From Blastococcus mobilis (GTDB lineage: Bacteria > Actinomycetota > Actinomycetes > Mycobacteriales > Geodermatophilaceae), in assembly GCF_900188025.1 (NCBI RefSeq), contig NZ_FZNO01000012.1, positions 94,390-158,389 on the forward strand: 64,000 nt of DNA, written 5' to 3'. This document shows, piece by piece, positions 1-64,000 of this stretch. Under the pieces are notes generated by a model. The model searched no databases, was not told where the DNA came from, and worked only from the letters and a program-made list of their open reading frames with translations. Every line of letters starts with the position of its first letter. Within the stretch, counting starts at the first letter, position 1. The position numbers and the translations under genes were made by a program.

Positions 1-1
1 G

Positions 2-121
2 CACTACCCGACGATGGCGGAGGCGCTCCCGGGGTGGCTCGCCGACCTCGAACGGTCGGTGGGGGAGTCCGACACCGAGCTGATCATGACCTCGGTCGGC
101 CGCCGGCTGGTGCAGCGGTGA
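2..121 (+). CDS. C-terminal end of an unidentified protein (partial)
   Basis: The reading frame open from the left edge ends at TGA 119-121. The 39 visible residues include a stretch PGWLADLERSVGESDTELI and end RRLVQR. The stop overlaps the GTG start of the next gene by four bases, so it is probably the upstream member of the same operon. Too little is visible to assign a family. Confidence 0.6.
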   Translation, partial: HYPTMAEALPGWLADLERSVGESDTELIMTSVGRRLVQR

Positions 122-2298
122 TCCGGATCGCCCTGCTGCCAGGCGACGGTGTCGGGACGGAGGTCCTGGACGGGCCGTCCCGGTTGCTGCGCGGGCTGGC
201 GGACCGGGGCCTGGTCGAGGTGACCGGGCCGTGGCCGGTCGGCGCGCGGGCCGCGGCCGGCACCGGGTCGGTTCTCCCGGACGAGACGCTCCAGGCGTGC
301 GACGACGCCGACGCGTTGCTGCTCGGGGCGGTGGGGGAGGACCCCGGCGTGCCGGTCGAGGTCTGCCCACGGCCCGAGGTCGCCCTGCACCGGCTCCGGG
401 AGCGGTACGACCTGCGCATCTCGGTCCGCGAGATCCCGGTCGACGAGCACAACGACCTCACCGTGGTCCGCAACCTGATCGGCGGCTCCTACGGCGGCGC
501 TGCCGACCGCACCTTCAGCGTCGACGGTGGCGAGGCCGCCGACGTGCTCCGGCTGACCCCCGAGCGGGTGGCCGAGGTGGTGCACCTCGGCTACGACGTC
601 CTCGAGCAGCGTGGTGGCGGCCGACTGGTGTCGGTGGACAAGGCCAACCTCTACGCGACCGGCCGGCTCTGGCGCCAGACCGCGGAGGCGGTCGCCCGGG
701 AACGTGGCCGGCCGGTCGAGCACCGCTTCGTCGACCGGGCCGCCTTCGAACTCGGTTCCGGCGCGGAGCTGCCCGAGGTTCTGGTCACCGAGGGCCTGCT
801 CGGTGACATCCTCAGCGACCTGGCCGCCGGCCGGGCCGGGTCACCGGCCCTGTGCGGCTCCGCGTCGATCCATCCCGGGGCCCCGGTCCGGGGACGGTGC
901 CAGGGCCTGTTCGAGCCGGCCCACGGCTCGGCGCCCCGCCGCACGGGACGCGACGAGGTGAACCCGCTGGGTGGCTTCCTCGCGCTGGTGGCGTTGCTGC
1001 AGCACTTCGACGAGACCCGTGGGCTGGGCATGCGGCTGCGGACGGCGACGCTCACCGTGCTGCGCCAGGGCCCGTGGACCTACGACCTGGCGCCGGAGGA
1101 CGTCCCCGCGGCGGGGACGTCGGAGGTCGCCGACGCGGTTCTCGCCGTCTTCCACTCGCTCGACCCCGAGGCCGCCCCGGCCGGCGTGGAGGACGTCGCG
1201 GTGGTGGCGGAGTCCGACGTCCGCGTTCCGGCCGACGTGCTCCGGTCATGGACCGTCGAGGTCCTCGAGGCGGTGGGCGTGCGCCCGGCACACGCCCACG
1301 ACGTCGCGCGGGTGCTGGCCTACGCCGATCTCTCCGGCATCGACTCCCACGGCATCGCCCGGCTGCCCGCGTACGTCGGGGCCATCGGCACCGGCGTCAT
1401 CCGGATCGACGGCGAGCCGACGGTGCACTCCGCCGGCGGCGCGGTCGCCCTGGTCGACGGGCACGGCCTGCTCGGACACCCGGTCACCGCGGTGGCGCTC
1501 ACCGAGGCGGTCGACCGGGCCCGCCGGTACGGCGTCGGCTGGGTGAACGTGCGGAGCAGCAGCCACCACGGGGCCAGCGGGTGCTACGTCCACGAGGCCG
1601 CGCTGCAGGGCCTGGTCGGGCTGGCCGCCACCAACACCGGTCCGGTCGTCGCCCCCACCGGCGCCTCCCGGCCGTATCTCGGCACCAATCCGCTGGCCCT
1701 GGGCATGCCGGTGGCCGGCGAGGAGCCGATGGTGTTCGACATGGCGACCTCGGCGGTGGCCGGCGGCAAGTTCGAGATCGCGCTGCGCGCCGGCAAGCCG
1801 GTGCCACTGGGCTGGGGGATCGACGCCGAGGGCCGGCACACCACCGATCCGACCGCCGTCTACCCGGGCAAGGGCGCCCTGCTGCCGCTGGGCAGCGACC
1901 GGGAGCGGTCCAGCCACAAGGGCTACGGCCTCGGGCTGCTGGTCGAGCTGCTGACCGCGGTGCTGTCCGGAGGGCCGACCGGGCCCGGCGTCGGCAACCT
2001 GACCTTCCGGTCGGGTGCGCGGCCGCCGGGCACCAGCCACCTCGTCGTCGTCCTCGACCCCGCCCGGCTGGGAGATGCCGGCCGGATGCAGGTGGAGACG
2101 CAGCGGCTGCTCTCCGAGCTCCGGGCGATGGCGCCCGTCGACGACGAGCTGCCGGTGCGCACTCCCGGGCAGCGGTCGGCCGCCGAACGGGCGCTGCGGC
2201 GGGCGGAGGGCGTTCCGTTGGACGCCGGGACCCACCGCGCCCTGCTCGCGCTCGGTGAGCAGGTCGGCCGGTCCCTGGCCGTTCCATCCCGTCGTTGA
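118..2298 (+). CDS. Fusion of isopropylmalate/tartrate-dehydrogenase-like and Ldh2-family dehydrogenase
   Basis: A 726-residue protein made of two complete oxidoreductase domains. Residues ~1-350 are a beta-decarboxylating dehydrogenase of the LeuB/tartrate dehydrogenase type: LLPGDGVG at the N terminus, VDKANLYATGRLWR, TEGLLGDILSDLA and LFEPAHGSAPRRTG match the nucleotide- and metal-binding segments. Residues ~365-726 are a malate/L-lactate dehydrogenase (Ldh2/MDH2 family, NAD(P)-dependent 2-hydroxyacid or ureidoglycolate type) with GIDSHGIARLPAYV, SSHHGASGCY and KGYGLGLLVELL. There is no stop or frame change between them. GTG 118 was chosen because it overlaps the upstream stop and begins directly at the family N terminus. 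Each half is near the usual length for its family. The exact substrates are not known; the neighbours suggest hydroxy-dicarboxylate catabolism. Confidence 0.85.
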   Translation: MIRIALLPGDGVGTEVLDGPSRLLRGLADRGLVEVTGPWPVGARAAAGTGSVLPDETLQACDDADALLLGAVGEDPGVPVEVCPRPEVALHRLRERYDLRISVREIPVDEHNDLTVVRNLIGGSYGGAADRTFSVDGGEAADVLRLTPERVAEVVHLGYDVLEQRGGGRLVSVDKANLYATGRLWRQTAEAVARERGRPVEHRFVDRAAFELGSGAELPEVLVTEGLLGDILSDLAAGRAGSPALCGSASIHPGAPVRGRCQGLFEPAHGSAPRRTGRDEVNPLGGFLALVALLQHFDETRGLGMRLRTATLTVLRQGPWTYDLAPEDVPAAGTSEVADAVLAVFHSLDPEAAPAGVEDVAVVAESDVRVPADVLRSWTVEVLEAVGVRPAHAHDVARVLAYADLSGIDSHGIARLPAYVGAIGTGVIRIDGEPTVHSAGGAVALVDGHGLLGHPVTAVALTEAVDRARRYGVGWVNVRSSSHHGASGCYVHEAALQGLVGLAATNTGPVVAPTGASRPYLGTNPLALGMPVAGEEPMVFDMATSAVAGGKFEIALRAGKPVPLGWGIDAEGRHTTDPTAVYPGKGALLPLGSDRERSSHKGYGLGLLVELLTAVLSGGPTGPGVGNLTFRSGARPPGTSHLVVVLDPARLGDAGRMQVETQRLLSELRAMAPVDDELPVRTPGQRSAAERALRRAEGVPLDAGTHRALLALGEQVGRSLAVPSRR

Positions 2299-2314
2299 TA
2301 CCGGGGCGGACACC

Positions 2315-3595
2315 GTGAACGGCCGGCCCTCGGCCACCGCCCGGGCGACCCTGCAGGCCGTGGCCGTCTCCGTCCTCGGTGTGCTGCCGGCGTTCCTCGT
2401 GGGCGCGCTCGCCGTGCAGATCCGCGCCGACCTGGGCGTGGGGCTCGCGCTGTTCGGCTTCGCGGCCGCGACCCTGTTCGGGGTCTCCGGCGTGTGCGCC
2501 CGCCCCGGAGGCCGGCTCGTCCAGCGGCTCGGCTTCCGGAAGGGGACGGCGCTGGCCGCGGTCCTGTCCGTCGTGTCGCTGACGGCTGTCGGCCTCGCCC
2601 AGTCGGCGGTGTGGCTCATGGTCGGTCTGGCCATCGGCGGACTCGGGAACGCGGTGGCGCAGCCGTCGGCCAACCTCGGCATCTCCGAGCTGGTCACGGA
2701 GGCGCGCCTGGGTCTGGCGTTCGGCATCAAGCAGTCGTCCGTCCCGGCCGCCACCCTGTTGGGCGGGCTGGCGGTGCCCGGTATCGCGCTGGTCTTCGGC
2801 TGGCGCTGGGCCGTGGCCGCCGCGGTGGCGCTGGCGATCGCGCTGCTGGTCTGGTCGCAGGTCACCGGTCGTGACGCTCACGGCGGGTCGCGTCCCGCCG
2901 ATGGCGGCGCCCCCGACAAGGGCCTGCCCCGAGGCGGGCTCGTCGTCCTGACCCTGGGCGGCTTCCTGGGCTCGGCGGCGGCCACGCCCACGGGCGTCTT
3001 CCTCGTCGACTCGGCGGTGGCCTCGGGCGTCGCGCCGGGGACAGCCGGCCTGCTCTTCGCCGCCTGCTCCGTGCTCGGTCTGGGCAGCCGCGTCGGGTTC
3101 GGCTGGCTGGCCGACCGGCATCCCGACCGCAGCCGCTACCTGTTCATCGCCAACCTGCTCACCGGTGGGGCCGTCGGCTACGGCCTGCTGGCCACCGGCG
3201 AGGCCCCCATGGTCGTCGCGGGATCGCTGTTCGCCTACGGGATGGGCTGGGCCTGGACCGGGCTGTTCCACTTCGCCGTCGTCAAGGACAACCGTGCCGC
3301 GGCCGCCTCGGTGACCGGCTTCGTGCAGACCGGGCTCTCGCTCGGCGCGGCGACCGGGCCGCTCTTCTTCGGCATCGTGGCGCAGACGTTCTCCTACACG
3401 GCGGCCTGGCTGACCGCCGGCGTGCTGAGCCTGGCGGCGGCGGTCACCATCCGGGCCGGTCGCCGCATGGTCCGCCGCTCGCGTGGGCTGCCGGTGGCCG
3501 GGCTGCGCCGACGGGCACCGGCGGCCGACCCCCGGCCTGCAGGCACCGACGGGACCGCCACCCGCACGACCCCACCCAGAGAGAGGGCGACATGA
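2315..3595 (+). CDS. MFS transporter
   Basis: A 426-residue major facilitator with about 12 hydrophobic segments. It likely imports an organic acid for the adjacent enzymes. The first helix begins about residue 11 (AVSVLGVLPAFLVGALAVQI), and the loop between helices 8 and 9 carries FGWLADRHPDRSR, a typical MFS-like basic loop. GTG 2315 follows the upstream stop by 16 bp; the frame extends further upstream, but only over the end of the preceding gene. It resembles the leftward MFS protein that ends at 5175 (GMGWAWTGL versus CTGWAWAGL, and similar C termini), so the two are paralogues flanking the same cluster. The substrate is not visible from sequence. Confidence 0.85.
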   Translation: MNGRPSATARATLQAVAVSVLGVLPAFLVGALAVQIRADLGVGLALFGFAAATLFGVSGVCARPGGRLVQRLGFRKGTALAAVLSVVSLTAVGLAQSAVWLMVGLAIGGLGNAVAQPSANLGISELVTEARLGLAFGIKQSSVPAATLLGGLAVPGIALVFGWRWAVAAAVALAIALLVWSQVTGRDAHGGSRPADGGAPDKGLPRGGLVVLTLGGFLGSAAATPTGVFLVDSAVASGVAPGTAGLLFAACSVLGLGSRVGFGWLADRHPDRSRYLFIANLLTGGAVGYGLLATGEAPMVVAGSLFAYGMGWAWTGLFHFAVVKDNRAAAASVTGFVQTGLSLGAATGPLFFGIVAQTFSYTAAWLTAGVLSLAAAVTIRAGRRMVRRSRGLPVAGLRRRAPAADPRPAGTDGTATRTTPPRERAT

Positions 3596-4275
3596 GCACC
3601 TGCCGGCTGCACCGACCGGGGCCGCGCCCGGATACCGCCCTGCTCGAGCAGTGTCGTGACCTGCCGACCAGCATCCTGTCCGACAGCATGGACCGCGTCG
3701 GCGGCGTGCGCGGCGTCCACCGGGTCCCGGGCGGGCGGTGGCCGCGGGTCGCCGGCCCCGCCCTGACCGTGCGCACCCGCGCCGGCGACAACCTCGTCGT
3801 CCACCGGGCGCTGGATCTCGCCCGGCCCGGCGACGTGCTGGTCATCGACGCCGGCGGGTCCCTGGAGCGGGCGATCCTCGGGGAGATCATGGGCCGCTAC
3901 GCCGCGGTGCGGGGGATCGCCGCCCTGGTCGTGGACGGAGCCGTCCGCGACAGCGAGGGGCTGGCGGCCGGGCCGGTGCCGGTCTTCGCCCTCGGCATCA
4001 ACCACCTCGGTCCGTACAAGGACGGCCCGGGTGAGCTGCACGGGCCGGTGCAGGCCGGTGGCACGGTGGTGCGCTCGGGGGACGTCGTCGTGGGGGACGG
4101 CGACGGCGTGGTCGTGCTCCCGTACGAGCGGGCCGCCGAGGTGGTCGCACGCGGGCAGGAGCGGCTGCGCGACGAGGAGGAGCAGTTCGCCGCGATCGCG
4201 GGGGGCACGCTCGACCGGTCCTGGGTGACCCGGGCGCTGGCCGAGGTGCACGTGGGCCACGAGGTGGACCGGTGA
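3592..4275 (+). CDS. RraA-like aldolase/decarboxylase (HMG/CHA aldolase family)
   Basis: A 227-residue member of the RraA/4-carboxy-4-hydroxy-2-oxoadipate aldolase family, metal-dependent enzymes that cleave hydroxy-oxo-dicarboxylates to pyruvate and often decarboxylate oxaloacetate. The family signature is present: an AILGEIMGRYAA helix followed by AALVVDGAVRDSEGL, containing the Arg-Asp pair that holds substrate and metal. An N-terminal SILSDSMDRVGG and a C-terminal VVVGDGDGVVVLP match the fold. ATG 3592 overlaps the MFS stop by four bases (ATGA), and the stop overlaps the next GTG by four, so the genes are translationally coupled. True RraA (ribonuclease regulator) is unlikely in this metabolic context. 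Confidence 0.85.
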   Translation: MSTCRLHRPGPRPDTALLEQCRDLPTSILSDSMDRVGGVRGVHRVPGGRWPRVAGPALTVRTRAGDNLVVHRALDLARPGDVLVIDAGGSLERAILGEIMGRYAAVRGIAALVVDGAVRDSEGLAAGPVPVFALGINHLGPYKDGPGELHGPVQAGGTVVRSGDVVVGDGDGVVVLPYERAAEVVARGQERLRDEEEQFAAIAGGTLDRSWVTRALAEVHVGHEVDR

Positions 4276-5168
4276 GCCGGCGCTGGGGCCTGATCGGCTT
4301 CGGCGAGGCCGGCCGGATCATCGGTGGCGCGATCGCCGCGTCCGGCGTGGAGCTCGCGGTGCACGACCGACTGCTGCTGGACGCCGCCCGCGGGCCGGCC
4401 GCGCGCGCGGCGGTCGAGGCGGCCGGCGCGATCCCGGTCGAGGACCTCGCCGCGCTCGCCGACCGCGAGGTGGTGCTGTCGCTGGTCACGCCGGCGACCG
4501 CGGTGCCGGCGGCGGCCGGCTTCGCGCGGCACGCGTCGTCCGGCGTGCTCTACGTGGACCTGAACTCCACCGCACCGGGGGCGAAGCGCGAGGTGGCCGC
4601 GGCGCTCACCGGCGTGCGGGTGGTCGACGGCGTCATGACCGGCGGCGGCATCCAGCTCGACGGGGCGAAGATCCCGATCTCGCTGGCCGGGCCGGACGCC
4701 GCCGAGGCGGCCCGGCGGCTCGGCCAGGCGGGACTCAACGTCGCCGTCGTCGGCTCGGAGATCGGTGCGGCGGCCGCGCTGAAGATGCTGCGCAGCGTCG
4801 TCATCAAGGGGATGGAGGGTCTCTGGGTGGAGGCACTGCTCGCCGCCCGGCGGATGGACGTCGTCGAGCCCCTGGTCGCGATGATCGAGGAGACACTCGA
4901 CCGGTACTCCGCTCGCGACTTCGCCACCATGCTCGTGACCACCCACGTCGGGCACGCGGGGCGCCGGCAGGTCGAGGTGCGGATGGCCCGGGACACCGTT
5001 GCGGGCACTGGAGTGCCGCCGCTGCTGTCGGACGGGATCGTCGCCCGCCACGAGCACACTGCCCGGGGACTCGCGGCCGCCGGTGCCGAGCCCGGTGCCG
5101 TTCCGCCGTCGCTGGCGGCCGCGCTGGAGATCCTGGGCAGGCTGGCGGGCGAGACGCCGCCCGGCTGA
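4272..5168 (+). CDS. NAD(P)-dependent oxidoreductase (3-hydroxyisobutyrate/6-phosphogluconate dehydrogenase-like)
   Basis: A 298-residue two-domain protein. The Rossmann motif is at the very N terminus (GLIGFGEAGRIIGG). A VMTGGGIQLDGAKIPISLAG segment follows, with a C-terminal all-helical domain (ALKMLRSVVIKGMEGLWVEALLAA) of the DUF1932 type found in the 6-phosphogluconate dehydrogenase superfamily. It probably oxidises a hydroxy acid or reduces the matching oxo acid. GTG 4272 overlaps the RraA-like stop. It is the last gene of the rightward operon; the leftward MFS gene ends 6 bp further on, with no room for a separate terminator. Confidence 0.8.
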   Translation: MSRRWGLIGFGEAGRIIGGAIAASGVELAVHDRLLLDAARGPAARAAVEAAGAIPVEDLAALADREVVLSLVTPATAVPAAAGFARHASSGVLYVDLNSTAPGAKREVAAALTGVRVVDGVMTGGGIQLDGAKIPISLAGPDAAEAARRLGQAGLNVAVVGSEIGAAAALKMLRSVVIKGMEGLWVEALLAARRMDVVEPLVAMIEETLDRYSARDFATMLVTTHVGHAGRRQVEVRMARDTVAGTGVPPLLSDGIVARHEHTARGLAAAGAEPGAVPPSLAAALEILGRLAGETPPG

Positions 5169-5174
5169 GACCGC

Positions 5175-6401
5175 TCAGCGATGCGCGGACCGTCGCCGGA
5201 GCTGCTGCGCGGCGACGAGCCCGGGGCGGTCCCGCAGCAGCATGCGCCGGCCCTGCACGATCACCGCACCGGCCACCACCGACGTCGCCGCGGTGCCGTA
5301 CCAGGCGACGGAGTACGAGCCGGCCGACACGACGAGGCCGAACACGAGGGGGCCCAGCGCGGCACCGGCGCCCATCCCGCCCTGGGTGATCGAGGTCGCG
5401 CGGGCGGCCATGCCCGGGTGCATCCGCGCCACGGAGTAGGTGGACAGTCCCGCCCACGCCCAGCCGGTGCAGTAGCCGATCAGCGCACCTGCCGCGATCA
5501 GCACCTCCACCCCGGTGCCCAGCAGCGCATAGGACAGCCCGCCGACCGCCATCTGCGCCGCGACGACCAGCAGCCACTTGGTCCGCACCCGGTCGGCCAG
5601 CCAGCCCATGGCGATCCGGGCTGCCGCGCCGGTGCCGCTGGCCACGGCGGCCAGGACACCGGCGGTCGCGGGCGTGATGCCGCCGTCGACGGCGGTGGCG
5701 ACGAAGAAGGAGCCCAGCGCGTTGCCGGTCGCGGCGCCGAGCATGAGTCCTACGGCGAGCACGATCAGCGGTCCGCGGCGGAACGGGCCGGCCGCTTCCG
5801 ACGGCGCGGCCGACCCGGGCGACCGCAGCCGTGCGCCGCCCGGCACGCCCAGCATCACGACGACCGCCAGGGCGGCGCCGAGGGCGAACGCCGGTCGCCA
5901 GCCCAGCGGGATCGCGACCAGCGGAACGGCGACGCCGGCCAGCATCGTGGACAGCGGGATCGCCGCCTGCTTCGTCCCGTAGGCCAGTCCGTGCCGGTCC
6001 GGCGGCACCGCCCGGGCGATGAGGTCGTTGCTCGCCGGCTGCCCGATGCCGTTGCCCCATCCGGCCACCACCAGAGCAGCGACCAACGCGGCGGTGTACT
6101 GCGCCGCCAGTGCGATGACCAGCATCGTTCCGGCGCCCACCAGCGCCGACATCCGTACGACGGGGGAGGTCCCGAAGCGGCGCACGAGCAGCCCTGCGGT
6201 GAGCGCGGAGACCGCCGACGTGGCGAAGAAGCACGCGACGAGGACGCCGAGCAGCGACGGGCCGAAGCCGAGATCGGCACGCAGCTGCACCCAGAGCACC
6301 CCGACCATGTAGACCGGCAGCACGCCCACCGTGGTGACCGCGACCGCCGCGACGGCGGCCGAGCGGCTGCTGGCGAGGCGGTTCCGCCGGGGCGGGCGCA
6401 C
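5175..6401 (-). CDS. MFS transporter, paralogue of the 2315-3595 protein
   Basis: A 408-residue transporter with about 12 membrane segments. The first spans AVAAVAVTTVGVLPVYMVGVLWVQL by residue ~35, with RPDRHGLAYGTKQAAIP mid-protein and MGWLADRVRTKW in a central loop. GTG 6401 begins five bases after the stop of the FAD-linked oxidase and is preferred; the open frame continues much further upstream but only as a shadow of that gene. Co-transcription with the two hydroxyacid oxidases suggests uptake of a 2-hydroxy acid or dicarboxylate. The substrate is not determined. Confidence 0.85.
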   Translation of the reverse strand: MRPPRRNRLASSRSAAVAAVAVTTVGVLPVYMVGVLWVQLRADLGFGPSLLGVLVACFFATSAVSALTAGLLVRRFGTSPVVRMSALVGAGTMLVIALAAQYTAALVAALVVAGWGNGIGQPASNDLIARAVPPDRHGLAYGTKQAAIPLSTMLAGVAVPLVAIPLGWRPAFALGAALAVVVMLGVPGGARLRSPGSAAPSEAAGPFRRGPLIVLAVGLMLGAATGNALGSFFVATAVDGGITPATAGVLAAVASGTGAAARIAMGWLADRVRTKWLLVVAAQMAVGGLSYALLGTGVEVLIAAGALIGYCTGWAWAGLSTYSVARMHPGMAARATSITQGGMGAGAALGPLVFGLVVSAGSYSVAWYGTAATSVVAGAVIVQGRRMLLRDRPGLVAAQQLRRRSAHR

Positions 6402-6406
6402 GGCGG

Positions 6407-7834
6407 TCAGCCCGGCCTGCGAGCGCCGTCGAAGGGCAGCAGGGCGCGGCCGAGGCGGCCGTCCGGGTCCAGCGCCCGCTTGACGGCCAGCATCGCGGCG
6501 ACCTCGTCCCCGGTCCGGTTGAGCCGCAGCAGGTGCGCCTTGGCCCGCCCGATGCCGTGCTCGGCGCTGATGCTCCCGTCGTGCTGGGCGGCCAGCGTGA
6601 GGACGGCGTCGTCGAGCGCGTCGTCGCGGGGGTCGGCGTCGAGGATGTTCACGTGCACGTTGCCGTCCCCGAGATGGCCGAAGAAGAACGGCCGAGGGCT
6701 CCGGCCCGACAGCGGGTCCCGGGTGGGCCACTCCCGCACGAGTGCGCCGCAGCGCTCGACGAACTCCGCGGTCCGGGCGGCCGGCACCGAGAGGTCGAAC
6801 TTGTGCGGCACGCCGAAGGCGCTGACCGACTCGGTGATGCGGTCCCGGTAGCCCCACAGCCGACGCACCCCCGCGGCGTCGTCCGCGGCCGCCAGATCGA
6901 TCAGCGGGTCGTCGGTGACCCCGGCGCCGGCGAGTGCCGTCAGCAGCCGGTCGAGGCCGGCCGGCCCGTCGGCGAGTTCCAGGACCAGGTGGGCCGGGTG
7001 CCGCCGGGGGAGCGGATCGGGCTCGCCGGTGGCCGCGAGCACCAGGCGCAGGCACGCGTCGTCGACCAGCTCCGCAGCCCGCAGCTGCGGCACCCGGACC
7101 CGCATCTCGGCGAGCACGTCGACAGCCGCCTGCACACCGGGCAGGCCCAGCAGCACGACCGCGCGGGACGCCGATCGCGCCACGACCCGGAGCAGCAGCC
7201 GCGTGATGACGCCGAGGGTGCCCTCGCTGCCGACGAGCAGGGCCGACAGCGAGTACCCGGTGTTGTCCTTGACCAGCGGATGCATCCGCACCAGCGGGCG
7301 CCCGTCCACGGTCAGCGCGTCGACGGAGAGCACCTGCGAGCGCATCATCCCCTGCTGCAGCACCCTGATGCCTCCGGCGTTGGTGGCCGCCATGCCGCCG
7401 ACGGTGCAGCTCTCCCGGGCGGCGAGGTCGACCGGCAGCTCGAGGCCGTGCGGGCGGAGGAAGTCCTGCAGCGCGGCCAGGGTGACGCCGGCCTCGGCCA
7501 CCACGGTGCCCGCCACCGGGTTCACCGGGCCGATCCGGGTCAACCGTGTCGTCGACAGGAGGACGTCGCCGGCCTCGGGCACGCCGCCGGCGACCAGCCC
7601 CGTGTTGCCGCCCTGGACGACGACGCGCAGCCCCGCGGCGGCGACCTCGGCGAGCACCGCCGCGGTCTGCCCCTCGTCGGCGGGCCGGACGACCAGCGCG
7701 CAGTCGCCGCGCCATCGCCCGGTCCAGTCGCGGACGTAGCCCTCGACCACCGCCGGGTCGACGAGGACGTGGTCCGGCCCGACCACACCGGCGAGGCGCT
7801 CCGCGAGCGCCTGTGTCATCGGGGCAGAGGTCAC
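6407..7834 (-). CDS. FAD-linked oxidase, D-2-hydroxyglutarate/glycolate dehydrogenase type
   Basis: A 475-residue flavoprotein of the vanillyl-alcohol-oxidase superfamily. The FAD-binding domain spans residues ~35-220 (VVVQGGNTGLVAGGVP, then CTVGGMAATNAGGIRVLQ and GSEGTLGVIT). The C-terminal domain has FGHLGDGNVHVNI and ISAEHGIGRAKAHLL, the metal and substrate signature of D-2-hydroxyacid dehydrogenases. It should oxidise a D-2-hydroxy acid to the 2-oxo acid. GTG 7834 is chosen because it overlaps the LhgO stop by four bases; ATG 7819 is the alternative. Pairing with LhgO would cover both enantiomers of the same substrate. Confidence 0.85.
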   Translation of the reverse strand: MTSAPMTQALAERLAGVVGPDHVLVDPAVVEGYVRDWTGRWRGDCALVVRPADEGQTAAVLAEVAAAGLRVVVQGGNTGLVAGGVPEAGDVLLSTTRLTRIGPVNPVAGTVVAEAGVTLAALQDFLRPHGLELPVDLAARESCTVGGMAATNAGGIRVLQQGMMRSQVLSVDALTVDGRPLVRMHPLVKDNTGYSLSALLVGSEGTLGVITRLLLRVVARSASRAVVLLGLPGVQAAVDVLAEMRVRVPQLRAAELVDDACLRLVLAATGEPDPLPRRHPAHLVLELADGPAGLDRLLTALAGAGVTDDPLIDLAAADDAAGVRRLWGYRDRITESVSAFGVPHKFDLSVPAARTAEFVERCGALVREWPTRDPLSGRSPRPFFFGHLGDGNVHVNILDADPRDDALDDAVLTLAAQHDGSISAEHGIGRAKAHLLRLNRTGDEVAAMLAVKRALDPDGRLGRALLPFDGARRPG

Positions 7835-9054
7835 GACGCCGGGCCGCGGCCCAGGAGGGCGTCGACGATGTGCTCGGCGATCGCCAGGGAGGACGTGGCC
7901 GCGGGCGAGGGGGCGTTGCGGACGGCGACGACCGCGCCGGTCTGGGTGATGCGGAAGTCGTCGACCAGGCTGCCGTCGGTCTCCAGCGCCTGGGCGCGAA
8001 TGCCGGCCGCGGCAGGAACCATGTCCTCGACGGTCAGCTCGGGTACGTAGCGCTGCGCCGCCGCGGTGAACGCCCGCTTGCTCAAGGACCCGCGCAGCTC
8101 CTCGATGCCGGTCCGCCAGTGCTGCCTGGCGAACCTGCGGAAGCCGTCGTAACGGACGATCTCCGCCAGTTCCCGCACCGAGACGTCGCGCCGGCGGTAG
8201 CCCTCGCGGGCCAGGGCCAGCACGGCGTTCGGGCCGATGAGCACCTCGCCGTCGAACCGCGGGGTCAGGTGCACGCCGAGGAAGGGGTACCGCGGGTCGG
8301 GCACCGGATAGACGAGGCGGTTGACGAGCGAGCGCTTCTCCGGGACCAGCGCGTAGTACTCGCCGCGGAACGGGACGATGCGCGGCGCGTGGACGTCGCC
8401 GGCCAGCTCCGCGAGCCGGTCGACCTGGAGGCCCGCGCACAGCACGACCTCGTCGACGACGATCTCCTCGCCCGACGCCTCGCGGACGACCACCTCCTCG
8501 ACGGGGCCGCCGGTGGTGTGGTCCAGGCCGGTGACCGTGAAGCCGGTCCGGATGGTGGCCCCCCGCGCCTCGGCGTCGGCCGCGAGGGCCCGCGTGATCC
8601 CGGCGTAGTCGACGATCGCGGTGGTGGGGGAGTGCAGGCCGGCGATGCCGGTGACGTGCGGCTCCAGCTCCTTCAGCTCGGCACGGTCGATGATCCGGAT
8701 GCCCGGGACGCCGTTGGCCCGGGCGCGCTCGGCGATCGCGGCGAGCCGCTGCTGCTCCTCGGCGTCGAGGGCGACGAGCACCTTGCCGACCTCGTCGTAG
8801 GCGAGGCCCTGCTCGGCGCAGAAGTCCTTGAGCAGGCCGACGCCGCGGCGGCACAGCAGCGCCTTGAGCGAGCCGGGCTCGTAGTACAGGCCGGCGTGCA
8901 CGACGCCGCTGTTGCGGCCGGTCTGGTGGGCGGCGAGGTGGTCCTCCTTCTCGAGGAGGGTGACCTGCGCATCGGGCCGCAGCTGCAGGAGCCGGCGGGC
9001 GACCGCGGTTCCGATGATGCCGCCGCCGACGACGGCGTAGCGCGAGACGGACAT
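7831..9054 (-). CDS. lhgO: L-2-hydroxyglutarate oxidase-like FAD-dependent oxidoreductase
   Basis: A 407-residue DAO-type flavoprotein. The FAD dinucleotide motif GGGIIGTAVARRLLQ is at the N terminus, followed by HQTGRNSGVVHAGLYYEPGS, which is diagnostic of the LhgO group. PFRGEYYAL and PFLGVHLTPRFDGEV lie in the substrate domain. It oxidises L-2-hydroxyglutarate or a related acid, passing electrons to quinone or oxygen. ATG 9054 has GGAGAG seven bases upstream. The gene is divergent from the DapA-like gene, and the 143 bp between them must carry both promoters; I could not identify a clear operator there. Confidence 0.85.
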   Translation of the reverse strand: MSVSRYAVVGGGIIGTAVARRLLQLRPDAQVTLLEKEDHLAAHQTGRNSGVVHAGLYYEPGSLKALLCRRGVGLLKDFCAEQGLAYDEVGKVLVALDAEEQQRLAAIAERARANGVPGIRIIDRAELKELEPHVTGIAGLHSPTTAIVDYAGITRALAADAEARGATIRTGFTVTGLDHTTGGPVEEVVVREASGEEIVVDEVVLCAGLQVDRLAELAGDVHAPRIVPFRGEYYALVPEKRSLVNRLVYPVPDPRYPFLGVHLTPRFDGEVLIGPNAVLALAREGYRRRDVSVRELAEIVRYDGFRRFARQHWRTGIEELRGSLSKRAFTAAAQRYVPELTVEDMVPAAAGIRAQALETDGSLVDDFRITQTGAVVAVRNAPSPAATSSLAIAEHIVDALLGRGPAS

Positions 9055-9197
9055 CGCTCTCCGATCCCTGCCACCGCCCCGGAGCCCGGACGCGACGACG
9101 GGCGTTCCGGATGCGGTGGCCGTTACGGTGTGACCATGATCGCAATCGTGGTGCATGCCGGGCGAGCGGCTCGCGCCTCCCAGCAGGGTAGTTGCCG

Positions 9198-10085
9198 GTG
9201 ACCGCCCTCCAGGGTGTGCTACCGATCACACTGACCCCGTTCACCGACGACGGCGACGTGGACGAGGGCAGCATCGACACCCTGGTCGAGGACTACCTGG
9301 ACGCCGGGGCGCACGGCCTGACGATCCTCGGGATCATGGGTGAGGCCGCCAAGCTCCTCGACGACGAGCGGGAGCGGGTGCTCCGCCGCTACATCGACGC
9401 CACCGCCGGCCGGGTGCCGGTCGTCGCCGGCGTCTCGGCGCGCGCCACCCGGATGGCACTGGAGTACGCCCGACGGGCGGAGGACGCGGGCGCGGCCGCG
9501 GTCATGCTGGCACCACCGGACAACGCCAAGAATCTCGACCTGGTCTTCGAGCACTTCCGCCGGGTCGCCGACGCCGTCTCCGTCCCGGTCGTCGTGCAGG
9601 ACGAGCCCGTGAACACCGGCGTCACGATGCCGGCGCCGTTCCTGGTGCGGCTGCTCGACGAGATCGAGGGCTGCCGCTACCTCAAGCTGGAGGAGACGCC
9701 CACCCTGCCCAAGATCTCGGTGGTGCGGCACAGAGCGACGTCGCAGGTCGGGATCTTCGGCGGCCTCGGTGGGCTGTACCTCTACGAGGAGCTGCTGCGC
9801 GGGGCCGACGGGATCATGACCGGCTTCGGCTTCCCGCAGGTGCTGGTCGGCACCTACGAACGGTTCGTCGCCGGGCAGCGCAAGGAGGCGCAGGAGTACT
9901 TCTTCCGGTACCTCCCGCTGATCCGCTACGAGGCGCAGCTGGGCGTGGGGGGAGTGACGATCCGCAAGCAGGTCTTCGCCCGGCGGGGGTCGATCAGCTC
10001 GCCGCACGCGCGCTTCCCCGCCCCCCCGGTGGACGAGCTCACCCTGGCCGAACTCGACGACCTGATCGCTGCCGTCGGTCTCTGA
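9198..10085 (+). CDS. Dihydrodipicolinate synthase/N-acetylneuraminate lyase family protein
   Basis: A 295-residue TIM-barrel class I aldolase. The first strand is LPITLTPFTDDGDVD, with GIMGEAAKL where DapA has the G-x-x-GE motif, and the Schiff-base lysine is in CRYLKLEETPT. The usual catalytic Tyr of DapA (Y-N-x-P) is replaced in VVVQDEPVNTG, so it is not DapA proper and probably cleaves or dehydrates a 2-oxo acid. GTG 198 bases into the 9-kb block (position 9198) is preferred; TTG 9192 is possible. It leads a rightward operon with two fumarylacetoacetase-like proteins and an SDR, which suggests pyruvate-yielding cleavage of a dicarboxylate. Confidence 0.8.
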   Translation: MTALQGVLPITLTPFTDDGDVDEGSIDTLVEDYLDAGAHGLTILGIMGEAAKLLDDERERVLRRYIDATAGRVPVVAGVSARATRMALEYARRAEDAGAAAVMLAPPDNAKNLDLVFEHFRRVADAVSVPVVVQDEPVNTGVTMPAPFLVRLLDEIEGCRYLKLEETPTLPKISVVRHRATSQVGIFGGLGGLYLYEELLRGADGIMTGFGFPQVLVGTYERFVAGQRKEAQEYFFRYLPLIRYEAQLGVGGVTIRKQVFARRGSISSPHARFPAPPVDELTLAELDDLIAAVGL

Positions 10086-10114
10086 CGGCCCCTCCGACGA
10101 GAGGTAGGACTCCC

Positions 10115-10969
10115 ATGCGGCTGACGTCCCTGCGGATGGACGGCGCCGAGCCCGCGGCACTGGTGCGTCCGTCCGGCGCGGTGCTGCTGAGCGCGGTGAA
10201 CGAGGCGCTGGGTACCAGCTGGGCCGGCACCGTGCAGGAGCTGCTCGAGCAGGGCCAGGTCGAGCAGCTGCGCGACTGGGTGGGCGGCGCCCCGTCCGGG
10301 CTGCTCGACGAGCTGGCGATCCCGCAGGACCAGCTGGTGTACGCGCCGCTGTACCGGCGGCCGCGCAAGATCTGGGGGATCGGGCTGAACTACGTGGAGC
10401 ACGCCGCGGATCTGTCGGCGACGGCGCCCTCGACCGAGCCGGCCAGCTTCCTCAAGCCCGACACCGCCATCATCGGCCCGGGGGAGGCGATCCGGATCCC
10501 GCCGCAGTCGCAGCGGACCACCGCCGAGGGGGAACTCGGTGTGATCATCGGCCGCGAGTGCAAGAACGTGGACGAGGCCGACGCCCCGGGCGTCGTGGCC
10601 GGCTTCACCACGGTCGTGGACATGACCGCCGAGGACATCCTCGAGAAGAACCCGCGCTACCTGACCCGGTCCAAGAGCTTCGACACCTTCTTCAGCTTCG
10701 GCCCGGAGCTGGTGACCGTCGACGAGGTGCCCGACGTCGACGCGCTGGAGGTCTCGACCCTGCACAACGGGGACGTCCACCGCCGCAACGTCGTCTCGAA
10801 CATGACCTTCCGGCCGTGGTGGCTGGTGGCCTTCCACTCGCGGGTCATGACCCTGCTGCCCGGCGACATCATCTCGACCGGGACCCCGGGGGCCGCTCAC
10901 ATCCGCCCCGGTGACACCGCCGGCTGCTCGATCGTCGGCTTCCGCGACCTCTCGAACCCCGTGGAGTGA
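10115..10969 (+). CDS. Fumarylacetoacetate hydrolase family protein (first copy)
   Basis: A 284-residue FAH-fold hydrolase/isomerase. The metal-binding residues are in EGELGVIIGRECKNV (Glu pair) and TTVVDMTAEDI (Asp); the substrate loop is KIWGIGLNYVEHA, and ISTGTPGAAHIRPGD closes the fold. Such proteins hydrolyse acylpyruvates or hydrate/decarboxylate unsaturated oxo acids. A strong ribosome site, GAGGTAGGA, lies just before ATG 10115. It is longer than the copy at 11762 by an N-terminal extension of ~25 residues. The two share the fold but are clearly diverged, so they probably act on successive intermediates. Confidence 0.85.
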   Translation: MRLTSLRMDGAEPAALVRPSGAVLLSAVNEALGTSWAGTVQELLEQGQVEQLRDWVGGAPSGLLDELAIPQDQLVYAPLYRRPRKIWGIGLNYVEHAADLSATAPSTEPASFLKPDTAIIGPGEAIRIPPQSQRTTAEGELGVIIGRECKNVDEADAPGVVAGFTTVVDMTAEDILEKNPRYLTRSKSFDTFFSFGPELVTVDEVPDVDALEVSTLHNGDVHRRNVVSNMTFRPWWLVAFHSRVMTLLPGDIISTGTPGAAHIRPGDTAGCSIVGFRDLSNPVE

Positions 10970-10973
10970 CCCG

Positions 10974-11762
10974 ATGGACCTGGAACTGACCGGCAGGGTC
11001 GCGCTCGTGACCGCGGCCAGCAAGGGGCTGGGGCGGGCGACCGCGACCCAGCTCGCCGCCGAAGGCGCGCGTCTGATGATCTCCAGCCGCGGCGAGGAGC
11101 AGCTGGCGAAGACGGCCTCGGAGATCGCCGAGGCCACCGGCGCGCAGGTCGAGTACTGCGCGGCCGACGTGTCCGACGCCGCCGACCTCGGCCGGCTGCT
11201 GCAGGAGACCGAGCAGCGCCTCGGCGGCGTCGACGTGCTGGTGAACAACGCCGGTGGCCCGCGCCCCGGTGGGTTCGACGCGCTCGACGACGACGCCTGG
11301 CGCGAGGCCTACGAGCTCAACCTGATGAGCACCGTCCGGCTGATCCGCGGCGTCCTGCCGCACATGCGCGAGCAGCGCTGGGGCCGGATCGTCACGGTCG
11401 CGTCGTCGTCGATCAAGCAGCCGATCGAGAACCTGCTGCTGTCCAACACCTACCGGGTGGCGATCCTGGGGCTGGCCAAGAGCCTGGCCATCGAGTTCGC
11501 GCCCGACGGCATCCTGATCAACACGATCGGCCCCGGCCGCATCGCCACCGACCGCGTCGCGGGTCTCGACGCCGGCCGCGCCGAGAAGGCGGGCCTGTCC
11601 GTCGAGGAGGTGCGGGCGCAGGCCGAGAAGGCGATCCCGCTGGGCCGCTACGGCACCGCCGAGGAGTTCGGCAAGGTGGCGGCGTTCCTCGTGTCCGGCG
11701 CGAACACGTACACGACCGGGCAGCACTTCCTGGTCGACGGCGGCATGGTGAAGGCCATCTGA
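10974..11762 (+). CDS. Short-chain dehydrogenase/reductase
   Basis: A 262-residue SDR. The cofactor motif TAASKGLGRATA is near residue 15 and the VNNAGG strand near residue 88. The catalytic Ser is in VTVASSSIKQPI, and the Tyr-x-x-x-Lys motif is altered: the segment reads SNTYRVAILGLAKSL, so Tyr is present but the +4 Lys is Ile and a Lys appears later. That substitution is typical of some divergent SDR groups annotated as 3-oxoacyl-ACP reductases and may change activity. ATG 10974 follows the FAH stop by four bases. The stop overlaps the next ATG (TGATG). Confidence 0.8.
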   Translation: MDLELTGRVALVTAASKGLGRATATQLAAEGARLMISSRGEEQLAKTASEIAEATGAQVEYCAADVSDAADLGRLLQETEQRLGGVDVLVNNAGGPRPGGFDALDDDAWREAYELNLMSTVRLIRGVLPHMREQRWGRIVTVASSSIKQPIENLLLSNTYRVAILGLAKSLAIEFAPDGILINTIGPGRIATDRVAGLDAGRAEKAGLSVEEVRAQAEKAIPLGRYGTAEEFGKVAAFLVSGANTYTTGQHFLVDGGMVKAI

Positions 11763-12538
11763 TGCGCGTCGCCCGCTTCGCGACCGCAGCCGGCGGCCCG
11801 GCGCGCTACGGGGTGGTGGAGGGGGACGGCGAGGGCACCGTCGTGGCGCACCTCGACGGGCCGCCCTTCGACGGCGTCCGCGAGACGGGGGAATGCACCC
11901 CGCTGTCCGAGGTGACCCTCCTGGCGCCGGTGGAGCCCAGCAAGGTCCTCGCGTTCGGGCGCAACTACGCCGAGCACGCCGAGGAACTCGGGAACGAGGT
12001 GCCCGAGATCCCGATCGTGTTCCTCAAGCCCTCCACGGCGGTCGTCGGCCCGGACGCCGAGGTCGGGTACCCGGCGCTGACCTCCGACCTGCACTACGAG
12101 GGCGAGCTGGCCGTCGTCATCGGCCGGCGCTGCAAGGCCGTCCCGGCCGGGGACGTCGCCGGCGTGGTCTTCGGGTACACCGTCGCCAACGACCTGACCA
12201 TGCGCGACATTCAGAAGTCCGAGGGGCAGTGGACCCGAGGCAAGGGGTTCGACGGCGCCTGCCCGCTGGGCCCCTGGGTGGAGACCGAGCTCGACCCGTC
12301 GGCGCTGTCGCTCCGGTCGACCGTCAACGGCGTGCTGCGCCAGGACGGCACCACCGCCGACATGCTGCGCGACGTGGGCGAGTGCGTCTCGTGGGTCAGC
12401 CAGGCGATGACCCTGCTGCCCGGCGACGTGGTGCTCACCGGCACCCCCGCCGGGGTCGGCGCGCTCCAGCGCGGGGACGACATCGCGGTGACCATCGAGG
12501 GCATCGGCACCCTGGTCACCCGGATCTCCGCAGGCTGA
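11762..12538 (+). CDS. Fumarylacetoacetate hydrolase family protein (second copy)
   Basis: A 258-residue acylpyruvase-type FAH protein. LAFGRNYAEHAEELG is followed by HYEGELAVVIGRRCK (metal-binding Glu residues) and GYTVANDLTMRDIQ (Asp), with LTGTPAGVGALQ near the C terminus. It is close to the standard length of the bacterial family. Start ATG overlaps the SDR stop. It ends the rightward operon and is followed by a long hairpin, then by the convergent TetR gene. Confidence 0.87.
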   Translation: MRVARFATAAGGPARYGVVEGDGEGTVVAHLDGPPFDGVRETGECTPLSEVTLLAPVEPSKVLAFGRNYAEHAEELGNEVPEIPIVFLKPSTAVVGPDAEVGYPALTSDLHYEGELAVVIGRRCKAVPAGDVAGVVFGYTVANDLTMRDIQKSEGQWTRGKGFDGACPLGPWVETELDPSALSLRSTVNGVLRQDGTTADMLRDVGECVSWVSQAMTLLPGDVVLTGTPAGVGALQRGDDIAVTIEGIGTLVTRISAG

Positions 12539-12590
12539 ACAAGGGGCCCCTCGCGATTCCAGTGAGGTGCGGGGCCGCCAGCCAGCCGCC

Positions 12591-12649
12591 GATGAAGTGC
12601 GCTGACGCCCAGTTCCCGGCGAAGAAAGGGGGCGTGGGCGCACTTCATC
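12591..12649. terminator. Long inverted repeat between convergent genes, candidate bidirectional terminator
   Basis: GATGAAGTGCGC at 12591-12602 is the exact reverse complement of 12638-12649. Inside it, GACGCCC and GGGCGT can extend the stem. It sits between the converging FAH and TetR genes. There is no T-run, as is common in high-GC actinobacteria, so termination is inferred from position and structure. Confidence 0.5.
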
Positions 12650-12697
12650 CCGTTGGCCGCGCTCTCATCGCGCTCAGATCGTGAGGGGGACCGGGGC

Positions 12698-13369
12698 TCA
12701 GTCGCCGGGCGGGAGGCCGAGCGATCGGGCCCAGAGCCCGGTCATGGTGGCCACCAGCCGGTCCTCGTCGAACTCGGCCCCCAGCACCAGCCAGTAGTGC
12801 ACCAGGCCGTTGACCATGGCGACCAGTGCATGCGCGCTGTACTCCGCGTCGACGTCGGCATCGACGTGCCCCTCGGCCTGCAGCTGCGCGATGCTGTGCC
12901 CCACGCGGCCGACCATCCGCTCCCGGGCGGCCTGACGCAGCGCGCGCACCTCCGGATCGAACGTGGTCACCTGCTCGAACAACGCCATGAGCGCGGTGTT
13001 CTGGCGGTACATCGCGACGAAACGGCGGTTGGCCCGGTCGATGCGGCGGACGGCGTCCCGCGGCCGGTCCCCGCTGGGCAGATCGCCGCCCGGTGCACCG
13101 TCGCCGGTGCCGAGCGAGGCGTAGAGCTCGTCCATCGTGGCGGCGACCAGGGCCCGGAAGATCTCGGTCTTGGACCCGAAGTACGTGTAGAAGCTGCCGT
13201 GGGCGACGCCGGCCGCTGCCGAGATGTCGGTGACGCGGGCGTCGAGGAAACCGTCCCGCTCGAAGACCTCGCGGGCGGCCTCCAGCAGTCGCGCACGCAT
13301 CCGGCGACCACGCTCGGTGGCGGGCAGCGCCCGGTCGACGGGACCCTCCGTCGTGCTTGGCTGGGACAC
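12698..13369 (-). CDS. TetR-family transcriptional regulator
   Basis: A 223-residue repressor with the helix-turn-helix at residues ~35-60 (VTDISAAAGVAHGSFYTYFGSK), the common TetR recognition-helix pattern. The C-terminal ligand domain (residues ~75-215) is not recognisable beyond the fold. GTG 13369 is chosen because GGGAGG lies eight bases upstream; the open frame extends back across the operator. The gene is divergent from the acyl-CoA ligase, and a perfect palindrome separates them. By family analogy it should repress both and respond to an acyl-CoA or related ligand. Confidence 0.88.
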   Translation of the reverse strand: MSQPSTTEGPVDRALPATERGRRMRARLLEAAREVFERDGFLDARVTDISAAAGVAHGSFYTYFGSKTEIFRALVAATMDELYASLGTGDGAPGGDLPSGDRPRDAVRRIDRANRRFVAMYRQNTALMALFEQVTTFDPEVRALRQAARERMVGRVGHSIAQLQAEGHVDADVDAEYSAHALVAMVNGLVHYWLVLGAEFDEDRLVATMTGLWARSLGLPPGD

Positions 13370-13415
13370 GCGTCCCACCTCCCTCCCGGCCGCCGGACCG
13401 GGGTCCCGGCGGTGG

Positions 13416-13439
13416 GTTGACACCGACGTCGGTGTCAAC
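13416..13439. promoter_or_regulatory. Perfect 24-bp palindromic operator overlapping a TTGACA -35 box
   Basis: The half-site GTTGACACCGAC (13416-13427) is followed immediately by its exact reverse complement. Rightward, TTGACA (13417-13422) is a consensus -35, with TTAGCT 17 bp further (13440-13445) as a possible weak -10. Transcription would then start near 13452, giving a ~35-nt leader before the acyl-CoA ligase. Repressor bound here would block that promoter and the TetR gene's own promoter. Confidence 0.8.
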
Positions 13440-13485
13440 TTAGCTGCGCATGTTCCTGCTGTCGCCCGTCGGGAGGCGCCGCCCG

Positions 13486-15654
13486 ATGACCGTGCCGCCG
13501 TCCGCGACCGCCTCCGGGCCGTCGGCCGACCGCGGGTCCGACGGTCTGCAGGCGCTGCTGCGTCCGCGGGGCATCGCGCTGCTCGGCATCTCCGGGCGCT
13601 CGGAGAACCTGATGGCGCGGCCGCTGCGCTATCTCGTCGAGCACGGCTACGAGGGCGGCATCCACCCGGTCAACCCCCACTACGACGAGCTGGTCGGGCA
13701 GAAGTGCTATCCGACGCTGGCCGACGTCCCGGGCCCGGTGGACCTGGTGCTCGTGCTCGTCGCCGCCGAGCGGGTCGAGGACGCCGTCCGGCAGGCCGCC
13801 GGGGTCGGCGCCCGCGCCGCGGTCGTGTACGCCTCCGGCTTCGCGGAGGTCGGGCCCGAGGGGGTGGCCCTGCAGCAGCGGCTGGCGGCGGTCGCCCGGG
13901 AGACCGGGGTGCGCGTCCTGGGGCCGAACTGCCAGGGCTTCCTCTACGCCCCCACGGGCGTCGTCGCCACCTTCACCGCCGCGGCCGACCGGCCGCTGGC
14001 GCACGACAGCGGGGTGGCCTACGTCGGTCAGAGCGGTGCGGTCGGTGGCTCCGTGCTCGACCTGGCCACCGACATGGGCCTCGGCCTGGCCGCGTGGGCC
14101 AGCACCGGGAACCAGGCGGATCTCGATCTGGTGCAGGTCTCCCGTGAGCTGCTGGAGGACCCCGCGGTCCGGGTGCTCATGCTCTACGTCGAGGCCACCG
14201 ACGACGGCGCGGCCTACGCCGCCCTGGCCCGGCGGGCGCGGGAGACGGGCAAGCATCTCGTCGTCCTGCGGTCCGGCCGGTCCAGCGCCGGCCGGCGCGC
14301 CGTGGCCAGCCACACGGGCTCGATGGTCGGCGACGACGTCGCGTTCGTGCTGACCTCCCAGGAGCACGGGGTCGTGCTGGTCCACGACATCGACGAACTG
14401 CTCGCCGTCGCCGCGGTGCTGGCCACCGGTAAGCGATCGGAGGGGCGGCGGGTCGCCGTCGTCACCACCTCGGGCGGCGCGGGAAGCCTGGCGGCGGACC
14501 AGTGCGAGGACCTCGGCCTGGAGATGCCGGAGCTGTCGGCGCAGACGCAGGACCGGCTCCGTCCGCTGATCCCGGCGTTCGGCGCACTGGCCAACCCGGT
14601 GGACGTCACCGCCCAGCTGTTCAACCGCGGCGCGCACGCCTTCGGCGACGTCTGCCGGATGGTCGCCGACGACCCGTCGGTCGACGTGGTGGCGGTCTTC
14701 GTGACGATGGTCGTCGGCGAGGCCGGTGCCCGGCTCGCGGAGGACCTCGTGGCCACCGCCGGCAAGCTGCCCGTCCCGCTCCTGGTCGGCTGGATCGCCG
14801 GCCAGGAACTCACCACCGAGGGCCGGGCGGTCTTCCGCGAGGCGGGCATCCCCGTCTTCAGCTCGGTCGGTGACGTCGTCCGGTGCGCGGCGCGCATGGC
14901 CCCGCCCCAGCGGACCGGCACCGTCCCGGCCCTGCCCCGGGCACCGCAGGTGCCCGTCGACGAGGTCAGGGCCCTCGTTCGGGCGCCGGTCGTCGACGGG
15001 CCGGCGCTGCTGCGCACCATCGGCATCGCGCAGCCGGCCTCGACACTGGTGACCGACGCGGAGGCCGCGCGCGAGGCGGTCGCCGCGCTACCCGGGCCGG
15101 GCGTGCTGAAGCTGTCGGCCGGCGAGCTGGCCCACAAGAGCGACGTCGGCGGCGTGCGGGTCGGCGTCCCGGCCGAGCAGGCCGCGGCGGTCTTCACCGA
15201 GCTGCTCGACGCCGCGAAGCGCCACCACGTACCCGACGTCGAGGGCGTGCTGGTGCAGGAGCTCATCCCTCCGGGCACCGAGCTGATCCTCGGTGCCACC
15301 GCAGGACGGGACGGCTTCCCTCCGGTGATCACCGTCGGCCTCGGCGGGGTGACCACCGAGCTCTACCGGGACATCGCCTCGGGACTGGCTCCGGTGAGCC
15401 CGGAGGGCGCCTGGGCGATGCTGCGCAGCCTGCGCGCCTGGCCGTTGCTGGCCGGGTTCCGCGGTGCCGAGCCGGCCGACGTCCCTGCAGCCGTCGACGC
15501 CGTGGTTCGGTTGTCACAGGCCATCGTCGCGGGCGGGGATCGGCTCACCGAGCTCGAGGTCAACCCGCTCATCGTCGCCCCGCGCGGCCGCGGCGCCACC
15601 GCCGTCGACGTGCTGGTCGGCACCACCGGACCGGGCGCCCCGCTCGGCGAGTGA
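13486..15654 (+). CDS. Acyl-CoA synthetase, ADP-forming type (fused CoA-binding and ATP-grasp domains)
   Basis: A 722-residue NDP-forming acyl-CoA ligase. In order it has a CoA-binding domain (GIALLGISGRSENLMARPLRYL), a succinyl-CoA-ligase-like flavodoxin domain with GPNCQGFLY and YVGQSGAVGGSVLDLA, and a third domain containing SHTGSMVGDD around the phospho-His. From residue ~500 follows an ATP-grasp domain (KLSAGELAHKSDVGGV, LVQELIPPGTELILGATAG, then ELEVNPLIV). It activates a carboxylic acid to its CoA ester with ATP. ATG 13486 has GGGAGG 9 bases upstream; an earlier in-frame ATG at 13450 sits almost on the predicted transcription start. The enoyl-CoA hydratase follows 30 bp later. Confidence 0.87.
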   Translation: MTVPPSATASGPSADRGSDGLQALLRPRGIALLGISGRSENLMARPLRYLVEHGYEGGIHPVNPHYDELVGQKCYPTLADVPGPVDLVLVLVAAERVEDAVRQAAGVGARAAVVYASGFAEVGPEGVALQQRLAAVARETGVRVLGPNCQGFLYAPTGVVATFTAAADRPLAHDSGVAYVGQSGAVGGSVLDLATDMGLGLAAWASTGNQADLDLVQVSRELLEDPAVRVLMLYVEATDDGAAYAALARRARETGKHLVVLRSGRSSAGRRAVASHTGSMVGDDVAFVLTSQEHGVVLVHDIDELLAVAAVLATGKRSEGRRVAVVTTSGGAGSLAADQCEDLGLEMPELSAQTQDRLRPLIPAFGALANPVDVTAQLFNRGAHAFGDVCRMVADDPSVDVVAVFVTMVVGEAGARLAEDLVATAGKLPVPLLVGWIAGQELTTEGRAVFREAGIPVFSSVGDVVRCAARMAPPQRTGTVPALPRAPQVPVDEVRALVRAPVVDGPALLRTIGIAQPASTLVTDAEAAREAVAALPGPGVLKLSAGELAHKSDVGGVRVGVPAEQAAAVFTELLDAAKRHHVPDVEGVLVQELIPPGTELILGATAGRDGFPPVITVGLGGVTTELYRDIASGLAPVSPEGAWAMLRSLRAWPLLAGFRGAEPADVPAAVDAVVRLSQAIVAGGDRLTELEVNPLIVAPRGRGATAVDVLVGTTGPGAPLGE

Positions 15655-15684
15655 GTCACCCAACAGAGAGGCAGGACATCCGCC

Positions 15685-16422
15685 GTGGGACAGGTACAGC
15701 TGGAGAGGCAGGGCGGCATCGCCGTCTTCACCATCGACAACGTCGAGGTGAAGAACGGCCTGACTCCCGAGATGGGGCTCCAGCTGTCCGGCCTGTGCGA
15801 CGAGGTCGACGCCGACCCGGCGATCGGCGCGGCCGTCGTCCGAGGTGCCGGCGGCATGTTCTGCTCGGGGGCAGACCGCCGGCGCTGGACGGCGGGGGCC
15901 GACCAGGCCGAGGACCGGACCTACAAGGAGCTCGGCGCGGTCTACACCGCCTTCAAGCGGGTGGGCACCCTCCAGGTGCCGACGATCGCCGCCGTGCGCG
16001 GCGCGGCGGTCGGCGCAGGGCTCAACCTGGCCCTCTCCACGGACCTGCGCATCGTGTCGGAGAGCGCACGCCTGCTGGCCGGCTTCCTCCGCATCGGGCT
16101 GCATCCGGGCGGGGGTTACTTCACCATCTCCAGCCGCACCGCAGGCCGGGAGGCGACCGCTGCGATGGGGTTGTTCAGCGAGGAGATCGACGGCGTCCGG
16201 GCCGCCGAGATCGGACTCGCCTGGAAGGCCGTGCCCGACGAGCAGGTCGAGGACGTCGCCCTCGAGCTCGCCGGTCGCGCGGCCAAGGACCCGGAGCTGG
16301 CGCGGGAGGCGGCGCGCTCCTTCCGTACCGAGGCGGGCCCGCCCGGGATCGGCTGGGACGCCGCGCTGCACTTCGAGCGGGCCACCCAGATGTGGTCGCA
16401 GCGACGGCGCGAGACCGCCTGA
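15685..16422 (+). CDS. Enoyl-CoA hydratase/isomerase family protein
   Basis: A 245-residue crotonase. The oxyanion-hole segments are GMFCSGADRRRW (residues ~55) and IAAVRGAAVGAGLNLALSTDLRI (~105). The Glu residues of classical hydratases are not present: HPGGGYFTISSRTAG replaces the usual LGxxPGxGGTQRL, with His-Pro-Gly-Gly-Gly. That variant is shared with the broken crotonase at 58897, including the C-terminal QMWS(Q/M)RR, so the two are close paralogues. GTG 15685 is preceded by GAGGCAGGA. With the preceding acyl-CoA ligase it probably handles an acyl-CoA intermediate whose identity is unknown. Confidence 0.85.
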   Translation: MGQVQLERQGGIAVFTIDNVEVKNGLTPEMGLQLSGLCDEVDADPAIGAAVVRGAGGMFCSGADRRRWTAGADQAEDRTYKELGAVYTAFKRVGTLQVPTIAAVRGAAVGAGLNLALSTDLRIVSESARLLAGFLRIGLHPGGGYFTISSRTAGREATAAMGLFSEEIDGVRAAEIGLAWKAVPDEQVEDVALELAGRAAKDPELAREAARSFRTEAGPPGIGWDAALHFERATQMWSQRRRETA

Positions 16423-16472
16423 CCCACTCCCGCGCGGCCCGCGCGGGCACCCCCCACCCCGGGAGTCCAGCC

Positions 16473-16550
16473 ATGACGTTCGGACCGTTCGGCCGGCCGG
16501 GCGCCGGCGAGCTGTGGCCGCAGATCCAGACGGGAAGGGTGGGGGCATGA
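16473..16550 (+). CDS. Small open frame (25 aa) coupled to the TrxR-UGSC gene
   Basis: ATG 16473, preceded by GGGAG, opens a 25-codon frame containing TFGPFGRPGAGELWPQIQ. Its TGA (16548-16550) overlaps the ATG of the TrxR-UGSC gene as ATGA. It could be a leader peptide giving coupled translation, a small protein, or chance. It is proline/glycine-rich with no recognised family. Confidence 0.35.
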   Translation: MTFGPFGRPGAGELWPQIQTGRVGA

Positions 16551-17992
16551 CCGACTTCGACGTGGCAGTGGTCGGCGCGGGGGTCGCGGGGCTGACGGCG
16601 GCGCGGGTGGCGGCGGAGTCGGGGCTCCGCGTCGTCGCCTTCGACCGGCTCTCTCCCGGCGGTCAGCTGGTCAACCTGACGACCGTGCACGACTACCCGG
16701 AGCCGGGCGGGTCGGCGGAGTCCTGGCCGGTGGTCTCGGAACTGGTCGCCCGGGCGGAGGCCGCCGGGGTCACGATGCGCTTCGACGAGGTCACCCACGT
16801 GCGGGCCGGGGAGCCGGTGCGGCTGGAAACCGGGGGCGGCGACGTGACCGCGGGCGCGGTGGTGATCGCCACCGGACTCGGCAACGGACGGCTGGGGCTG
16901 CCCGGTGAGGAGGCGCTCGTCGGCCGGGGCCTGTCGACCTGCGCCGGTTGCGACGGTCCGCTCTACCGCGGCAAGGCCGTCGCCGTGGTCGGTGACGACG
17001 AGTGGACCGCCGAGGAGGCGCTCGAGCTCGCGGAGCTGGCGTCGGCGGTGACGGTGCTGGTGCCGGAGTTGCCGACCTGGTCGGCTGCGCGGGCCGAGCG
17101 GCTCGCCGCGGCCGACCGGGTCGCGGTGGTGACGGGCGCCACGGTCACCGCGGTGCACGCCGACGGTGTGCTGGAGGGGGTCACCGTCCGAACCGCCGAC
17201 GGGGAGCGCGAGCTCGCGGTGCAGGGCGTCTTCCCCTACGTCGGGCGCCGCGGACCGGCCGGGCTGGTCGAGGCCGCGCAGACCGACGAGGAGCAGCGGC
17301 TCGTCACCGAGGACGGCGTGCGCACCGCCGTCCCGACGATGTTCGTGGCCGGCGACGCCCGCGCCCGTGCCGGCCAGACGATGTCGGAGGCCATGGCCGA
17401 CGGGGTCGCGGCGGGCCAGGCGGCGGTGGCCGCGCTGCGCCCGGTGACCGGCCCGAGCCTGACGATCGTCGACCCGACGTCCGGCGTCCTGCCCGCGGAG
17501 GAGGAGGCCGGGTCGCTCGCCGGCGGGACCGCCGGCTGGACGCAGGTCGCGCTCTTCTCCAACTCCAAGCCGAACGCGACCGAACTGCTGCAGGGCATGG
17601 GGGAGCGGCTCAAGGAGCACTGGCAGCTGGCCGACCTGGGCTTCGCCAGCAAGCCGAACGCCTCCACGGCGGCCGACAAGGACACCATCGACTGGCTCGC
17701 CCAGTGCTACAGGATGGTGCTGGTGGCGGTCGGTGATTAGGGCTCGTGCTCGTCGTGGAGTTTCCATGACTCGGTCGAACTGGAGAAGCGTGGCGTCGTG
17801 GCACCCCTCGTGGTGACCGAGACGTTCCTGCCGCTGGTGGAGGCGCAGGCGAAGGCGCGGCGGCTGACCCCGCGCGTTCTCGTGGTGCCGCACCCGGTGG
17901 GCGGGCTGAACGGCGCGGAGTTGGCCGGCCGGATCGAGGCCGCGGCGGCCTCCCTGCTGCCGATGGCCGATCAGGCGCGAGGTACGGCATGA
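16547..17992 (+). CDS. Thioredoxin-reductase-like/UGSC selenoprotein, selenocysteine encoded by UAG
   Basis: Read through TAG 17738-17740, this is one 481-residue protein. Residues ~1-300 are a thioredoxin-reductase-like flavoprotein (VVGAGVAGLTAARVAAE; redox pair CAGC at 132-135; GDARARAGQTMSEA). The NADPH glycine motif is degenerate (AVVGDDEWTAEEA). Residues ~305-481 are a UGSC domain: IVDPTSGVLP, NSKPNATELLQ, then VAVGD-[UAG]-GSCSSWSFHDSVELEKRG and VVVPHPVGGL. In the UGSC family the residue before GSC is selenocysteine or cysteine, so TAG occupies the Sec site (residue 398). Codons after TAG keep strong GC3 bias and the family match continues for 83 codons to TGA, which overlaps the next ATG. 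A SECIS-like hairpin lies just downstream. If TAG were a true stop, a 397-residue protein lacking the redox motif would result. Confidence 0.85.
17752..17770 (+). promoter_or_regulatory. Bacterial SECIS-like hairpin for UAG-directed selenocysteine insertion
   Basis: GUCGUGG (17752-17758) pairs with CCAUGAC (17764-17770) over seven base pairs including one G-U, leaving a five-base loop AGUUU. The loop has G at its second position followed by U, and that G lies 19 nt after the UAG. This fits the known bacterial SECIS rules (short stem, small loop with an early G, ~16-37 nt from the codon). The underlying codons AGT TTC CAT are unusually AT-rich for this gene, as expected if RNA structure constrains them. 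Confidence 0.7.
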
Positions 17993-19032
17993 CCTCGGCC
18001 GTGTCGGACGGCGTGCTCGACCTGGTCGGCGTCACGGAGGACACCTGGCAGGAGGAGGCGCTCGCGCGCGGCTGGGGTGACGGGCTGCCGCTCGTGGCCC
18101 CGACGCCGGCGCGGGTCGAGGCAGCGCTGCGTGCCCTGGAAGGCAGGGAGCTGGAGCTGGGTCCGCTCCCGCCGTCCGGGCTCGTACCGACCCGGCAGAG
18201 TTTCGCCGCGAACGCGGTGATGGCCGGCTGCCGGCCGGCCGATCTGCCGGTGGTGCTGGCGGCGCTGCGGGCGATGCTCGCCCCGGAGTACAACCTGCAC
18301 GGCGTGCTGGCGACGACGCACCCGTGCGCGCCGCTGGTGATCGTCAACGGTCCGGTGCGGACGTCGCTCGGCATCAACTGCGGCACCAACTGCTTCGGCC
18401 AGGGCACGCGGGCCAACGCGGTGATCGGGCGAGCGGTGCAGCTGCTCACGATGAACGTCGGCGGCGCGCGGCCGGGGTCGATGGACCGCGCGACGCAGGG
18501 CAATCCGGCCAAGTACTCGTGGTGCTTCGGCGAGAACGAGGAGGAGAGCCCGTTCGAGCCGTACTCGGTGCGCCGCGGGTTCGCCCCGGGGGAGTCGGTG
18601 GTGACGGTGGCCGCGGCGGAGGGTCCGCACAACATCAACGACCACGGCAGCACGACCGGCGAGGGGCTGCTGATGACCATCGCCGGGACGATGGCGCAGA
18701 CGGGATCGAACAACCTGTACGTGAAGGGCCCGCACTTCCTGGTGCTCGGGCCGGAGCACGCGGCGACGCTGCACCGCGACGGGTGGACGGTCGAGGCGCT
18801 GCGGGAACGGCTGTGGGAGCAGGCGCGCATCCCGGTGTCCCAGGTGTCGGAGGAGAACCACCGCCAGTTCGAGGACTGGGGTGTGCAACCCGACGGCGGC
18901 TTCTACACGGTCAGCACCGGCCCGGAGGTGCTGCACATCCTGGTCGCGGGAGGGGCGGGCAAGCACTCCGCGTGGATCCCCTCGTTCGGCGCGACGGCCG
19001 CCGTGTCGCGCCCGGTGCCGGTCCGCGAATGA
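17989..19032 (+). CDS. Conserved protein of unknown function, UGSC-operon partner A
   Basis: A 347-residue protein starting at an ATG that overlaps the UGSC stop by four bases, so it is translated in step with the selenoprotein. I recognise it as a conserved uncharacterised family but know no function. Visible motifs are WGDGLPLVAPT near residue 25, FAANAVMAGCRPADLPVV, TTHPCAPLVIVNGP, GTRANAVIGRA, GNPAKYSWCFGENEE and VAGGAGKHSAW near the C terminus. Cysteines are conserved around CGTNC. There is no signal peptide or membrane segment. The next gene is a divergent paralogue with the same motif order. Tight coupling suggests the pair works with the selenoprotein. Confidence 0.8.
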   Translation: MTSAVSDGVLDLVGVTEDTWQEEALARGWGDGLPLVAPTPARVEAALRALEGRELELGPLPPSGLVPTRQSFAANAVMAGCRPADLPVVLAALRAMLAPEYNLHGVLATTHPCAPLVIVNGPVRTSLGINCGTNCFGQGTRANAVIGRAVQLLTMNVGGARPGSMDRATQGNPAKYSWCFGENEEESPFEPYSVRRGFAPGESVVTVAAAEGPHNINDHGSTTGEGLLMTIAGTMAQTGSNNLYVKGPHFLVLGPEHAATLHRDGWTVEALRERLWEQARIPVSQVSEENHRQFEDWGVQPDGGFYTVSTGPEVLHILVAGGAGKHSAWIPSFGATAAVSRPVPVRE

Positions 19033-20078
19033 CCGCTGCCGGGAGTCTGCCGGTGGCGGCCGACGACGCCGATCCTTCCGCCGTGCTCGTGGAGCTGCTC
19101 GCGGCCGGGCACGGTGACGGCCTGCCCGTGGTGCCGCCGACGGCCACCCGTCTCTCCGCCATGCTGGCCGGGGTGCGCGACGCCGACGTGTCCTACGGGC
19201 AGGTCCCACCCCTGTTCGGCGATCTGACGGTGCGCGCCGTCGCCTGGTACGCGGTGCTGGCGGGGTGCCGGCCGGCCGAGCTGCCGCTGGTGGTGGCCGC
19301 GTGCCGTGCAGCCCTGGACGACTCGTTCAACCTGCTCGGCATCGCGACGACGACCGGCGCCCCGGCGGTGGCCGTGCTGGTGCACGGGCCGGTGGCCTCC
19401 CGGCTGGGTCTGACGTCGGGCTCCGGCGGGCTCGGCACGGGTAACCGTGCCAATGCCGGCGTGGGGAGGGCGGTGTCCCTGGCGCTGGCCGGACTGGGTG
19501 GTGCGACGGCGGGGCTGACGGACATGACGACCATCGGCTCGCCGGCGAAGTACACGTGTTGCACCGCCGAGGTGCGGCGGGGGCCGCTGCCCTCGCTGGC
19601 GCAGCGGCGGGCGCTCGGGGTGGACGTCGACGCCGTGACGGTGGTGGGGGCCGCCGGTCTGGTGGAGGTGCTGCCGGGGGAGGGATATCGGGAGCCGCCG
19701 TCCGTGCTGGGTCCGGCCGCCGCGGGGATGGCGGGGGTCGCTCTGGCCGCAGGGGACCCGGCGCGCGCCGGGCAGTCCGAGCAGTTCCTGCTCCTGCCGC
19801 CGGAGCCGGCCGAGCTGCTGGCGATGCACGGGTGGGGGTACGACCGGATCGCCGGGTTCCTGTTCGAACAGGGGAACGCGCTCCTGCGGACCGGGGCGTC
19901 CGCACTGGCCTTCCGTGCCGCGGTGCCGGCCTACGCGGCCGACGACCTCCGGGTGGCCGCGTCGGCGGACGACGTCCACGTCGTCGTCACGGGCGGGGCG
20001 GGCGTGAAGATGCTCCTGCTGCCCCCATGGACGGGCGGATCCCGTTCGGTGACCGCGCCCGTCCTGCCGCTCGAGTGA
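19029..20078 (+). CDS. Conserved protein of unknown function, UGSC-operon partner B (paralogue)
   Basis: A 349-residue paralogue of the preceding gene, with ATG overlapping its stop by four bases. Shared motifs in the same order: HGDGLPVVPPT, AVLAGCRPAELPLVV, GTGNRANAGVGRA, GSPAKYTCCTAE and VTGGAGVKMLL. It lacks the CGTNC segment (SGSGG instead) and the HNINDH segment of partner A. A heteromeric complex or successive catalytic roles are possible, but nothing in the sequence fixes this. It ends the rightward UGSC operon. Confidence 0.78.
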   Translation: MTAAGSLPVAADDADPSAVLVELLAAGHGDGLPVVPPTATRLSAMLAGVRDADVSYGQVPPLFGDLTVRAVAWYAVLAGCRPAELPLVVAACRAALDDSFNLLGIATTTGAPAVAVLVHGPVASRLGLTSGSGGLGTGNRANAGVGRAVSLALAGLGGATAGLTDMTTIGSPAKYTCCTAEVRRGPLPSLAQRRALGVDVDAVTVVGAAGLVEVLPGEGYREPPSVLGPAAAGMAGVALAAGDPARAGQSEQFLLLPPEPAELLAMHGWGYDRIAGFLFEQGNALLRTGASALAFRAAVPAYAADDLRVAASADDVHVVVTGGAGVKMLLLPPWTGGSRSVTAPVLPLE

Positions 20079-20164
20079 CCCGGGTCCAGCGGGCCGGGAC
20101 GGGTGTCATCCAGTCGACCCACGACGGTCACGGCCCGGACACCCGGCGATGTTCGGATGGGGCC

Positions 20165-20338
20165 ATGACCCGCACCCCCGCACCCCGGCACGTGCCCGAC
20201 GACGTCAGCGTCGTCGAGGTGTACGGGTCGAAGTTCCTGCTCGAGTGGCTGGACCGGGACGTGCTCGCCGCAGCGGCGGCGCAGCAGCTGGCCGACCGCC
20301 CTCCGGCGGCGCACACACCACAGGACGAGGCGGCCTGA
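20165..20338 (+). CDS. Small hypothetical protein (57 aa)
   Basis: ATG 20165 opens a 57-codon frame with good GC3 bias and a plausible compact core (VSVVEVYGSKFLLEWLDRDVL). No family is recognised and no clear ribosome site is present. It lies 86 bp after partner B and converges on the first ABM paralogue. It might be a short-lived small protein or a chance frame. Confidence 0.4.
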   Translation: MTRTPAPRHVPDDVSVVEVYGSKFLLEWLDRDVLAAAAAQQLADRPPAAHTPQDEAA

Positions 20339-20387
20339 GCCGGCGGGCCGGAGCCCGCGGTCGTGACCGTGGGCTCCGGCCGACCCG

Positions 20388-21008
20388 TCAGACGGTCTCG
20401 GGTACCCGGAGGTGGGCGAGGATGATGTCGAACGCCGCCACCTCCGTGATCTGCGTGCCCATCCGGCTGCTGAAGTCCTGCCGCATCGCCGTGCCGGGGC
20501 CTTCGGCTTCCTTCATGGATTCGCGGCTGTCGTAGGTCACCGCTGTCGCGCTGCGACCGCTCTGCCGGTCCACCATGACGCTGACGCTGCAGAACCCCGG
20601 CAGGTCCTCCATCCGTGGGAGGAGGCCCATGCGGAAGGTGTCGAGCAGCCGATCCATCTGGCCTGGATCCCCCTGGCTCCAGATCACCCGGGCGCAGGCG
20701 CCGTAGTGGAGGCCGTGCATCCGGTGCATCAGCGCGATCTCCCACTCCTGGACCTCGGGCTCGCCGCCCATGACGGCGGCGGTGCGCTCCCGCAGCTCCA
20801 TGACGCCGTCGGCACTCCGCCGCAGCGCTTCCACGTCGGTCCACGACGACGTGACGATGCACCGGCCGGTGTCCCGGTCGCACAACATCGAGAGCCCGAC
20901 GCAGCCCTCCATCTGCTGCACCGCCGGCATGACCGTGTTGCGGACGTAGTAGATCCCGTCGTCCATGGCCTGCGGATTCCCGCGAATGGTGGTGGAACGG
21001 GCATACAT
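20388..21008 (-). CDS. Tandem ABM-like domain protein, paralogue 1
   Basis: A 206-residue protein built of two similar halves of ~95 residues, each resembling the antibiotic-biosynthesis-monooxygenase/dimeric alpha-beta barrel fold. Half 1 has PAVQQMEGCVGLSMLCDRDTGR; half 2 has LPRMEDLPGFCSVSVMVDRQSGR. It starts MYARSTT and ends LAHLRVPETV, both hallmarks shared by all five copies in this window. ATG 21008 has GGAGAGGAG upstream. The function is unknown: small ABM proteins can bind haem or quinones or act as monooxygenases, but no catalytic residue is evident. A conserved hairpin precedes it (21031-21053). Confidence 0.8.
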   Translation of the reverse strand: MYARSTTIRGNPQAMDDGIYYVRNTVMPAVQQMEGCVGLSMLCDRDTGRCIVTSSWTDVEALRRSADGVMELRERTAAVMGGEPEVQEWEIALMHRMHGLHYGACARVIWSQGDPGQMDRLLDTFRMGLLPRMEDLPGFCSVSVMVDRQSGRSATAVTYDSRESMKEAEGPGTAMRQDFSSRMGTQITEVAAFDIILAHLRVPETV

Positions 21009-21030
21009 GCCACCACTCCTCTCCAGAGCG

Positions 21031-21053
21031 GGCGGCGCCCCTGCGGCACCGCC
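21031..21053 (-). promoter_or_regulatory. Conserved leader hairpin of ABM paralogue 1
   Basis: On the minus strand GGCGGTGCC and GGCGCCGCC pair around loop GCAGG, with one U-G pair, 22 nt before the ATG. Equivalent hairpins precede the other four paralogues with compensating stem changes. It could act as RNA or as a DNA operator. Confidence 0.6.
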
Positions 21054-21185
21054 GCACGTCCGAGGGTCCTCGCCGGTCACCCCGGAGGGCAATGACCCCG
21101 GCGGTTCGGCGCTGCACGGGCCCCCCGGCCGCCGCTGCGGGAACCGGAGCGGTGGCCGGTTCCCGCAGGCCCCGCGCGGGAGCGG

Positions 21186-22430
21186 TCAGGCCGGTGCGGC
21201 GATCCTCTCCCGGGCCTGGACGCCGTCGATGAACGTCCGGAGGACGGGGTAGATCTCGGCCTCCCAGCGGGAGCCGCTGAACACCCCGTAGTGGCCGACG
21301 CCGGGCTGCAGGTGGTGGTGCTTGTCCTCGTCCGGGATCCCGGTGCACAGCCGGTGGGCGGCCTCGGTCTGCCCGGGGGAGCAGATGTCGTCCCTGGCGC
21401 CTTCGACGGTGAGCAGGGCCGTGTGGGTGATGGCACCGGGATCGACCGGCTCGCCGCGCCAGGTGAATCGCCCCGTGGCCAGGTGGTGCTCCTGGAAGAT
21501 GCGGCCGACCGTCTCGAGGTAGAACTCCGCGGGGACGTCCATCACCGCGCCGTACTCGTCGTAGAAGGCTCGGGTGTCCGCGGCGCTGGCGGTGTTGCCG
21601 GACACCAGATCCCGGTAGAGCCGCCCGTGCGCGCTCAGGTGCCGCTTCGGGTTCATGGACATGAAGGCCGTCAGCTGGACGACGCCCGGGTAGACGCGCC
21701 GGCCGGCGCCGGCGTAGCGCGCGGGCACGGTGTCGGTGAGCCGGCGTTCGAACCAGGAGATCGGCTTGGTCTCGGCCAGCGTGTTCGTCCGGTTGCGGTT
21801 GACCCGCGTGTCGACCGGTCCGGCCATGAGCGTGAGGCTGCGGGGCTGGGCGGGGTCGCCGGCGGCGGCGAGCAGCGAGACGGCCGCCAGCACGGGGACG
21901 GCGGGCTGGCAGACGGCGACGACGTGGGTGTCGGGACCCAGGTGGCGCAGCGCCTGCATGACGTGCTCGATGTATTCGTCGAGCCCGAACCGTCCGGCTT
22001 CGACCGGGATGTCGCGTGCGTTGTGCCAGTCGAGGGCGTGCACGTCGTGGTCGGCCAGCAGGGTGCGGATGGCGGGTCGGATCAGGGTCGTGAAGTGCCC
22101 GGACATCGGGCCGACGACGAGCACCCGCGGCTGGCCGGTCACCGAGGGCTTCGCGAAGTGGAGCAGGGTCGCGAACGGTGTCCTCGTCAGCGCCGTCTCG
22201 GACACGGCAGCCATCCGGTCGCCCACGGGCACGGCGTCGATGCCGAACGCAGGGCGCTCGTGGGTCGGTCGGGCGTGGGCCACGATGTCGCAGGCCGCCC
22301 GCAGCCGGCGGACGGCGGGCGCACCCGCCAGCGGGGACGGGAGCGAGTGCAGCGCCCGGGCGGTCAGCCCGGACGCGGCGACGACGGGCGCCGTTGCTCG
22401 GCGGTTCAACTCGTAGGCGCGGTAGAGCAC
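21186..22430 (-). CDS. phaZ: Intracellular polyhydroxyalkanoate depolymerase
   Basis: A 414-residue PHA depolymerase of the intracellular type. The nucleophile motif HVVAVCQPAVPVLAAVSL has cysteine in the CQPxxP context typical of PhaZ rather than a lipase Ser. LVVGPMSGHFTTLIRPAIRTLL, HALDWHNARDIP and a C-terminal HHLQPGVGHYGVFSGSRW (catalytic His) complete the family pattern. It releases hydroxyacids from stored polyester in the cytoplasm. GTG 22430 begins MLYRAYELNRR, a normal PhaZ N terminus. Two palindromes lie 30-70 bp upstream and probably regulate it. Confidence 0.9.
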   Translation of the reverse strand: MLYRAYELNRRATAPVVAASGLTARALHSLPSPLAGAPAVRRLRAACDIVAHARPTHERPAFGIDAVPVGDRMAAVSETALTRTPFATLLHFAKPSVTGQPRVLVVGPMSGHFTTLIRPAIRTLLADHDVHALDWHNARDIPVEAGRFGLDEYIEHVMQALRHLGPDTHVVAVCQPAVPVLAAVSLLAAAGDPAQPRSLTLMAGPVDTRVNRNRTNTLAETKPISWFERRLTDTVPARYAGAGRRVYPGVVQLTAFMSMNPKRHLSAHGRLYRDLVSGNTASAADTRAFYDEYGAVMDVPAEFYLETVGRIFQEHHLATGRFTWRGEPVDPGAITHTALLTVEGARDDICSPGQTEAAHRLCTGIPDEDKHHHLQPGVGHYGVFSGSRWEAEIYPVLRTFIDGVQARERIAAPA

Positions 22431-22460
22431 GTGGACCTGCCTGACACGTCGGGGGCAGCG

Positions 22461-22497
22461 AGGTGACGGCGGTCACCTTTACGGAACATATCCGTAA
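22461..22497. promoter_or_regulatory. Two adjacent palindromes upstream of phaZ
   Basis: AGGTGAC at 22461-22467 pairs with GTCACCT (22472-22478) across four bases. Directly beside it, TTACGGA (22479-22485) pairs with TCCGTAA (22491-22497) across five. The second, AT-rich in this GC-rich DNA, has the look of a TetR/GntR-type operator. The position suits control of phaZ and perhaps of the divergent AlaX gene. Confidence 0.6.
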
Positions 22498-22611
22498 TCC
22501 GGGCCGCGCGCCGGAAGGCGGCTCGGTCGGCAGACGTGGCCCGCGGTGCCGTGCCGGTCGCTCGGGACAGCGGATCGTCGCTGAACGCGCGCGAGAGGGC
22601 AGCATGCGGAC

Positions 22612-23352
22612 GTGACCAACCCGACCGATCACCACGGGCACACCCATCGCCTCGACCTCGCCGACCCGACCGTCCGCGAGTGGAACGCGATCGTGCTCGC
22701 TGCCGACCCGGAGCAGGGCATCGTCCTGGACCGGTCGGCCTTCTACCCGGGGGGCGGTGGGCAGCCGCCGGACGAGGGCGTGCTGCTGTGGGGCGGCGTC
22801 CGCACGCGGATCGCCGGCACGCGCAAGGGCGACGAGCTGTACCTGATCCCGGTCGAGGGCGACCCGGTCCCACCGGTGGGGACGGCGGTGCGCGGGGCGC
22901 TGGACGACGAGCGGCGCACGCAGCTGATGCGCACGCACTCCGGGCTGCACGTGCTCACCGGCGTCGTCTTCCGGGACTTCGGTGCGCTGGTGACCGGCGG
23001 CAACATGGAGCCGCTGACCGCTCGGATGGACTTCGACCTCGCCGAGGTGCCGCCGGACTTCAAGGAGCGCATCGCCGAGTCGGTGAACGCCGAGATCGCC
23101 GCGGACCGGCCCATCGAGGTGAAGACGCTGCCGCGGGAGGAGGCGTTCGCGATCCCGGACATCATCCGGACAGCGACCAACCTGCTGCCGCCCGACATCG
23201 AGGTGGTGCGGATCGTCGACATCGTCGGCCTGGACACGCAGGCCGACGGCGGCACGCACGTGGCCTCGACGTCGATGGTGGGCCGGGTGGAGGTCACCAA
23301 GATGGAGAACAAGGGGCGCGGGTTCCGCCGGCTGCGGATCCGCATCGTCTGA
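22612..23352 (+). CDS. Alanyl-tRNA editing protein (AlaX type)
   Basis: A 246-residue free-standing editing factor that hydrolyses mischarged Ser- or Gly-tRNA(Ala). FYPGGGGQPPDEG marks the N-terminal domain. The zinc ligands are THSGLHVL (His109, His113) and QADGGTHVAS near residue 217, where Asp stands in place of the Cys often seen. A basic C terminus (KGRGFRRLRIRI) is normal. GTG 22612 is the first start in frame with the family N terminus. It stands alone, divergent from phaZ. Confidence 0.87.
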   Translation: MTNPTDHHGHTHRLDLADPTVREWNAIVLAADPEQGIVLDRSAFYPGGGGQPPDEGVLLWGGVRTRIAGTRKGDELYLIPVEGDPVPPVGTAVRGALDDERRTQLMRTHSGLHVLTGVVFRDFGALVTGGNMEPLTARMDFDLAEVPPDFKERIAESVNAEIAADRPIEVKTLPREEAFAIPDIIRTATNLLPPDIEVVRIVDIVGLDTQADGGTHVASTSMVGRVEVTKMENKGRGFRRLRIRIV

Positions 23353-23434
23353 GCTCGGTCCGGGACGGGCCGTCTCACTCCGCACCTACCGTGACGGTGG
23401 GCGCTCGTGCGGCCCATGACTCGGGGAGGCCTGC

Positions 23435-24339
23435 GTGCGTACCGGATCCACCGGCCGGATGCGACGGGGCGCCGTCGCGCTGACGGCGACGGCGTGCGTC
23501 CTCACCACCGCCTCGTGCACGTCGGGCGGTGGCTCGGGGGAGTCCGCGGCATCCGGCAGCGCTGCCGCCTCCGCCAGCGAGTCGGGTCGCGGCGCCTACC
23601 TGGCCCTCGGGGACTCGGTGCCGTTCGGGTTCCAGGGCGGTGCGATGGCGAACTTCTCCGACGCCGAGAACTTCGTGGGCTATCCGGAGCTCGTGGGTGA
23701 GGAGCTCGGCCTCGACGTCATCAACGCGTCGTGCCCCGGTGAGACGACGGCGAGCTTCCTGGACGCCACCGCGCAGAGCAACGGCTGCCAGAACTCCCTG
23801 CAGTCGGACTTCGGCTACCGGAGGGCGTACCCGCTGCACGTGCCGTACGAGCCGGCGGACCAGTCGCAGCTGGACTTCGCGCTGGACACGTTGACCGAGA
23901 ACGACGACGTCGAGCTGGTGACCTCCATATCGGGGCCAACGACGTCTTTCTCTGCCAGCAGACGACGCCCGGCCGCTGCACGGATCCCGTGGACGTGCAG
24001 GCGCTGGCGCGGACGCGGGAGACGAACGTCGACCGCATCCTGTCGACGCTGCGCGGCGAGGGCGGGTACGACGGCCAGATCGTCGTGGTCACCTACTACG
24101 GGCTGGACTACGCCGACGCGTTCGGGGACGTGACTCTGGGCCTGGACTCCCGGATCGCCGAGGTGGCGAAGGCGAACAGCGCCGACGTCGCCGACGGCTA
24201 CCGGGCGTTCGAGCGAAGGGCGAACGAGGCCGGCGGCGACTCCGTCGAGGCCGGGCTGGTGCTGCCCAACGACGTGCACCCGACCGAGGAGGGTCAGCGG
24301 CTGCTCGCCGACGCCGTGACCGCGGTCGTGGAGGAGTGA
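23435..24339 (+). pseudogene. SGNH/GDSL-type secreted lipoprotein esterase, one-base frameshift
   Basis: A lipoprotein signal (RRGAVALTATACVLTTASC) leads into an SGNH hydrolase: block I YLALGDSVPFG, block III GANDVF and block V PNDVHPTEEGQRLL. The frame breaks near 23925-23932, at the point where ELVT should join IGANDVFLCQQ; one base appears missing. The frame then resumes from about 23933 and runs to TGA 24339. Corrected, the protein is ~301 residues and all catalytic blocks are intact, so this may be a sequence error rather than decay. It would act outside the cell on lipid or carbohydrate esters. Confidence 0.8.
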
Positions 24340-24340
24340 G

Positions 24341-25234
24341 CTAGTCGTACGGGTTGGTGAGGACGGGCCTCGCCTGGAGGACGTCGAAGGTGACCGGAGG
24401 GCCATCGGTGGTGGTGGTGCCCGGGACGTCGGCCGGCGCGCTGCCGTTGACCGTGAACGTCGCACTCCAGGTGACGGTGAGGTGCGCGGTGTAGGTGCCC
24501 GACCGGTAGGAATGCTCGACCGTCTGGTTCGGATATGGGGCGCCGGGATCGATGCTGGTGATCTGGCCGGTGGCGTCGCCGGTGTGCCAGGTGAAGCGTT
24601 CGGCGGTGGCCTGGATGACGACGCTGAAGCCGCGGATGTCCACGGTGAAGGTCTGAGTCGTGGGGGAGTCGGTGTAGAAGATCACCGGCAGCCCTGTGAG
24701 GCCGTCGCCCGGCGGCTGGTGCTGCGTCGTCAGCTGGGGGAGTGGCAGCCGCTCGAAGTAGCTGAACACCTCCGCGCCAGACGGCGGCGGGTTGAGATCG
24801 GTGACGTCGTAGCAGCCCTCGCTGAAGAAACTCCAGTCGCCGATCGGGTCGCCTGGCCCGAAGCCGTCCGGGACTGGCTCGATTGCGGGTCCCTGGCTCG
24901 GGACGATCGGCCGACGGTTCACCACGAAGAAGTCGATGACGCGGCCGGGCTGCTGCGGGCATTCCCGCACGTCAGTAGGAGAGCAGTAAGCCCGCGTTTC
25001 GGCAGCCGCGAGGCACCGGTCGAGCATCTGATAGGCGTACTGGCCGGCCTCGAGACCGCTAACCCCGACGACCGCAGGAACGCTGGCGCCTTCGAACGTT
25101 ACGGTCGCTGCGCCTTCTTCGAGCTCGACCGGGCACTCGATGTCATAGCCGCACGCGGCCGCAGGCGTGGCGACCAGCAGCGCACCCACTAGAGCCGCGG
25201 CGACAAAAAGTCCTCGCAAGGTTGCTCTCGTCAT
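24341..25234 (-). CDS. Secreted protein with PKD-like domain
   Basis: A 297-residue exported protein. The signal peptide runs to residue ~27 (LFVAAALVGALLVATPAAACG). Residues ~205-265 resemble a PKD/Ig-like fold (FTWHTGDATG, then TVEHSYRSGTYTAHLTVTWSATF). Several cysteines lie in the first 120 residues, suggesting disulfides. No enzyme motif is seen. ATG overlaps the stop of the lipoprotein gene upstream by four bases, so the two are made together. A role in the envelope is likely; the function is unknown. Confidence 0.75.
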   Translation of the reverse strand: MTRATLRGLFVAAALVGALLVATPAAACGYDIECPVELEEGAATVTFEGASVPAVVGVSGLEAGQYAYQMLDRCLAAAETRAYCSPTDVRECPQQPGRVIDFFVVNRRPIVPSQGPAIEPVPDGFGPGDPIGDWSFFSEGCYDVTDLNPPPSGAEVFSYFERLPLPQLTTQHQPPGDGLTGLPVIFYTDSPTTQTFTVDIRGFSVVIQATAERFTWHTGDATGQITSIDPGAPYPNQTVEHSYRSGTYTAHLTVTWSATFTVNGSAPADVPGTTTTDGPPVTFDVLQARPVLTNPYD

Positions 25235-25818
25235 CCGAGCGTCATGCTCACCACGAGCCAGGAAATGTCTGCTTCAGACCAGACGAGGGTGACTCCAGAA
25301 CTCAAGTTCGGTTGCGTGGGCAGCCCGGAGTCGACGGGCGTGCCGGCCGCGTCGACCATCACCACGGCCTCTTGTCGAACTCCAAAGTTGATCGACGCTT
25401 CGTCGCCGGTGAACTGCGGCTCCGTCACGTCATTCAGCGTCAGTTTGCCGCCGTCATAACGACGACCGGCAGCCAGGGCCTCGTCGTAGTTGTTGGCGAT
25501 GCGCCAACAGTCGTTGCAATCAGGCCCGAGGTCTCTGAGGGGCTGCCCAGCGGGAACCGTGCGCTGACGATTGATCAGGTCGATCCAGTAACGCAGAAAG
25601 GCCTCGGCGCCGGCGGCGTCCTTGGTTCGGGCCTCGTCGGGCACGGGGAAGTCAGCGGGACCGAGCTCGGGCAGTGCTTCGGTGGTGGGCGACGCACTCG
25701 TCGAAGGCAGCGTGTCGTTGGCTTCCTGCTTCTCCGCGCAGCCGGTGAGCAACGCCGTCCCGAGCAGGACACCGATCAGCGTGCGACGCAGCCGGCCGGA
25801 CCCCCGAAGATCACGCAC
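25231..25818 (-). CDS. Lipoprotein, DUF6318-like
   Basis: A 195-residue lipoprotein with a lipobox ending LLTGC at residue ~27, a Ser/Thr/Pro-rich spacer and a compact domain containing AFLRYWIDLINRQR and LGPDCNDCWRIANNYDEAL. The pattern resembles the actinobacterial DUF6318 lipoproteins; this is recalled by pattern only. GTG start, coupled by a 4-bp overlap to the PKD-like gene. It is likely anchored to the outer face of the membrane. Confidence 0.7.
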   Translation of the reverse strand: MRDLRGSGRLRRTLIGVLLGTALLTGCAEKQEANDTLPSTSASPTTEALPELGPADFPVPDEARTKDAAGAEAFLRYWIDLINRQRTVPAGQPLRDLGPDCNDCWRIANNYDEALAAGRRYDGGKLTLNDVTEPQFTGDEASINFGVRQEAVVMVDAAGTPVDSGLPTQPNLSSGVTLVWSEADISWLVVSMTLG

Positions 25819-25911
25819 AGCGGGAGACTACGCAGACCGAGACCGGCTCTTCTCGTTCGCTGTGGACAGAGGGGCCGTCCACCGCCGTATCGGGTGAACG
25901 GCCGCCCCCTG

Positions 25912-26157
25912 TCAGCGGCGCCAGCACCACTCGGGAGCTGTCACCAGTGGAACGACCTGGCCCGCCGCGGCCAGGTGCAGGCTCCAGGAGCCGTCGATCT
26001 GCCCGTCGTCCAGCGCCGACCGCAGCGCCTCCGCCCACTCGTCGTCGTCCTTGCTGATCTCCGCCTGCCCCGGCCGGCACAGTGCCATCGCGAGGTGACC
26101 GTCGCCGCCCAGCTGCTCCTCGAGGATGGAGTCGTGAACCTGCCGCAGGCCCATCAC
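25912..26157 (-). CDS. Small hypothetical protein (81 aa)
   Basis: An acidic protein (DDDEWAEALRSALDDGQIDGSWSLHLAA) coupled by a 4-bp overlap to the preceding 65-residue gene. The pair is common as a unit in actinobacteria, from memory. There is no signal, membrane segment or known motif. Confidence 0.55.
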   Translation of the reverse strand: MMGLRQVHDSILEEQLGGDGHLAMALCRPGQAEISKDDDEWAEALRSALDDGQIDGSWSLHLAAAGQVVPLVTAPEWCWRR

Positions 26158-26351
26158 CAGGGCGGGGTCGGAACCAGCGGCAGGTCGTCGACCGGCACGA
26201 CGACGGGGAGCATGCAGCCGTCGGTACCTACCCAGGACAGCCAGAGACTGCGGGCGCCGAACACCGGCGGGTTCAGCAGCGCCGTCCAGCGGCGGGTCAG
26301 GTCGTCGGCGGAGCGGATCGGGATATCAGCGAGCGGGGGCGTCGTCGTCAT
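26154..26351 (-). CDS. Small hypothetical protein (65 aa)
   Basis: ATG 26351 begins TTTPPLADIPI, followed by DLTRRWTALLNPPVFGARSLWLSWVG and MLPVVVPVDDLP, a coherent small domain. It overlaps the next gene by four bases (ATGA). The function is unknown. The open frame reaches three codons further upstream, but ATG 26351 is the more usual start. Confidence 0.55.
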   Translation of the reverse strand: MTTTPPLADIPIRSADDLTRRWTALLNPPVFGARSLWLSWVGTDGCMLPVVVPVDDLPLVPTPPW

Positions 26352-26405
26352 GCCGCCCACCGTGGCAGCCCGCGAGGTGCCTCACGGGCGTTGTCCACAG
26401 GCCGC

Positions 26406-27440
26406 TCAGCGGTGCGGGATGCCTCCGGGACCGTGGCCGGCCGGGACCTCCTCGCCCTTGAACACCGGCCCGGGTGGCGTTCCGTCACCGAACGGCCGGG
26501 CACCCAGCTGTTCGCGGTCGTGCGGCATCAGCCAGTTCGACGTGTCGGGTCCCGACGGGATGATCTGCGTCGGATTGATGTCGGTGTGCACGACGTAGTA
26601 GTGCTCCTTGATCTGCGGGAAGTCGATGGTGTCGCCGAATCCCGGGAGCTGGAACAGGTCGCGCGCGTAGGCCCACAGCACCGGCATCTCGCTGAGCTTC
26701 TGCCGATTGCACTTGAAGTGGCCGTGGTAGACGGTGTCGAACCGGGCCAGGGTGGTGAACAGCCGGACGTCGGCCTCGGTGATCTGCCCGCCCATCAGGA
26801 AGCGCCGGTGCTCCAGGCGCTCGCTGAGCCAGTCCAGCGCGGTGAACAGCCGCTGGTAGGCCTCGTCGTAGGCACGCTGCGAGCCGGAGAAGCCGCACCG
26901 GTAGACCCCGTTGTTGACCTCGGTGTAGATCCGCTCCATGACCTCGTCCATCTCGTCCCGGAGGTGCTCCGGGTAGAGGTCGGGCGCGCCCTCGCGGTGG
27001 TAGGCGGTCCACTGGGTGGAGAAGTCGAGGGTGATCTGCGCGAAGTCGTTGGTGACGACGGCACCGCTGGGGACGTCGACGATCGCCGGCACGGTGATGC
27101 CGCGGGGGTAGTTCGGGTCGCGCGCGAGGAAGGCCTCCTGCAGCCGCTCGTAGCCGAGCACCGGGTCGCGGCCGCCGGCGTCGAGGTCGAACGTCCAGCT
27201 GCGCTCGTCGTGGGTCGGGCCGCACATGCCCATCGAGATGACCGGCTCCAGACCCAGCAGCCGACGGACGATGACCGCCCGGTTCGCCCACGGGCAGGCA
27301 CGGGCGACGACGAGCCGGTAGCGGTTCGGCTCGACCGGCCAACCGCCGGCGCCGTCGGCGGTGATCCGGTCCTGGATGTAGTTGGAGTCGCGCTTGTACT
27401 CGGCCTCGACGTAGCCGGATCCGTTGTTCTCTTCGCTCAC
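26406..27440 (-). CDS. Glutathionyl-hydroquinone reductase-like/GST-family protein
   Basis: A 344-residue thioredoxin-fold protein of the omega-GST/YqjG group. The active-site motif ACPWANRAVIVRRLLGL is near residue 50, followed by a helical C-terminal domain with ITEADVRLFTTLARFDTVYHGHFKCN and WAYARDLFQLPG. These enzymes reductively remove thiol adducts from quinones. Actinobacteria lack glutathione, so mycothiol is the likely partner (inference). GTG 27440 begins MSEENNGSGY. It is transcribed alone, divergent from the regulator operon. Confidence 0.87.
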   Translation of the reverse strand: MSEENNGSGYVEAEYKRDSNYIQDRITADGAGGWPVEPNRYRLVVARACPWANRAVIVRRLLGLEPVISMGMCGPTHDERSWTFDLDAGGRDPVLGYERLQEAFLARDPNYPRGITVPAIVDVPSGAVVTNDFAQITLDFSTQWTAYHREGAPDLYPEHLRDEMDEVMERIYTEVNNGVYRCGFSGSQRAYDEAYQRLFTALDWLSERLEHRRFLMGGQITEADVRLFTTLARFDTVYHGHFKCNRQKLSEMPVLWAYARDLFQLPGFGDTIDFPQIKEHYYVVHTDINPTQIIPSGPDTSNWLMPHDREQLGARPFGDGTPPGPVFKGEEVPAGHGPGGIPHR

Positions 27441-27532
27441 TGCTTCAGGGTTCCCGATACGGAACGGAACCGCACCCTCACTCCGTCGGGCGAGTCCCTT
27501 GTGCTGCCATCGTCCGCATCCCTATGTTGCAC

Positions 27533-27552
27533 GTGTCAGAAAACGCTTACAC
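27533..27552. promoter_or_regulatory. Imperfect palindrome upstream of the winged-helix regulator
   Basis: GTGTCAG (27533-27539) and CTTACAC (27546-27552) match in six of seven positions across six A-rich bases. It ends 13 bp before the GTG of the regulator gene and about 90 bp from the GST-like gene. It could be an autoregulatory operator for both. Confidence 0.45.
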
Positions 27553-27565
27553 ATGAAGGAGGGGC

Positions 27566-27916
27566 GTGACAGTAACCCGGCCGTCCGGCGACGACCTGGT
27601 CGAGATGCTGGCGGCCCTGGCCAACCCGCTCCGGCTGCGCATCGTCGCAACGCTCGCCGGTGGCCGCGACTACGTGAGCCACCTGGCGCGCGAGATCGGC
27701 ATCAGCCGGCCGCTGCTGCACATGCACCTGCAGCGCCTTGAGGCCGCCGGCCTCGTCGTCGGCACGCTCGAACTGTCCGACGACGGCAAGGCCATGAAGT
27801 ACTTCGAGGTCGCCGACTTCGACCTGCACCTGACCGCGACGTCGCTGGCCGAGGCGGCCGCGACGCTCACCCGTTCGGACCCGGCCAAGGGTTCCGGAGA
27901 GAAGGAGAAGAACTGA
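27566..27916 (+). CDS. ArsR-like winged-helix regulator
   Basis: A 116-residue protein with a winged helix: MLAALANPLRLRIVATLAGG, then VSHLAREIGISRPLLHMHLQRLEAAGLV as the recognition helix, and a wing EVADFDLHL. There are no metal-binding cysteines, so it is not a classical metal sensor. The C terminus is charged. GTG 27566 has AGGAGGGG just upstream. The TGA overlaps the ATG of the membrane protein gene, making a three-gene operon with a quinone oxidoreductase. It may sense membrane or redox state through its partners (inference). Confidence 0.82.
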   Translation: MTVTRPSGDDLVEMLAALANPLRLRIVATLAGGRDYVSHLAREIGISRPLLHMHLQRLEAAGLVVGTLELSDDGKAMKYFEVADFDLHLTATSLAEAAATLTRSDPAKGSGEKEKN

Positions 27917-28200
27917 TGGATGTCGCTGCCGAGAGCGGCACGACCTGGCCGCACACGATCCTGATCCTGGGCATCATGATGGGGGCGCTCGTCCTCATCC
28001 TGGGTCTGGGAGCGACGTTCCTGGAATCCCGCAAGATCCGGGCCGCCGCTCAGCAGGACGCTGATCTGCGACAGCTCGTCGGCCGCTACGAACAGTTGGC
28101 CGAGAAGACCCTCGACGCCCAGCAGCGCGCCGCCGCCGACGTCTCCGAGCTGCGCTCGCGGACGGCATCCATCGAGCAGATCCTGCGCACGGTCGAGTGA
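27916..28200 (+). CDS. Small membrane protein with coiled coil
   Basis: A 94-residue protein: one transmembrane helix at residues ~13-35 (TILILGIMMGALVLILGLGATFL) followed by a charged coiled coil to the end (QQDADLRQLVGRYEQLAEKTL). It resembles small membrane partners encoded beside winged-helix regulators in actinobacteria. It starts one base inside the regulator's stop and its own stop overlaps the next ATG. Confidence 0.75.
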   Translation: MDVAAESGTTWPHTILILGIMMGALVLILGLGATFLESRKIRAAAQQDADLRQLVGRYEQLAEKTLDAQQRAAADVSELRSRTASIEQILRTVE

Positions 28201-29165
28201 TGAAGGCGATCGTGCGGGAGGCGTACTGCGCACCCGACGGGCTGCGGCTCGGTGAGGTCGAGCAGCCGGTCATCGGGGACGACGACGTGCTGGTGCGCGT
28301 GGTCGCGGCCGGCGTCGACCAGGGCGTCTGGCACCTGGTCACCGGCCTGCCGCGGCTCATCCGGCTCGCGGGGTTCGGCGTGCGGAAGCCGAAGAATCCG
28401 GTGCCCGGCATGGACGTCGCCGGCGTCGTCACGGCGGTCGGTGCGAACGTGACCCGCTTCCAGCCCGGCGACGAGGTATTCGGGCAGGGAAACGGCACCT
28501 ACGCCGAGTTCGCGTCCGTGCCGGCGAAGAACCTGGTGCACAAGCCGGCGGACGTGTCGTTCGAGGAAGCCGCCGCGGTCCCGGTCTCGGCCCTCGCCGC
28601 CCTGCAGGGGCTGCGGAAGGGGAAGGTCCGGGCCGGGCAGCGGGTGCTGGTCATCGGCGCCGGCGGGGGAGTGGGCTCCTACGCGGTACAGCTGGCGGTC
28701 GCCGCCGGAGCGGACGTCACCGGCATCTGCAGCACGGCGAAGATGGAGTTCGTCCGTTCCTTGGGCGCCGACGACGTCCTCGACTACACGCGCGAGCAGA
28801 TCACCGACGGCGGACGCCGCTACGACCTCATCCTCGACACCGGCGGCAACCGGAGGCTGCGCGAACTCCGGCGTGCGCTGACGCCGAACGGCACCCTCGT
28901 CATCGTCGGGGCGGAGGTCGGCGGGTGGCGGCAGGGCATCGAGCGCCAGCTCATCGGGTTGCTGCTCACCCCGTTCATCGAGCAGAACCTGCGTAGCTAC
29001 GTGTCGATGCCGAACGAGGCCGATCTGCAGTCCCTCGCCGACCAGCTCGCGGCCGGGACGCTGCGGGCGCCGGTCGACCGGACCTTCCCGCTGAGCGAGG
29101 CCGGCGCGGCCATCACCTACCTGCGCGACGGCAAGGCCAGGGGCAAGGTCGTCGTCACGGTCTGA
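28200..29165 (+). CDS. Zinc-independent alcohol dehydrogenase/quinone oxidoreductase (MDR family)
   Basis: A 321-residue medium-chain dehydrogenase. It has PGMDVAGVVTAVGANVTRFQPGDEVFG, the cofactor motif VIGAGGGVGSYAVQLA near residue 155, and SLGADDVLDYTREQI. The catalytic and structural zinc cysteines of alcohol dehydrogenases are absent, as in NADPH quinone reductases. ATG 28200 overlaps the TGA of the membrane gene; GTG 28197 is one codon earlier. It is the enzymatic member of the regulator operon. Confidence 0.85.
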   Translation: MKAIVREAYCAPDGLRLGEVEQPVIGDDDVLVRVVAAGVDQGVWHLVTGLPRLIRLAGFGVRKPKNPVPGMDVAGVVTAVGANVTRFQPGDEVFGQGNGTYAEFASVPAKNLVHKPADVSFEEAAAVPVSALAALQGLRKGKVRAGQRVLVIGAGGGVGSYAVQLAVAAGADVTGICSTAKMEFVRSLGADDVLDYTREQITDGGRRYDLILDTGGNRRLRELRRALTPNGTLVIVGAEVGGWRQGIERQLIGLLLTPFIEQNLRSYVSMPNEADLQSLADQLAAGTLRAPVDRTFPLSEAGAAITYLRDGKARGKVVVTV

Positions 29166-29184
29166 GCCGTCGAACCGGCCGGGC

Positions 29185-29604
29185 TCAAAGTCGGGCGGTC
29201 GTCGCGTCGTCCTCGGCGCCGTCGAAGAAGTGGTCGAGGACCGCGCGGAAGACCGGCTCGTCGGGTGCGGCGTGGGCAAAGAGGGTCATGGACGAGCGCA
29301 GCTTCTGCGCATCCACCGGTCCGAGGACGCGCTCCGGGTCCGCGGTGTCGAGGTCGGTGAGCGCCCGCGCGCACTCGACCAGTCGGCGGCCGAGCAGGGG
29401 GTGCGACAGGTAGGCCCGAGCCTCCTCGGGTCCGGAGATCGCGAAACGCTGCGCCATCCCGCTGCGGCCGAGGCCGGCGACCTGGGGAAAGACGAACCAC
29501 ATCCAGTGGGTGCGCTTCTCGCCGGCGCGCAGCTCCGCGAGCGCCTGGTCGTAGGTGTGGGCCTGGGCGTCGACGAACCGCCGGAGGTCGTAGGGATCGC
29601 TCAC
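29185..29604 (-). CDS. DUF1810 family protein
   Basis: A 139-residue cytoplasmic protein. THWMWFVFPQVAGLGRSGMAQRFAI and ARAYLSHPLLGRRLVECARAL are the defining DUF1810 segments. The family has no established activity. GTG 29604 is the start that gives the normal family N terminus (SDPYDLRRFVDAQ). It converges on the oxidoreductase and diverges from the next gene. Confidence 0.85.
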   Translation of the reverse strand: MSDPYDLRRFVDAQAHTYDQALAELRAGEKRTHWMWFVFPQVAGLGRSGMAQRFAISGPEEARAYLSHPLLGRRLVECARALTDLDTADPERVLGPVDAQKLRSSMTLFAHAAPDEPVFRAVLDHFFDGAEDDATTARL

Positions 29605-29666
29605 CCCGGCAGCTTGCCGCACGAGCCATCCGATGACTCCGGGACGCCGGGACCGTCTGACCTGAC

Positions 29667-30248
29667 ATGCAGACGACGACTCTGGATTTCGGTCCGCAGA
29701 CCGCCGAGGTGACGCGGGTGGTCGCCGGCGTGCGCGACGACCAGCTGGGCGATCCGACCCCGTGCGAGGGCACCTCGGTCGCCGCTCTCCTCGACCATCT
29801 GGTCGGCCTGACCATGGCGTTCCGGTTGGCCGCGGAGAAGGAGGAGTTCGCCGGGGGCCCGTCCGCGGACGCCGCCCACCTGGCGCCCGACTGGCGGACG
29901 CGGCTGCCCGCGCAACTGGCGGAGTTGAGCGCGGCGTGGCGGAAGCCGAGCGCCTGGGAGGGGACGGCCGAGGTCGCCGGGGTGCGGATGCCGGCGCCCG
30001 CGATGGCCGCCGTCGCACTGAACGAGGTGCTCGTCCACGGCTGGGACCTCGCCGTCGCCACCGGTCAGCCGTACACGGCCGACCCCGCCGGCGTGCAGGC
30101 CTGCCTGGAGATGGTCGGCGACCGCAGCGACCCCACGGCCGAACCCGAAGGGCTCTTCGGACCGGTCGTGCCGGTGCCGGACGACGCGCCGGCGTTCGAC
30201 CGGTTGCTCGGTCTCACCGGCCGCGACCCGCGGTGGGCGGCGTCCTGA
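29667..30248 (+). CDS. TIGR03086-type metal-binding protein (DinB/maleylpyruvate isomerase-like)
   Basis: A 193-residue four-helix-bundle protein. LGDPTPCEGTSVAALLDHLVGL and NEVLVHGWDLAVATG carry the metal-ligating His residues of the mycothiol-dependent maleylpyruvate isomerase superfamily. These proteins use mycothiol in transferase or detoxification reactions; the substrate here is unknown. ATG 29667. It is monocistronic. Confidence 0.82.
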   Translation: MQTTTLDFGPQTAEVTRVVAGVRDDQLGDPTPCEGTSVAALLDHLVGLTMAFRLAAEKEEFAGGPSADAAHLAPDWRTRLPAQLAELSAAWRKPSAWEGTAEVAGVRMPAPAMAAVALNEVLVHGWDLAVATGQPYTADPAGVQACLEMVGDRSDPTAEPEGLFGPVVPVPDDAPAFDRLLGLTGRDPRWAAS

Positions 30249-30299
30249 CCCGTGGACGGTGCACGTGGTGGCCACCACGTGCACCGACCGACTCGCGGA

Positions 30300-30920
30300 T
30301 CAGACCGTCTCGGGTACGCGCAGGTGGGCGAGCACGAGATCCATCTCGGCCACGTCGGTGATCTCGCCGCTCATCTGGCGGGTGAACTCCTCACGCATCG
30401 ACCGAGCCGCGTCGCTCGCGCGGTTCATCGCCTCGCGGCTGTCGTAGACCGTGGCGGTCACGGCACGGCCGCTCGCGCGGTCGACCAGCATGCTGATGCT
30501 GCAGAAGCCGGGCAGCTCCTCCACTCGCGGCAGCATGGCCATCCGGAAGGTGTCCAGCACCCGTTCCACGTCGTGGGGGTTCCCGCGACTCCAGATGAGC
30601 CGGCAGCACGCGCCGTCCGGCGCCGGGTGCGCGCGGTGCAGGATGCCGATCTCCCACTCCTGCACCTCCGGCTGGCCGCCCATCATCTCCGCGTAGCGCT
30701 GCCGCATGTCGTGCAGGCGGCTCGCGCTGTTGTGCATCGCCTCCTCGGTCTCCCAGGCGGTCGTGGCGATACATCGCCCGCTGTCGCGGTCGCACATCAC
30801 CGACATGCCGACACAACCCTCGATCTCCTGGGCGGCCGGCATGACCTGATCACGGAGGTAGGCGATCGCGTCGTCGATCGACTGCGCGTTGCCGCGCACG
30901 GTGACGGATCGGGCGTACAT
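30300..30920 (-). CDS. Tandem ABM-like domain protein, paralogue 2
   Basis: A 206-residue copy of the five-member family: MYARSVT start, half 1 PAAQEIEGCVGMSVMCDRDSGR, half 2 LPRVEELPGFCSISMLVDRASGR, end LAHLRVPETV. It is closest to paralogue 1 (MMGGQPEVQEWEI versus VMGGEPEVQEWEI). CCRLIW replaces CARVIW, matching paralogue 4. GAGAGGAG precedes ATG 30920. The leader hairpin is at 30945-30967. Confidence 0.8.
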   Translation of the reverse strand: MYARSVTVRGNAQSIDDAIAYLRDQVMPAAQEIEGCVGMSVMCDRDSGRCIATTAWETEEAMHNSASRLHDMRQRYAEMMGGQPEVQEWEIGILHRAHPAPDGACCRLIWSRGNPHDVERVLDTFRMAMLPRVEELPGFCSISMLVDRASGRAVTATVYDSREAMNRASDAARSMREEFTRQMSGEITDVAEMDLVLAHLRVPETV

Positions 30921-30944
30921 GCCACCACTCCTCTCGGAATCGGC

Positions 30945-30967
30945 GGCGAGGCCCCTGCGGCATCGCC
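30945..30967 (-). promoter_or_regulatory. Conserved leader hairpin of ABM paralogue 2
   Basis: On the minus strand GGCGATGCC and GGCCTCGCC pair around loop GCAGG (one U-C mismatch), and the stem extends outward by two more pairs. The hairpin ends 24 nt before the ATG. Upstream sequence GCGAGGACAGTG is shared with paralogue 3. Confidence 0.55.
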
Positions 30968-31034
30968 GCGCCGATCACTGTCCTCGCGGCGGCGCCCGGC
31001 GGGCAACGCCCTGGTGCGCGGTCCGGCTGCTGGA

Positions 31035-31793
31035 TCAGGGTGGCTGCGACCCGCGCTGGAGCTCCTCCTCACCCAGCGCCACGGCGTGCGTCAGCCGCAG
31101 GCCGGCGCTGAGCCACAGCAGGACGTCGTGCAGCCGGAGGCGGGACAGCGGGACCTCCCGCGCCGCCAGCTCCTCTTCCAGCCGGGCGAACGCCGCCGCG
31201 TTGCCGGCGAGCTCCCGGTGGATCACCGCCTCCACCCCGCTGTCGCCCTCCCGCAGGTGGGGGAGCAGGTGCCAGCGGGTGGTGCGGACGACGAGGGGGA
31301 ACAGGTCGGGACGGCGGTGATGGAGGGCGGCCATGACGTGGGCGGGCTGCACGTCGGGGGTCACCTCGCAGTGCTGCCAGATCCGGCGCAGCCACGAGCC
31401 GACGGTGCCCGGTTCGGCGAGCACGGAGAACTCGTCGTCCGGGAGCTCCCAGAACGGACGGCCGGCGGCGCGCTCGATCGCGGCGTCGGCGAGGGGAGGG
31501 ACGTCGTCCAGGACGCTCTTCAGGGCCGTCCAGCCCGCCGGGTCCAGACGTCCGTGCAGGCCCTCGGAGCTCAGGATGTCCCCCTCACCGAGCGGGCCGT
31601 CCGGCACCGGCCGGCGGTCGAAGCGCTCGTAGCCGAAGGCGGGGACGGAGACCCACCTGCCCGTGGGGTTGCTGGGGGAGCGGAAGTGCAGCGGACGGCG
31701 TCCCCGCGCGTACCCGAGCACGGCCGCCAGCGCGGCGCTGGAGGGGAGCGGATCGGGACCGGCACTGGGGAGGATCAGCTCGGCGTCGCTCAC
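31035..31793 (-). CDS. Conserved hypothetical protein (252 aa)
   Basis: A 252-residue soluble protein containing RRPLHFRSPSNPTGRWVSVPAFGYERF, EPGTVGSWLRRIWQHCEV and HHRRPDLFPLVVRTTRWHLLPHLREGDSG. It is similar in flavour to DUF6308 proteins, but I cannot confirm the family. GTG 31793 is preceded by AGGGAGGACC, a strong ribosome site. It is monocistronic, divergent from the 80-residue gene at 31899. Confidence 0.65.
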   Translation of the reverse strand: MSDAELILPSAGPDPLPSSAALAAVLGYARGRRPLHFRSPSNPTGRWVSVPAFGYERFDRRPVPDGPLGEGDILSSEGLHGRLDPAGWTALKSVLDDVPPLADAAIERAAGRPFWELPDDEFSVLAEPGTVGSWLRRIWQHCEVTPDVQPAHVMAALHHRRPDLFPLVVRTTRWHLLPHLREGDSGVEAVIHRELAGNAAAFARLEEELAAREVPLSRLRLHDVLLWLSAGLRLTHAVALGEEELQRGSQPP

Positions 31794-31872
31794 CGGTCCT
31801 CCCTCTGGCTCGTGGCGCCCATCGTCCCAGGCCGGCGACGGTGGAAGCGCGCGCGAAGGCCTACCGCGGTGT

Positions 31873-31888
31873 GTAGTGGAGCCACTAC
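31873..31888. promoter_or_regulatory. 16-bp palindrome between divergent genes
   Basis: GTAGTGG (31873-31879) pairs exactly with CCACTAC (31882-31888) across two bases, 10 bp before ATG 31899. This close to the start it would block transcription or sit in the leader. The regulator is unknown. Confidence 0.5.
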
Positions 31889-31898
31889 GTTCCGCGCC

Positions 31899-32141
31899 AT
31901 GGAGGTCGAGGCCGTCGGTGCCATCCCGTCCCCGCGCCGTCCGATGCAGGTCGTGGGCGTCAGCGCCGAGCTGACCGAGGCACGGACCAAGCTGCGGGAG
32001 GCCACGCCGTCCGGGCGCTGGGACGCGGTGATCGCCGAGGTGAACCGGCTGCAGTACGACGAGCACCTGTCACCGCTGGCCGCGCTGAAGGCCGTCCACG
32101 CCAAGCTCGCCTCCGGGTGGATTCCGCCGCTCGGGCGCTGA
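31899..32141 (+). CDS. Small hypothetical protein (80 aa)
   Basis: ATG 31899 opens an 80-codon frame: VVGVSAELTEARTKLREA and RWDAVIAEVNRLQYDEHLSPLAALKAVHAKL, a plausible small helical protein. No family is recognised and no ribosome site is evident, and a palindrome lies just upstream. The longer open frame runs far upstream over other genes. Confidence 0.55.
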   Translation: MEVEAVGAIPSPRRPMQVVGVSAELTEARTKLREATPSGRWDAVIAEVNRLQYDEHLSPLAALKAVHAKLASGWIPPLGR

Positions 32142-32175
32142 CCGCGCGGCAGGTGGACACCGGCATCCTCGCCGG

Positions 32176-32769
32176 TCAGGTGTCCGGAGACGTGATGACC
32201 AACTCGTCGTACTCGTCCAACGGCAGGCCGAGCGATCGCCGCACGCGGGATCGGGCCATCATCAAGCCGACGGCGTTCTCCGCCGCGTCGTCGTCGCCGT
32301 CCTCGATCCGCTTGACCGACCGGAACACGCCCCGCGTGAACCACCGGTGCGCCTCGCGGAGATCATCGGCGAGTTCGTAGTCCTCGCCGATGAACAGATA
32401 GACGTCGCCGTCGACGGGGCCCTCCCGGCGCAGTTCCTCGGCGACCTGGTGAGCAGCGTCGAGGTCGCCGACCTCCAGTAGACCGTGGTGCAGGTAGCAC
32501 CGGACGTCAGGGGGCACGTGTCCCCGACTCGAGGCGGCGCGACGGAACATCTCTACGGCGGCCTCCTGATCGCCGGCCGCGGACAGGTGCTCGCCGGCAC
32601 TCACGAGCAGTGCGGCGGGGGAAACGTCCACGTCGAGGGAATGCTCGCCCTCGGCCAGCGTGGCGAGCTGCGCGGCCGCGGTCCGGTGCTCCTCCGGTGA
32701 CCGGGCGCGCGCGTAGAGCTTCTCGAGGTCGTTCTCGGTCATGCGGCCGAGCCGGGCGTCGTCCTTCAC
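32176..32769 (-). CDS. TPR-like helical protein
   Basis: A 197-residue protein of repeating helical pairs resembling tetratricopeptide repeats (AAVEMFRRAASSRGHVP, CYLHHGLLEVGDLDAAHQVAEELRR, EAHRWFTRGVFRS). GTG 32769 overlaps the stop of ABM paralogue 3 by four bases (GTGA), so it is translationally coupled to it; ATG 32742 is the later alternative. It is probably a scaffold or protein-binding partner. No enzyme motif is seen. Confidence 0.7.
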   Translation of the reverse strand: MKDDARLGRMTENDLEKLYARARSPEEHRTAAAQLATLAEGEHSLDVDVSPAALLVSAGEHLSAAGDQEAAVEMFRRAASSRGHVPPDVRCYLHHGLLEVGDLDAAHQVAEELRREGPVDGDVYLFIGEDYELADDLREAHRWFTRGVFRSVKRIEDGDDDAAENAVGLMMARSRVRRSLGLPLDEYDELVITSPDT

Positions 32770-33395
32770 ACGGTCTCGGGTACGCGCAGGTGGGCGAGCG
32801 CGACGTCGAACTCGGCGACCTCGGTGATGCGCATGCCCATGTGGCCGGTGAACTCCTCACGCATCGCCTGGGCCTGACCCTTGGCCCGGTTCATCGTCTG
32901 GCGGTCCTCGTACACGCTGGTGATCGCGCAGCGTCCGGTCTCCCGGTTGACGAACAGGCTGACGCTGCAGAAGCCCGCGAGGTCGTCGATCCGGGGAACG
33001 ATGTTCGCGCGGAAACCGTCGATGATCCGGTCGGTCTCGCCGAGGGGGCCCTTCGTCCTGATCACGCGACAGGCGGCGCGATCGGGGGCCTCGCGCACGC
33101 GGTGGAGGACGCCGACGACCCACTCGACGACCTCGGTCTCGCTCTCGAGGACGTGGACGGTCCGGATCGCCGCCTCGCGGATGGACCGCATCGCCTCGGC
33201 GCTGTCGTGCATGGCGTCGGCGTCCTCCCAGGACGTGGTGACGACGCACCGCCCGGTGTGGCGGTCGACGAGCATGGACAGGCCGATGCAGCCCTTCATC
33301 TGCTGGACGGTCGGCAGGACCTCGTCCCGGGTGTAGGCGATCCCGTCGTCGATGGCGTCCGGTTCACCGCTGAAAGTGGTCGATCGGGCGTACAT
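32766..33395 (-). CDS. Tandem ABM-like domain protein, paralogue 3
   Basis: A 209-residue member: MYARSTT start, PTVQQMKGCIGLSMLVDRHTGR, VPRIDDLAGFCSVSLFVNRETGR, end LAHLRVPETV. Its linker differs most from the others (VLESETEVVEWVVGVLHR). It is the only copy with a coupled downstream gene (TPR-like protein). ATG 33395 has GGAGGG upstream. The leader hairpin is at 33416-33437. Confidence 0.8.
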   Translation of the reverse strand: MYARSTTFSGEPDAIDDGIAYTRDEVLPTVQQMKGCIGLSMLVDRHTGRCVVTTSWEDADAMHDSAEAMRSIREAAIRTVHVLESETEVVEWVVGVLHRVREAPDRAACRVIRTKGPLGETDRIIDGFRANIVPRIDDLAGFCSVSLFVNRETGRCAITSVYEDRQTMNRAKGQAQAMREEFTGHMGMRITEVAEFDVALAHLRVPETV

Positions 33396-33415
33396 GCCGG
33401 TGTTTCCCTCCAACC

Positions 33416-33437
33416 GGCGCGCCCCAGCGGCGTCGCC
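33416..33437 (-). promoter_or_regulatory. Conserved leader hairpin of ABM paralogue 3
   Basis: On the minus strand GGCGACGCC pairs with GGCGCGCC around loop GCTGG, with one bulged A, ending 20 nt before the ATG. GCGAGGACAGTG upstream is shared with paralogue 2. Confidence 0.5.
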
Positions 33438-33564
33438 GCGCGTGATCCACTGTCCTCGCCGCGCGGCCCGCTGGGAACGGTCTTCGGTGCCGCACGGACA
33501 CACCCATCGTCCCGATGGCTGCGCCGCGCGGCACTCGCTCGTCTTCCGCCGAGTCGGCCTCGGA

Positions 33565-34398
33565 TCAGGTGCGGGAGAGCGCCGGCCGGGTCTTCGCCCA
33601 GGAGAGGAACCTCGTCGCCTGCTGGAGGTCCGGGATGTCGTTGCCGACCAGGGAGCGGAGCAGGTCGTTGCTCCAGATGGCCAGGCGGCCGATCGTCCAG
33701 GCCACCTTCTCGGCCGGCGGCAGGTCGAGCTCGAAGACCAGCTTGACGATCTCCTTCTTGCCGTCGGTCGCCGCCGAGTACCTCAGCACCGGCAGGAACC
33801 GGTCGGGCTGGGCGATGCAGAGCACCTTGGTGAGCAGCGGTTCCTTGTTGAACGAGGGGAAGCCGACCTTCCTGCCGTCGATCAGCTGGGTGAGCCGGTC
33901 CTCCAATCGGATGCTGTCGGGACCGTGGAGCAGGTACTCGATCGACTCACGGACCTTCTGCGCCGCCTTGTCGGGGCCCTGGGTCTTCCACGCCCGGGTG
34001 AAACCGGACATGTTGCCGGGGCTGGCGACGGTGTCGGTGGTGACGAAGTCGAGCAGGTCCTGGGGTGACGCGGTCGGCAGTCCCTCGCGGCTGAAGAGCG
34101 GCTGGAACCGGGCGCGGTAGTCGGCGACCTCCGGGTCGGGCGCGGGATGGTCGAGCTGGAACTCCGACACCAGCATCGCGACCCGCTCGCGGACGTCGGG
34201 TCGGACGTCGAGATTGGTCGGGAAGGCGGCGTGCAGGGAGTCGATGGTCCGCACCGCCGGGCGTCCCGGATCGCGCCGGGCCTCGCCGCGCAGCCACTCG
34301 TGACCGCAGTCTTGGCAGTGGATGAGCAGCCGGCTGTCGGGCTGGGGCGTGCCGTTGATGTCTTCGCTGTTGCACTTCGGGCAAGCGATCAGAGCCAT
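33565..34398 (-). CDS. Zinc-ribbon protein of unknown function
   Basis: A 277-residue protein with an N-terminal zinc ribbon (CPKC at residue ~6 and CQDCGHEW at ~28). A helical/alpha-beta region follows with SREGLPTASPQDLLDFVTTDTV, GFTRAWKTQG, KEPLLTKVLCIAQPDRFLPVLRYSAATDGKKEI and a C-terminal FLSWAKTR. The middle part resembles N-terminal recognition regions of some restriction and McrB-like proteins, but this is a weak impression. ATG 34398 is chosen over an upstream extension because the zinc ribbon begins there. Confidence 0.7.
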   Translation of the reverse strand: MALIACPKCNSEDINGTPQPDSRLLIHCQDCGHEWLRGEARRDPGRPAVRTIDSLHAAFPTNLDVRPDVRERVAMLVSEFQLDHPAPDPEVADYRARFQPLFSREGLPTASPQDLLDFVTTDTVASPGNMSGFTRAWKTQGPDKAAQKVRESIEYLLHGPDSIRLEDRLTQLIDGRKVGFPSFNKEPLLTKVLCIAQPDRFLPVLRYSAATDGKKEIVKLVFELDLPPAEKVAWTIGRLAIWSNDLLRSLVGNDIPDLQQATRFLSWAKTRPALSRT

Positions 34399-34679
34399 GA
34401 GATTCCCGTTCGTTCGGTTGGTCCGTGCACGAGCACCGGCCGGTCCGTCCGTGCCTCGATGTCGTCGAGGCCATCGGGAAGGACGGCGAGCCCCGCAGGG
34501 CGCGTCGCCGTCGGTCAGATGACTGAAGCCTCCCACGCCAGCGGCGGTGGATCGGTTCACGCGCCGGTCACAGCTCCGAGCGGCGACGTCGGTCACGGTC
34601 GGAGCACCCACGGGGCTGCCGATAAAGGGTGGGAGGGCGACGGTCACTTCACGACCCCCGTCGTCCGGGGGTGTACTGC
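34399..34679. other. 281-bp intergenic region
   Basis: It lies between divergent genes and must hold both promoters. No palindrome, RNA gene or coding frame with bias stands out. Confidence 0.5.
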
Positions 34680-36083
34680 ATGAAGTTCCGACGAGGGCGG
34701 ATCGGCAACGGCTTGGCCGTGCTGGCCGGCGCCCGTCCTGACGTGCTGGCCGCCGCGCCCGGTGCCCGCGCCAAGTTCGTGGCGCTGGGTGGCGTGCTGC
34801 TGAGCACGGGTGGGCTGGCGCTGGTGTCGATGGCCTTCGCGGTCCACATGGCGCTGGGCGTGTGGTGGCCGTTCGCGCTGCTGGTGGGGGTGGGCTGGGG
34901 CCTCGTCGTCGTCAACCTCGACCGGATGCTGCTGGTCGGGATGGCGCACGACTCGTCGCTGAAGCGGAACCTGGTCCTCGCCGTCCCGCGCGTCGGACTC
35001 GCGCTGGTGCTCGGCGTCGTCATCGCGACGCCGCTGACCCTGCAGGTGTTCGCCCAGGAGATCGACACCGAGATCGTGACGATGCAGGCCGAGCGGGGCG
35101 ACGCGTACCGCGCATCGCTGACCGACGACGCGCGGTTCGCGCACCTTCCGGAGCTGGAGGAGCGCATCGCGGCGGAGGAGGCGATCGTCGCCAGTGGGGG
35201 AGTGGCCGACACCGGGCTCGCCGTGGTGCGGGCCGAGGTGACGGCTCGCCAGGCTCAGCTCGACGCCGCTGTCACGGTCTCCCGCGAGCTCGAGGCCAAG
35301 GCGCAGTGCGAGCTCGACGGTTCGTGTGGCACGGGTGACGCCGGGACCGGCACCGCCTACCTGGAGGCCCGGGCGGCGGCCGACGCGCAACAGGCGGTCG
35401 TCGGCTCGGCGCGCTCGGAGCTGGACTCCGCCGTCGCAGCGGCCTCGGCCGCCCAGGCGCGGAGCGCCCAGCTGGCCGCTGCATCGCTGGAGACCGACCG
35501 GGCCGAGCTGACCCGGCTGACGGCGGAGCGGGACCGGCTGCAGGCCGCGTTCGACGGGACCAACGAGGGGTCCGGCGGGCTGCTCATGCGGCTGGAGGCG
35601 CTGGACCGGCTGGGCGATCGCAACGGAACGCTCGCCGCCGCGCAGTTCATGCTCTCGCTGTTGTTCATGAGCGTGGAGATCCTGCCGGTGCTGATGAAGC
35701 TGCTGCTCAACTTCAGCCCGCCGACCGCCTACGACCGGCTGACCGCCCTGCGCGACTCCGGCGACGTCGAGATCGAGGAGCTGGCGCAGGAGTCGCGGCG
35801 GACCGTGGCTCAGGCGAAGGAGGAGCTCCTGGTGATGGCCGAGAAGGAGCGGGTCGACCGGCAGAAGGAGGCGATCCTGGCCCGCCGGCGGGCGGCGCTG
35901 ACCGAGGTCGCGGCCCGCACCCAGGTGCCGCAGCAGGCGCCGGTCGTGGCTGACGCTCCGGCGGAGCCCGCGCGGCAGATGTGGGACACCGGCCCGATCC
36001 GCGAGCTGGCGCGCAACGCCGCCATCCGGACGGTGCGCACCGTGCGTCGCCGTCCCGAGGACCGGGTGCCGACGACGGTCTGA
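34680..36083 (+). CDS. DUF4407 family membrane protein
   Basis: A 467-residue protein. Hydrophobic segments lie at residues ~33-58 (ALGGVLLSTGGLALVSM), ~62-80 and ~105-125. A long coiled coil follows (residues ~140-300, rich in Ala, Glu, Arg), then a fourth membrane segment (AAQFMLSLLFMSVEILPVLMKLLL), then a charged tail with KEELLVMAEKERVDRQKEAIL. This order defines DUF4407. The function is not established. ATG 34680; no operon partner is tightly linked. Confidence 0.85.
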   Translation: MKFRRGRIGNGLAVLAGARPDVLAAAPGARAKFVALGGVLLSTGGLALVSMAFAVHMALGVWWPFALLVGVGWGLVVVNLDRMLLVGMAHDSSLKRNLVLAVPRVGLALVLGVVIATPLTLQVFAQEIDTEIVTMQAERGDAYRASLTDDARFAHLPELEERIAAEEAIVASGGVADTGLAVVRAEVTARQAQLDAAVTVSRELEAKAQCELDGSCGTGDAGTGTAYLEARAAADAQQAVVGSARSELDSAVAAASAAQARSAQLAAASLETDRAELTRLTAERDRLQAAFDGTNEGSGGLLMRLEALDRLGDRNGTLAAAQFMLSLLFMSVEILPVLMKLLLNFSPPTAYDRLTALRDSGDVEIEELAQESRRTVAQAKEELLVMAEKERVDRQKEAILARRRAALTEVAARTQVPQQAPVVADAPAEPARQMWDTGPIRELARNAAIRTVRTVRRRPEDRVPTTV

Positions 36084-36239
36084 CCGTCTCCAGCTGCGGG
36101 TCGACCGGCCCGTCGCCCGGGTGGTGGACCTGAGGATCTGCTGTGAATCGGGCTCAGGGGCCGGTACCCCGGGGCGACCCCGCGACGCGCTGTGGCAGTG
36201 TCGGGGCAGCCGGAGGGTCCGGGCGGTGATGCCCGCGCC

Positions 36240-36263
36240 TCCGGCTTCCGACGGGAAGCCGGA
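36240..36263 (+). promoter_or_regulatory. 10-bp hairpin in a 321-bp intergenic region
   Basis: TCCGGCTTCC (36240-36249) pairs perfectly with GGAAGCCGGA (36254-36263) around a four-base loop. No T-run follows. It could terminate the DUF4407 transcript or lie in the leader of the next gene. The rest of 36084-36404 shows no convincing gene. Confidence 0.5.
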
Positions 36264-36404
36264 TCAGCGTCCGCAGGCCACGACACGGCCCGACGGATGC
36301 CACGGCCGACGGATGGCCTTCGAGGTCGTCGGCCTCCGGTGCCCTTCCGACGTTCCCGGCCGCGCGCGCGGCAGGGCACTCCAGACCCGAGCGAGGCAGC
36401 AGCA

Positions 36405-36899
36405 GTGAGCAGCGACAGCACCAACCAGACCGGTTCCGACCCGACGAGGACCGGCGAGACGACGCCCGGCACCACCGTGACGGCCCAGCCGACCGGCGGC
36501 CCGCCGGTGCCCGGCGAGCCGGTGGCCGGCCAGCCGTACTCGGTGCAGCCCACGGCGACCGGCGCGCCTGCTGACGACGTCGTGACCGCGGCGCCGAGCG
36601 AGCCGAGCTGGGTCCAGCAGCACAAGTCGCTGCTGGTGGCGGCGTTGGTGGCGGTGGCCGTCGTGGCTGCCGCGATCGGCGGGGTGGCCTGGTACCGCGG
36701 CATGGTCGACGACCGGGACGCCGCGACCGAGGCGGCCTTCGCGCAGAACATCGCCCAGCAGGGCGCCGAGGTGGAGACCGTCGACTGCAACGGGGACACC
36801 TGCTCGGCGGTCATCGGTGGCACCGCGTACACCGTGCTGGTGCAGGAGGACGCGAACGGCGAGCAGCACTTCGGCGTCGCCGCGTTCGTCGGGGACTGA
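36405..36899 (+). CDS. Membrane protein with disordered N terminus
   Basis: A 164-residue protein. Residues 1-~70 are Pro/Thr/Gly-rich and disordered, a single membrane helix spans ~75-97 (SLLVAALVAVAVVAAAIGGVAWY), and an outside domain of ~60 residues has two cysteines (VDCNGDTCSAVIGG). It has the layout of DUF4333-like actinobacterial proteins. GTG 36405 is the likely start. Confidence 0.65.
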   Translation: MSSDSTNQTGSDPTRTGETTPGTTVTAQPTGGPPVPGEPVAGQPYSVQPTATGAPADDVVTAAPSEPSWVQQHKSLLVAALVAVAVVAAAIGGVAWYRGMVDDRDAATEAAFAQNIAQQGAEVETVDCNGDTCSAVIGGTAYTVLVQEDANGEQHFGVAAFVGD

Positions 36900-37050
36900 C
36901 TCAACCGGTGCTGAACCACGGACCGGCCCGCCGGCATGGACGCCCCACGTCCGCGTCGGAGGGCCGGTCCCTCGCGTTCGGACCAGGGACGACGGCGCGC
37001 CCGTCCGACCGGGTCGGCGCGTCAGCAATGGCATCGGTTAGACAGTCCCC

Positions 37051-37584
37051 ATGACCGAGCTGACGACGGCGACCGGTGGCGGCATGCTCTCCCGTGAGGA
37101 GATGGACGCCGCGCGCGAGCGGTTGCCCATCCTGTACGTCGACGTGGTGCCCGTGCGGGTGGACGACCAGGGCACGGTGATCGCGGTCGGTCTGCTGCTG
37201 CGGGTCGGCGAGGACGGGCAGATCAAGCGGGCCCTGGTCTCGGGGCGGGTGCTGTACCACGAGCGGGTGCGTGCGGCCCTGCTGCGGCACATGGAGAAGG
37301 ACCTCGGGCCTTTGGCGCTGCCGCGGGTCCCGCCCGCGCCGCAGCCGTTCACCGTCGCGGAGTACTTCCCGACCCCCGGCGTGACGCCGTTCCACGATCC
37401 GCGGCAGCACGCGGTGTCGCTGGCTTACGTGGTCCCGGTCGAGGGCGACTGCGCGCCGCAGCAGGACGCGCTCGAGCTGACCTGGTTCTCGCCGCTCGAG
37501 GCCCGGGACCCAGCGGTGCTCGCCGAGCTGATGAACGGGCAGAGCACGCTGCTACTGCAGGCGCTGGCGCACCTCGGCGTCTGA
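37051..37584 (+). CDS. NUDIX-like DUF4916 family protein
   Basis: A 177-residue actinobacterial DUF4916 protein. The Nudix-like fold is suggested by VGLLLRVGEDGQIKRALVSGRVLYHERVRAALLRHMEKDLG, where the catalytic Nudix box is degenerate (HERVRAALLRHMEKDLG in place of REUxEExGU). Activity on nucleotides is therefore uncertain. ATG 37051. The 207 bp after it, up to jetD, hold no recognised element. Confidence 0.8.
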   Translation: MTELTTATGGGMLSREEMDAARERLPILYVDVVPVRVDDQGTVIAVGLLLRVGEDGQIKRALVSGRVLYHERVRAALLRHMEKDLGPLALPRVPPAPQPFTVAEYFPTPGVTPFHDPRQHAVSLAYVVPVEGDCAPQQDALELTWFSPLEARDPAVLAELMNGQSTLLLQALAHLGV

Positions 37585-37792
37585 CAGTCGACCTGTCCGG
37601 GCAGCGCCTGTGCTCCTCCGCGACCAGCGACTCGGAGGAGTGCCTGCTACTCGCGCGCGGCGGTCGGCCGTCCGCCGCAATGCGAACGGCAGCGGAGCCG
37701 TCGCCGGGGACGGCGCGTTGCACACCGAGCGCCTCGACTGTCGTGGCTGCGCCGCTCGGCCGGCCGATCTTCCGGGCCGAGTACCAGGAGCA

Positions 37793-38995
37793 TCACCCCA
37801 CATCGTCCAAGGCCTGCTGGGCGAGGGACATCCGCACCCGCTCCTGTTCCAGCCGGACGGCTGTGCCGTAGACGTCGGTGACCAGGGCGGCGTACAGCTC
37901 GCTCTCCTCCGGCGTGAGCCGGTGCAGTCGTTCAGCGGTCGGACTCGGCTCGCGCACCCATTGGCTCCGGTGGGCCAGGAGCGTGGGCCGGTCCATCAGC
38001 ACCGACCGGGCGTGCGGAAACGTCCCCCGCAGCCGATCCAGGATGGCCAGGCCGTGGGTGTCGATGTCTCCCCAGTACCGGAGGTCCACGCGCGCCAGCC
38101 AGGTCAGTGGGGTGAGCCGGCGGGCCGCGTAACCCCCACCGAGGAGCACTGCCGTGCGAGGGAGGGGCGGCAACGCCAGGTAGGTGATCTCGTTCTCCAC
38201 CACGATCACGGTGCCGGCGTCGACGGGCTCGTGCGCCAGTTCCTCGACGCGCACGGAGATCTCGGTGAACGGCCCGGCGTGCTCCGGCGGTAGCCGGAGT
38301 CGCAGATAGTCGGGTTTGCTCCGGAAGCCGAATCGGCCGGCGAAGTCCGACCTGAGGCGGGTGGCGTCGACCCGGTCCGGCGGCAGCTGCTGTTCCAGCA
38401 GTTCGGCGAGCAGCCCGCGATGCGTCTCCACGAACTTGGTGTCGACACCCGGCACGTCGATCTCCCGCAGATAGCTGCCGGGCCGAGCCTTCTCGTCGAT
38501 CCAGAGAACCGTGGTGACCAGCCTGGCCCAATCGTCACCGGCGGCGAGCACCCGCATCGGGAAGCGGATCATCCACTCGACCAGGGCGGGGGCTACCTCG
38601 CGCGCGGATGCCAGCCGGGCGTCGAAGGTTTCGACGTCGCGCCGCACCCCGAGGACGGCGATCAGCTCGGTCCAACCTTCGACGACGACTCGAGCCGGCA
38701 ACCGGTTCACCCCGATCAGCCGTCCGCCGATCGGCGCCTCCACCACGCGGAGATCCCTTGGCGCGCTGGCCCAGCGGGCGCGCCAGGCACGGACGTCGTC
38801 GAACCGTTCCCCGATGTCGCGGGGGCCGGGCCCACGGATGGGCAGGTCCAGGTGTTCGAACGGCAGGCCCGCCGCGTGGGCGCTGAGGAAGGTGCCGCGA
38901 TCCCAGCGGCGCCGTAGCTGGTCGCGGACATCGGGCCACGTCGTCCACTCGTTGCGTCGACGCCCCGATGCCGCGGCCCTGCGCGTGCCCGGCAT
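37793..38995 (-). CDS. jetD: Wadjet nuclease subunit JetD (DUF3322/DUF2220, Toprim-like)
   Basis: A 400-residue protein, last of the Wadjet operon. The N-terminal DUF3322 region recognises DNA. The C-terminal Toprim-like nuclease domain has VVVENEITYLALPP and the hallmark YWGDIDTHGLAILDRLR near residue 306, carrying the acidic metal ligands. JetD cuts plasmid DNA after loop extrusion by JetABC. ATG 38995 lies 2 bp beyond the jetC stop. No frameshift is seen in this subunit. Confidence 0.92.
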   Translation of the reverse strand: MPGTRRAAASGRRRNEWTTWPDVRDQLRRRWDRGTFLSAHAAGLPFEHLDLPIRGPGPRDIGERFDDVRAWRARWASAPRDLRVVEAPIGGRLIGVNRLPARVVVEGWTELIAVLGVRRDVETFDARLASAREVAPALVEWMIRFPMRVLAAGDDWARLVTTVLWIDEKARPGSYLREIDVPGVDTKFVETHRGLLAELLEQQLPPDRVDATRLRSDFAGRFGFRSKPDYLRLRLPPEHAGPFTEISVRVEELAHEPVDAGTVIVVENEITYLALPPLPRTAVLLGGGYAARRLTPLTWLARVDLRYWGDIDTHGLAILDRLRGTFPHARSVLMDRPTLLAHRSQWVREPSPTAERLHRLTPEESELYAALVTDVYGTAVRLEQERVRMSLAQQALDDVG

Positions 38996-38996
38996 G

Positions 38997-41900
38997 TCAG
39001 CGTGCGTCGCCGGCGGCCCGGCGCAGTGCCTGCTGTTCGCGGTACTCCTCGATGGTCATGCTCTGCAGACGGGAGTAGTTGCCGGTCGGGTTGTCGACGA
39101 ACCCGACGGCGGCCACGTGCGGCTCGATGACGTGGATCTTCTGCAGCGGCGTGACGATGAGCAGCTGCAGGCCGAGCCGGGTGAACAGGGTGAGGGCGAA
39201 TCTGGTGGACTCGTCGGAGCCGCGTCCGAACGCCTCGTCGATGACGACGAAGCGGAAGGTCTTCGACCGGACGGCGGCTGGGTCGAGGCGGAACTGGTAG
39301 GCCAGCGAGGCGGCCAGGATGGTGTAGGCGAGCTTTTCCTTCTGCCCGCCGGACTTGCCGCCGGAATCGCTGTAGGTCTCGTACTCGCTGTCGTCCTCCC
39401 GCCAGCGTTCGGAGGCAGTGAAGACGAACCAGTTGCGGACGTCGGTGACGTACCGCGCCCAGTTGCGGTCGATGTCGGCGTGTCCCCGGGCGGCCGCGCA
39501 GCCGTTCGACGATGGCCTTCACCTGCAGGAAGCGCTGTTCGGAGTACTGGTCGTCGCCGTCGGCGAGGGCGTCGTCGGTGCAGGCGCGCAGGTCGCGCTT
39601 GAAGTCCTTGATCTCCGGGTGCCGGGGTGGGCTGCGTGTCCAACCGGATGTAGCGGCCGGGGTTGTAGTCGATGCCCACGAGGGACGCGTTGATCGTCGC
39701 GACCCGCTGGGCGATCAGCTCTGACCGCTTGTTCAGCTCGGCGAGGAAGCCGGCGATGTCGCGGATGGTGTTCTCGTTCAGGTAGCGCTTGAAGGTGGCT
39801 TCGAAGCGGGGCAGGTCGTCGCCGGTCAGGCGCTCGTGCAGGGCACGGAACTCGCCGGCCGCGCCCACGGAGGCGTCCATCTCGCTCGTCTCGACGGGGT
39901 GGTCGCTGATGAACTTGCCCATGGCACGGACCAGCCGGGACTCCACGCCGGACTGGCGCTTCACCCGCTGGTCGCGGTCCTCGGTCAGCTGCTGGCGTAG
40001 CGCCTCTTCCAGACCGTCGACGTCCTCGAGCGTGATGGGTGGGTCACCGGCTTGCGCCGCGGCGTGGGCGTTCAGGGCCTCCAGGACCACCTCCGGGACG
40101 CCGGCGGCACCGTCGAGCCGGGCGGCGACCGTGGTGGCGCGCTTCTCGGCGTCGGCCAATTCGCTGCCGTGCCCGCCCCGCCGCTGCTGGCAGGCCGACA
40201 GCGCGACGTCCGCCGCGGTGATGGTGGAGCGGACCACCTCGAGCTCCCGGTCGATGCGCTGCAGCTCACCCGAGGCGGACAGCAACCGGTCGCGTTCGGC
40301 GGTCAGATCGGCGATGCGTCCGACGACGGCCTGCCAGTCGAGTTCGGCCCAGGAGTCGAAGACATCCAGCTTGCTCAGCGTGCGGCTGCGCTCGGTCGCC
40401 GTGCTCTGAACCTTCGTCGCCCGGGTGCGGTCGTCGGCCAGCCGGTTGAGCCGTTCCTGCAGTTGCTGGGCCTGGTGGAGCAGTGCCTCGATCTTCTCCG
40501 CGTTGCTCCAGCCCAGCACGTAGGAGCGGCGATCATCGATCCGGGTGGCGTCGTTCTTCTCGTGTCGCCCGCCCGGTTGCTTGACCTGACCGGCGCGGGT
40601 CAGAGCCTTCGGGATGCGCTGGAACGCTTCGATGGAATCGACGCACACGTGGTCGGCGCGGTGGGCCAGCTGCGCCTCCAGCCAGGACCGCACGGGGGTG
40701 TCCTCGATCTCCAGCTTGGCGGCGAGCGAGTCGGCGGACGGCAGTGCCGGGAGTGCTGGGACCCGTGCAGGGACGCGGTAGTAGACCAGCCGGGTGCGCA
40801 GGTCGTGGGCGTCGATCCACCGGGAGACCGCAGGGTAGTGCTCGTCGGGGACGAGCAGCGACAGGGCGAAGCCGCGCAGCAGACGCTCGGCGGCACCCTC
40901 CCACTCGCGGTGGGCCGCCCCAACCTGGATGAGCTCGCCGGCGAAGGGGAGTGCGGTGCCGGGGATGCCGAGCTCGGTGACCAGCCGCTGCCGCAGTTCG
41001 AGACTCTGCCGCGGAAGGCTGCTGGTGCGCTGGCGCAGGCTGGCCAGCTCGGCACGCAGGTCCTCGGACTCCTCCTGCAGGCCGCGCGCGTCGACGGCGA
41101 GCTCCTGGAGTCGGTTCTGCGCCTCGGCGGCGTCGGACTCGGCGGCGGCGGTCGCACCTCGGACCTCGGTTCGCCGGGTGCTGAAGCCGCGCTCGTCGGC
41201 GACCGGGTCGAGGCCGGCGGCGGTGAGCAGGTCGGCGAAGACGGCGGCCTTCTGCCGGCGGGTCTCGAGGGCGCGTTCCTCCGCCTCGACCAGTTCGTCG
41301 ATGCGGGCCAGGCGGTCGCTGCCGTGCCCGGCCCGCTCGACGATCAGGTCGCTCTCCCGCGCCCGCTGCCGGCCGAGGTCGTCGGCGAGCCGGGCGAGCT
41401 CGCGATCGTCCTCCGCCACCGATCCCTGGAGCTGCCCGATCCGCCGGGCGAGCAGCTCGGCCCGCAGGCGCGCGGGGTGCACCGGTAGGGCCTCGCGTTG
41501 GGCGTCGAGCGCGGCGATCTCGGCGGCGAGCCGGTCGTGGGTGTCGGCGTCGGCGATGATCGGGCGCAGTTGGTCGAGCTGCGTGCGGGCGCGGACGACC
41601 GACTCGTGCGCACGGGTCAGATCGTCGAAGTGGGCAACGAGCTGGTCGATCCAGCCGGCGGCGTCGAAGGGCTCGAGCATGTGGCTGCGGACGAAACCGT
41701 TGAGGTCGCTGACCGCTTTCATCGACACCGTCTGGTGGAACAGCTCCAGGGCCTGCTCCGAGTCGATGCCGAGGCGGCGGCGGTAGTCGCGGCCGTACTC
41801 GGGGAAGGCGTTCAGCACCGAGATGCCGGCCTGGGCCCGCAGGCGCCGCTTGAGGGCGGTGACGTCGGTGCCGAAGTCGGCGAAGTCGGCCGCGATCGTG

Positions 41901-42388
41901 AGGTCGCGATCGGCGGTCACGTAGCAGCGGTCGGGCTGGCCGCTGTCGCCGTCCTTCAGCCAGAACACCTGCGCGAGGGTGACCGTGGCGTCGTAGCCGG
42001 CGTTGGTGAACACGGCGAGCAGCACCGAGTAGGTGCTGCCACCGCGCAGGCCGACCTGCCGGGTGGTGCCGGTGGCCTCGTTGCGCTCGGAACGCCAGTG
42101 CCCTTGCACGTAGGACCGGAGGCTGCGCTCGCGGGTGTCAGCGCCGGCGGCCTTGTTGTAGGAGATCCGCTGCGCCGGGAGCAGCAGGGTGGTGACAGCG
42201 TCGACGACGGTGGACTTGCCCGAACCGATGTCGCCGGTGAGCAGCGTGTTGGCGCCGCCGGCCCGCAGGGCCCACACCTTCCGGTCGAACGTGCCCCAGT
42301 TGAGCAGCTCGAGGCGGTCGAGCCGGAAGCCGGGCGGCGCGTCGGGCGAAGGCTGCTCGTCGGTGGCCAGGTGGACGGTAGCGGTCAC
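38997..42388 (-). CDS. jetC: Wadjet SMC-like ATPase JetC, two apparent one-base frameshifts
   Basis: An SMC/MukB-type ATPase of ~1,129 residues once corrected. The start FRLDRLELLNWGTFDRKVW and Walker A TGDIGSGKSTVVDAVT (~residue 50) are followed by a long coiled coil, hinge and second coil. The C-terminal signature SGGKSGGQKEKLAYTI, Walker B FRFVVIDEAFGRGSDEST and QLLIVTPLQKIHVIEPHV lie in other frames. Frame moves by one extra base near 39,635-39,645 (at HPEIKDFKRDL) and again near 39,490 (at GHADIDRNWARY). Both are in G/C runs. As written the ATPase head is lost and the gene is broken; as corrected it is full length. GTG 42388 overlaps the jetB stop. Confidence 0.88.
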
Positions 42389-43035
42389 GGGTGTGCACCT
42401 TCCTCGGGGTCGAGGGCAGCATCGGGCTCGCCACGCAGTTGAGCGGCGTAGGCGGCGAGCCGGCCGTCGAAATCGGCCAGCCATTGCGCGTCGACGAAGG
42501 CCTTGAGGATGCGGCGCACCTCGACGGCGCCATCGGAGCCCGGCACCCGACGGAGGAAGCCCAGCTCGACGACCTTGGTGATGTGCTGGTCGACCTGGTC
42601 GACCAGCCGCGCCTCGTTGCTGGTGGCGGGCAGGAAGACCCGGAGCATCGCGACGACCTGCTCGCGGGTGAGGACCAGCCGGCTGCCGGCGTCGGTGGCG
42701 TCGAATTCGGCCAGCCGGCGTCGCAGCAGCGCGAGCAGCAGGCTGACGTGGAACGACAGCGAGCGGCGGGCGACCAGCCGGGGAACGGCGGACCCGGCCG
42801 GGGAGCCGTCGGTGTTCTCGGGCTCGTCGTCCCGTTGCCGGAGGAAGGCGTAGCCCTCGGCCTCGTCGACCACCGGGACCAGGCCGATGGTGGACATGTA
42901 CTCGCGCACCCGGCTCTGCAAGGGCAGGAGGTGGCGCCAGACCTGCTCATGGGTGTCGCGGTAGACCACGCCCTTCATCAGCGCGGTGGCCACCAGCGGC
43001 AGGTCGAGCTCGGAGTGACTCGGGGCGGAGGTCAT
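42385..43035 (-). CDS. jetB: Wadjet kleisin-partner subunit JetB (DUF4194)
   Basis: A 216-residue DUF4194 protein, the kite-like partner of the condensin-type JetABC complex. LPLVATALMKGVVYRDTHEQVWRHLLPLQSRVREYMSTIGL is the family N terminus, and LREYxx-type hydrophobic patterns and VVELGFLRRV follow. ATG 43035 overlaps the jetA stop (ATGA) and its own stop overlaps jetC (GTGA), the usual tight packing of the operon. Confidence 0.9.
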   Translation of the reverse strand: MTSAPSHSELDLPLVATALMKGVVYRDTHEQVWRHLLPLQSRVREYMSTIGLVPVVDEAEGYAFLRQRDDEPENTDGSPAGSAVPRLVARRSLSFHVSLLLALLRRRLAEFDATDAGSRLVLTREQVVAMLRVFLPATSNEARLVDQVDQHITKVVELGFLRRVPGSDGAVEVRRILKAFVDAQWLADFDGRLAAYAAQLRGEPDAALDPEEGAHP

Positions 43036-44483
43036 CGGGCGGCTCCGATCGGTGCGGCACGGCGGGCGTAGGTGACCCGGGGAACGGTGGCCCGCCGGGT
43101 GCGACCGTCGCCGTCGGTCCAGGCGACCTGCTCGGGGGTGTCGTCGAAGACGACGTCGAAGGCGCCGTCGGTGAGGGAGAAGTAGGTGACCAGCTCCGTG
43201 AGGCCCTGCTCGAGAGGGTGGTCGTGCAGGAGGGCGGCCAGGCCGACCTGTGGTCGCTGCAGCAGGGCCCGCCGCACGTGCGCGGTGAGCGGTGCCGGGT
43301 CGACGTGCACCTGCCCGAACAATGCGGCGGCATCGAAATCATCGTCCCCGCTCTGCACGTCGCTGCTGTCGAGGGTGATGCGCGCCTGCGGCGTGTAGAG
43401 GGGACGTTCCATCGGCAGGACGACGGTGGGTGCCAGCGCGTCGATCTCGACGGTCAGCTCTACGCGCCGTTCCCCGCGCAGCTGGAGCGCGGCGGTCTCG
43501 ATGCTGCGCAGGATGTCCATGACTCGCCGGTTCTCCAGCCAGACCCGGTCGTCGAGGTAGCGGCGCAGCTGTTCGGAGAGGGTGCGCACGGTCGTCTGGG
43601 TGCGCTCGCCGGCGGCCAGCCATTCGTGGTGGATCGCGCGCAGCCGGTCGTCGCCGTCGGCGAGTGCGGGCAGCTCGTGCACCCGCCGCAGCAGGTCGGT
43701 GAGCTCCTCCTGACGGGTGGGGGAAAGGAGGAAGTCGTAGAAGGCGTGGAAGCTCTTGCCCTGGTCGGAGTCGGCGATGCTCGCCCGGCCGTCGACCACC
43801 TGCTCGAGCAGGCCGCCCTTCGCGCCGTCCCAGGTGGTGATCTGCTCGCGCAGCTCGCGGTCGAGCGCCCGGAAGTTGCCCCGACCTCGCGGAAGTCGGC
43901 CAGCAGCTCCCGGGCGGTGCCGGCGAACTGCTGGTAGCGGTCTCTCTGCGCGGACGGGTCCATGACGTCGACCTCGCCGCGCCGGACGCGTTCGATCTCA
44001 TCATCGATCTCCTGCCTCCGGCGCTCGAGCTCGGCGAGGCGGGTGTCGGGATCGGCCTCGGCGCCGTAGACCATCTGGCGCAGCAGGTCGACGACGGTGT
44101 TGAGCCGGGACTCGGTGCCGACGAAGGTGCGGGCCCGGAGCGAGGCGCACCAGGCGACCGCCTTCTCCGCGGCGGGGGTGGCGTCGAAGTGCGGTGTCGG
44201 AACCGGTGAGGTAGTACTTGCGCAGCCAGCCGGCGTCGGGAGCGGCCCATGCGTCGAGGTAGGCCCGAGCGGGCTTCGGGAAGAGTGGCGCTTCCTGCCC
44301 CTCGTTCAGGGCGTGGAGGACGTCGTCGAGCCGGTCGGCCAGCTCACCGGCGGCGATGCCGCGGACGTTGCCCTCGACGAACACCTGGTCGAGGAAGCTG
44401 ATGATCAGTGGGGCGTGGTCGGCGCGAACCAGCCGCCACGCTGGGCTGTGGCGTTGCAGTGCGGCGACGTCGTCGTAGTGCAC
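43032..44483 (-). CDS. jetA: Wadjet kleisin subunit JetA (DUF3375), two compensating frameshifts
   Basis: A DUF3375 protein of ~483 residues. The start frame gives HSPAWRLVRADHAPLIISFL and WLRKYYLTGSD. The frame then gains one base near 44,194 to continue as HFDATPAAEKAVAWCASL, TFVGTESRLNTVVDLLRQMVYGAE. It loses one base near 43,880 to resume as NFRALDRELREQITTWDGAKGG and on to the C terminus. Together the full family sequence is present. As written an early stop occurs at 44,001. The compensating pair suggests sequence errors or an ancient broken allele. It is first in the operon. Confidence 0.85.
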
Positions 44484-44572
44484 GGCACCTCCGGCTCGGG
44501 TTCGCGATGGACGCCGATGCTAGGGACGGCCACCGACAGAACCCAGGGCCCGCGGTGACGAGTCGCCGGCAC

Positions 44573-45865
44573 TCAGGTCTGCGGCGAGACCGGAACGGGA
44601 CGGTTGGGCGGCGAGACCCGGGTGTCCCACCGCGTGCTGACGAGCTGCCGTTCGGTGTGGGTGACGAGGGAGAAGACGTCCGTGGCGGTGTAACCGGTCG
44701 TGCCGCGTTCGACCGAACGACGCGCGAGGATCCCGGCGTCGGCCAGCTCTTCCAGCGCTGCCCGCGCCGCCGGGAACGAGACGCCCAGGCGCCGCTGCGC
44801 CGTCCGGGACGTCAGAATCGGGACCTCGGGCAGGGTGCGGAGGATGCGGGAGGTCGCTGAGTCGGACCGTGGAGTCTCGCGCCGGCCCTGCGCGGTGCGG
44901 TGCTCGGCCAGCTTCGTCTCCCACTCGACCTGCAACCCGGCGATCTGGCCGGCGAACAGCTGAGCCTGTTGCGCGGCGACCGTTGTGGCGTGGAGGAAGA
45001 CGTCGAGCCATGCGGCGACGGCTGCGGCGGCGTCGACGCTGTCCGGCGCGCCCACGTATCGGTAGGCGGTCAAACCCTCGACGTAGCGACCTCGCAGGGT
45101 CGAGAGCACGAGGCTCACCGGGAGGATCGCCGACGGCGTGAGGCCGCGGCGGGTCAGCACGGTATGGATGAGGGCGCGTCCCACCCGGCCGTTGCCGTCG
45201 GTGAAGGGATGGATCGTCTCGAACTGGGCGTGCACGATGCCGGCCTGCACGAGCGGGGCGTGAACGGAACCGTTCATGTAGTCGACCAGGTCGGCCATCA
45301 GGCCCGGAACCAGGTCGGGCGGTGGCGGGACGAACTCGGCTGACAGCGGGTGCCAGGCGGAGCCGCCGATCCAGTTCTGCACACGGCGCAACCCGTGGTG
45401 GGCCTCCTCGGGCAGCAGAGCGCGGTGGAGTGCCTCGATGTCGTCGACGGCGATGGCGTCTGCGGTGGCCAGCTCCTCACCGGCCCGGCGGAGGAGGGTG
45501 ATGTTGTTGGCGACGAGGCGCGCCTGGTCGCTGAACCCCCGAACGTCCTCGTCCTGCGCGAGCTCCGCGAGAGCGACCTGTTGGGGGGAGGGCGCGATGC
45601 CCTCGATGAGGGAGCTGGCGATGGCCTCCGACCGCAGCAGGAAACGCGCCAGGCCCTCCAGGCCCTGCGCTCCCGGGCCGTTGGTCAGCTCCCGGACCGC
45701 TCGCTCCGCGACAGTGGCGGCGTGGTTGGCCTCGCGCGACATGCTCAAGGGCCGCGAGGTCACCAGGTCGGGCTCGTAGCGGCGGTACGGGCCGAAGAGC
45801 CGATCGGCGCGGGGGACCATGGTCAGGTCCGCGTGCTCCCACACCGCATCCAGCCATCGCGCCAT
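44573..45865 (-). CDS. Fic family protein (AMP-transferase type)
   Basis: A 430-residue Fic protein. The inhibitory helix SSLIEG (residues ~84-89) is N-terminal, marking class II, and the Fic motif HPFTDGNGRVGR is at ~219-230, with all catalytic residues. A C-terminal winged-helix region follows (ILTSRTAQRRLGVSFPAARAALEELADAGILARR). It probably transfers AMP to a target protein and may control its own promoter through the winged helix. ATG 45865 is the start; GTG 45871 is two codons earlier. It lies 89 bp upstream of jetA on the same strand. Confidence 0.9.
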   Translation of the reverse strand: MARWLDAVWEHADLTMVPRADRLFGPYRRYEPDLVTSRPLSMSREANHAATVAERAVRELTNGPGAQGLEGLARFLLRSEAIASSLIEGIAPSPQQVALAELAQDEDVRGFSDQARLVANNITLLRRAGEELATADAIAVDDIEALHRALLPEEAHHGLRRVQNWIGGSAWHPLSAEFVPPPPDLVPGLMADLVDYMNGSVHAPLVQAGIVHAQFETIHPFTDGNGRVGRALIHTVLTRRGLTPSAILPVSLVLSTLRGRYVEGLTAYRYVGAPDSVDAAAAVAAWLDVFLHATTVAAQQAQLFAGQIAGLQVEWETKLAEHRTAQGRRETPRSDSATSRILRTLPEVPILTSRTAQRRLGVSFPAARAALEELADAGILARRSVERGTTGYTATDVFSLVTHTERQLVSTRWDTRVSPPNRPVPVSPQT

Positions 45866-45871
45866 GGGCAC

Positions 45872-45945
45872 AACCTTTCACGGGGCGCCGTGCTGTTAAA
45901 GCATGACGCGCGATCCTTTGATGGGTCTGCGTCCCGTGAAAGGTT
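45872..45945. promoter_or_regulatory. 13-bp inverted repeat at the Fic start
   Basis: AACCTTTCACGGG (45872-45884) is the exact reverse complement of 45933-45945. A partial third copy, CCTTTGATGGG, lies at 45915-45925. The left arm begins six bases from the Fic start. A winged-helix protein, possibly Fic itself, may bind the pair. Confidence 0.6.
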
Positions 45946-46052
45946 TGTGGCGTCGTTCTGAGTCAGGTCACTGCTGCTGCCGGCGCTGGCGCACCTCTCA
46001 AGGTTCGACGGCCCCGCGTGGCGGGGCTTCACGCCCTCGGCAGGATGACCTC

Positions 46053-47335
46053 ATGCGCAACGACGCGGCGGACGTCCTCGATCGGCTGCGTGACTCGCGG
46101 GACCCGCGGTTGCTGCGGCTGATCGATGACGCGCTCCGGGCCGACACCGTGACGCCGCCCGATCCGGACGTGGTGGAGCCCTACCGCTGGTTCCTGGCGC
46201 GTGTGGGGGACGGCCTGAAGCTGACCGCCGCCGGCTACCTGCCCCCGGCGGTGGTCAGCGAGATCATGCGGAGGTTCGGCTGGGACGCCGACTGGGTCGG
46301 TGCCGGCAACCGGGAGGACCTCACCGTTCCGGTCTCCGCTCTGCGTACCTCGGCCCGGCGGCTCGGTCTGGTGCGGGTCCATCGCGGGGTCCTGCTGCAG
46401 AGCGTCGCCGGACGGCGGCTGGCCGAGGATCCGGACGGCCTCTGGCAGCACATCGCGGCGCGGCTTCCCCTGGGCAGCCGCGACGTCGAGCTGCAGGCCG
46501 GCGTCCTCTGGTTGCTCGCCATCGCGGCGAGGAGACCGGACCCGGAGCACGTGGTGGCGCTCGGCCTCCGGGCCCTCGGTTGGGTCGGCGGGACGGGGGA
46601 TCGCCGGACGCGGCAGACGCCCGTGCGCTCGTCCGCGACACGGAGACGGTGTTCGACCGGCTCGGTCTCCTTGCCCGTCGCCGTCTGCCCGGGATCGTCG
46701 AATCGGCGGTCGCGCTGGCCCGTGCGGCGCTGCTCGGCGCCGCGGTCGAACCCCCGCCTTCCGCACCGAAGAGCGACGGTGTCGCCATCGAGCTCACCGT
46801 CACGCTCGCCGACGTCCACCCTCCGGTGTGGCGGCGGATCGCGGTGCCCGGGGCGTTGACGCTGCGGGAGCTGCACGCCGTGCTGCAGACGGCGATGGGC
46901 TGGCAGGACGCACACCTGCACCTGTTCCGCGTCGGGAACGTCCTCTACGGCGACATCGAGGACTTCCCCGGCGAGCTGCGCGACGACGAGACCACCACCG
47001 TCTCCGATGTGGCGCGCATCGCCGGCGAGTTCCGCTACGAGTACGACTTCGGCGACGGTTGGGAGCACGCCATCCAGGTCGGCCAGCGGCTGCTGGCGGT
47101 CGGGCTCGGCACCCCGCACTGTTTCGACGGGGCCCGCGCATGCCCACCGGAGGACTGCGGGGGCGCTCCGGGCTACGACCGGCTGCTCGTGGTGCTGGCC
47201 GACCCGGCTCACCCCGAGCACGCCGAGCTGGTCGACTGGGTCGGGGCTGAGTTCGATCCCGAGGCGTTCGACCGCGACGCGACCAACGGGCTGCTGGAGC
47301 TCTACGACCGGCACACGCGCCGGCGCCGCTCCTGA
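46053..47335 (+). pseudogene. Plasmid pRiA4b ORF-3-like protein, one-base frameshift
   Basis: The N-terminal 180 codons (LRLIDDALRADTVTPPD ... ALGLRALGWVGG) are in one frame. The C-terminal IS1096/pRiA4b ORF-3-like domain (VTLADVHPPVWRRIAVPG, TLRELHAVLQTAMGW, YDFGDGWEHAIQV, CPPEDCGG) is in the next. The break is at a run of five G near 46,597, where one G seems missing. Corrected, the protein is ~427 residues. The domain family is linked to mobile elements; the function is unknown. Confidence 0.75.
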
Positions 47336-47372
47336 ACGGGCGGACGACGGCGTGCGAATTCGTGTCAGCCGG

Positions 47373-47756
47373 TTACCGAGGAACGACGGTGATCGGACAC
47401 CGCGATCCCGGTGCTCGACCGAGTCGGCCGTCGGCGGTCACGACGGCGCAGCCGAGGGCCTCCGCGAGTGTTACGTAGGAGGCGTCGTAGGCCGACATGT
47501 TGTCCCGCAGCTGCCAGATCCGCTCGAGCAGTGGGGACACGGGGTGGCGGACGATGCCGAGCCGGCGCCAGGTGTCCAGCGCAGCCCATGCCTGTTCGGC
47601 AGTAACTGACCGTGTGACGACCTGCCGACGCATCCCGTTGACGATCTCGGAATCGATGAGGTGGGGGACGTGGAGCTGCTCGCTGGACAGCAGCCCCCGG
47701 GCGGGGCCGGCGTTGAGCACTGCCGACAACGCAGCCGAGGCATCGACCACGATCAC
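47373..47756 (-). CDS. vapC: VapC-type PIN-domain toxin
   Basis: A 127-residue PIN RNase. The acidic residues are placed as expected: [12 protein letters not shown] at the N terminus, [10 protein letters not shown], and [23 protein letters not shown] near the C terminus. It should cut specific RNAs when freed from its antitoxin. GTG 47756 overlaps the antitoxin stop by four bases. It is preceded by vapB in the usual order. Confidence 0.88.
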
Positions 47757-47974
47757 CGTGCGGCGCGCCCGGAGTGCAGATCCTCGACGATCGTGGCCGG
47801 ATCCACGTCGAGGTCCGGCAGATCGTCCAGCAGCAATGGGTTGTCGGCTCGGCGGGAAATCTCGGCGAGTTCGCGTACCGCCAGGGCGCTGACGGACGTC
47901 GAACTCCGTGCGGCAAGTCGCTCCAGACGTTCGACGACGTCGTCCGGAACGTTGCGGAGGTAGAGCGTCCTCAT
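47753..47974 (-). CDS. vapB: VapB-type antitoxin
   Basis: A 73-residue ribbon-helix-helix antitoxin ([34 protein letters not shown]) with an acidic C-terminal toxin-binding tail ([23 protein letters not shown]). It binds and silences VapC and represses the pair. A 12-bp palindrome with half-site AGTGCA (48004-48015) lies 30 bp upstream, amid other TGCA-rich repeats that may form its operator. ATG 47974. Confidence 0.85.
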
Positions 47975-48206
47975 GTTGCAGAATGCTAGCAGCGAGCATG
48001 CACAGTGCAAGCACTATTGTGCAGGGGGCACTGAAGCACCTCGGTGTCTGACTCGCGCCGGTCCGAGCAGAGCCGGTGCCTCCGGCATGTCCAATACCGG
48101 TCGGGAGGGGCGGAGATGTCGTCCCGGTCACAGATCGTTCCCCCCGTCGGGGTGAACCTCGCACGGTGGGCTGAGGAAGCGCACTGCAGACGACGAGAAC
48201 AGGATC

Positions 48207-50045
48207 ATGGCCATCGGCATGCTGGACGGCGGACTGAGCTCGCTCTCCGACGCGAGCGCTGCTCCTGTGACGGTGGGTGACCTCGCCTTCGACGTCGACG
48301 TGCTGCCGGGCACCAGCACCTGCGAGGACCTCGACCGCCTTTTCGGCCGCAGCTCCGGCCGCACCTGCGCGGTGATCCGGCATCCCGATCTGGACGGCGT
48401 GGTCGGCCTGGTCGAGCGCGGCCCGTTCGAGGCCCTGATGAGCGGGCCCTACGGCTACGGCCGGTCCCTCTACGGCCGCCGCCCCGTGGCCGAGATCGCC
48501 CAGTGGGACGCGCTGATCCTCCCGCCGGACACCAGCGTGGTCGACGCCTCGAGCCGGGCGATCACCCGGTCGGCCGCGCACGTGCAGGACCACGTCCTAG
48601 TGCAGGACGCGGACGGCGTGCGTGCGGTGCCGATGCCGGTGCTGCTGTCGGCGGTGGCGCGCGACCTGGCCGACCAGGCGCTCCGCGACCCGCTGACCGG
48701 CCTGGCCAACCGGGAGGCGTTCTTCGGGCGGGTGGAGGAGTCCTGCCGCCGCAGCGCCACGCAGCTCGGCCACCAGACCGCCGTCCTCTACCTCGACCTG
48801 GACGGCTTCAAGGGCGTCAACGACACCCTCGGGCACGACCGCGGCGACGCCCTGCTGTGCGAGATCGCCACCGCGTTGACCGACGTGGCCCGACCGGTCG
48901 ACCTCGTCGCCCGGCTCGGCGGCGACGAGTTCGCCGTCTGCGTCGACATTGACACCGACGGTCCGGAGGGCGACTCCGCGTCGGCGGAAACCATCGCCCG
49001 CCGCATGCACCAGGCCGTCACGTCGCTGACCCGGGACGACGGCGTCGCCCAGCGGATCGCGGTGAGCGTCGGGGTCGCGGTGACGGCGACGGGCGGCCAG
49101 ACCGACCCGCAGGCGCTGGTGCGCGCCGCCGACCTCGCCATGTACACGGGGAAGCGCAGCGGTGGGAACGGCGTCACCGGGCCGGTCGTGGTCTCCACCT
49201 CCGCCGACGCCGACCCGCTGCTGGACACCACCGTCAGCGAGGCCACCGACCGCGGCGAGTTCCTGCTGCTGTACCAGCCGATCGTCCACCTGGCCGACGG
49301 CCGGCTGGCGAGCCTGGAGGCCCTGGTCCGCTGGCAGCATCCCCGGCTGGGCTTCCTGATGCCGGACGCCTTCCTGCCGGCCGTGGCCCGCGCCGGGCAG
49401 CTGATCGCCCTCGACGACTGGGTGCTGCGGACCGCCACCCGCGAGTTCGCCGACTGGCGGCAGGCGGAGGCCGATGACGGTCGGGACGGGCTGGTGTCGC
49501 TCAACGTGAACGTGAGCACCGACCGGCTGCTCGCGCCCGGGCTGTGCGACGTGCTGCTGTCGGCCACGGCCGACAGCGGCCTGCAGCCGGCGCTGGTGCG
49601 CGTCGAGGTGCCCGAGCAGCTGGTCGTGGACCAGCTGTCTGCCGCGGCCGGGCCGCTGACCCAGCTGAGCGCCGCCGGCTTCAAGGTGACCCTCGACGAC
49701 GTCGGAGCCGGCGGGACGGCGCTGCGACACCTGCGCGACGTGCGCACCGACGGGCTGAAGATCGACCGCTCGTACGTGCAGGGCATCCTGACCGCCGACC
49801 GCGACCGGGCCCTGGTGCAGCTGCTCGTCGACTTCGCGGCGAGCACCGGCACCGCGGTAACGGCCGAGGGCGTGGAGACGCTGGAGCAGCGCGACGCGCT
49901 GCTGGAGATGGGCTGCCGGTACGCGCAGGGCTGGCTGTTCTCGAAGGCGGCGCCGCTCGCCGAGGCCCGGGCACCGAAGCGCCGGGTCCCCGCGCAGCGG
50001 ATACCGGCCGGCGGGCGCCTCGTCCGGATCGACGCGCCGGACTAG
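48207..50045 (+). CDS. GGDEF-EAL protein with N-terminal CBS-like region
   Basis: A 612-residue c-di-GMP protein. Residues ~25-150 form a CBS-like sensing region. The GGDEF domain has LTGLANREAFF, YLDLDGFKGVNDTLGHDRGD and an intact RLGGDEFAV (238-242). The EAL domain has SLEALVRWQHP (371-373) and AEGVETLEQ, but DDVGAG instead of DDFGTG. Cyclase activity is likely; phosphodiesterase activity is less sure. It ends with a TAG stop, showing that TAG still terminates here. ATG 48207. Its trigger is unknown. Confidence 0.87.
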   Translation: MAIGMLDGGLSSLSDASAAPVTVGDLAFDVDVLPGTSTCEDLDRLFGRSSGRTCAVIRHPDLDGVVGLVERGPFEALMSGPYGYGRSLYGRRPVAEIAQWDALILPPDTSVVDASSRAITRSAAHVQDHVLVQDADGVRAVPMPVLLSAVARDLADQALRDPLTGLANREAFFGRVEESCRRSATQLGHQTAVLYLDLDGFKGVNDTLGHDRGDALLCEIATALTDVARPVDLVARLGGDEFAVCVDIDTDGPEGDSASAETIARRMHQAVTSLTRDDGVAQRIAVSVGVAVTATGGQTDPQALVRAADLAMYTGKRSGGNGVTGPVVVSTSADADPLLDTTVSEATDRGEFLLLYQPIVHLADGRLASLEALVRWQHPRLGFLMPDAFLPAVARAGQLIALDDWVLRTATREFADWRQAEADDGRDGLVSLNVNVSTDRLLAPGLCDVLLSATADSGLQPALVRVEVPEQLVVDQLSAAAGPLTQLSAAGFKVTLDDVGAGGTALRHLRDVRTDGLKIDRSYVQGILTADRDRALVQLLVDFAASTGTAVTAEGVETLEQRDALLEMGCRYAQGWLFSKAAPLAEARAPKRRVPAQRIPAGGRLVRIDAPD

Positions 50046-50054
50046 GCCGTCCCC

Positions 50055-50237
50055 GGCATCAACCAGTGTCGAAGTCGGCGTCTGGGTGACGACCGGACCA
50101 TCGTGAGCAAGCGCCGTGGCGGCGATCCAGGAGTCGTTCGCGTTGACCCGCTGGCCGGCGCGGAGCTCGCCGTGGGTCACGATCGAGACGGCGACCTCGT
50201 CGGCGAGCGCCAAGCCGATGCTCACCGGCTCCGTCAT
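50055..50237 (-). pseudogene. vapC (PIN toxin) remnant
   Basis: On the minus strand a fragment reads VAVSIVTHGELRAGQRVNANDSWIAATALAHDGPVVTQ, the centre and C terminus of a VapC. The N terminus is missing, a stretch after ELRAG is deleted, and a one-base shift after VVTQ hides the expected DADFD ending. It is non-functional. Confidence 0.65.
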
Positions 50238-50295
50238 CCGCCGGACGGTGCCCCGCTGAGCGAGCCGGCGCGCGCTCCGCGCCGGCCGCCGTCCC

Positions 50296-50916
50296 TCAGA
50301 CCATCTCTGGGACGCGCAGGTGGTGGATCACCAGCTCGAACTCGGCCATGTCCGTGATCTCCAGGCCCATCTGCTGGGTGAACTGCTCGCGCATCCCCCG
50401 CACCGCCTCGGCGGAACGGTCCAGAGACCCACGGTCGTCGTAGGTGGCGGTCAGAACACTCATGCCGGTCTGCCGGTCTCCCATCACGCTGACGCTGCAG
50501 AAGCCCTCGATCTCATCCAGACGCGGCACGAGGCCCGTACGGAAGGTCTCGGCCATGTCGTCCATGCGGGCGGGATCGCCGCGGGTCCAGGTGACGCGGC
50601 AGCAGGCGCCCTCGGGCGCTCGGTGCGCGCGGTGCAGGACGGCGATCTCCCATTCTTGGACGTCGAACTGGCCACCCATCACATCGACGGCCCGCTCGCG
50701 CATGGCGCGGACCGCTTCTCTGCTGGCGCTCATCGACTCCTCGGAGTCCCAGCTGGTCGTGACGATGCACCGGCCGGAGTCGCGGTCGCCGAGCATGGAC
50801 AGGCCCATACAGCCGGGCATGCTCTGCACCGCGGGCATGACCTCGTCGCGTACGTAGGCGATGCCCTCGTCGATGCGCTGCGGGTCGGCGTGGACGGTGG
50901 TGGAACGGGCGTACAT
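50296..50916 (-). CDS. Tandem ABM-like domain protein, paralogue 4
   Basis: A 206-residue copy: MYARSTT start, PAVQSMPGCMGLSMLGDRDSGR, VPRLDEIEGFCSVSVMGDRQTGM, end HHLRVPEMV (a slightly altered C terminus). CCRVTW and GAGAGGAGG before the ATG match the other members. It lies inside the defence-rich region. The leader hairpin is at 50940-50962. Confidence 0.8.
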   Translation of the reverse strand: MYARSTTVHADPQRIDEGIAYVRDEVMPAVQSMPGCMGLSMLGDRDSGRCIVTTSWDSEESMSASREAVRAMRERAVDVMGGQFDVQEWEIAVLHRAHRAPEGACCRVTWTRGDPARMDDMAETFRTGLVPRLDEIEGFCSVSVMGDRQTGMSVLTATYDDRGSLDRSAEAVRGMREQFTQQMGLEITDMAEFELVIHHLRVPEMV

Positions 50917-50939
50917 GCCGCCCTCCTCTCGGGATGGTG

Positions 50940-50962
50940 GGCGACGCCCCGGCGGCGTCGCC
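50940..50962 (-). promoter_or_regulatory. Conserved leader hairpin of ABM paralogue 4
   Basis: On the minus strand GGCGACGCC pairs perfectly with GGCGTCGCC (nine pairs) around loop GCCGG, ending 23 nt before the ATG. It is the cleanest of the five. Confidence 0.65.
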
Positions 50963-51367
50963 GCGGGAGAGATGCTGCTCGCCTCTGCGGCTGACCAACA
51001 GACCGCTGCGCGTGCTGGGCACGATCTGCCGCACGGCGCACACGCACCGCCTCGGTCAGTGCTGCTGCCGCCTGGCCGGGGCGACTCCGTGGCCAGGCGT
51101 CCAGGGCGGCGGAACCGTCGTAGTGCTGTGGTCGACGAGCGTGCCGATGTCCGTTGTCGTGATCATGGACCGTGCTAGCGGCAAACCTTGTCAGCGGCTC
51201 GGGCAGAGGCGCGCCGCGGGCCCAGGCGTGCTGACTCCCACCGTCCCGTGTGAATCTTCGGGCGTGTTCATCGAGAGGAGTTGCATGGGGGAGAAGCTTC
51301 TACCGGGCGGGCAGGGCGTGTTGCTGAGCAGCCACTGCGACGTCGTCGGCTTCGAGGTGTCAAGCGC
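50963..51367. other. 405-bp region without a supported gene
   Basis: It lies between divergent genes. Open frames here lack consistent GC3 bias, and no repeat or RNA gene was found. It presumably holds the promoters of ABM paralogue 4 and of the nuclease pair. Confidence 0.4.
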
Positions 51368-51964
51368 GTGAGCGCGGACGACGGCCGACTGCAGCCACCG
51401 CCGGCCCGGCTCCTGAGCGGTGAAGAACCGATCGCCGGGTCGACGGGCACGGTGCGGGACTTCTGGGCCTGGGCGCTGTCGGACCTGCGGGGGAACACGG
51501 TCCGGCCGATGCTGGCCGAGTTCCTCGTCGCTCAGGCGCTGGGCGCCACGTCTCGGCCGCGAATCGAGTGGGATGCCTACGACATCGTGACGCCGGACGG
51601 GATTCGGGTCGAGGTGAAGTCCAGCGCGTATCTGCAGGCTTGGGCGCAGGCTCGGCCATCGTCCATCCGCTTCGGCGGGCTCAACGGCCGGACCTGGGAC
51701 TCAACGGTCGGCTACGCGCCTTCGGCCACCTACAACGCTGATGTCTACGTCTTCGCCCTCATGACCGCACGGGATCACGCCTCATACGACCCGCTGGACC
51801 TGGCGCAATGGCGGTACTGGGTTCTTCCCCGCCGGATCGTGGAGGCGACCGGGCAGCGCAGCATGGCACTCTCCCGAGTCGAGCACCTCGCCGGCGCTCC
51901 GGTCTCGCACGACGGGCTGGCCGAGGCCGTGTGCGCAGCCGCGGAACGGGGTGGAGCCTCGTGA
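51368..51964 (+). CDS. PD-(D/E)XK nuclease-like protein
   Basis: A 198-residue protein. RPMLAEFLVAQALGATS precedes IEWDAYDIVTPDGIRVEVKSSAYLQAW, which contains the D-x(n)-E-V-K nuclease core (Glu82, Lys84) and the following Ser-Ser-Ala typical of restriction-like folds. GTG 51368 begins the compact domain. The stop overlaps the next GTG (GTGA), coupling it to a GIY-YIG protein. A nuclease pair for defence or DNA repair is likely; the target is unknown. Confidence 0.75.
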   Translation: MSADDGRLQPPPARLLSGEEPIAGSTGTVRDFWAWALSDLRGNTVRPMLAEFLVAQALGATSRPRIEWDAYDIVTPDGIRVEVKSSAYLQAWAQARPSSIRFGGLNGRTWDSTVGYAPSATYNADVYVFALMTARDHASYDPLDLAQWRYWVLPRRIVEATGQRSMALSRVEHLAGAPVSHDGLAEAVCAAAERGGAS

Positions 51965-52518
51965 GCGTGGTCGATCTGCGCGGCGGCGTCGTAACCCTCG
52001 AACGGGCACGGGACGCTGTGCCGACCGAGCCGGGTGTCTATGCGTGGTGGTCGCTGCCGGGCGCCCTGCCGGGCATCACCGGGCCGTGTCACCCGGACGG
52101 CGAGCACGAGTTGATTTACGTCGGCATCGCGCGCAGCGGGCCGTCGTCGGTTGCGACCTTGCGCAGCAGGGTGCTGGGCAACCATGTCCGGGGGACGACG
52201 GGGCAGTCGACGCTGCGTCGATCACTCGCCGCGCTTCTCTTCGAGCAGCGGAACTGGCGCAGCCGTTTCACCGACCGCCCGCTGCTCGTCCCGGACGATG
52301 AGCTGCGGCTCGACGATTGGATGCAGCAGCACCTGGCACTGACCTGGGCGGTGCACGAGGAGCCGTGGACCATGGAGGCGCAGGTGATCGCGGAGCTCAC
52401 CCCGCCGCTCAACCAGTCGGCCAACTCGTCGCACCCGCTGTACCGCGTCGTCCGAGAAGCCCGGCGGCGGTGGCGGCAGGCGGCCCAGGAAGTCAGTGAG
52501 CGCACGTCCGACGAGTGA
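51961..52518 (+). CDS. GIY-YIG nuclease-like protein
   Basis: A 185-residue protein with GVYAWW (~residue 25) and LIYVGIARSG (~53) forming the GIY-YIG strands, an Arg in TLRSRVLGNHVRG and the catalytic Glu in TMEAQVIAELTPPLNQ. The spacing between the two strands is longer than in UvrC. It is coupled by 4-bp overlap to the PD-(D/E)XK gene. Confidence 0.8.
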   Translation: MSVVDLRGGVVTLERARDAVPTEPGVYAWWSLPGALPGITGPCHPDGEHELIYVGIARSGPSSVATLRSRVLGNHVRGTTGQSTLRRSLAALLFEQRNWRSRFTDRPLLVPDDELRLDDWMQQHLALTWAVHEEPWTMEAQVIAELTPPLNQSANSSHPLYRVVREARRRWRQAAQEVSERTSDE

Positions 52519-52593
52519 GCGACCGCTCCGCCGCTCGCAGACCTGACCGTGTCGTGCGGTCGTTCGGGGCAGGCCGACCGGTGGAATGCGGGC

Positions 52594-53389
52594 ATGAATC
52601 AGGACGCAATCTTCCTCGCGGTCGGCAACCAACTGACGGCGCTGCACAAAACGGACTACGACAGCGAGGACGTCCTCCAGCGGGTGCTCGCGCAGTTCCC
52701 TGAGCTGGTCGCCGGTATCGGACGGCGGGGGAGAGCGGCAAATTGCTTCTCGTCCGGCGGGAAATGCCTGTGGCAGCCGCAGACAGCGTCGAGCTCTCGC
52801 TCGACCACCTGTTCCTCGATCAGTCCGGCGTGCCCGTGCTCGTCGAGGTCAAGCGTGCGTCGGACACCCGGGCGCGACGGAAGGTCGTCGCTCAGATGCT
52901 CGACTATGCGGCCAACGGTGTCGCGATGTGGCAGAACGATCTGCGCGACGCCGTGGCGCAGGCGGCGGGGGTGATGGACCCGGGCGCCTTCCTCCAGGAG
53001 CAGCTGGGGATCGAGGATGTCGAGGGCTTCTGGGCCGCCGTTGAGGACAACCTGCGGTGGGCAAGATCCGGCTCATCTTCCTGGCCGACCGGCTCGTGCC
53101 CGTGACCGGCTGGTACCTCGTCGACGGCGCGGACACCCCCGTCGGGAACATCAACGTGGGCGACACGACGGTTGCCGGCTTCCTGTACTACGTACTCCCC
53201 GAGTACTCGACGAGGCATCCCGAGCGCGTTGACGCCTACGCCGACGCCGTCGCGCAGATCCCTGGCCTGGCCGCCAAGGTGCAGCAGGTCCGGTCGCGTG
53301 GCTGGAGCGGGTGGTCATCGATGCCGCTTTCCCGCGCCGCGGAAATGCAGGAAGTGGTGTTGACCCCGATTGCAGTTGCTACGCGCTGA
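52594..53389 (+). pseudogene. DUF91/NucS-like PD-(D/E)XK protein, two frameshifts
   Basis: Frame 1 starts at ATG 52594 (AIFLAVGNQLTALHKTDYDSEDVLQRVLAQFPELVAG). The next frame carries LVRREMPVAAADSVELSLDHLFLDQSGVPVLVEVKRASDTRARRKVVAQMLDYAANGVAMW, the nuclease core. A third carries KIRLIFLADRLVP and the C terminus. The breaks are near 52,725 and 53,058, each a missing base in G-rich sequence. Corrected, the protein is ~265 residues. It may be intact in reality. Confidence 0.7.
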
Positions 53390-53437
53390 TCGGCGGAAGC
53401 CATGGTCCGCGGCGTGGTGTGAACGGCCGGGCAGGGC

Positions 53438-55327
53438 TCAGCGCAGCAGACGCTCGAGGAAGCGCTGGGTCTCCGGGTCGGTCGAGTGCACGAGGACCCC
53501 TCGCAGGCCCCGGGTGAGCAGCACCTTGTAGACGTTGCGGACCAGCAGGTCGAAGTCCGCGTCGCTGACCTTCTTGGTGTTGCGGAAGTCGGGGTCGCGG
53601 TTGGCGCTGCGAACGGCGACCCACCGGTCATCCCGCCAGACGAGGTCGGGTCCCAGCAGGACGCCGTTCCACTCGTACTCGAAGCCCTGCGCGGTGTAGA
53701 CGCAGCCGACCTGACCGAAGCCGCGGTCATCGCTGGCCCACAGCGCAGCGGGAGGAGCGCCGCCGACCGAGCGGTCACCCTTGAGGTTCCACGGACGCGA
53801 CCAGTCCCCGATCTGCACATCCGGGACCAGCGACCCGTCAGGTCGCGGGTCGCTCCAGGTCCAGCAGTAGCCGGCCGCCATGCGGGCGTTCTGTCTCTGC
53901 GCGAGCTTCTCGGTCAGGACGGCTTCCATCGCCGACGGCGAGGACGCGGTACGCACCTCAAAGCGTTCGTCGCCGGTCCACGGCAGCGGCCCGCCCGGCG
54001 TCAGGCCGAGAAGACGTTCGACCCATGAGACGTACGCTGCGCTCCCTCCACTGCGGTACTGCGTGGACAGGTCGATCTGGAAGACGTCGAGTCCGCGTTC
54101 GCGGGCGTGCTTCTCGATGTCTTCGACGGTCCCCATCTCGCCGGGGCGTACGACCTGGTTCTGATCGAGCAGGAACACCGGAACCCTGGCCGCGTCGATG
54201 AGCTCGTCGACCTGCCGGCGCGGGTCTCCTCGGAGAGCGCCGGGGGTGTAGCGGTCGACCGATGTCTCGCGGATGCGGTGCGCTTCGTCTGCGATGAGCA
54301 CATCGAGGCCGTTGCGCTCAGCCGCCATGAACTGGTTGAAGTACCGGAACAGTGCCCTGGTACGGGGCGCGCGGTGACTGGCGACCTTGCGCAGCGTCTG
54401 GGTGAACGAACGCGACCCTGTGGCGTGCACGGCACGTATCCCACGTCGTCCCAGCTCCCCGAGCAGCGACAGCGCGATGACGCTCTTCCCGCTGCCGGGC
54501 CCGCCAGACACGATGACGACGCTCTTGTGGTCACCGCGCCGGGCCTTCTCGACCTCGTGCAGCACCAGGTCGAAGGCGACTCGTTGCTCGTCGAGCAGCA
54601 CGAATTGCTCACGGGTACGCAGCTCTTCGGCCGCCACGGCGAGCAGCTGCTTGCTGGGAGCGACGGAGGACCGCAGCAGCCGGTCGGCGTGCACCGACGC
54701 GTTCGCAGGGGAGAGACGACTGCGGAGGAAGCCGTGGAAGTCACCCCGGTCCTGGGCGGTGAAAAGGCGGCCTAGCTCGTCCTGCGGGTAGCCGCGCAGG
54801 GCGGCGACGCCGTCGTCCGTCGCGTTGTGCAGGTAGGCGGCCCCAGCGAGGACATCGCTCGTGCCGTGCAGGACTCCGACGAAGTCCAGCAGGTACTCGC
54901 CGTACGCCCGGACCTGGGCGACGGGGTGCAGCACCGGCCGGGGGCCGTAGGTCGGCTGCACCACGAGCTCGGGCTCGTTCTCGAAAAGGGACGCCCGTGT
55001 CCACTGCTTCAGCTCGACGACGACGTAGGACGGCCCGCCGCCCCGAGGGTGCTCTCCGGCGAGGACGACGTCGATCCGCTTGCTCGACAGCGGCAGCTGG
55101 TACTCGGCCAGAACCTCGATGCCCCCGAGTCCGGCCTGTTCGAGGTCCGCGGCCAGCGCGGCGAGGCTGGCATCCCAGGAGCGGATCTCGGCCGCGGAGG
55201 CGGAGCGGCTCATTCGGTGCGCCATCTGGGTGGCCAGTGTGGCGCCGATGCGGCCGGCGCGCGCGAGGTCGGCCAGACCCCTGGCGGATGTACGAAGGAG
55301 TGGCAAGGACCTGTCCCCGGGCAGCAC
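53438..55327 (-). CDS. DUF2075 P-loop helicase/nuclease
   Basis: A 629-residue protein. Residues ~35-130 form a nuclease-like domain (EYQLPLSSKRIDVVLAG, YVVVELKQW). Walker A SGGPGSGKSVIALSLL is near residue 272 and Walker B LDVLIADEAHRI near 340. LSTQYRSGGSAAYVSWVE and the C-terminal TAQGFEYEWNGVLLGPDL and VYKVLLTRGLRGVLVHS are helicase motifs of DUF2075. It is probably an ATP-driven nucleic acid enzyme of a defence or repair pathway. GTG 55327 fits the family N terminus. Confidence 0.85.
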   Translation of the reverse strand: MLPGDRSLPLLRTSARGLADLARAGRIGATLATQMAHRMSRSASAAEIRSWDASLAALAADLEQAGLGGIEVLAEYQLPLSSKRIDVVLAGEHPRGGGPSYVVVELKQWTRASLFENEPELVVQPTYGPRPVLHPVAQVRAYGEYLLDFVGVLHGTSDVLAGAAYLHNATDDGVAALRGYPQDELGRLFTAQDRGDFHGFLRSRLSPANASVHADRLLRSSVAPSKQLLAVAAEELRTREQFVLLDEQRVAFDLVLHEVEKARRGDHKSVVIVSGGPGSGKSVIALSLLGELGRRGIRAVHATGSRSFTQTLRKVASHRAPRTRALFRYFNQFMAAERNGLDVLIADEAHRIRETSVDRYTPGALRGDPRRQVDELIDAARVPVFLLDQNQVVRPGEMGTVEDIEKHARERGLDVFQIDLSTQYRSGGSAAYVSWVERLLGLTPGGPLPWTGDERFEVRTASSPSAMEAVLTEKLAQRQNARMAAGYCWTWSDPRPDGSLVPDVQIGDWSRPWNLKGDRSVGGAPPAALWASDDRGFGQVGCVYTAQGFEYEWNGVLLGPDLVWRDDRWVAVRSANRDPDFRNTKKVSDADFDLLVRNVYKVLLTRGLRGVLVHSTDPETQRFLERLLR

Positions 55328-55427
55328 GAATCAACGTGCGGGTGGGGGCATGTCCAGGGTTCGGAAGCCAGTCGGACCGCACCGCCAGCCTAGACAGGAT
55401 CGACGACGGGTCGCCGATACTCGCCGA

Positions 55428-55772
55428 GTGAGCGATCTTTCCGAGCTGACCGCCCGCATGCGGGTCTTCACCGAGGCCCGCGACTGGGGTCAGTTCCACG
55501 ACCTGAAGTCGTTGACGCTGGCGCTCGTCGGCGAGGTCGGTGAGGTGACTGAGCTGGTCTAGTGGCTGCCGACGGAGGAGGCACGCGACCTGCCGGCCGG
55601 ACAGCTGCGGGAGCGGCTCGGGGAGGAGTTGGCCGACGTCCTGCTCTACCTCGTCCGACTGGCGGACGTGGCCGGGGTGGACCTCGGTGTGGCAGCGGCG
55701 GAGAAGCTGGCCGGCAACGAGTCCCGTTTCCCGGCCGACGGTTTCCGGGGTGTCGCGCCCGAGCGGCGCTGA
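55428..55772 (+). pseudogene. MazG-like nucleotide pyrophosphohydrolase with in-frame TAG
   Basis: GTG 55428 begins SDLSELTARMRVFTEARDWGQFHDLKSLTLALVGEVGEVTELV. TAG at 55560-55562 (codon 45) then interrupts it, and the same frame goes on WLPTEEARDLPAGQLRERLGEELADVLLYLVRLADVAGVDL to TGA 55772. Related proteins have Gln at that site, so CAG to TAG is the simplest change. The metal-binding E-x-x-E and E-x-x-D motifs are intact either side. There is no SECIS-like hairpin in range, so selenocysteine is unlikely. It would be 114 residues. Confidence 0.8.
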
Positions 55773-55884
55773 CCCTTCCTGCAGCATGACGCGTGCCGCC
55801 GTCCGGCGGACGCGAACCGCGGCCCAACAGGCTTCCGCCCAGGACATGCCTTCACCCCGGTGATCACGGGTGAGGTCATGACTG

Positions 55885-56742
55885 TTGACAGGCTGGGTCG
55901 ATTCTTTGTCGGCGGACGATCTCTCGAACTGGGAGACCTGCAAGCGCTCGGGCCTGTGGGGAACGCCGTCGAACGCCGGTGGAGCTCGGGTCGGGGACGA
56001 CCTCTTCCTGTGGAAGCCACTGCCTGACTCGGGATGGCTGGTTCACTGCCGGCTGACCAGCGTTCCCCGCAGGATTCGGACGGGTGAGCCGGTGCCCTGG
56101 GATGACAACCGTACGTACAAGTACGTGATGGGTATCGAGGTCGTCAGCGAGCCTCCGAACCACATCCCCATGCGAGGCGCCGTGGGGTCGGAGTTGGCTG
56201 GATTGGCGCACCACGTCCAACTGTCGCAATTCGCCAGGATGTCCGAGCAAGGCGTACGCGCGGTCAGCGCCCTGTTCCCCCAGCAGAGCCGCGTCGAGCG
56301 GGCGCTGGAGGAGTTCCTGGCTGCGGCGGGGATCGACCTACCGGACGAGGATCATCGCGACTACGCCAAGCGGCTCATCGCCGTCCGGCGGGGCCAGGGG
56401 CCGTTTCGGCAGGGGCTCTTGCAGGCCTTCGATCGCACCTGCTGCATCTCTGGTTCGCAGGTCGAGGCGACACTCGAAGCCGCGCACATTCGGCCGTTTC
56501 GAGAGACGGGCTCGCACGCACCCGGCAACGGGTTGCTCCTCCGAGCGGACCTTCACACCTTGTTCGACCTGCGGCTGGTAACCGTGATGCCGTTCGGGAC
56601 GATCCGGGTGGCTCCGGACCTGCAGGGGAGCGAGTACGAGGACTTCGACGAGCGGCAGATCCGCAGGCCATCGGACCAGGCACACGTGCCGCACCGAGAC
56701 GCGCTGGCTGAGCACAACTCCCTCTGCGGTTGGCTGACCTGA
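55885..56742 (+). CDS. EVE/PUA-like-HNH endonuclease
   Basis: A 285-residue protein. The N-terminal ~110 residues (SNWETCKRSGLWGTPSNAGGARVGDDLFLWKP, GWLVHCRLTS) resemble an EVE/PUA-type modified-base reader. The C-terminal HNH domain has CCISGSQVEATLEAAHIRPF and NGLLLRADLHTLFDLRL, with the metal-finger His/Asn. This order matches modification-dependent restriction enzymes that cut DNA with modified cytosines. TTG 55885 is the only start giving the family N terminus; GAGG lies 9 bases upstream. Confidence 0.82.
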   Translation: MTGWVDSLSADDLSNWETCKRSGLWGTPSNAGGARVGDDLFLWKPLPDSGWLVHCRLTSVPRRIRTGEPVPWDDNRTYKYVMGIEVVSEPPNHIPMRGAVGSELAGLAHHVQLSQFARMSEQGVRAVSALFPQQSRVERALEEFLAAAGIDLPDEDHRDYAKRLIAVRRGQGPFRQGLLQAFDRTCCISGSQVEATLEAAHIRPFRETGSHAPGNGLLLRADLHTLFDLRLVTVMPFGTIRVAPDLQGSEYEDFDERQIRRPSDQAHVPHRDALAEHNSLCGWLT

Positions 56743-57027
56743 GCCTTTTCCTCCTAGCCCCGAGCGCCTGTAAGGACCTGCGCCGCCCCGTCGGCTGCTG
56801 GCGGCGAGTCGCCCCGCGGCTCGACGCGGCCGGCGGGCCGGACCGGGACTTCGCGACGTGGCATGAGTCGATCGCGATCGAGCCGCTCGAACGGGTGACG
56901 CGTGCACCTCCGTGGAGTCTGAGCGTCGGAGTCGTGTCACTGGCCTCCGCTATCCCTGAGGGAGGCAGGGTGGGTCGGAACGCGTCCGGCAGGCTGCCGA
57001 CGACGGCGAACGAAAGGCACGTAGGTG

Positions 57028-58009
57028 ATGCAGCGACTCGACGGGCGGCTGGTGCTCAGCCCGACCGACCTGACCTCCCACCAGGAGTGCTGGCACCTGA
57101 CCCGGCTCGACCTCGGCGTGGCGGCGGGGAGTGGGCGGCGCCGGACGTCGAGACGACGGACGAACTTCAGTTCGTCTTCGACCGTGGCCTGGAGCACGAG
57201 AAGAAGTACCTGGCCTCGCTGGTGGCCTCCGGTAAGTCGGTCGCCGAGATCGAGACGGCGTTCGATGCCGAGGGCCGCCGGCGCGCGGAGGAGACGGTCG
57301 AGGCGATGCGGCGAGGCGTCGATGTTGTCTACCAGGGGACGTTCTTCGACGGCGCCTGGGGTGGGCAGGCCGACTTCCTGCTGCGGGTCGAGACGCCGGC
57401 GCCAGTCTTCGGAGACTGGTCGTACGAGATCGCCGATACCAAGCTCGCCCGGAAGCTGAAGGTCGCCGCGTTGCTGCAGATGGCGACGTACGCCGAGCGG
57501 CTCTCCGACCTGCAGGGGGTGGCGCCGGAGTTCATCCACGTCGCCACCGGGGACGGCGAGTCGCGTCCGTGGCGGCTGATCGACGTCGCCGCGTACGCCC
57601 GCCGTGCGCGGGGCCGGCTGGAGACCTTCGTGGCCGCGCCGCCGGCGACCGGACCCTCGCCGATCGGCTACTGCGAGCACTGCCGCTGGGCTGAGCGGTG
57701 CAACACCGAGCTGCGGCAGGCGGACGACCAGCACCTGGACGACCTCGTCGCCGAGCAGGCGCGGCTGGCTGCTGAGGCTCGCCGGAGCCGATCCGGTGAG
57801 CGGTCGAGTTCGGCCGGCTTGTCCAGTACGTCGGGAAACAGTGGATCGGGGAGCGCCACCGGTGGGACTGGCGGCGCGACGTCCGGATCTTCCGGTGGCA
57901 TGGACACGCACACGGGTGCCGTACTCATGGCTCGAGCGGCACGTCGATCGCCGACAAGGGCCGCCGATACACGAAGATCCACTGCGTCACGAAGCAGCCC
58001 ATCGGGTGA
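57028..58009 (+). pseudogene. TM0106-like RecB-family nuclease, frameshifted and truncated
   Basis: ATG 57028 starts QRLDGRLVLSPTDLTSHQECWHLTRLDLGV. After a missing G near 57,128 the frame becomes DELQFVFDRGLEHEKKYLASLV ... YEIADTKLARKLKVAALLQMATYAERL ... GYCEHCRWAERCNTEL, the N-terminal nuclease part of a protein that is usually ~1,100 residues. From about 57,800 a third frame with strong coding bias (GRLVQYVGKQWIGERHRW) runs to TGA 58009 but has no start and does not match the nuclease. The gene is a fragment joined to another sequence. Confidence 0.65.
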
Positions 58010-58060
58010 CCTGCTGGACATCACGTCGGCTGAGGCCCACCGGTACATCGAGGAGAACGC

Positions 58061-58771
58061 GTGGCGCAGTCCGCCAATCATCAGCCAGCCGGCGTCGCGA
58101 AGAGGTCGCTGCGCGACAGCCTCTCCGGCGGGGGCTGGTACTTCGCCCTCACCATATTCACGGGCGGCTTCCTGGCCGCGGTTTCGTTCTGGCACGCGGC
58201 CCGTCGGTTGAACCGGCCGGCCGTCACGAGGCTGGCCTTCATCTACACCGGACTTGGCGTGTTCCTCGTAGTTCTGATGGCGCTGACTCCCCCGTCGCAT
58301 CCGGACGGATCCTCCGGAAATCAGACGATCAGCACCATCGGCGGCATGACGGTCGTAGCTGTCGTCGTCGTCGGATGCTTGCAGTTGAAGAGCTTGCGCC
58401 GCGATGTCTACGGGAGCTCCATCGCGAAATCGACCCTCGTCCAGCCAGCAGTCGCGCAGGCGCTGGCTGCGCGGAAGAGACGGGTCGAGGCACGACAGCT
58501 GCGTGTCAGCGACCCCGTGTTGGCGCGCCACCTGGGCATCGGCCGCCCGGATTTGCGGCGTGACTACGACGACGGGGGCCTTGTCGACCTGAACACGGCG
58601 CCCGCCTCGGTCATCGCTCAGGTGAGCGACATCGAGCTCTCGTACGCCGAGGCGGTGGTGAGCGCGCGGGATGCCCGAGGTGGCTCCTACTTCGACCTGG
58701 CAGAGGTCTTCGTCGACCTGAATCTGCCGCCACACGTTCAGGAGCAGCTGCGCGAGCACGCGATCGTCTGA
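58061..58771 (+). CDS. Membrane protein with C-terminal helix-hairpin-helix domain
   Basis: A 236-residue protein: membrane segments at residues ~28-47 (YFALTIFTGGFLAAVSFWHA), ~60-78 and ~94-110, then a cytoplasmic region ending in a ComEA-like helix-hairpin-helix (VDLNTAPASVIAQVSDIELSYAEAVVSAR). HhH domains bind DNA without sequence preference. GTG 58061. It may tether DNA at the membrane, for example in uptake or defence; this is inference. Confidence 0.75.
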   Translation: MAQSANHQPAGVAKRSLRDSLSGGGWYFALTIFTGGFLAAVSFWHAARRLNRPAVTRLAFIYTGLGVFLVVLMALTPPSHPDGSSGNQTISTIGGMTVVAVVVVGCLQLKSLRRDVYGSSIAKSTLVQPAVAQALAARKRRVEARQLRVSDPVLARHLGIGRPDLRRDYDDGGLVDLNTAPASVIAQVSDIELSYAEAVVSARDARGGSYFDLAEVFVDLNLPPHVQEQLREHAIV

Positions 58772-58890
58772 CGTGCCCGTACGAGGGCTGCCCAAGTGGT
58801 CCCAGTCATCGCTCGACCGGCCGAGCGTGGTCCGATGCGAGGTGAGGACTCAGTGGCTCGCAGTGAGGCGACCGCTCGGTGATGAGAGGC

Positions 58891-58974
58891 GGGCTCGTGG
58901 CCGGATCCGGTGAAGTGCTGCTCGGGGTGGACGGCGGCGTCGCGGTCGTGACGCTGAACGCCCCGGACCGGCGC
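58891..58974 (+). repeat. 84-bp repeat, copy 1 (5' end of enoyl-CoA hydratase)
   Basis: About 93% identical (6 mismatches) to 63276-63359, 4,385 bp downstream in the same orientation. This copy is part of the crotonase gene. Confidence 0.85.
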
Positions 58975-59647
58975 AACGCGCTGACGCCGGCGATGGTCGA
59001 CGAGCTGATCGCGACGTTCGACGAGGTGGACGCCAAGCCGCAGGTCGGCGCGCTGGTCGTGCGGGCGGAGGGCAAGTCGTTCTGCGCGGGCGGGGACATC
59101 GCGACGCTGACCTCGGCCGGCAAGGACCCGGCGGCGCCCGAGGCCTACGAGGGCATGGGCAAGATCTACGACTCCTTCTACCGGCTGGGGCAGGTCAAGG
59201 TCCCCACCGTGGCGGCGGTGCGCGGCTCAGCGGTGGGCGCCGGCATGAACATGCTGCTGGCGACGGACCTGCGGATCGTGGCGAAGGACGCGCGGCTGTT
59301 TGCCGGCTTCCTCAAGCGCGGCATGCACCCCGGCGGCGGGCACTTCGTGATCCCTGTCGCGCCTGATCGGCCGCGAGGCCGCGGCGGCGATGGCGTTCTT
59401 CGGCGAGGAGATCAACGGAGACAGGGCCGTGGAGCTCGGCCTGGCGTGGGAGTCGGTGGACAGCGCCGCGGTGGAGGGCCGGGCGCTGGAGCTGGCTGCT
59501 CGGGTTGCGGCGGACCCGGAGCTGGCGCGGGTGGCGGTCGGCAACTTCCGCAAGGAAGTCGTCAACGGCGCCGTCGGCTGGGACGTCGCCATGCAGTACG
59601 AGCGCCCCGCCCAGATGTGGTCGATGCGCCGCTCGGCTCAGGACTGA
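58897..59647 (+). pseudogene. Enoyl-CoA hydratase/isomerase, one-base frameshift
   Basis: A crotonase with GKSFCAGGDIATL and VAAVRGSAVGAGMNMLLATDLRI intact and the HPGGGHFVIPVA variant shared with the copy at 15685. The frame shifts near 59,360, where one extra base separates PVA from LIGREAAAAMAFFGEEINGD. It then runs MAFFGEEINGDRAVELGLAW to TGA 59647. Corrected, the protein is ~249 residues. GTG 58897 has GAGAGG seven bases upstream. It ends QMWSMRR. Confidence 0.8.
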
Positions 59648-59848
59648 CGGAGGCACGCCGGTCGCCCGGTTGCGGGGGCTGAAGAGCCGCCTGCCCTACC
59701 GTTGTACCTGCGTCCTTCCCCCGTCTTCGGCGCGCTGTCGGCAGTCCCCCGGTCGTTCATCGGCCGGTGACACCCATGCCCGGGCAATGCCCCCTGCGGA
59801 GCGGCGAGGACCTCTCGACCGTCGTCCACACAAAGGGAGCCCGCAGCG

Positions 59849-60109
59849 TTGTTCGGCATGCCATCCGGCGGGGCGCCTCGGGCCATGTCCACCGGCAACC
59901 TGCTGGCCGACTGCGAACGGTGGTGCCGGGACCACCTCCCTCCCCGCGCGGTGGTGCCGCGCCAGGACCGCCGAGAGAGGACGACGCTGCGGGTTGTGGC
60001 TGGTTCGGGTTCGGTGACCGATCAGGCGCCGTCCCGTCGGGCGAACTTCCGGCCGGGACCCGGCTGGCCCGGCTTCCCGGCCACGCACACTGCGGCGACG
60101 GGCACCTGA
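59849..60109 (+). CDS. Possible small protein (86 aa)
   Basis: TTG 59849, with AAAGGGAG 9-16 bases upstream, opens an 86-codon frame of good GC3 bias. It contains STGNLLADCERWCRDHLPPRAV and a proline-rich C terminus. No family is known. The 200 bp upstream (59648-59848) hold no other candidate. Confidence 0.4.
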   Translation: MFGMPSGGAPRAMSTGNLLADCERWCRDHLPPRAVVPRQDRRERTTLRVVAGSGSVTDQAPSRRANFRPGPGWPGFPATHTAATGT

Positions 60110-60198
60110 GGGAGCGACGGGAACCCGCCACCGGTCAGGCGGTGCCTTCGGCGTCGTAGTCGTCTGTGCGTGACACGTCCTGACCGGTGACGTCCAGG

Positions 60199-61560
60199 TC
60201 ACCCGGAGCGTCGCGGGATCGGGCCGAGGGCGTCTTGGGGAGCGACGTAGCCGGGCAGCCACCGCCGGACCTCGGCGTCGACGGCGACGGTGGCGCCGAG
60301 CGAGCAGAGGACCCCGACCATCCCGACCGCCACGCGTTGCACCAGCAGGTGCCGCGGCGGGATGGTCAGCCGGCGCTGCGTGCGGGCGGCGGGGCTGAGC
60401 GGGTCGGAGGCCCGTCGGGTCTGTTCCTGCATCCAAGAGCGCGTGAACCGGTACGCCGGGCTGCGCAGGGGCTCGAGATAGCGGTCGAGCAGCGCGAGGA
60501 GGGCCTCCGGGGTCACCTTGTCCGGCTGCAGCAGGTGGGCGGAGGCGGCGATGCGGTGCAGCGTCGCGGCGTCGCCGTCCCGCCCGGCGACGAGCAACGG
60601 CCCGAGCCGGGCCGGCCAGCCGTCCGGCAGGGCCTGGGTTGACCCGAAGTCGAGGACGGCGAGCCGGCCGTCGGGCAGCAGCCGGAAGTTGCCGGGGTGC
60701 GGGTCGCCGTGCAGCCGGCCGGCGCGCACCGGCCCGGAGGCGAACAGGCGCACCAGCAGCTGACCGGCGCGGTCGCGGTCGTCCTGGTCGCCGTCGGCGA
60801 TGACGCGCGAGAGGGGAGTGCCGTCGACCCATCGGGTGATCAGCACCCGGCCCTCGGCCGCCAACACATCGGGAACGGCGATGTCCGGGTCGTCGCGGTA
60901 GGCGTCGGCGAACGCCGTCTGGGCCTCGGCCTCGCGGACGTAGTCGACCTCCTCGGCGAGCCGTTCGCGCAGCTCGGTGAACAGTTCCCGGGCGTCGAGG
61001 CCGGGCGCGGCCGCCTTCATGACCGGCGCCAGGCCCTGGAGCATCCCGATGTCGGCGACGAGAGCCTCGCCGGCGCCCGGGTACTGGATCTTCACGGCCA
61101 CCGGCGTGCCGTCGGACCAGATGGCGCGGTGCACCTGCCCCACGCTGGCCGCCGCGGCGGCCTGGTCGTCGAACGAGCGGAACGGCCGCCGCCAGTCCGG
61201 TCCGAGCGATTCGTCGAGCTGCGCGTGCACTAGGTCGGCCGGCATGGCCGGCGCCGACTCCTGCAGACGGATCAGCGTCTCGCGGTACGGGCCGACCAGC
61301 TGCTTGGGGAGCGCGGCCTCCATCGCCGACAGCGCCTGACCGACCTTCATGGCGCCGCCCTTGAGCTGGCCGAGCGTGGCGAACAACTGCTCCGCGGTGC
61401 GCTGCTGCACCTGCGCCGCAACGACTTCCGCGGGGCGCCCGCCGATGCGCTTCCCGATCCCGACGGCGGTGCGGCCGGCGTACGCGGCCGGCAGCGCGGC
61501 GAGCCGGACGGTTCGGGCGAGGCGGCTCCGCGTCGGCCGGCCGTTCTCGGGCGACGTCAT
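60199..61560 (-). CDS. ABC1/UbiB-family kinase-like protein
   Basis: A 453-residue atypical kinase. KGGAMKVGQALS carries the KxGQ helix, AAAAASVGQVHRA the Ala-rich loop, VAVKIQYPG the ATP lysine, HGDPHPGNFRLL the catalytic loop and VLDFGSTQAL the metal motif. These proteins have weak ATPase activity tied to lipid or quinone metabolism. A hydrophobic tail (QRVAVGMVGVLCSLGATVAVD) may anchor it in the membrane. ATG 61560. Confidence 0.9.
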   Translation of the reverse strand: MTSPENGRPTRSRLARTVRLAALPAAYAGRTAVGIGKRIGGRPAEVVAAQVQQRTAEQLFATLGQLKGGAMKVGQALSAMEAALPKQLVGPYRETLIRLQESAPAMPADLVHAQLDESLGPDWRRPFRSFDDQAAAAASVGQVHRAIWSDGTPVAVKIQYPGAGEALVADIGMLQGLAPVMKAAAPGLDARELFTELRERLAEEVDYVREAEAQTAFADAYRDDPDIAVPDVLAAEGRVLITRWVDGTPLSRVIADGDQDDRDRAGQLLVRLFASGPVRAGRLHGDPHPGNFRLLPDGRLAVLDFGSTQALPDGWPARLGPLLVAGRDGDAATLHRIAASAHLLQPDKVTPEALLALLDRYLEPLRSPAYRFTRSWMQEQTRRASDPLSPAARTQRRLTIPPRHLLVQRVAVGMVGVLCSLGATVAVDAEVRRWLPGYVAPQDALGPIPRRSG

Positions 61561-61588
61561 CGCCCGACGGTAGCGCCGGGCGGCGCGG

Positions 61589-62240
61589 TCACGGCAGGCC
61601 GCGGGCGAGCCGCTCGATCAGCTCGGACCAGGCGGACGGCGCCGTCCAGACAAAGCTGTGCGCGCCGGGCACGGAGCGGAACCGGCCGTCGGGAGCGAGC
61701 TCGCTGAGCTGTCGCGCCCACTGTTCGGTGCAGAGGCGGTCCTGGTCGCCGTGGACCACGAGCACGGGGACCGATACCTGGGGGACGACGTCCTCGAGCG
61801 CGTCGGCCAGGTGCACCGTGAGCGCGTGCCGGACCCATCTCAGGCCCGCGCGCTACCGCTCTGGGGTGTGCTGCTCGTCGAGGCTCTTGGGCTCCAGCTC
61901 GTATTTGCGGCGCCAGGCCAACACGACTCGCCGCATGCTGCGGAAGCTCGGGTCCATGGTCGGGCTGGCGAGGAGAGGCGCTGGTGCGTTTCCGGGCGGC
62001 GACCCGGGCGGCCACCTGGGTGCCCCCTGGAGTGGCCGACGAGGAGAACACGGTCGAGCCCGCTCGTGTCCAGCCACTACGCGAGGGCGTCGGCGAACTG
62101 GGGGACGTCGAGCGGGTGTGGCGGCTCTCCGCTGCCGGAGAAGCCGGATAGCTCGACGAGGTGCGCGCCAGTCCAGGCGCCGAGTTCGCGCACAGCCGGC
62201 TCGAGGTAGTTGGCGACGGCCAGGCCGGGGACAAGGCGCT
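61589..62240 (-). pseudogene. Alpha/beta-hydrolase, multiply disrupted (two in-frame TAGs and frameshifts)
   Basis: From right to left the minus strand reads LAVANYLEPAVRELGAWTGAHLVELSGFSGSGEPPHPLDVPQFADALA, then TAG (62077-62079), WLDTSGLDRVLLVGHS. Shifts near 62,027 and 61,990 lead to LLASPTMDPSFRSMRRVVLAWRRKYELEPKSLDEQHTPER, then TAG (61853-61855), RAGLRWVRHALTVHLADAL. It ends VPVLVVHGDQDRL ... GAHSFVW with the catalytic Asp and His. The nucleophile elbow lies at a break, so it is almost certainly dead. Confidence 0.75.
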
Positions 62241-62571
62241 CGCCGCCGGGGGCTGACGTTCGGGGTGCTCAGCGTCGTCGCGCCGCCCGGCGGTCGCGAA
62301 CGCGTACGGGGTGCGGGTGACGCCGGCGGGACCGCGGCGGCTGTTCGGCAGCGGGGCGGCGGTGATCTCTGCCCTGGCGCTGACCGCGCGCGCAGGCGAG
62401 GAGGTCGACCGGGGACTGGCCGCGGTGGCGGCGATGAACCTGCTCGACTCGGCGACCGCGCTGCTGGCCGCGCGCGGGGCGGGGCGGAGGACGACGATGC
62501 GGGCTCTCGCGAGCTCACTGGCTTACGGAGGGGCGGCGCTGGCGGTCCGGTCGTTGAAGGGCTGTCGCTCG
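62241..62571. other. Remnant region without a supported gene
   Basis: A plus-strand frame (GPRRLFGSGAAVISALALTARAGEEVD, MNLLDSATALLAAR) has coding bias and helical membrane-like character, but runs without a stop into the antisense of ABM paralogue 5. It is probably the tail of a decayed gene. Confidence 0.35.
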
Positions 62572-63195
62572 TCAGACGGTCTCGGGGACCCGCAGATGGG
62601 CGAGGGCGAGGTCCATCTCGGCGACGTCGACGATCTTGGCGCCCATGGCCTGCGAGAACTGCTCGCGCAGGGACCGGGCGTGCTTGCGCATCAGCGCCGC
62701 GGCCTCGCGGCTCTCGAAGCTGGTGACGCTGACGGTCCGGGCGTTGCGCCGGTCGACGAGCATGCTGACGCTGCAGAAGCCGGGCAGCTCCTGCAGCTTG
62801 GGCATCAGGTTGCTCCGGTAGGCGTCGAGCAGGTCGTCGATGTGGGTGGGGGAGATGCGCGCCCAGGTCACCTGCGCGCCAGCCCCGTCCCCGGCCGGGT
62901 GGTCGCGGTGGAGGACCGCGATCTCCCACTCGAGGACGTCGGCGTGCTCGCCACCGAGGGTGTGCAGCAGGCGGTGCCGGACGGTGCGCGCCTCCTCGGA
63001 GGACGCGCGCATGGCCTGCTCGTCGGTCCAGGCGGTGGCGACGATGCAGCGGCCGCTCTCGCGGTCGGTGAGCATGGAGAGACCGACGCAGCCTTCGGAC
63101 TCCCCGATGGACGGCAGCACCTCGTCGCGGACGTAGGCGATGCCGGCGTCGAGGTTGTTTGCGTTGCCGCGGATGCTCGTTGACCGTGCGTGCAT
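62572..63195 (-). CDS. Tandem ABM-like domain protein, paralogue 5
   Basis: A 207-residue copy: MHARSTS start (His for Tyr), LPSIGESEGCVGLSMLTDRESGR, MPKLQELPGFCSVSMLVDRRNAR, end LAHLRVPETV. The half-2 tyrosine region and ESREAAALMRKHARSLREQF diverge, and CC is lost in GAGAQVTW. ATG 63195 has GGAGG upstream. The leader hairpin is at 63213-63235. Confidence 0.8.
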   Translation of the reverse strand: MHARSTSIRGNANNLDAGIAYVRDEVLPSIGESEGCVGLSMLTDRESGRCIVATAWTDEQAMRASSEEARTVRHRLLHTLGGEHADVLEWEIAVLHRDHPAGDGAGAQVTWARISPTHIDDLLDAYRSNLMPKLQELPGFCSVSMLVDRRNARTVSVTSFESREAAALMRKHARSLREQFSQAMGAKIVDVAEMDLALAHLRVPETV

Positions 63196-63212
63196 ACCGC
63201 ACCTCCGGTTCG

Positions 63213-63235
63213 GGCGTCGCCCTGCCGGCATCGCC
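63213..63235 (-). promoter_or_regulatory. Conserved leader hairpin of ABM paralogue 5
   Basis: On the minus strand GGCGATGCC pairs with GGCGACGCC (one A-A mismatch and one U-G pair) around loop GGCAG, ending 17 nt before the ATG. It is the most diverged of the five, like its gene. Confidence 0.45.
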
Positions 63236-63275
63236 TCGCGGCTCAGCCTCTCGACCATCGACTCGCGAGGCAACT

Positions 63276-63359
63276 GGGCTCGTGGCCGGATCCGGTGAGG
63301 TACTGCCCGAGGTGGACGGCGGCGTCGCGATCGTGACGCTGAACGTCCCGGACCGGCGC
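63276..63359 (+). pseudogene. Truncated copy of the enoyl-CoA hydratase 5' end
   Basis: A duplicate of 58891-58974, including the start GTG and the first ~26 codons (VAGSGEVLPEVDGGVAIVTLNVPDRR), cut off after GGCGC. What follows (63360-63435) is unrelated. It marks a past duplication or insertion. Confidence 0.75.
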
Positions 63360-63435
63360 CTTCAGACACCCATCACCGCGCCCGGAGGTCCTCCTCCGCG
63401 TCCGGCGTCAACAACGTCCGTGGGCACTACATCTG

Positions 63436-63883
63436 GTGCGTGCGGCTTCTGATCTCCAATCGCGTCTGCTCATCCTTGAGCGGGACCTCTTGGCTTCTGG
63501 AGCGACGAATTGCGACTACATCGAGAAGAGCACGGTGCGGCTCCTCGGTCAGTACTTCGGCTGGGTCGAAATCCTGCGGGGCGCGAGGCCCATTCCTCGC
63601 CCTTCTCACAGCTGATGACCGCGCCAAGGCGCAGCGGCTGCTCGGGCGCATCGCTCGCGCCTACTCCTCCGACAGCTTGGGCGGCGGCGCCGAGCTACAG
63701 ATCCAGAGGTCGGAGCAGACGGCGCTCGGTGAAGTGATGGTCATCCGGGGAAGGGACGCCGCGGGAGGACCGCGGTCGGACTGTCTCGGCTATGCAGCTT
63801 CCTCAGACGCAGTGAGGTTTTCTCACCAGGTTCAGCGGGCTGAATTGCATCGCCGCTGGTCGGAGCGCGGGTTCCAGATGTAG
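63436..63883 (+). pseudogene. Hypothetical protein, one-base frameshift, perhaps truncated at its start
   Basis: Frame 1 gives ASDLQSRLLILERDLLASGATNCDYIEKSTVRLLGQYFGWVEILRG. Frame 2, after about 63,590, gives ADDRAKAQRLLGRIARAYSSD and QIQRSEQTALGEVMVI, ending at TAG 63883. Base composition is lower in GC3 than its neighbours, so it may be acquired. I recognise the order (membrane-adjacent dimer domain then a RxxxE region) only vaguely. Confidence 0.55.
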
Positions 63884-63887
63884 GCGC

Positions 63888-63944
63888 GGGCTCTCGGGGT
63901 CAAGATCGTCTCGCCAAAGCCGATCTCCTCTTCCCCGGGAGCCC
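63888..63944. repeat. Inverted repeat next to a possible insertion sequence
   Basis: GGGCTCTCGGGG (63888-63899) and CCCCGGGAGCCC (63933-63944) match in 11 of 12 positions. It lies just before ATG 63948 and could be a terminal repeat of an insertion sequence or an attenuator. Confidence 0.4.
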
Positions 63945-63947
63945 GCT

Positions 63948-64000
63948 ATGTCTCATCGTGCCAGCCTGGACGTGTCCGCACCGGTCCTGAAGGCGGTGAC
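63948..64000 (+). CDS. Start of an unidentified gene, possibly a transposase (partial)
   Basis: ATG 63948 begins MSHRASLDVSAPVLKAV and runs to the right edge. Short N termini of this kind occur in insertion-sequence transposases, and the inverted repeat upstream supports that, but 17 residues cannot settle it. Confidence 0.3.
   Translation, partial: MSHRASLDVSAPVLKAV

Follow-up and report, generated by a model that had tools for sequence, protein, structure and literature searches.

An in-frame UAG in a gene of Blastococcus mobilis is very probably read as selenocysteine (Sec) by a tRNASec with the anticodon CUA; the product would then be a 481-residue fusion of a thioredoxin-reductase-like domain with a UGSC domain. 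The codon occupies positions 17738–17740 of the forward strand of the window, the whole 64,000-nucleotide stretch of DNA that was analysed, and lies within an ORF at 16547–17992 (+). Decoding as Sec is favoured because the sole tRNASec found in the genome has the matching anticodon, and because distant relatives carry UGA, the usual Sec codon, at the same site.

The use of UAG for Sec in the Geodermatophilaceae, UGSC-motif genes included, was already published in 2016–2017. PMC5330540 reports a CUA tRNASec in three genomes of the family, cites Mukai et al. 2016 for the formate dehydrogenase and UGSC-motif selenoproteins of these organisms, and extends the list by a Blastococcus saxobsidens AhpC with a Sec-TAG; brief statements that UAG specifies Sec in Blastococcus, and that some bacteria use UAG for Sec, appear in PMC5133445 and PMC8124441, respectively. 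An earlier note on this DNA had pointed to such a precedent in Geodermatophilus and Blastococcus, and the CUA tRNASec and the three gene types with UAG in PMC5330540 bear this out. As far as that text goes, the present case matches it in family, in anticodon and in having UAG in UGSC-motif and formate dehydrogenase genes, with no difference in decoding mode. As the variant is already known from the family, the ORF is a strong further example of it and not a new kind. No description of the reductase–UGSC fusion, or of its operon, was found in the accessible text of the openly licensed literature.

The fused gene and its orthologues

The ORF consists of 397 codons, the TAG, a further 83 codons and a TGA at 17990–17992 that overlaps the ATG of the next gene at 17989; its frame-1 translation reads M...VAVGD-[TAG]-GSCSSWSFHDSVELEKRG...ARGTA-[TGA]. 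Residues about 1–297 constitute the thioredoxin-reductase-like domain, with a CAGC motif at Cys132/Cys135, and residues about 307–470 the UGSC domain, in which the TAG (residue 398) falls exactly at the U of U-G-S-C and Cys401 completes the motif. Read through in full, the protein scores 116.9 bits against the Pfam UGSC family (PF24696; cut-off 25), and its NCBIfam UGSC score rises from 30.0 bits without read-through to 106.6 bits with it. The latter score, obtained on the C-terminal 196 residues, is below the cut-off of 125 for the equivalog NF041046 (UGSC family (seleno)protein), and the fusion is therefore not assigned to that equivalog. The N-terminal domain is called only reductase-like, since it reaches 194.5 bits against TIGR01292 (the thioredoxin-disulfide reductase equivalog), where the cut-off is 343.45, though its fold and C-x-x-C motif fit.

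A structure model (43 rows; mean pLDDT 86.0, pTM 0.73) shows a reductase fold and a UGSC domain of alternating strands and helices, joined by a low-confidence linker at residues 301–324, with residue 398 just ahead of a helix. The 50 Foldseek matches listed for the fusion are all reductases, and are thus uninformative about the UGSC fold, for which sequence searching gave no convincing solved-structure relative.

A scan of named genomes returned 23 loci, one of which (L229) was dropped because only 34 residues matched, leaving 22 with the site. The codon there is TAG in all nine loci from Geodermatophilus and Blastococcus, and TGA in all 13 others, whose hosts are Alphaproteobacteria, including Xanthobacter, together with Pseudonocardia and a Streptosporangiales metagenome-assembled genome (MAG). 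A UCA tRNASec was found in 12 of these 13 hosts, with none seen in the 13th, a 2.8-Mb MAG, and a CUA tRNASec in each of the three TAG hosts tested, out of nine. In an alignment of UGSC homologues, of the kind suggested in the earlier note, the TAG site lines up with UGA or Cys. The TGA relatives are orthologues of the present gene, which shares with the UGA-encoded UGSC selenoproteins of PMC2398784 (PF24696) the U-G-S-C motif, the domain and a downstream hairpin. It differs from them in having UAG, and in being fused to a reductase-like domain, although that paper describes a UGSC/Unknown_1 fusion of its own.

The in-frame reductase–UGSC fusion, with the TAG as its only stop, is present at all 18 family loci inspected (one of them partial) as well as in the window, and across the family survey and the scan of named genomes was found only in the Geodermatophilaceae. 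Among the TGA relatives, 10 of 13 have a reductase gene immediately upstream of the UGSC gene, either out of frame with it or separated from it by a stop; L223 carries the reductase gene on the opposite strand, and the flanking DNA examined for L222 and L226 showed none. The separate reductase of these ten loci lends some appeal to a selenium switch, by which the cell would make the 397-residue reductase under selenium shortage and the full selenoprotein under selenium supply, as the short product would approximate the ancestral reductase plus half of a UGSC domain. Such a switch is compatible with Sec read-through, but would require the truncated UGSC half to be harmless, and is considered improbable.

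Two genes directly downstream, at 17989–19032 (+; 347 amino acids) and 19029–20078 (+), encode paralogues with 34% identity to one another, neither of which has a Pfam match. All 22 loci, which span Alphaproteobacteria and Actinobacteria, keep both of them beside the selenoprotein gene; this points to a conserved Sec-codon operon in the two groups, and the products of the two genes probably work with the fusion protein. The first has more than 6000 database relatives, no solved relative detectable by sequence, and as its best Foldseek match a fumarase with a TM-score of 0.25. Upstream, CoA ligase and enoyl-CoA hydratase genes are kept in all nine family loci; the flanks examined in the TGA relatives held no close match to either, with an enoyl-CoA hydratase at 27–31% identity in 3 of 13.

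Conservation beyond the UAG

Were the TAG a true stop, the product would be a reductase of 397 residues and the 83 codons that follow a remnant, or the TAG itself would be a sequencing error. A complete reductase domain does precede the TAG, and the best 120 of 1606 matching public database proteins all end at the residue before it, as automatic annotation would give. Against this, all 19 Geodermatophilaceae fusions inspected and all nine isolates with names have the TAG at this site, making a sequencing error very unlikely, and the C-terminal part is 83 codons long in all 19. Over 171 pairs drawn from the 19 family members, pN/pS is 0.415 across 66 codons before the TAG and 0.462 across 75 codons after it, whereas the two shifted frames give 1.5 and 1.64; as judged by this ratio, selection on the codons after the TAG resembles that before it. 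With a hairpin also standing in register behind the codon (see below), termination at this TAG is scarcely credible.

The basic observation, a TAG in a conserved open frame, is confirmed. What the earlier note had described, a TAG at the U of U-G-S-C followed by 83 codons that retain frame, third-position bias and family similarity, and then a TGA overlapping the next start, agrees with the GC content at third codon positions (0.952 5′ of the TAG and 0.880 3′ of it), with the pN/pS values and with the rise in UGSC score. Its preference for genetic-code variation over a pseudogene is likewise upheld by the invariant TAG, the selection maintained beyond it and the CUA tRNASec of the genome. An annotation error is thereby exposed, with the best 120 entries, that of Blastococcus saxobsidens DD2 among them, lacking the last sixth of the protein.

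The SECIS hairpin

A predicted SECIS hairpin lies at 17752–17770 (+), with a 7-bp stem and a loop at 17759–17763. Numbering from the T of the TAG as 1, bases 15–21 pair with 27–33 around a loop at 22–26, and G23-U24 fall at 17760–17761. This is the register of E. coli fdhF, the checked sequence of which has GGUCU at 22–26, and in whose hairpin G23, U24 and U17 are important. By sequence and pairing the structure 3′ of the TAG qualifies as a SECIS, and SelB is predicted to bind it.

The comparison covered 81 Sec-codon sites (59 distinct sequences), made up of 19 fusion TAG, 18 other UGSC TAG, 13 UGSC TGA and 31 formate dehydrogenase TAG sites. G23 and U24 are present at all 81, and 97.8% of stem pairs are formed, as against 24–51% when the partner strand is slid by 1–4 bases. 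Among UGSC sites, both sides vary at pairs 19–29, 20–28 and 21–27, and 7 of the 13 TGA genes do not form pair 15–33. Cys homologues, for which 12 loci were tried and nine sites were readable, have G23-U24 in no case and form 2–5 of the seven pairs. When the window codons were redrawn synonymously, all seven pairs arose in 3385 of 20000 draws (17%), but together with G23-U24 in only 27 of 20000; the stem forms often by chance and the combination rarely, so that a stem by itself is weak evidence and the two together are strong evidence. When both strands of the 64-kb window were searched for stop codons that have an in-register G23-U24 and at least six of seven stem pairs behind them, with the frame open on both sides, a single TAG came up, that at 17738, and no TGA or TAA.

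The loop in the window is AGUUU, as in the 13 TGA relatives, and AGUCU in the other 18 fusions. A serine codon AGT stands at positions 22–24 in 50 of 50 UGSC Sec sites; in 30 ORFs of the window, 8 of the 457 serine codons are AGT. The orthologues provide a clean natural experiment, since they share the hairpin loop but have UGA in some and UAG in others, and any tRNASec found in a host matches its codon.

Selenocysteine machinery of the genome

The genome holding the window (G000) is 5.09 Mb in size and 99.99% complete. Its sole tRNASec, at C65:81524–81615, scores 67 bits in Rfam (gathering score 47) and has the anticodon CUA; a second match (48.2 bits) also exceeds the Sec gathering score, but it is a tRNA-Ser(UGA), which the general tRNA model fits better. 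Downstream of the tRNASec gene are selA (422.6 bits; cut-off 267.9) and selB (287.6 bits; cut-off 242.25), and selD (385.3 bits; cut-off 125) is divergent on its opposite side. The CUA selC that the earlier note had suggested looking for is thus present, adjoined by selA, selB and selD, all above their cut-offs.

That the UAG specifies pyrrolysine, or some other amino acid brought in by a suppressor tRNA, is extremely improbable: although ARAGORN calls the CUA tRNA a tRNA-Pyl, Rfam identifies the same gene as tRNASec, nearly the same sequence occurs with UCA in sister genomes, the homologues have Cys or a UGA Sec codon at the site, and the best match in the genome to pylS, the gene that pyrrolysine decoding would need, has 22.1 bits against a cut-off of 178.15.

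TAG also occupies the Sec site of two further genes of the genome, one of them a second UGSC gene (C54:337645) and the other a formate dehydrogenase gene on C61. The second UGSC gene has the loop AGUGU, and the ORF upstream of it a CPTC motif. Among 30 ORFs picked in the window, one ends in TAG. Rfam at gathering scores gave no RNA in the window; a 97-base tRNA-Ala(CGC) called by ARAGORN at 3189–3285 lies inside an ORF and lacks Rfam support, and for these reasons is probably spurious.

Proposed decoding and enzyme mechanism

In the proposed pathway, SelA would make Sec-tRNASec(CUA) with the selenophosphate supplied by SelD, and SelB would bind the hairpin and deliver the charged tRNA at UAG 17738, competing with release factor 1 and not release factor 2. 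A move from UGA to UAG swaps the competing release factor 2 for release factor 1, and UAG codons elsewhere that lack the hairpin would still terminate translation.

From the motifs and the gene fusion, electrons are expected to pass from NADPH through FAD and Cys132/Cys135 to a Sec398–Cys401 selenenyl sulfide, the fused reductase recharging the Sec motif in cis. The animal Sec-containing thioredoxin reductase is a flavin reductase that feeds a Sec redox pair within one chain. The fusion is predicted to resemble it in combining reductase and Sec redox pair in a single chain, but is unlike it in enzyme class, and in having its Sec in a separate folded domain and encoded by UAG.

A broader proposal, put forward tentatively and with slightly less than an even chance of being right, is that the reductase and UGSC protein, separate elsewhere, were fused in the Geodermatophilaceae so that NADPH could reduce the Sec motif in cis, and that the fusion and the two paralogues encoded downstream make up a selenium-dependent reductase system not described before, whose UGA would have become UAG, with the SECIS kept, when the anticodon changed once in a single ancestor.

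Origin of the UAG codon in the Geodermatophilaceae

The family survey comprised 112 genomes, 54 of which held a total of 95 UGSC matches: 72 with one in-frame TAG and 23 free of stops, with no TGA or TAA. Of these matches, 52 were inspected individually; two stop-free ones with scores in the same range as the fusion (G108, G060) proved to be Cys-type proteins, with no reductase match in the DNA examined. At E ≤ 1e-9, 108 genomes yielded 110 tRNASec genes, of which 102 have CUA and 8 have UCA; four genomes gave none, and all 48 genomes with a TAG-UGSC match also have a CUA tRNASec. UCA occurs alone in seven fragmented genomes, 76–98% complete, from three genera (g5, g6 and g7), and alongside CUA in G058. 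The UCA tRNASec of g5–g7 is otherwise very like the CUA type, a candidate pre-switch state as far as the tRNA goes.

Formate dehydrogenase (TIGR01553) matches are present in 100 of the 112 genomes. TAG is found at 29 of the 30 loci inspected, the remaining one, in G079, being without the Sec-site stretch; the B. mobilis genome and G058 also have TAG. Two sets of apparent UGA-Sec genes were discarded: the rows marked as holding one TGA for TIGR01591 in G071, G073 and G074, all considered as UGA-Sec in UCA lineages, where the TGA is an ordinary stop in G071 and G073, and the G079 match with a TGA, where the stretch bearing the Sec site has been lost.

The anticodon arm reads GGTC-TTCAAA-ACC in the UCA genes, except that of G058, versus GGCC-TCTAAA-GCC in the CUA genes, the two types thus differing also by a paired change beside the anticodon. 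In a 397-genome sample of the order, from which the g5–g7 genomes were left out, the CUA pattern occurs in 75 family genomes and one other (G246), and the UCA pattern in 167 genomes, with G058 the only family member among them. In a SelB tree of 27 rows, which includes several long outgroup branches and drew a tool warning that two of these may attract each other, the 16 CUA carriers form one clade (100/100), with g5 (UCA) adjacent (98/98). The placing of the CUA carriers in a single SelB clade beside UCA lineages of the family makes one codon switch likely, and a single anticodon switch within the Geodermatophilaceae would be the simplest reading. With UCA lineages beside a CUA clade in one family, it becomes testable how a Sec codon that had competed with release factor 2 can come to compete with release factor 1.

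In addition to a CUA tRNASec and a formate dehydrogenase gene with TAG, G058 carries a second, foreign-looking tRNASec with UCA (G058:C17:1173–1263), located at the end of a contig close to transposase-like ORFs. Dual decoding of UAG and UGA as Sec in this genome was considered and left as a lead: the UCA contig has no selA, selB or selD match, its four SECIS-like TGA places are not convincing, and the genome has one SelB at E ≤ 1e-62. In G246, which belongs to another family and has its own UCA tRNASec, the CUA tRNASec sits on a 4.8-kb contig (C194) with pieces of selA and selD that are 83–89% identical to those of the B. mobilis genome; this contig is probably contamination.
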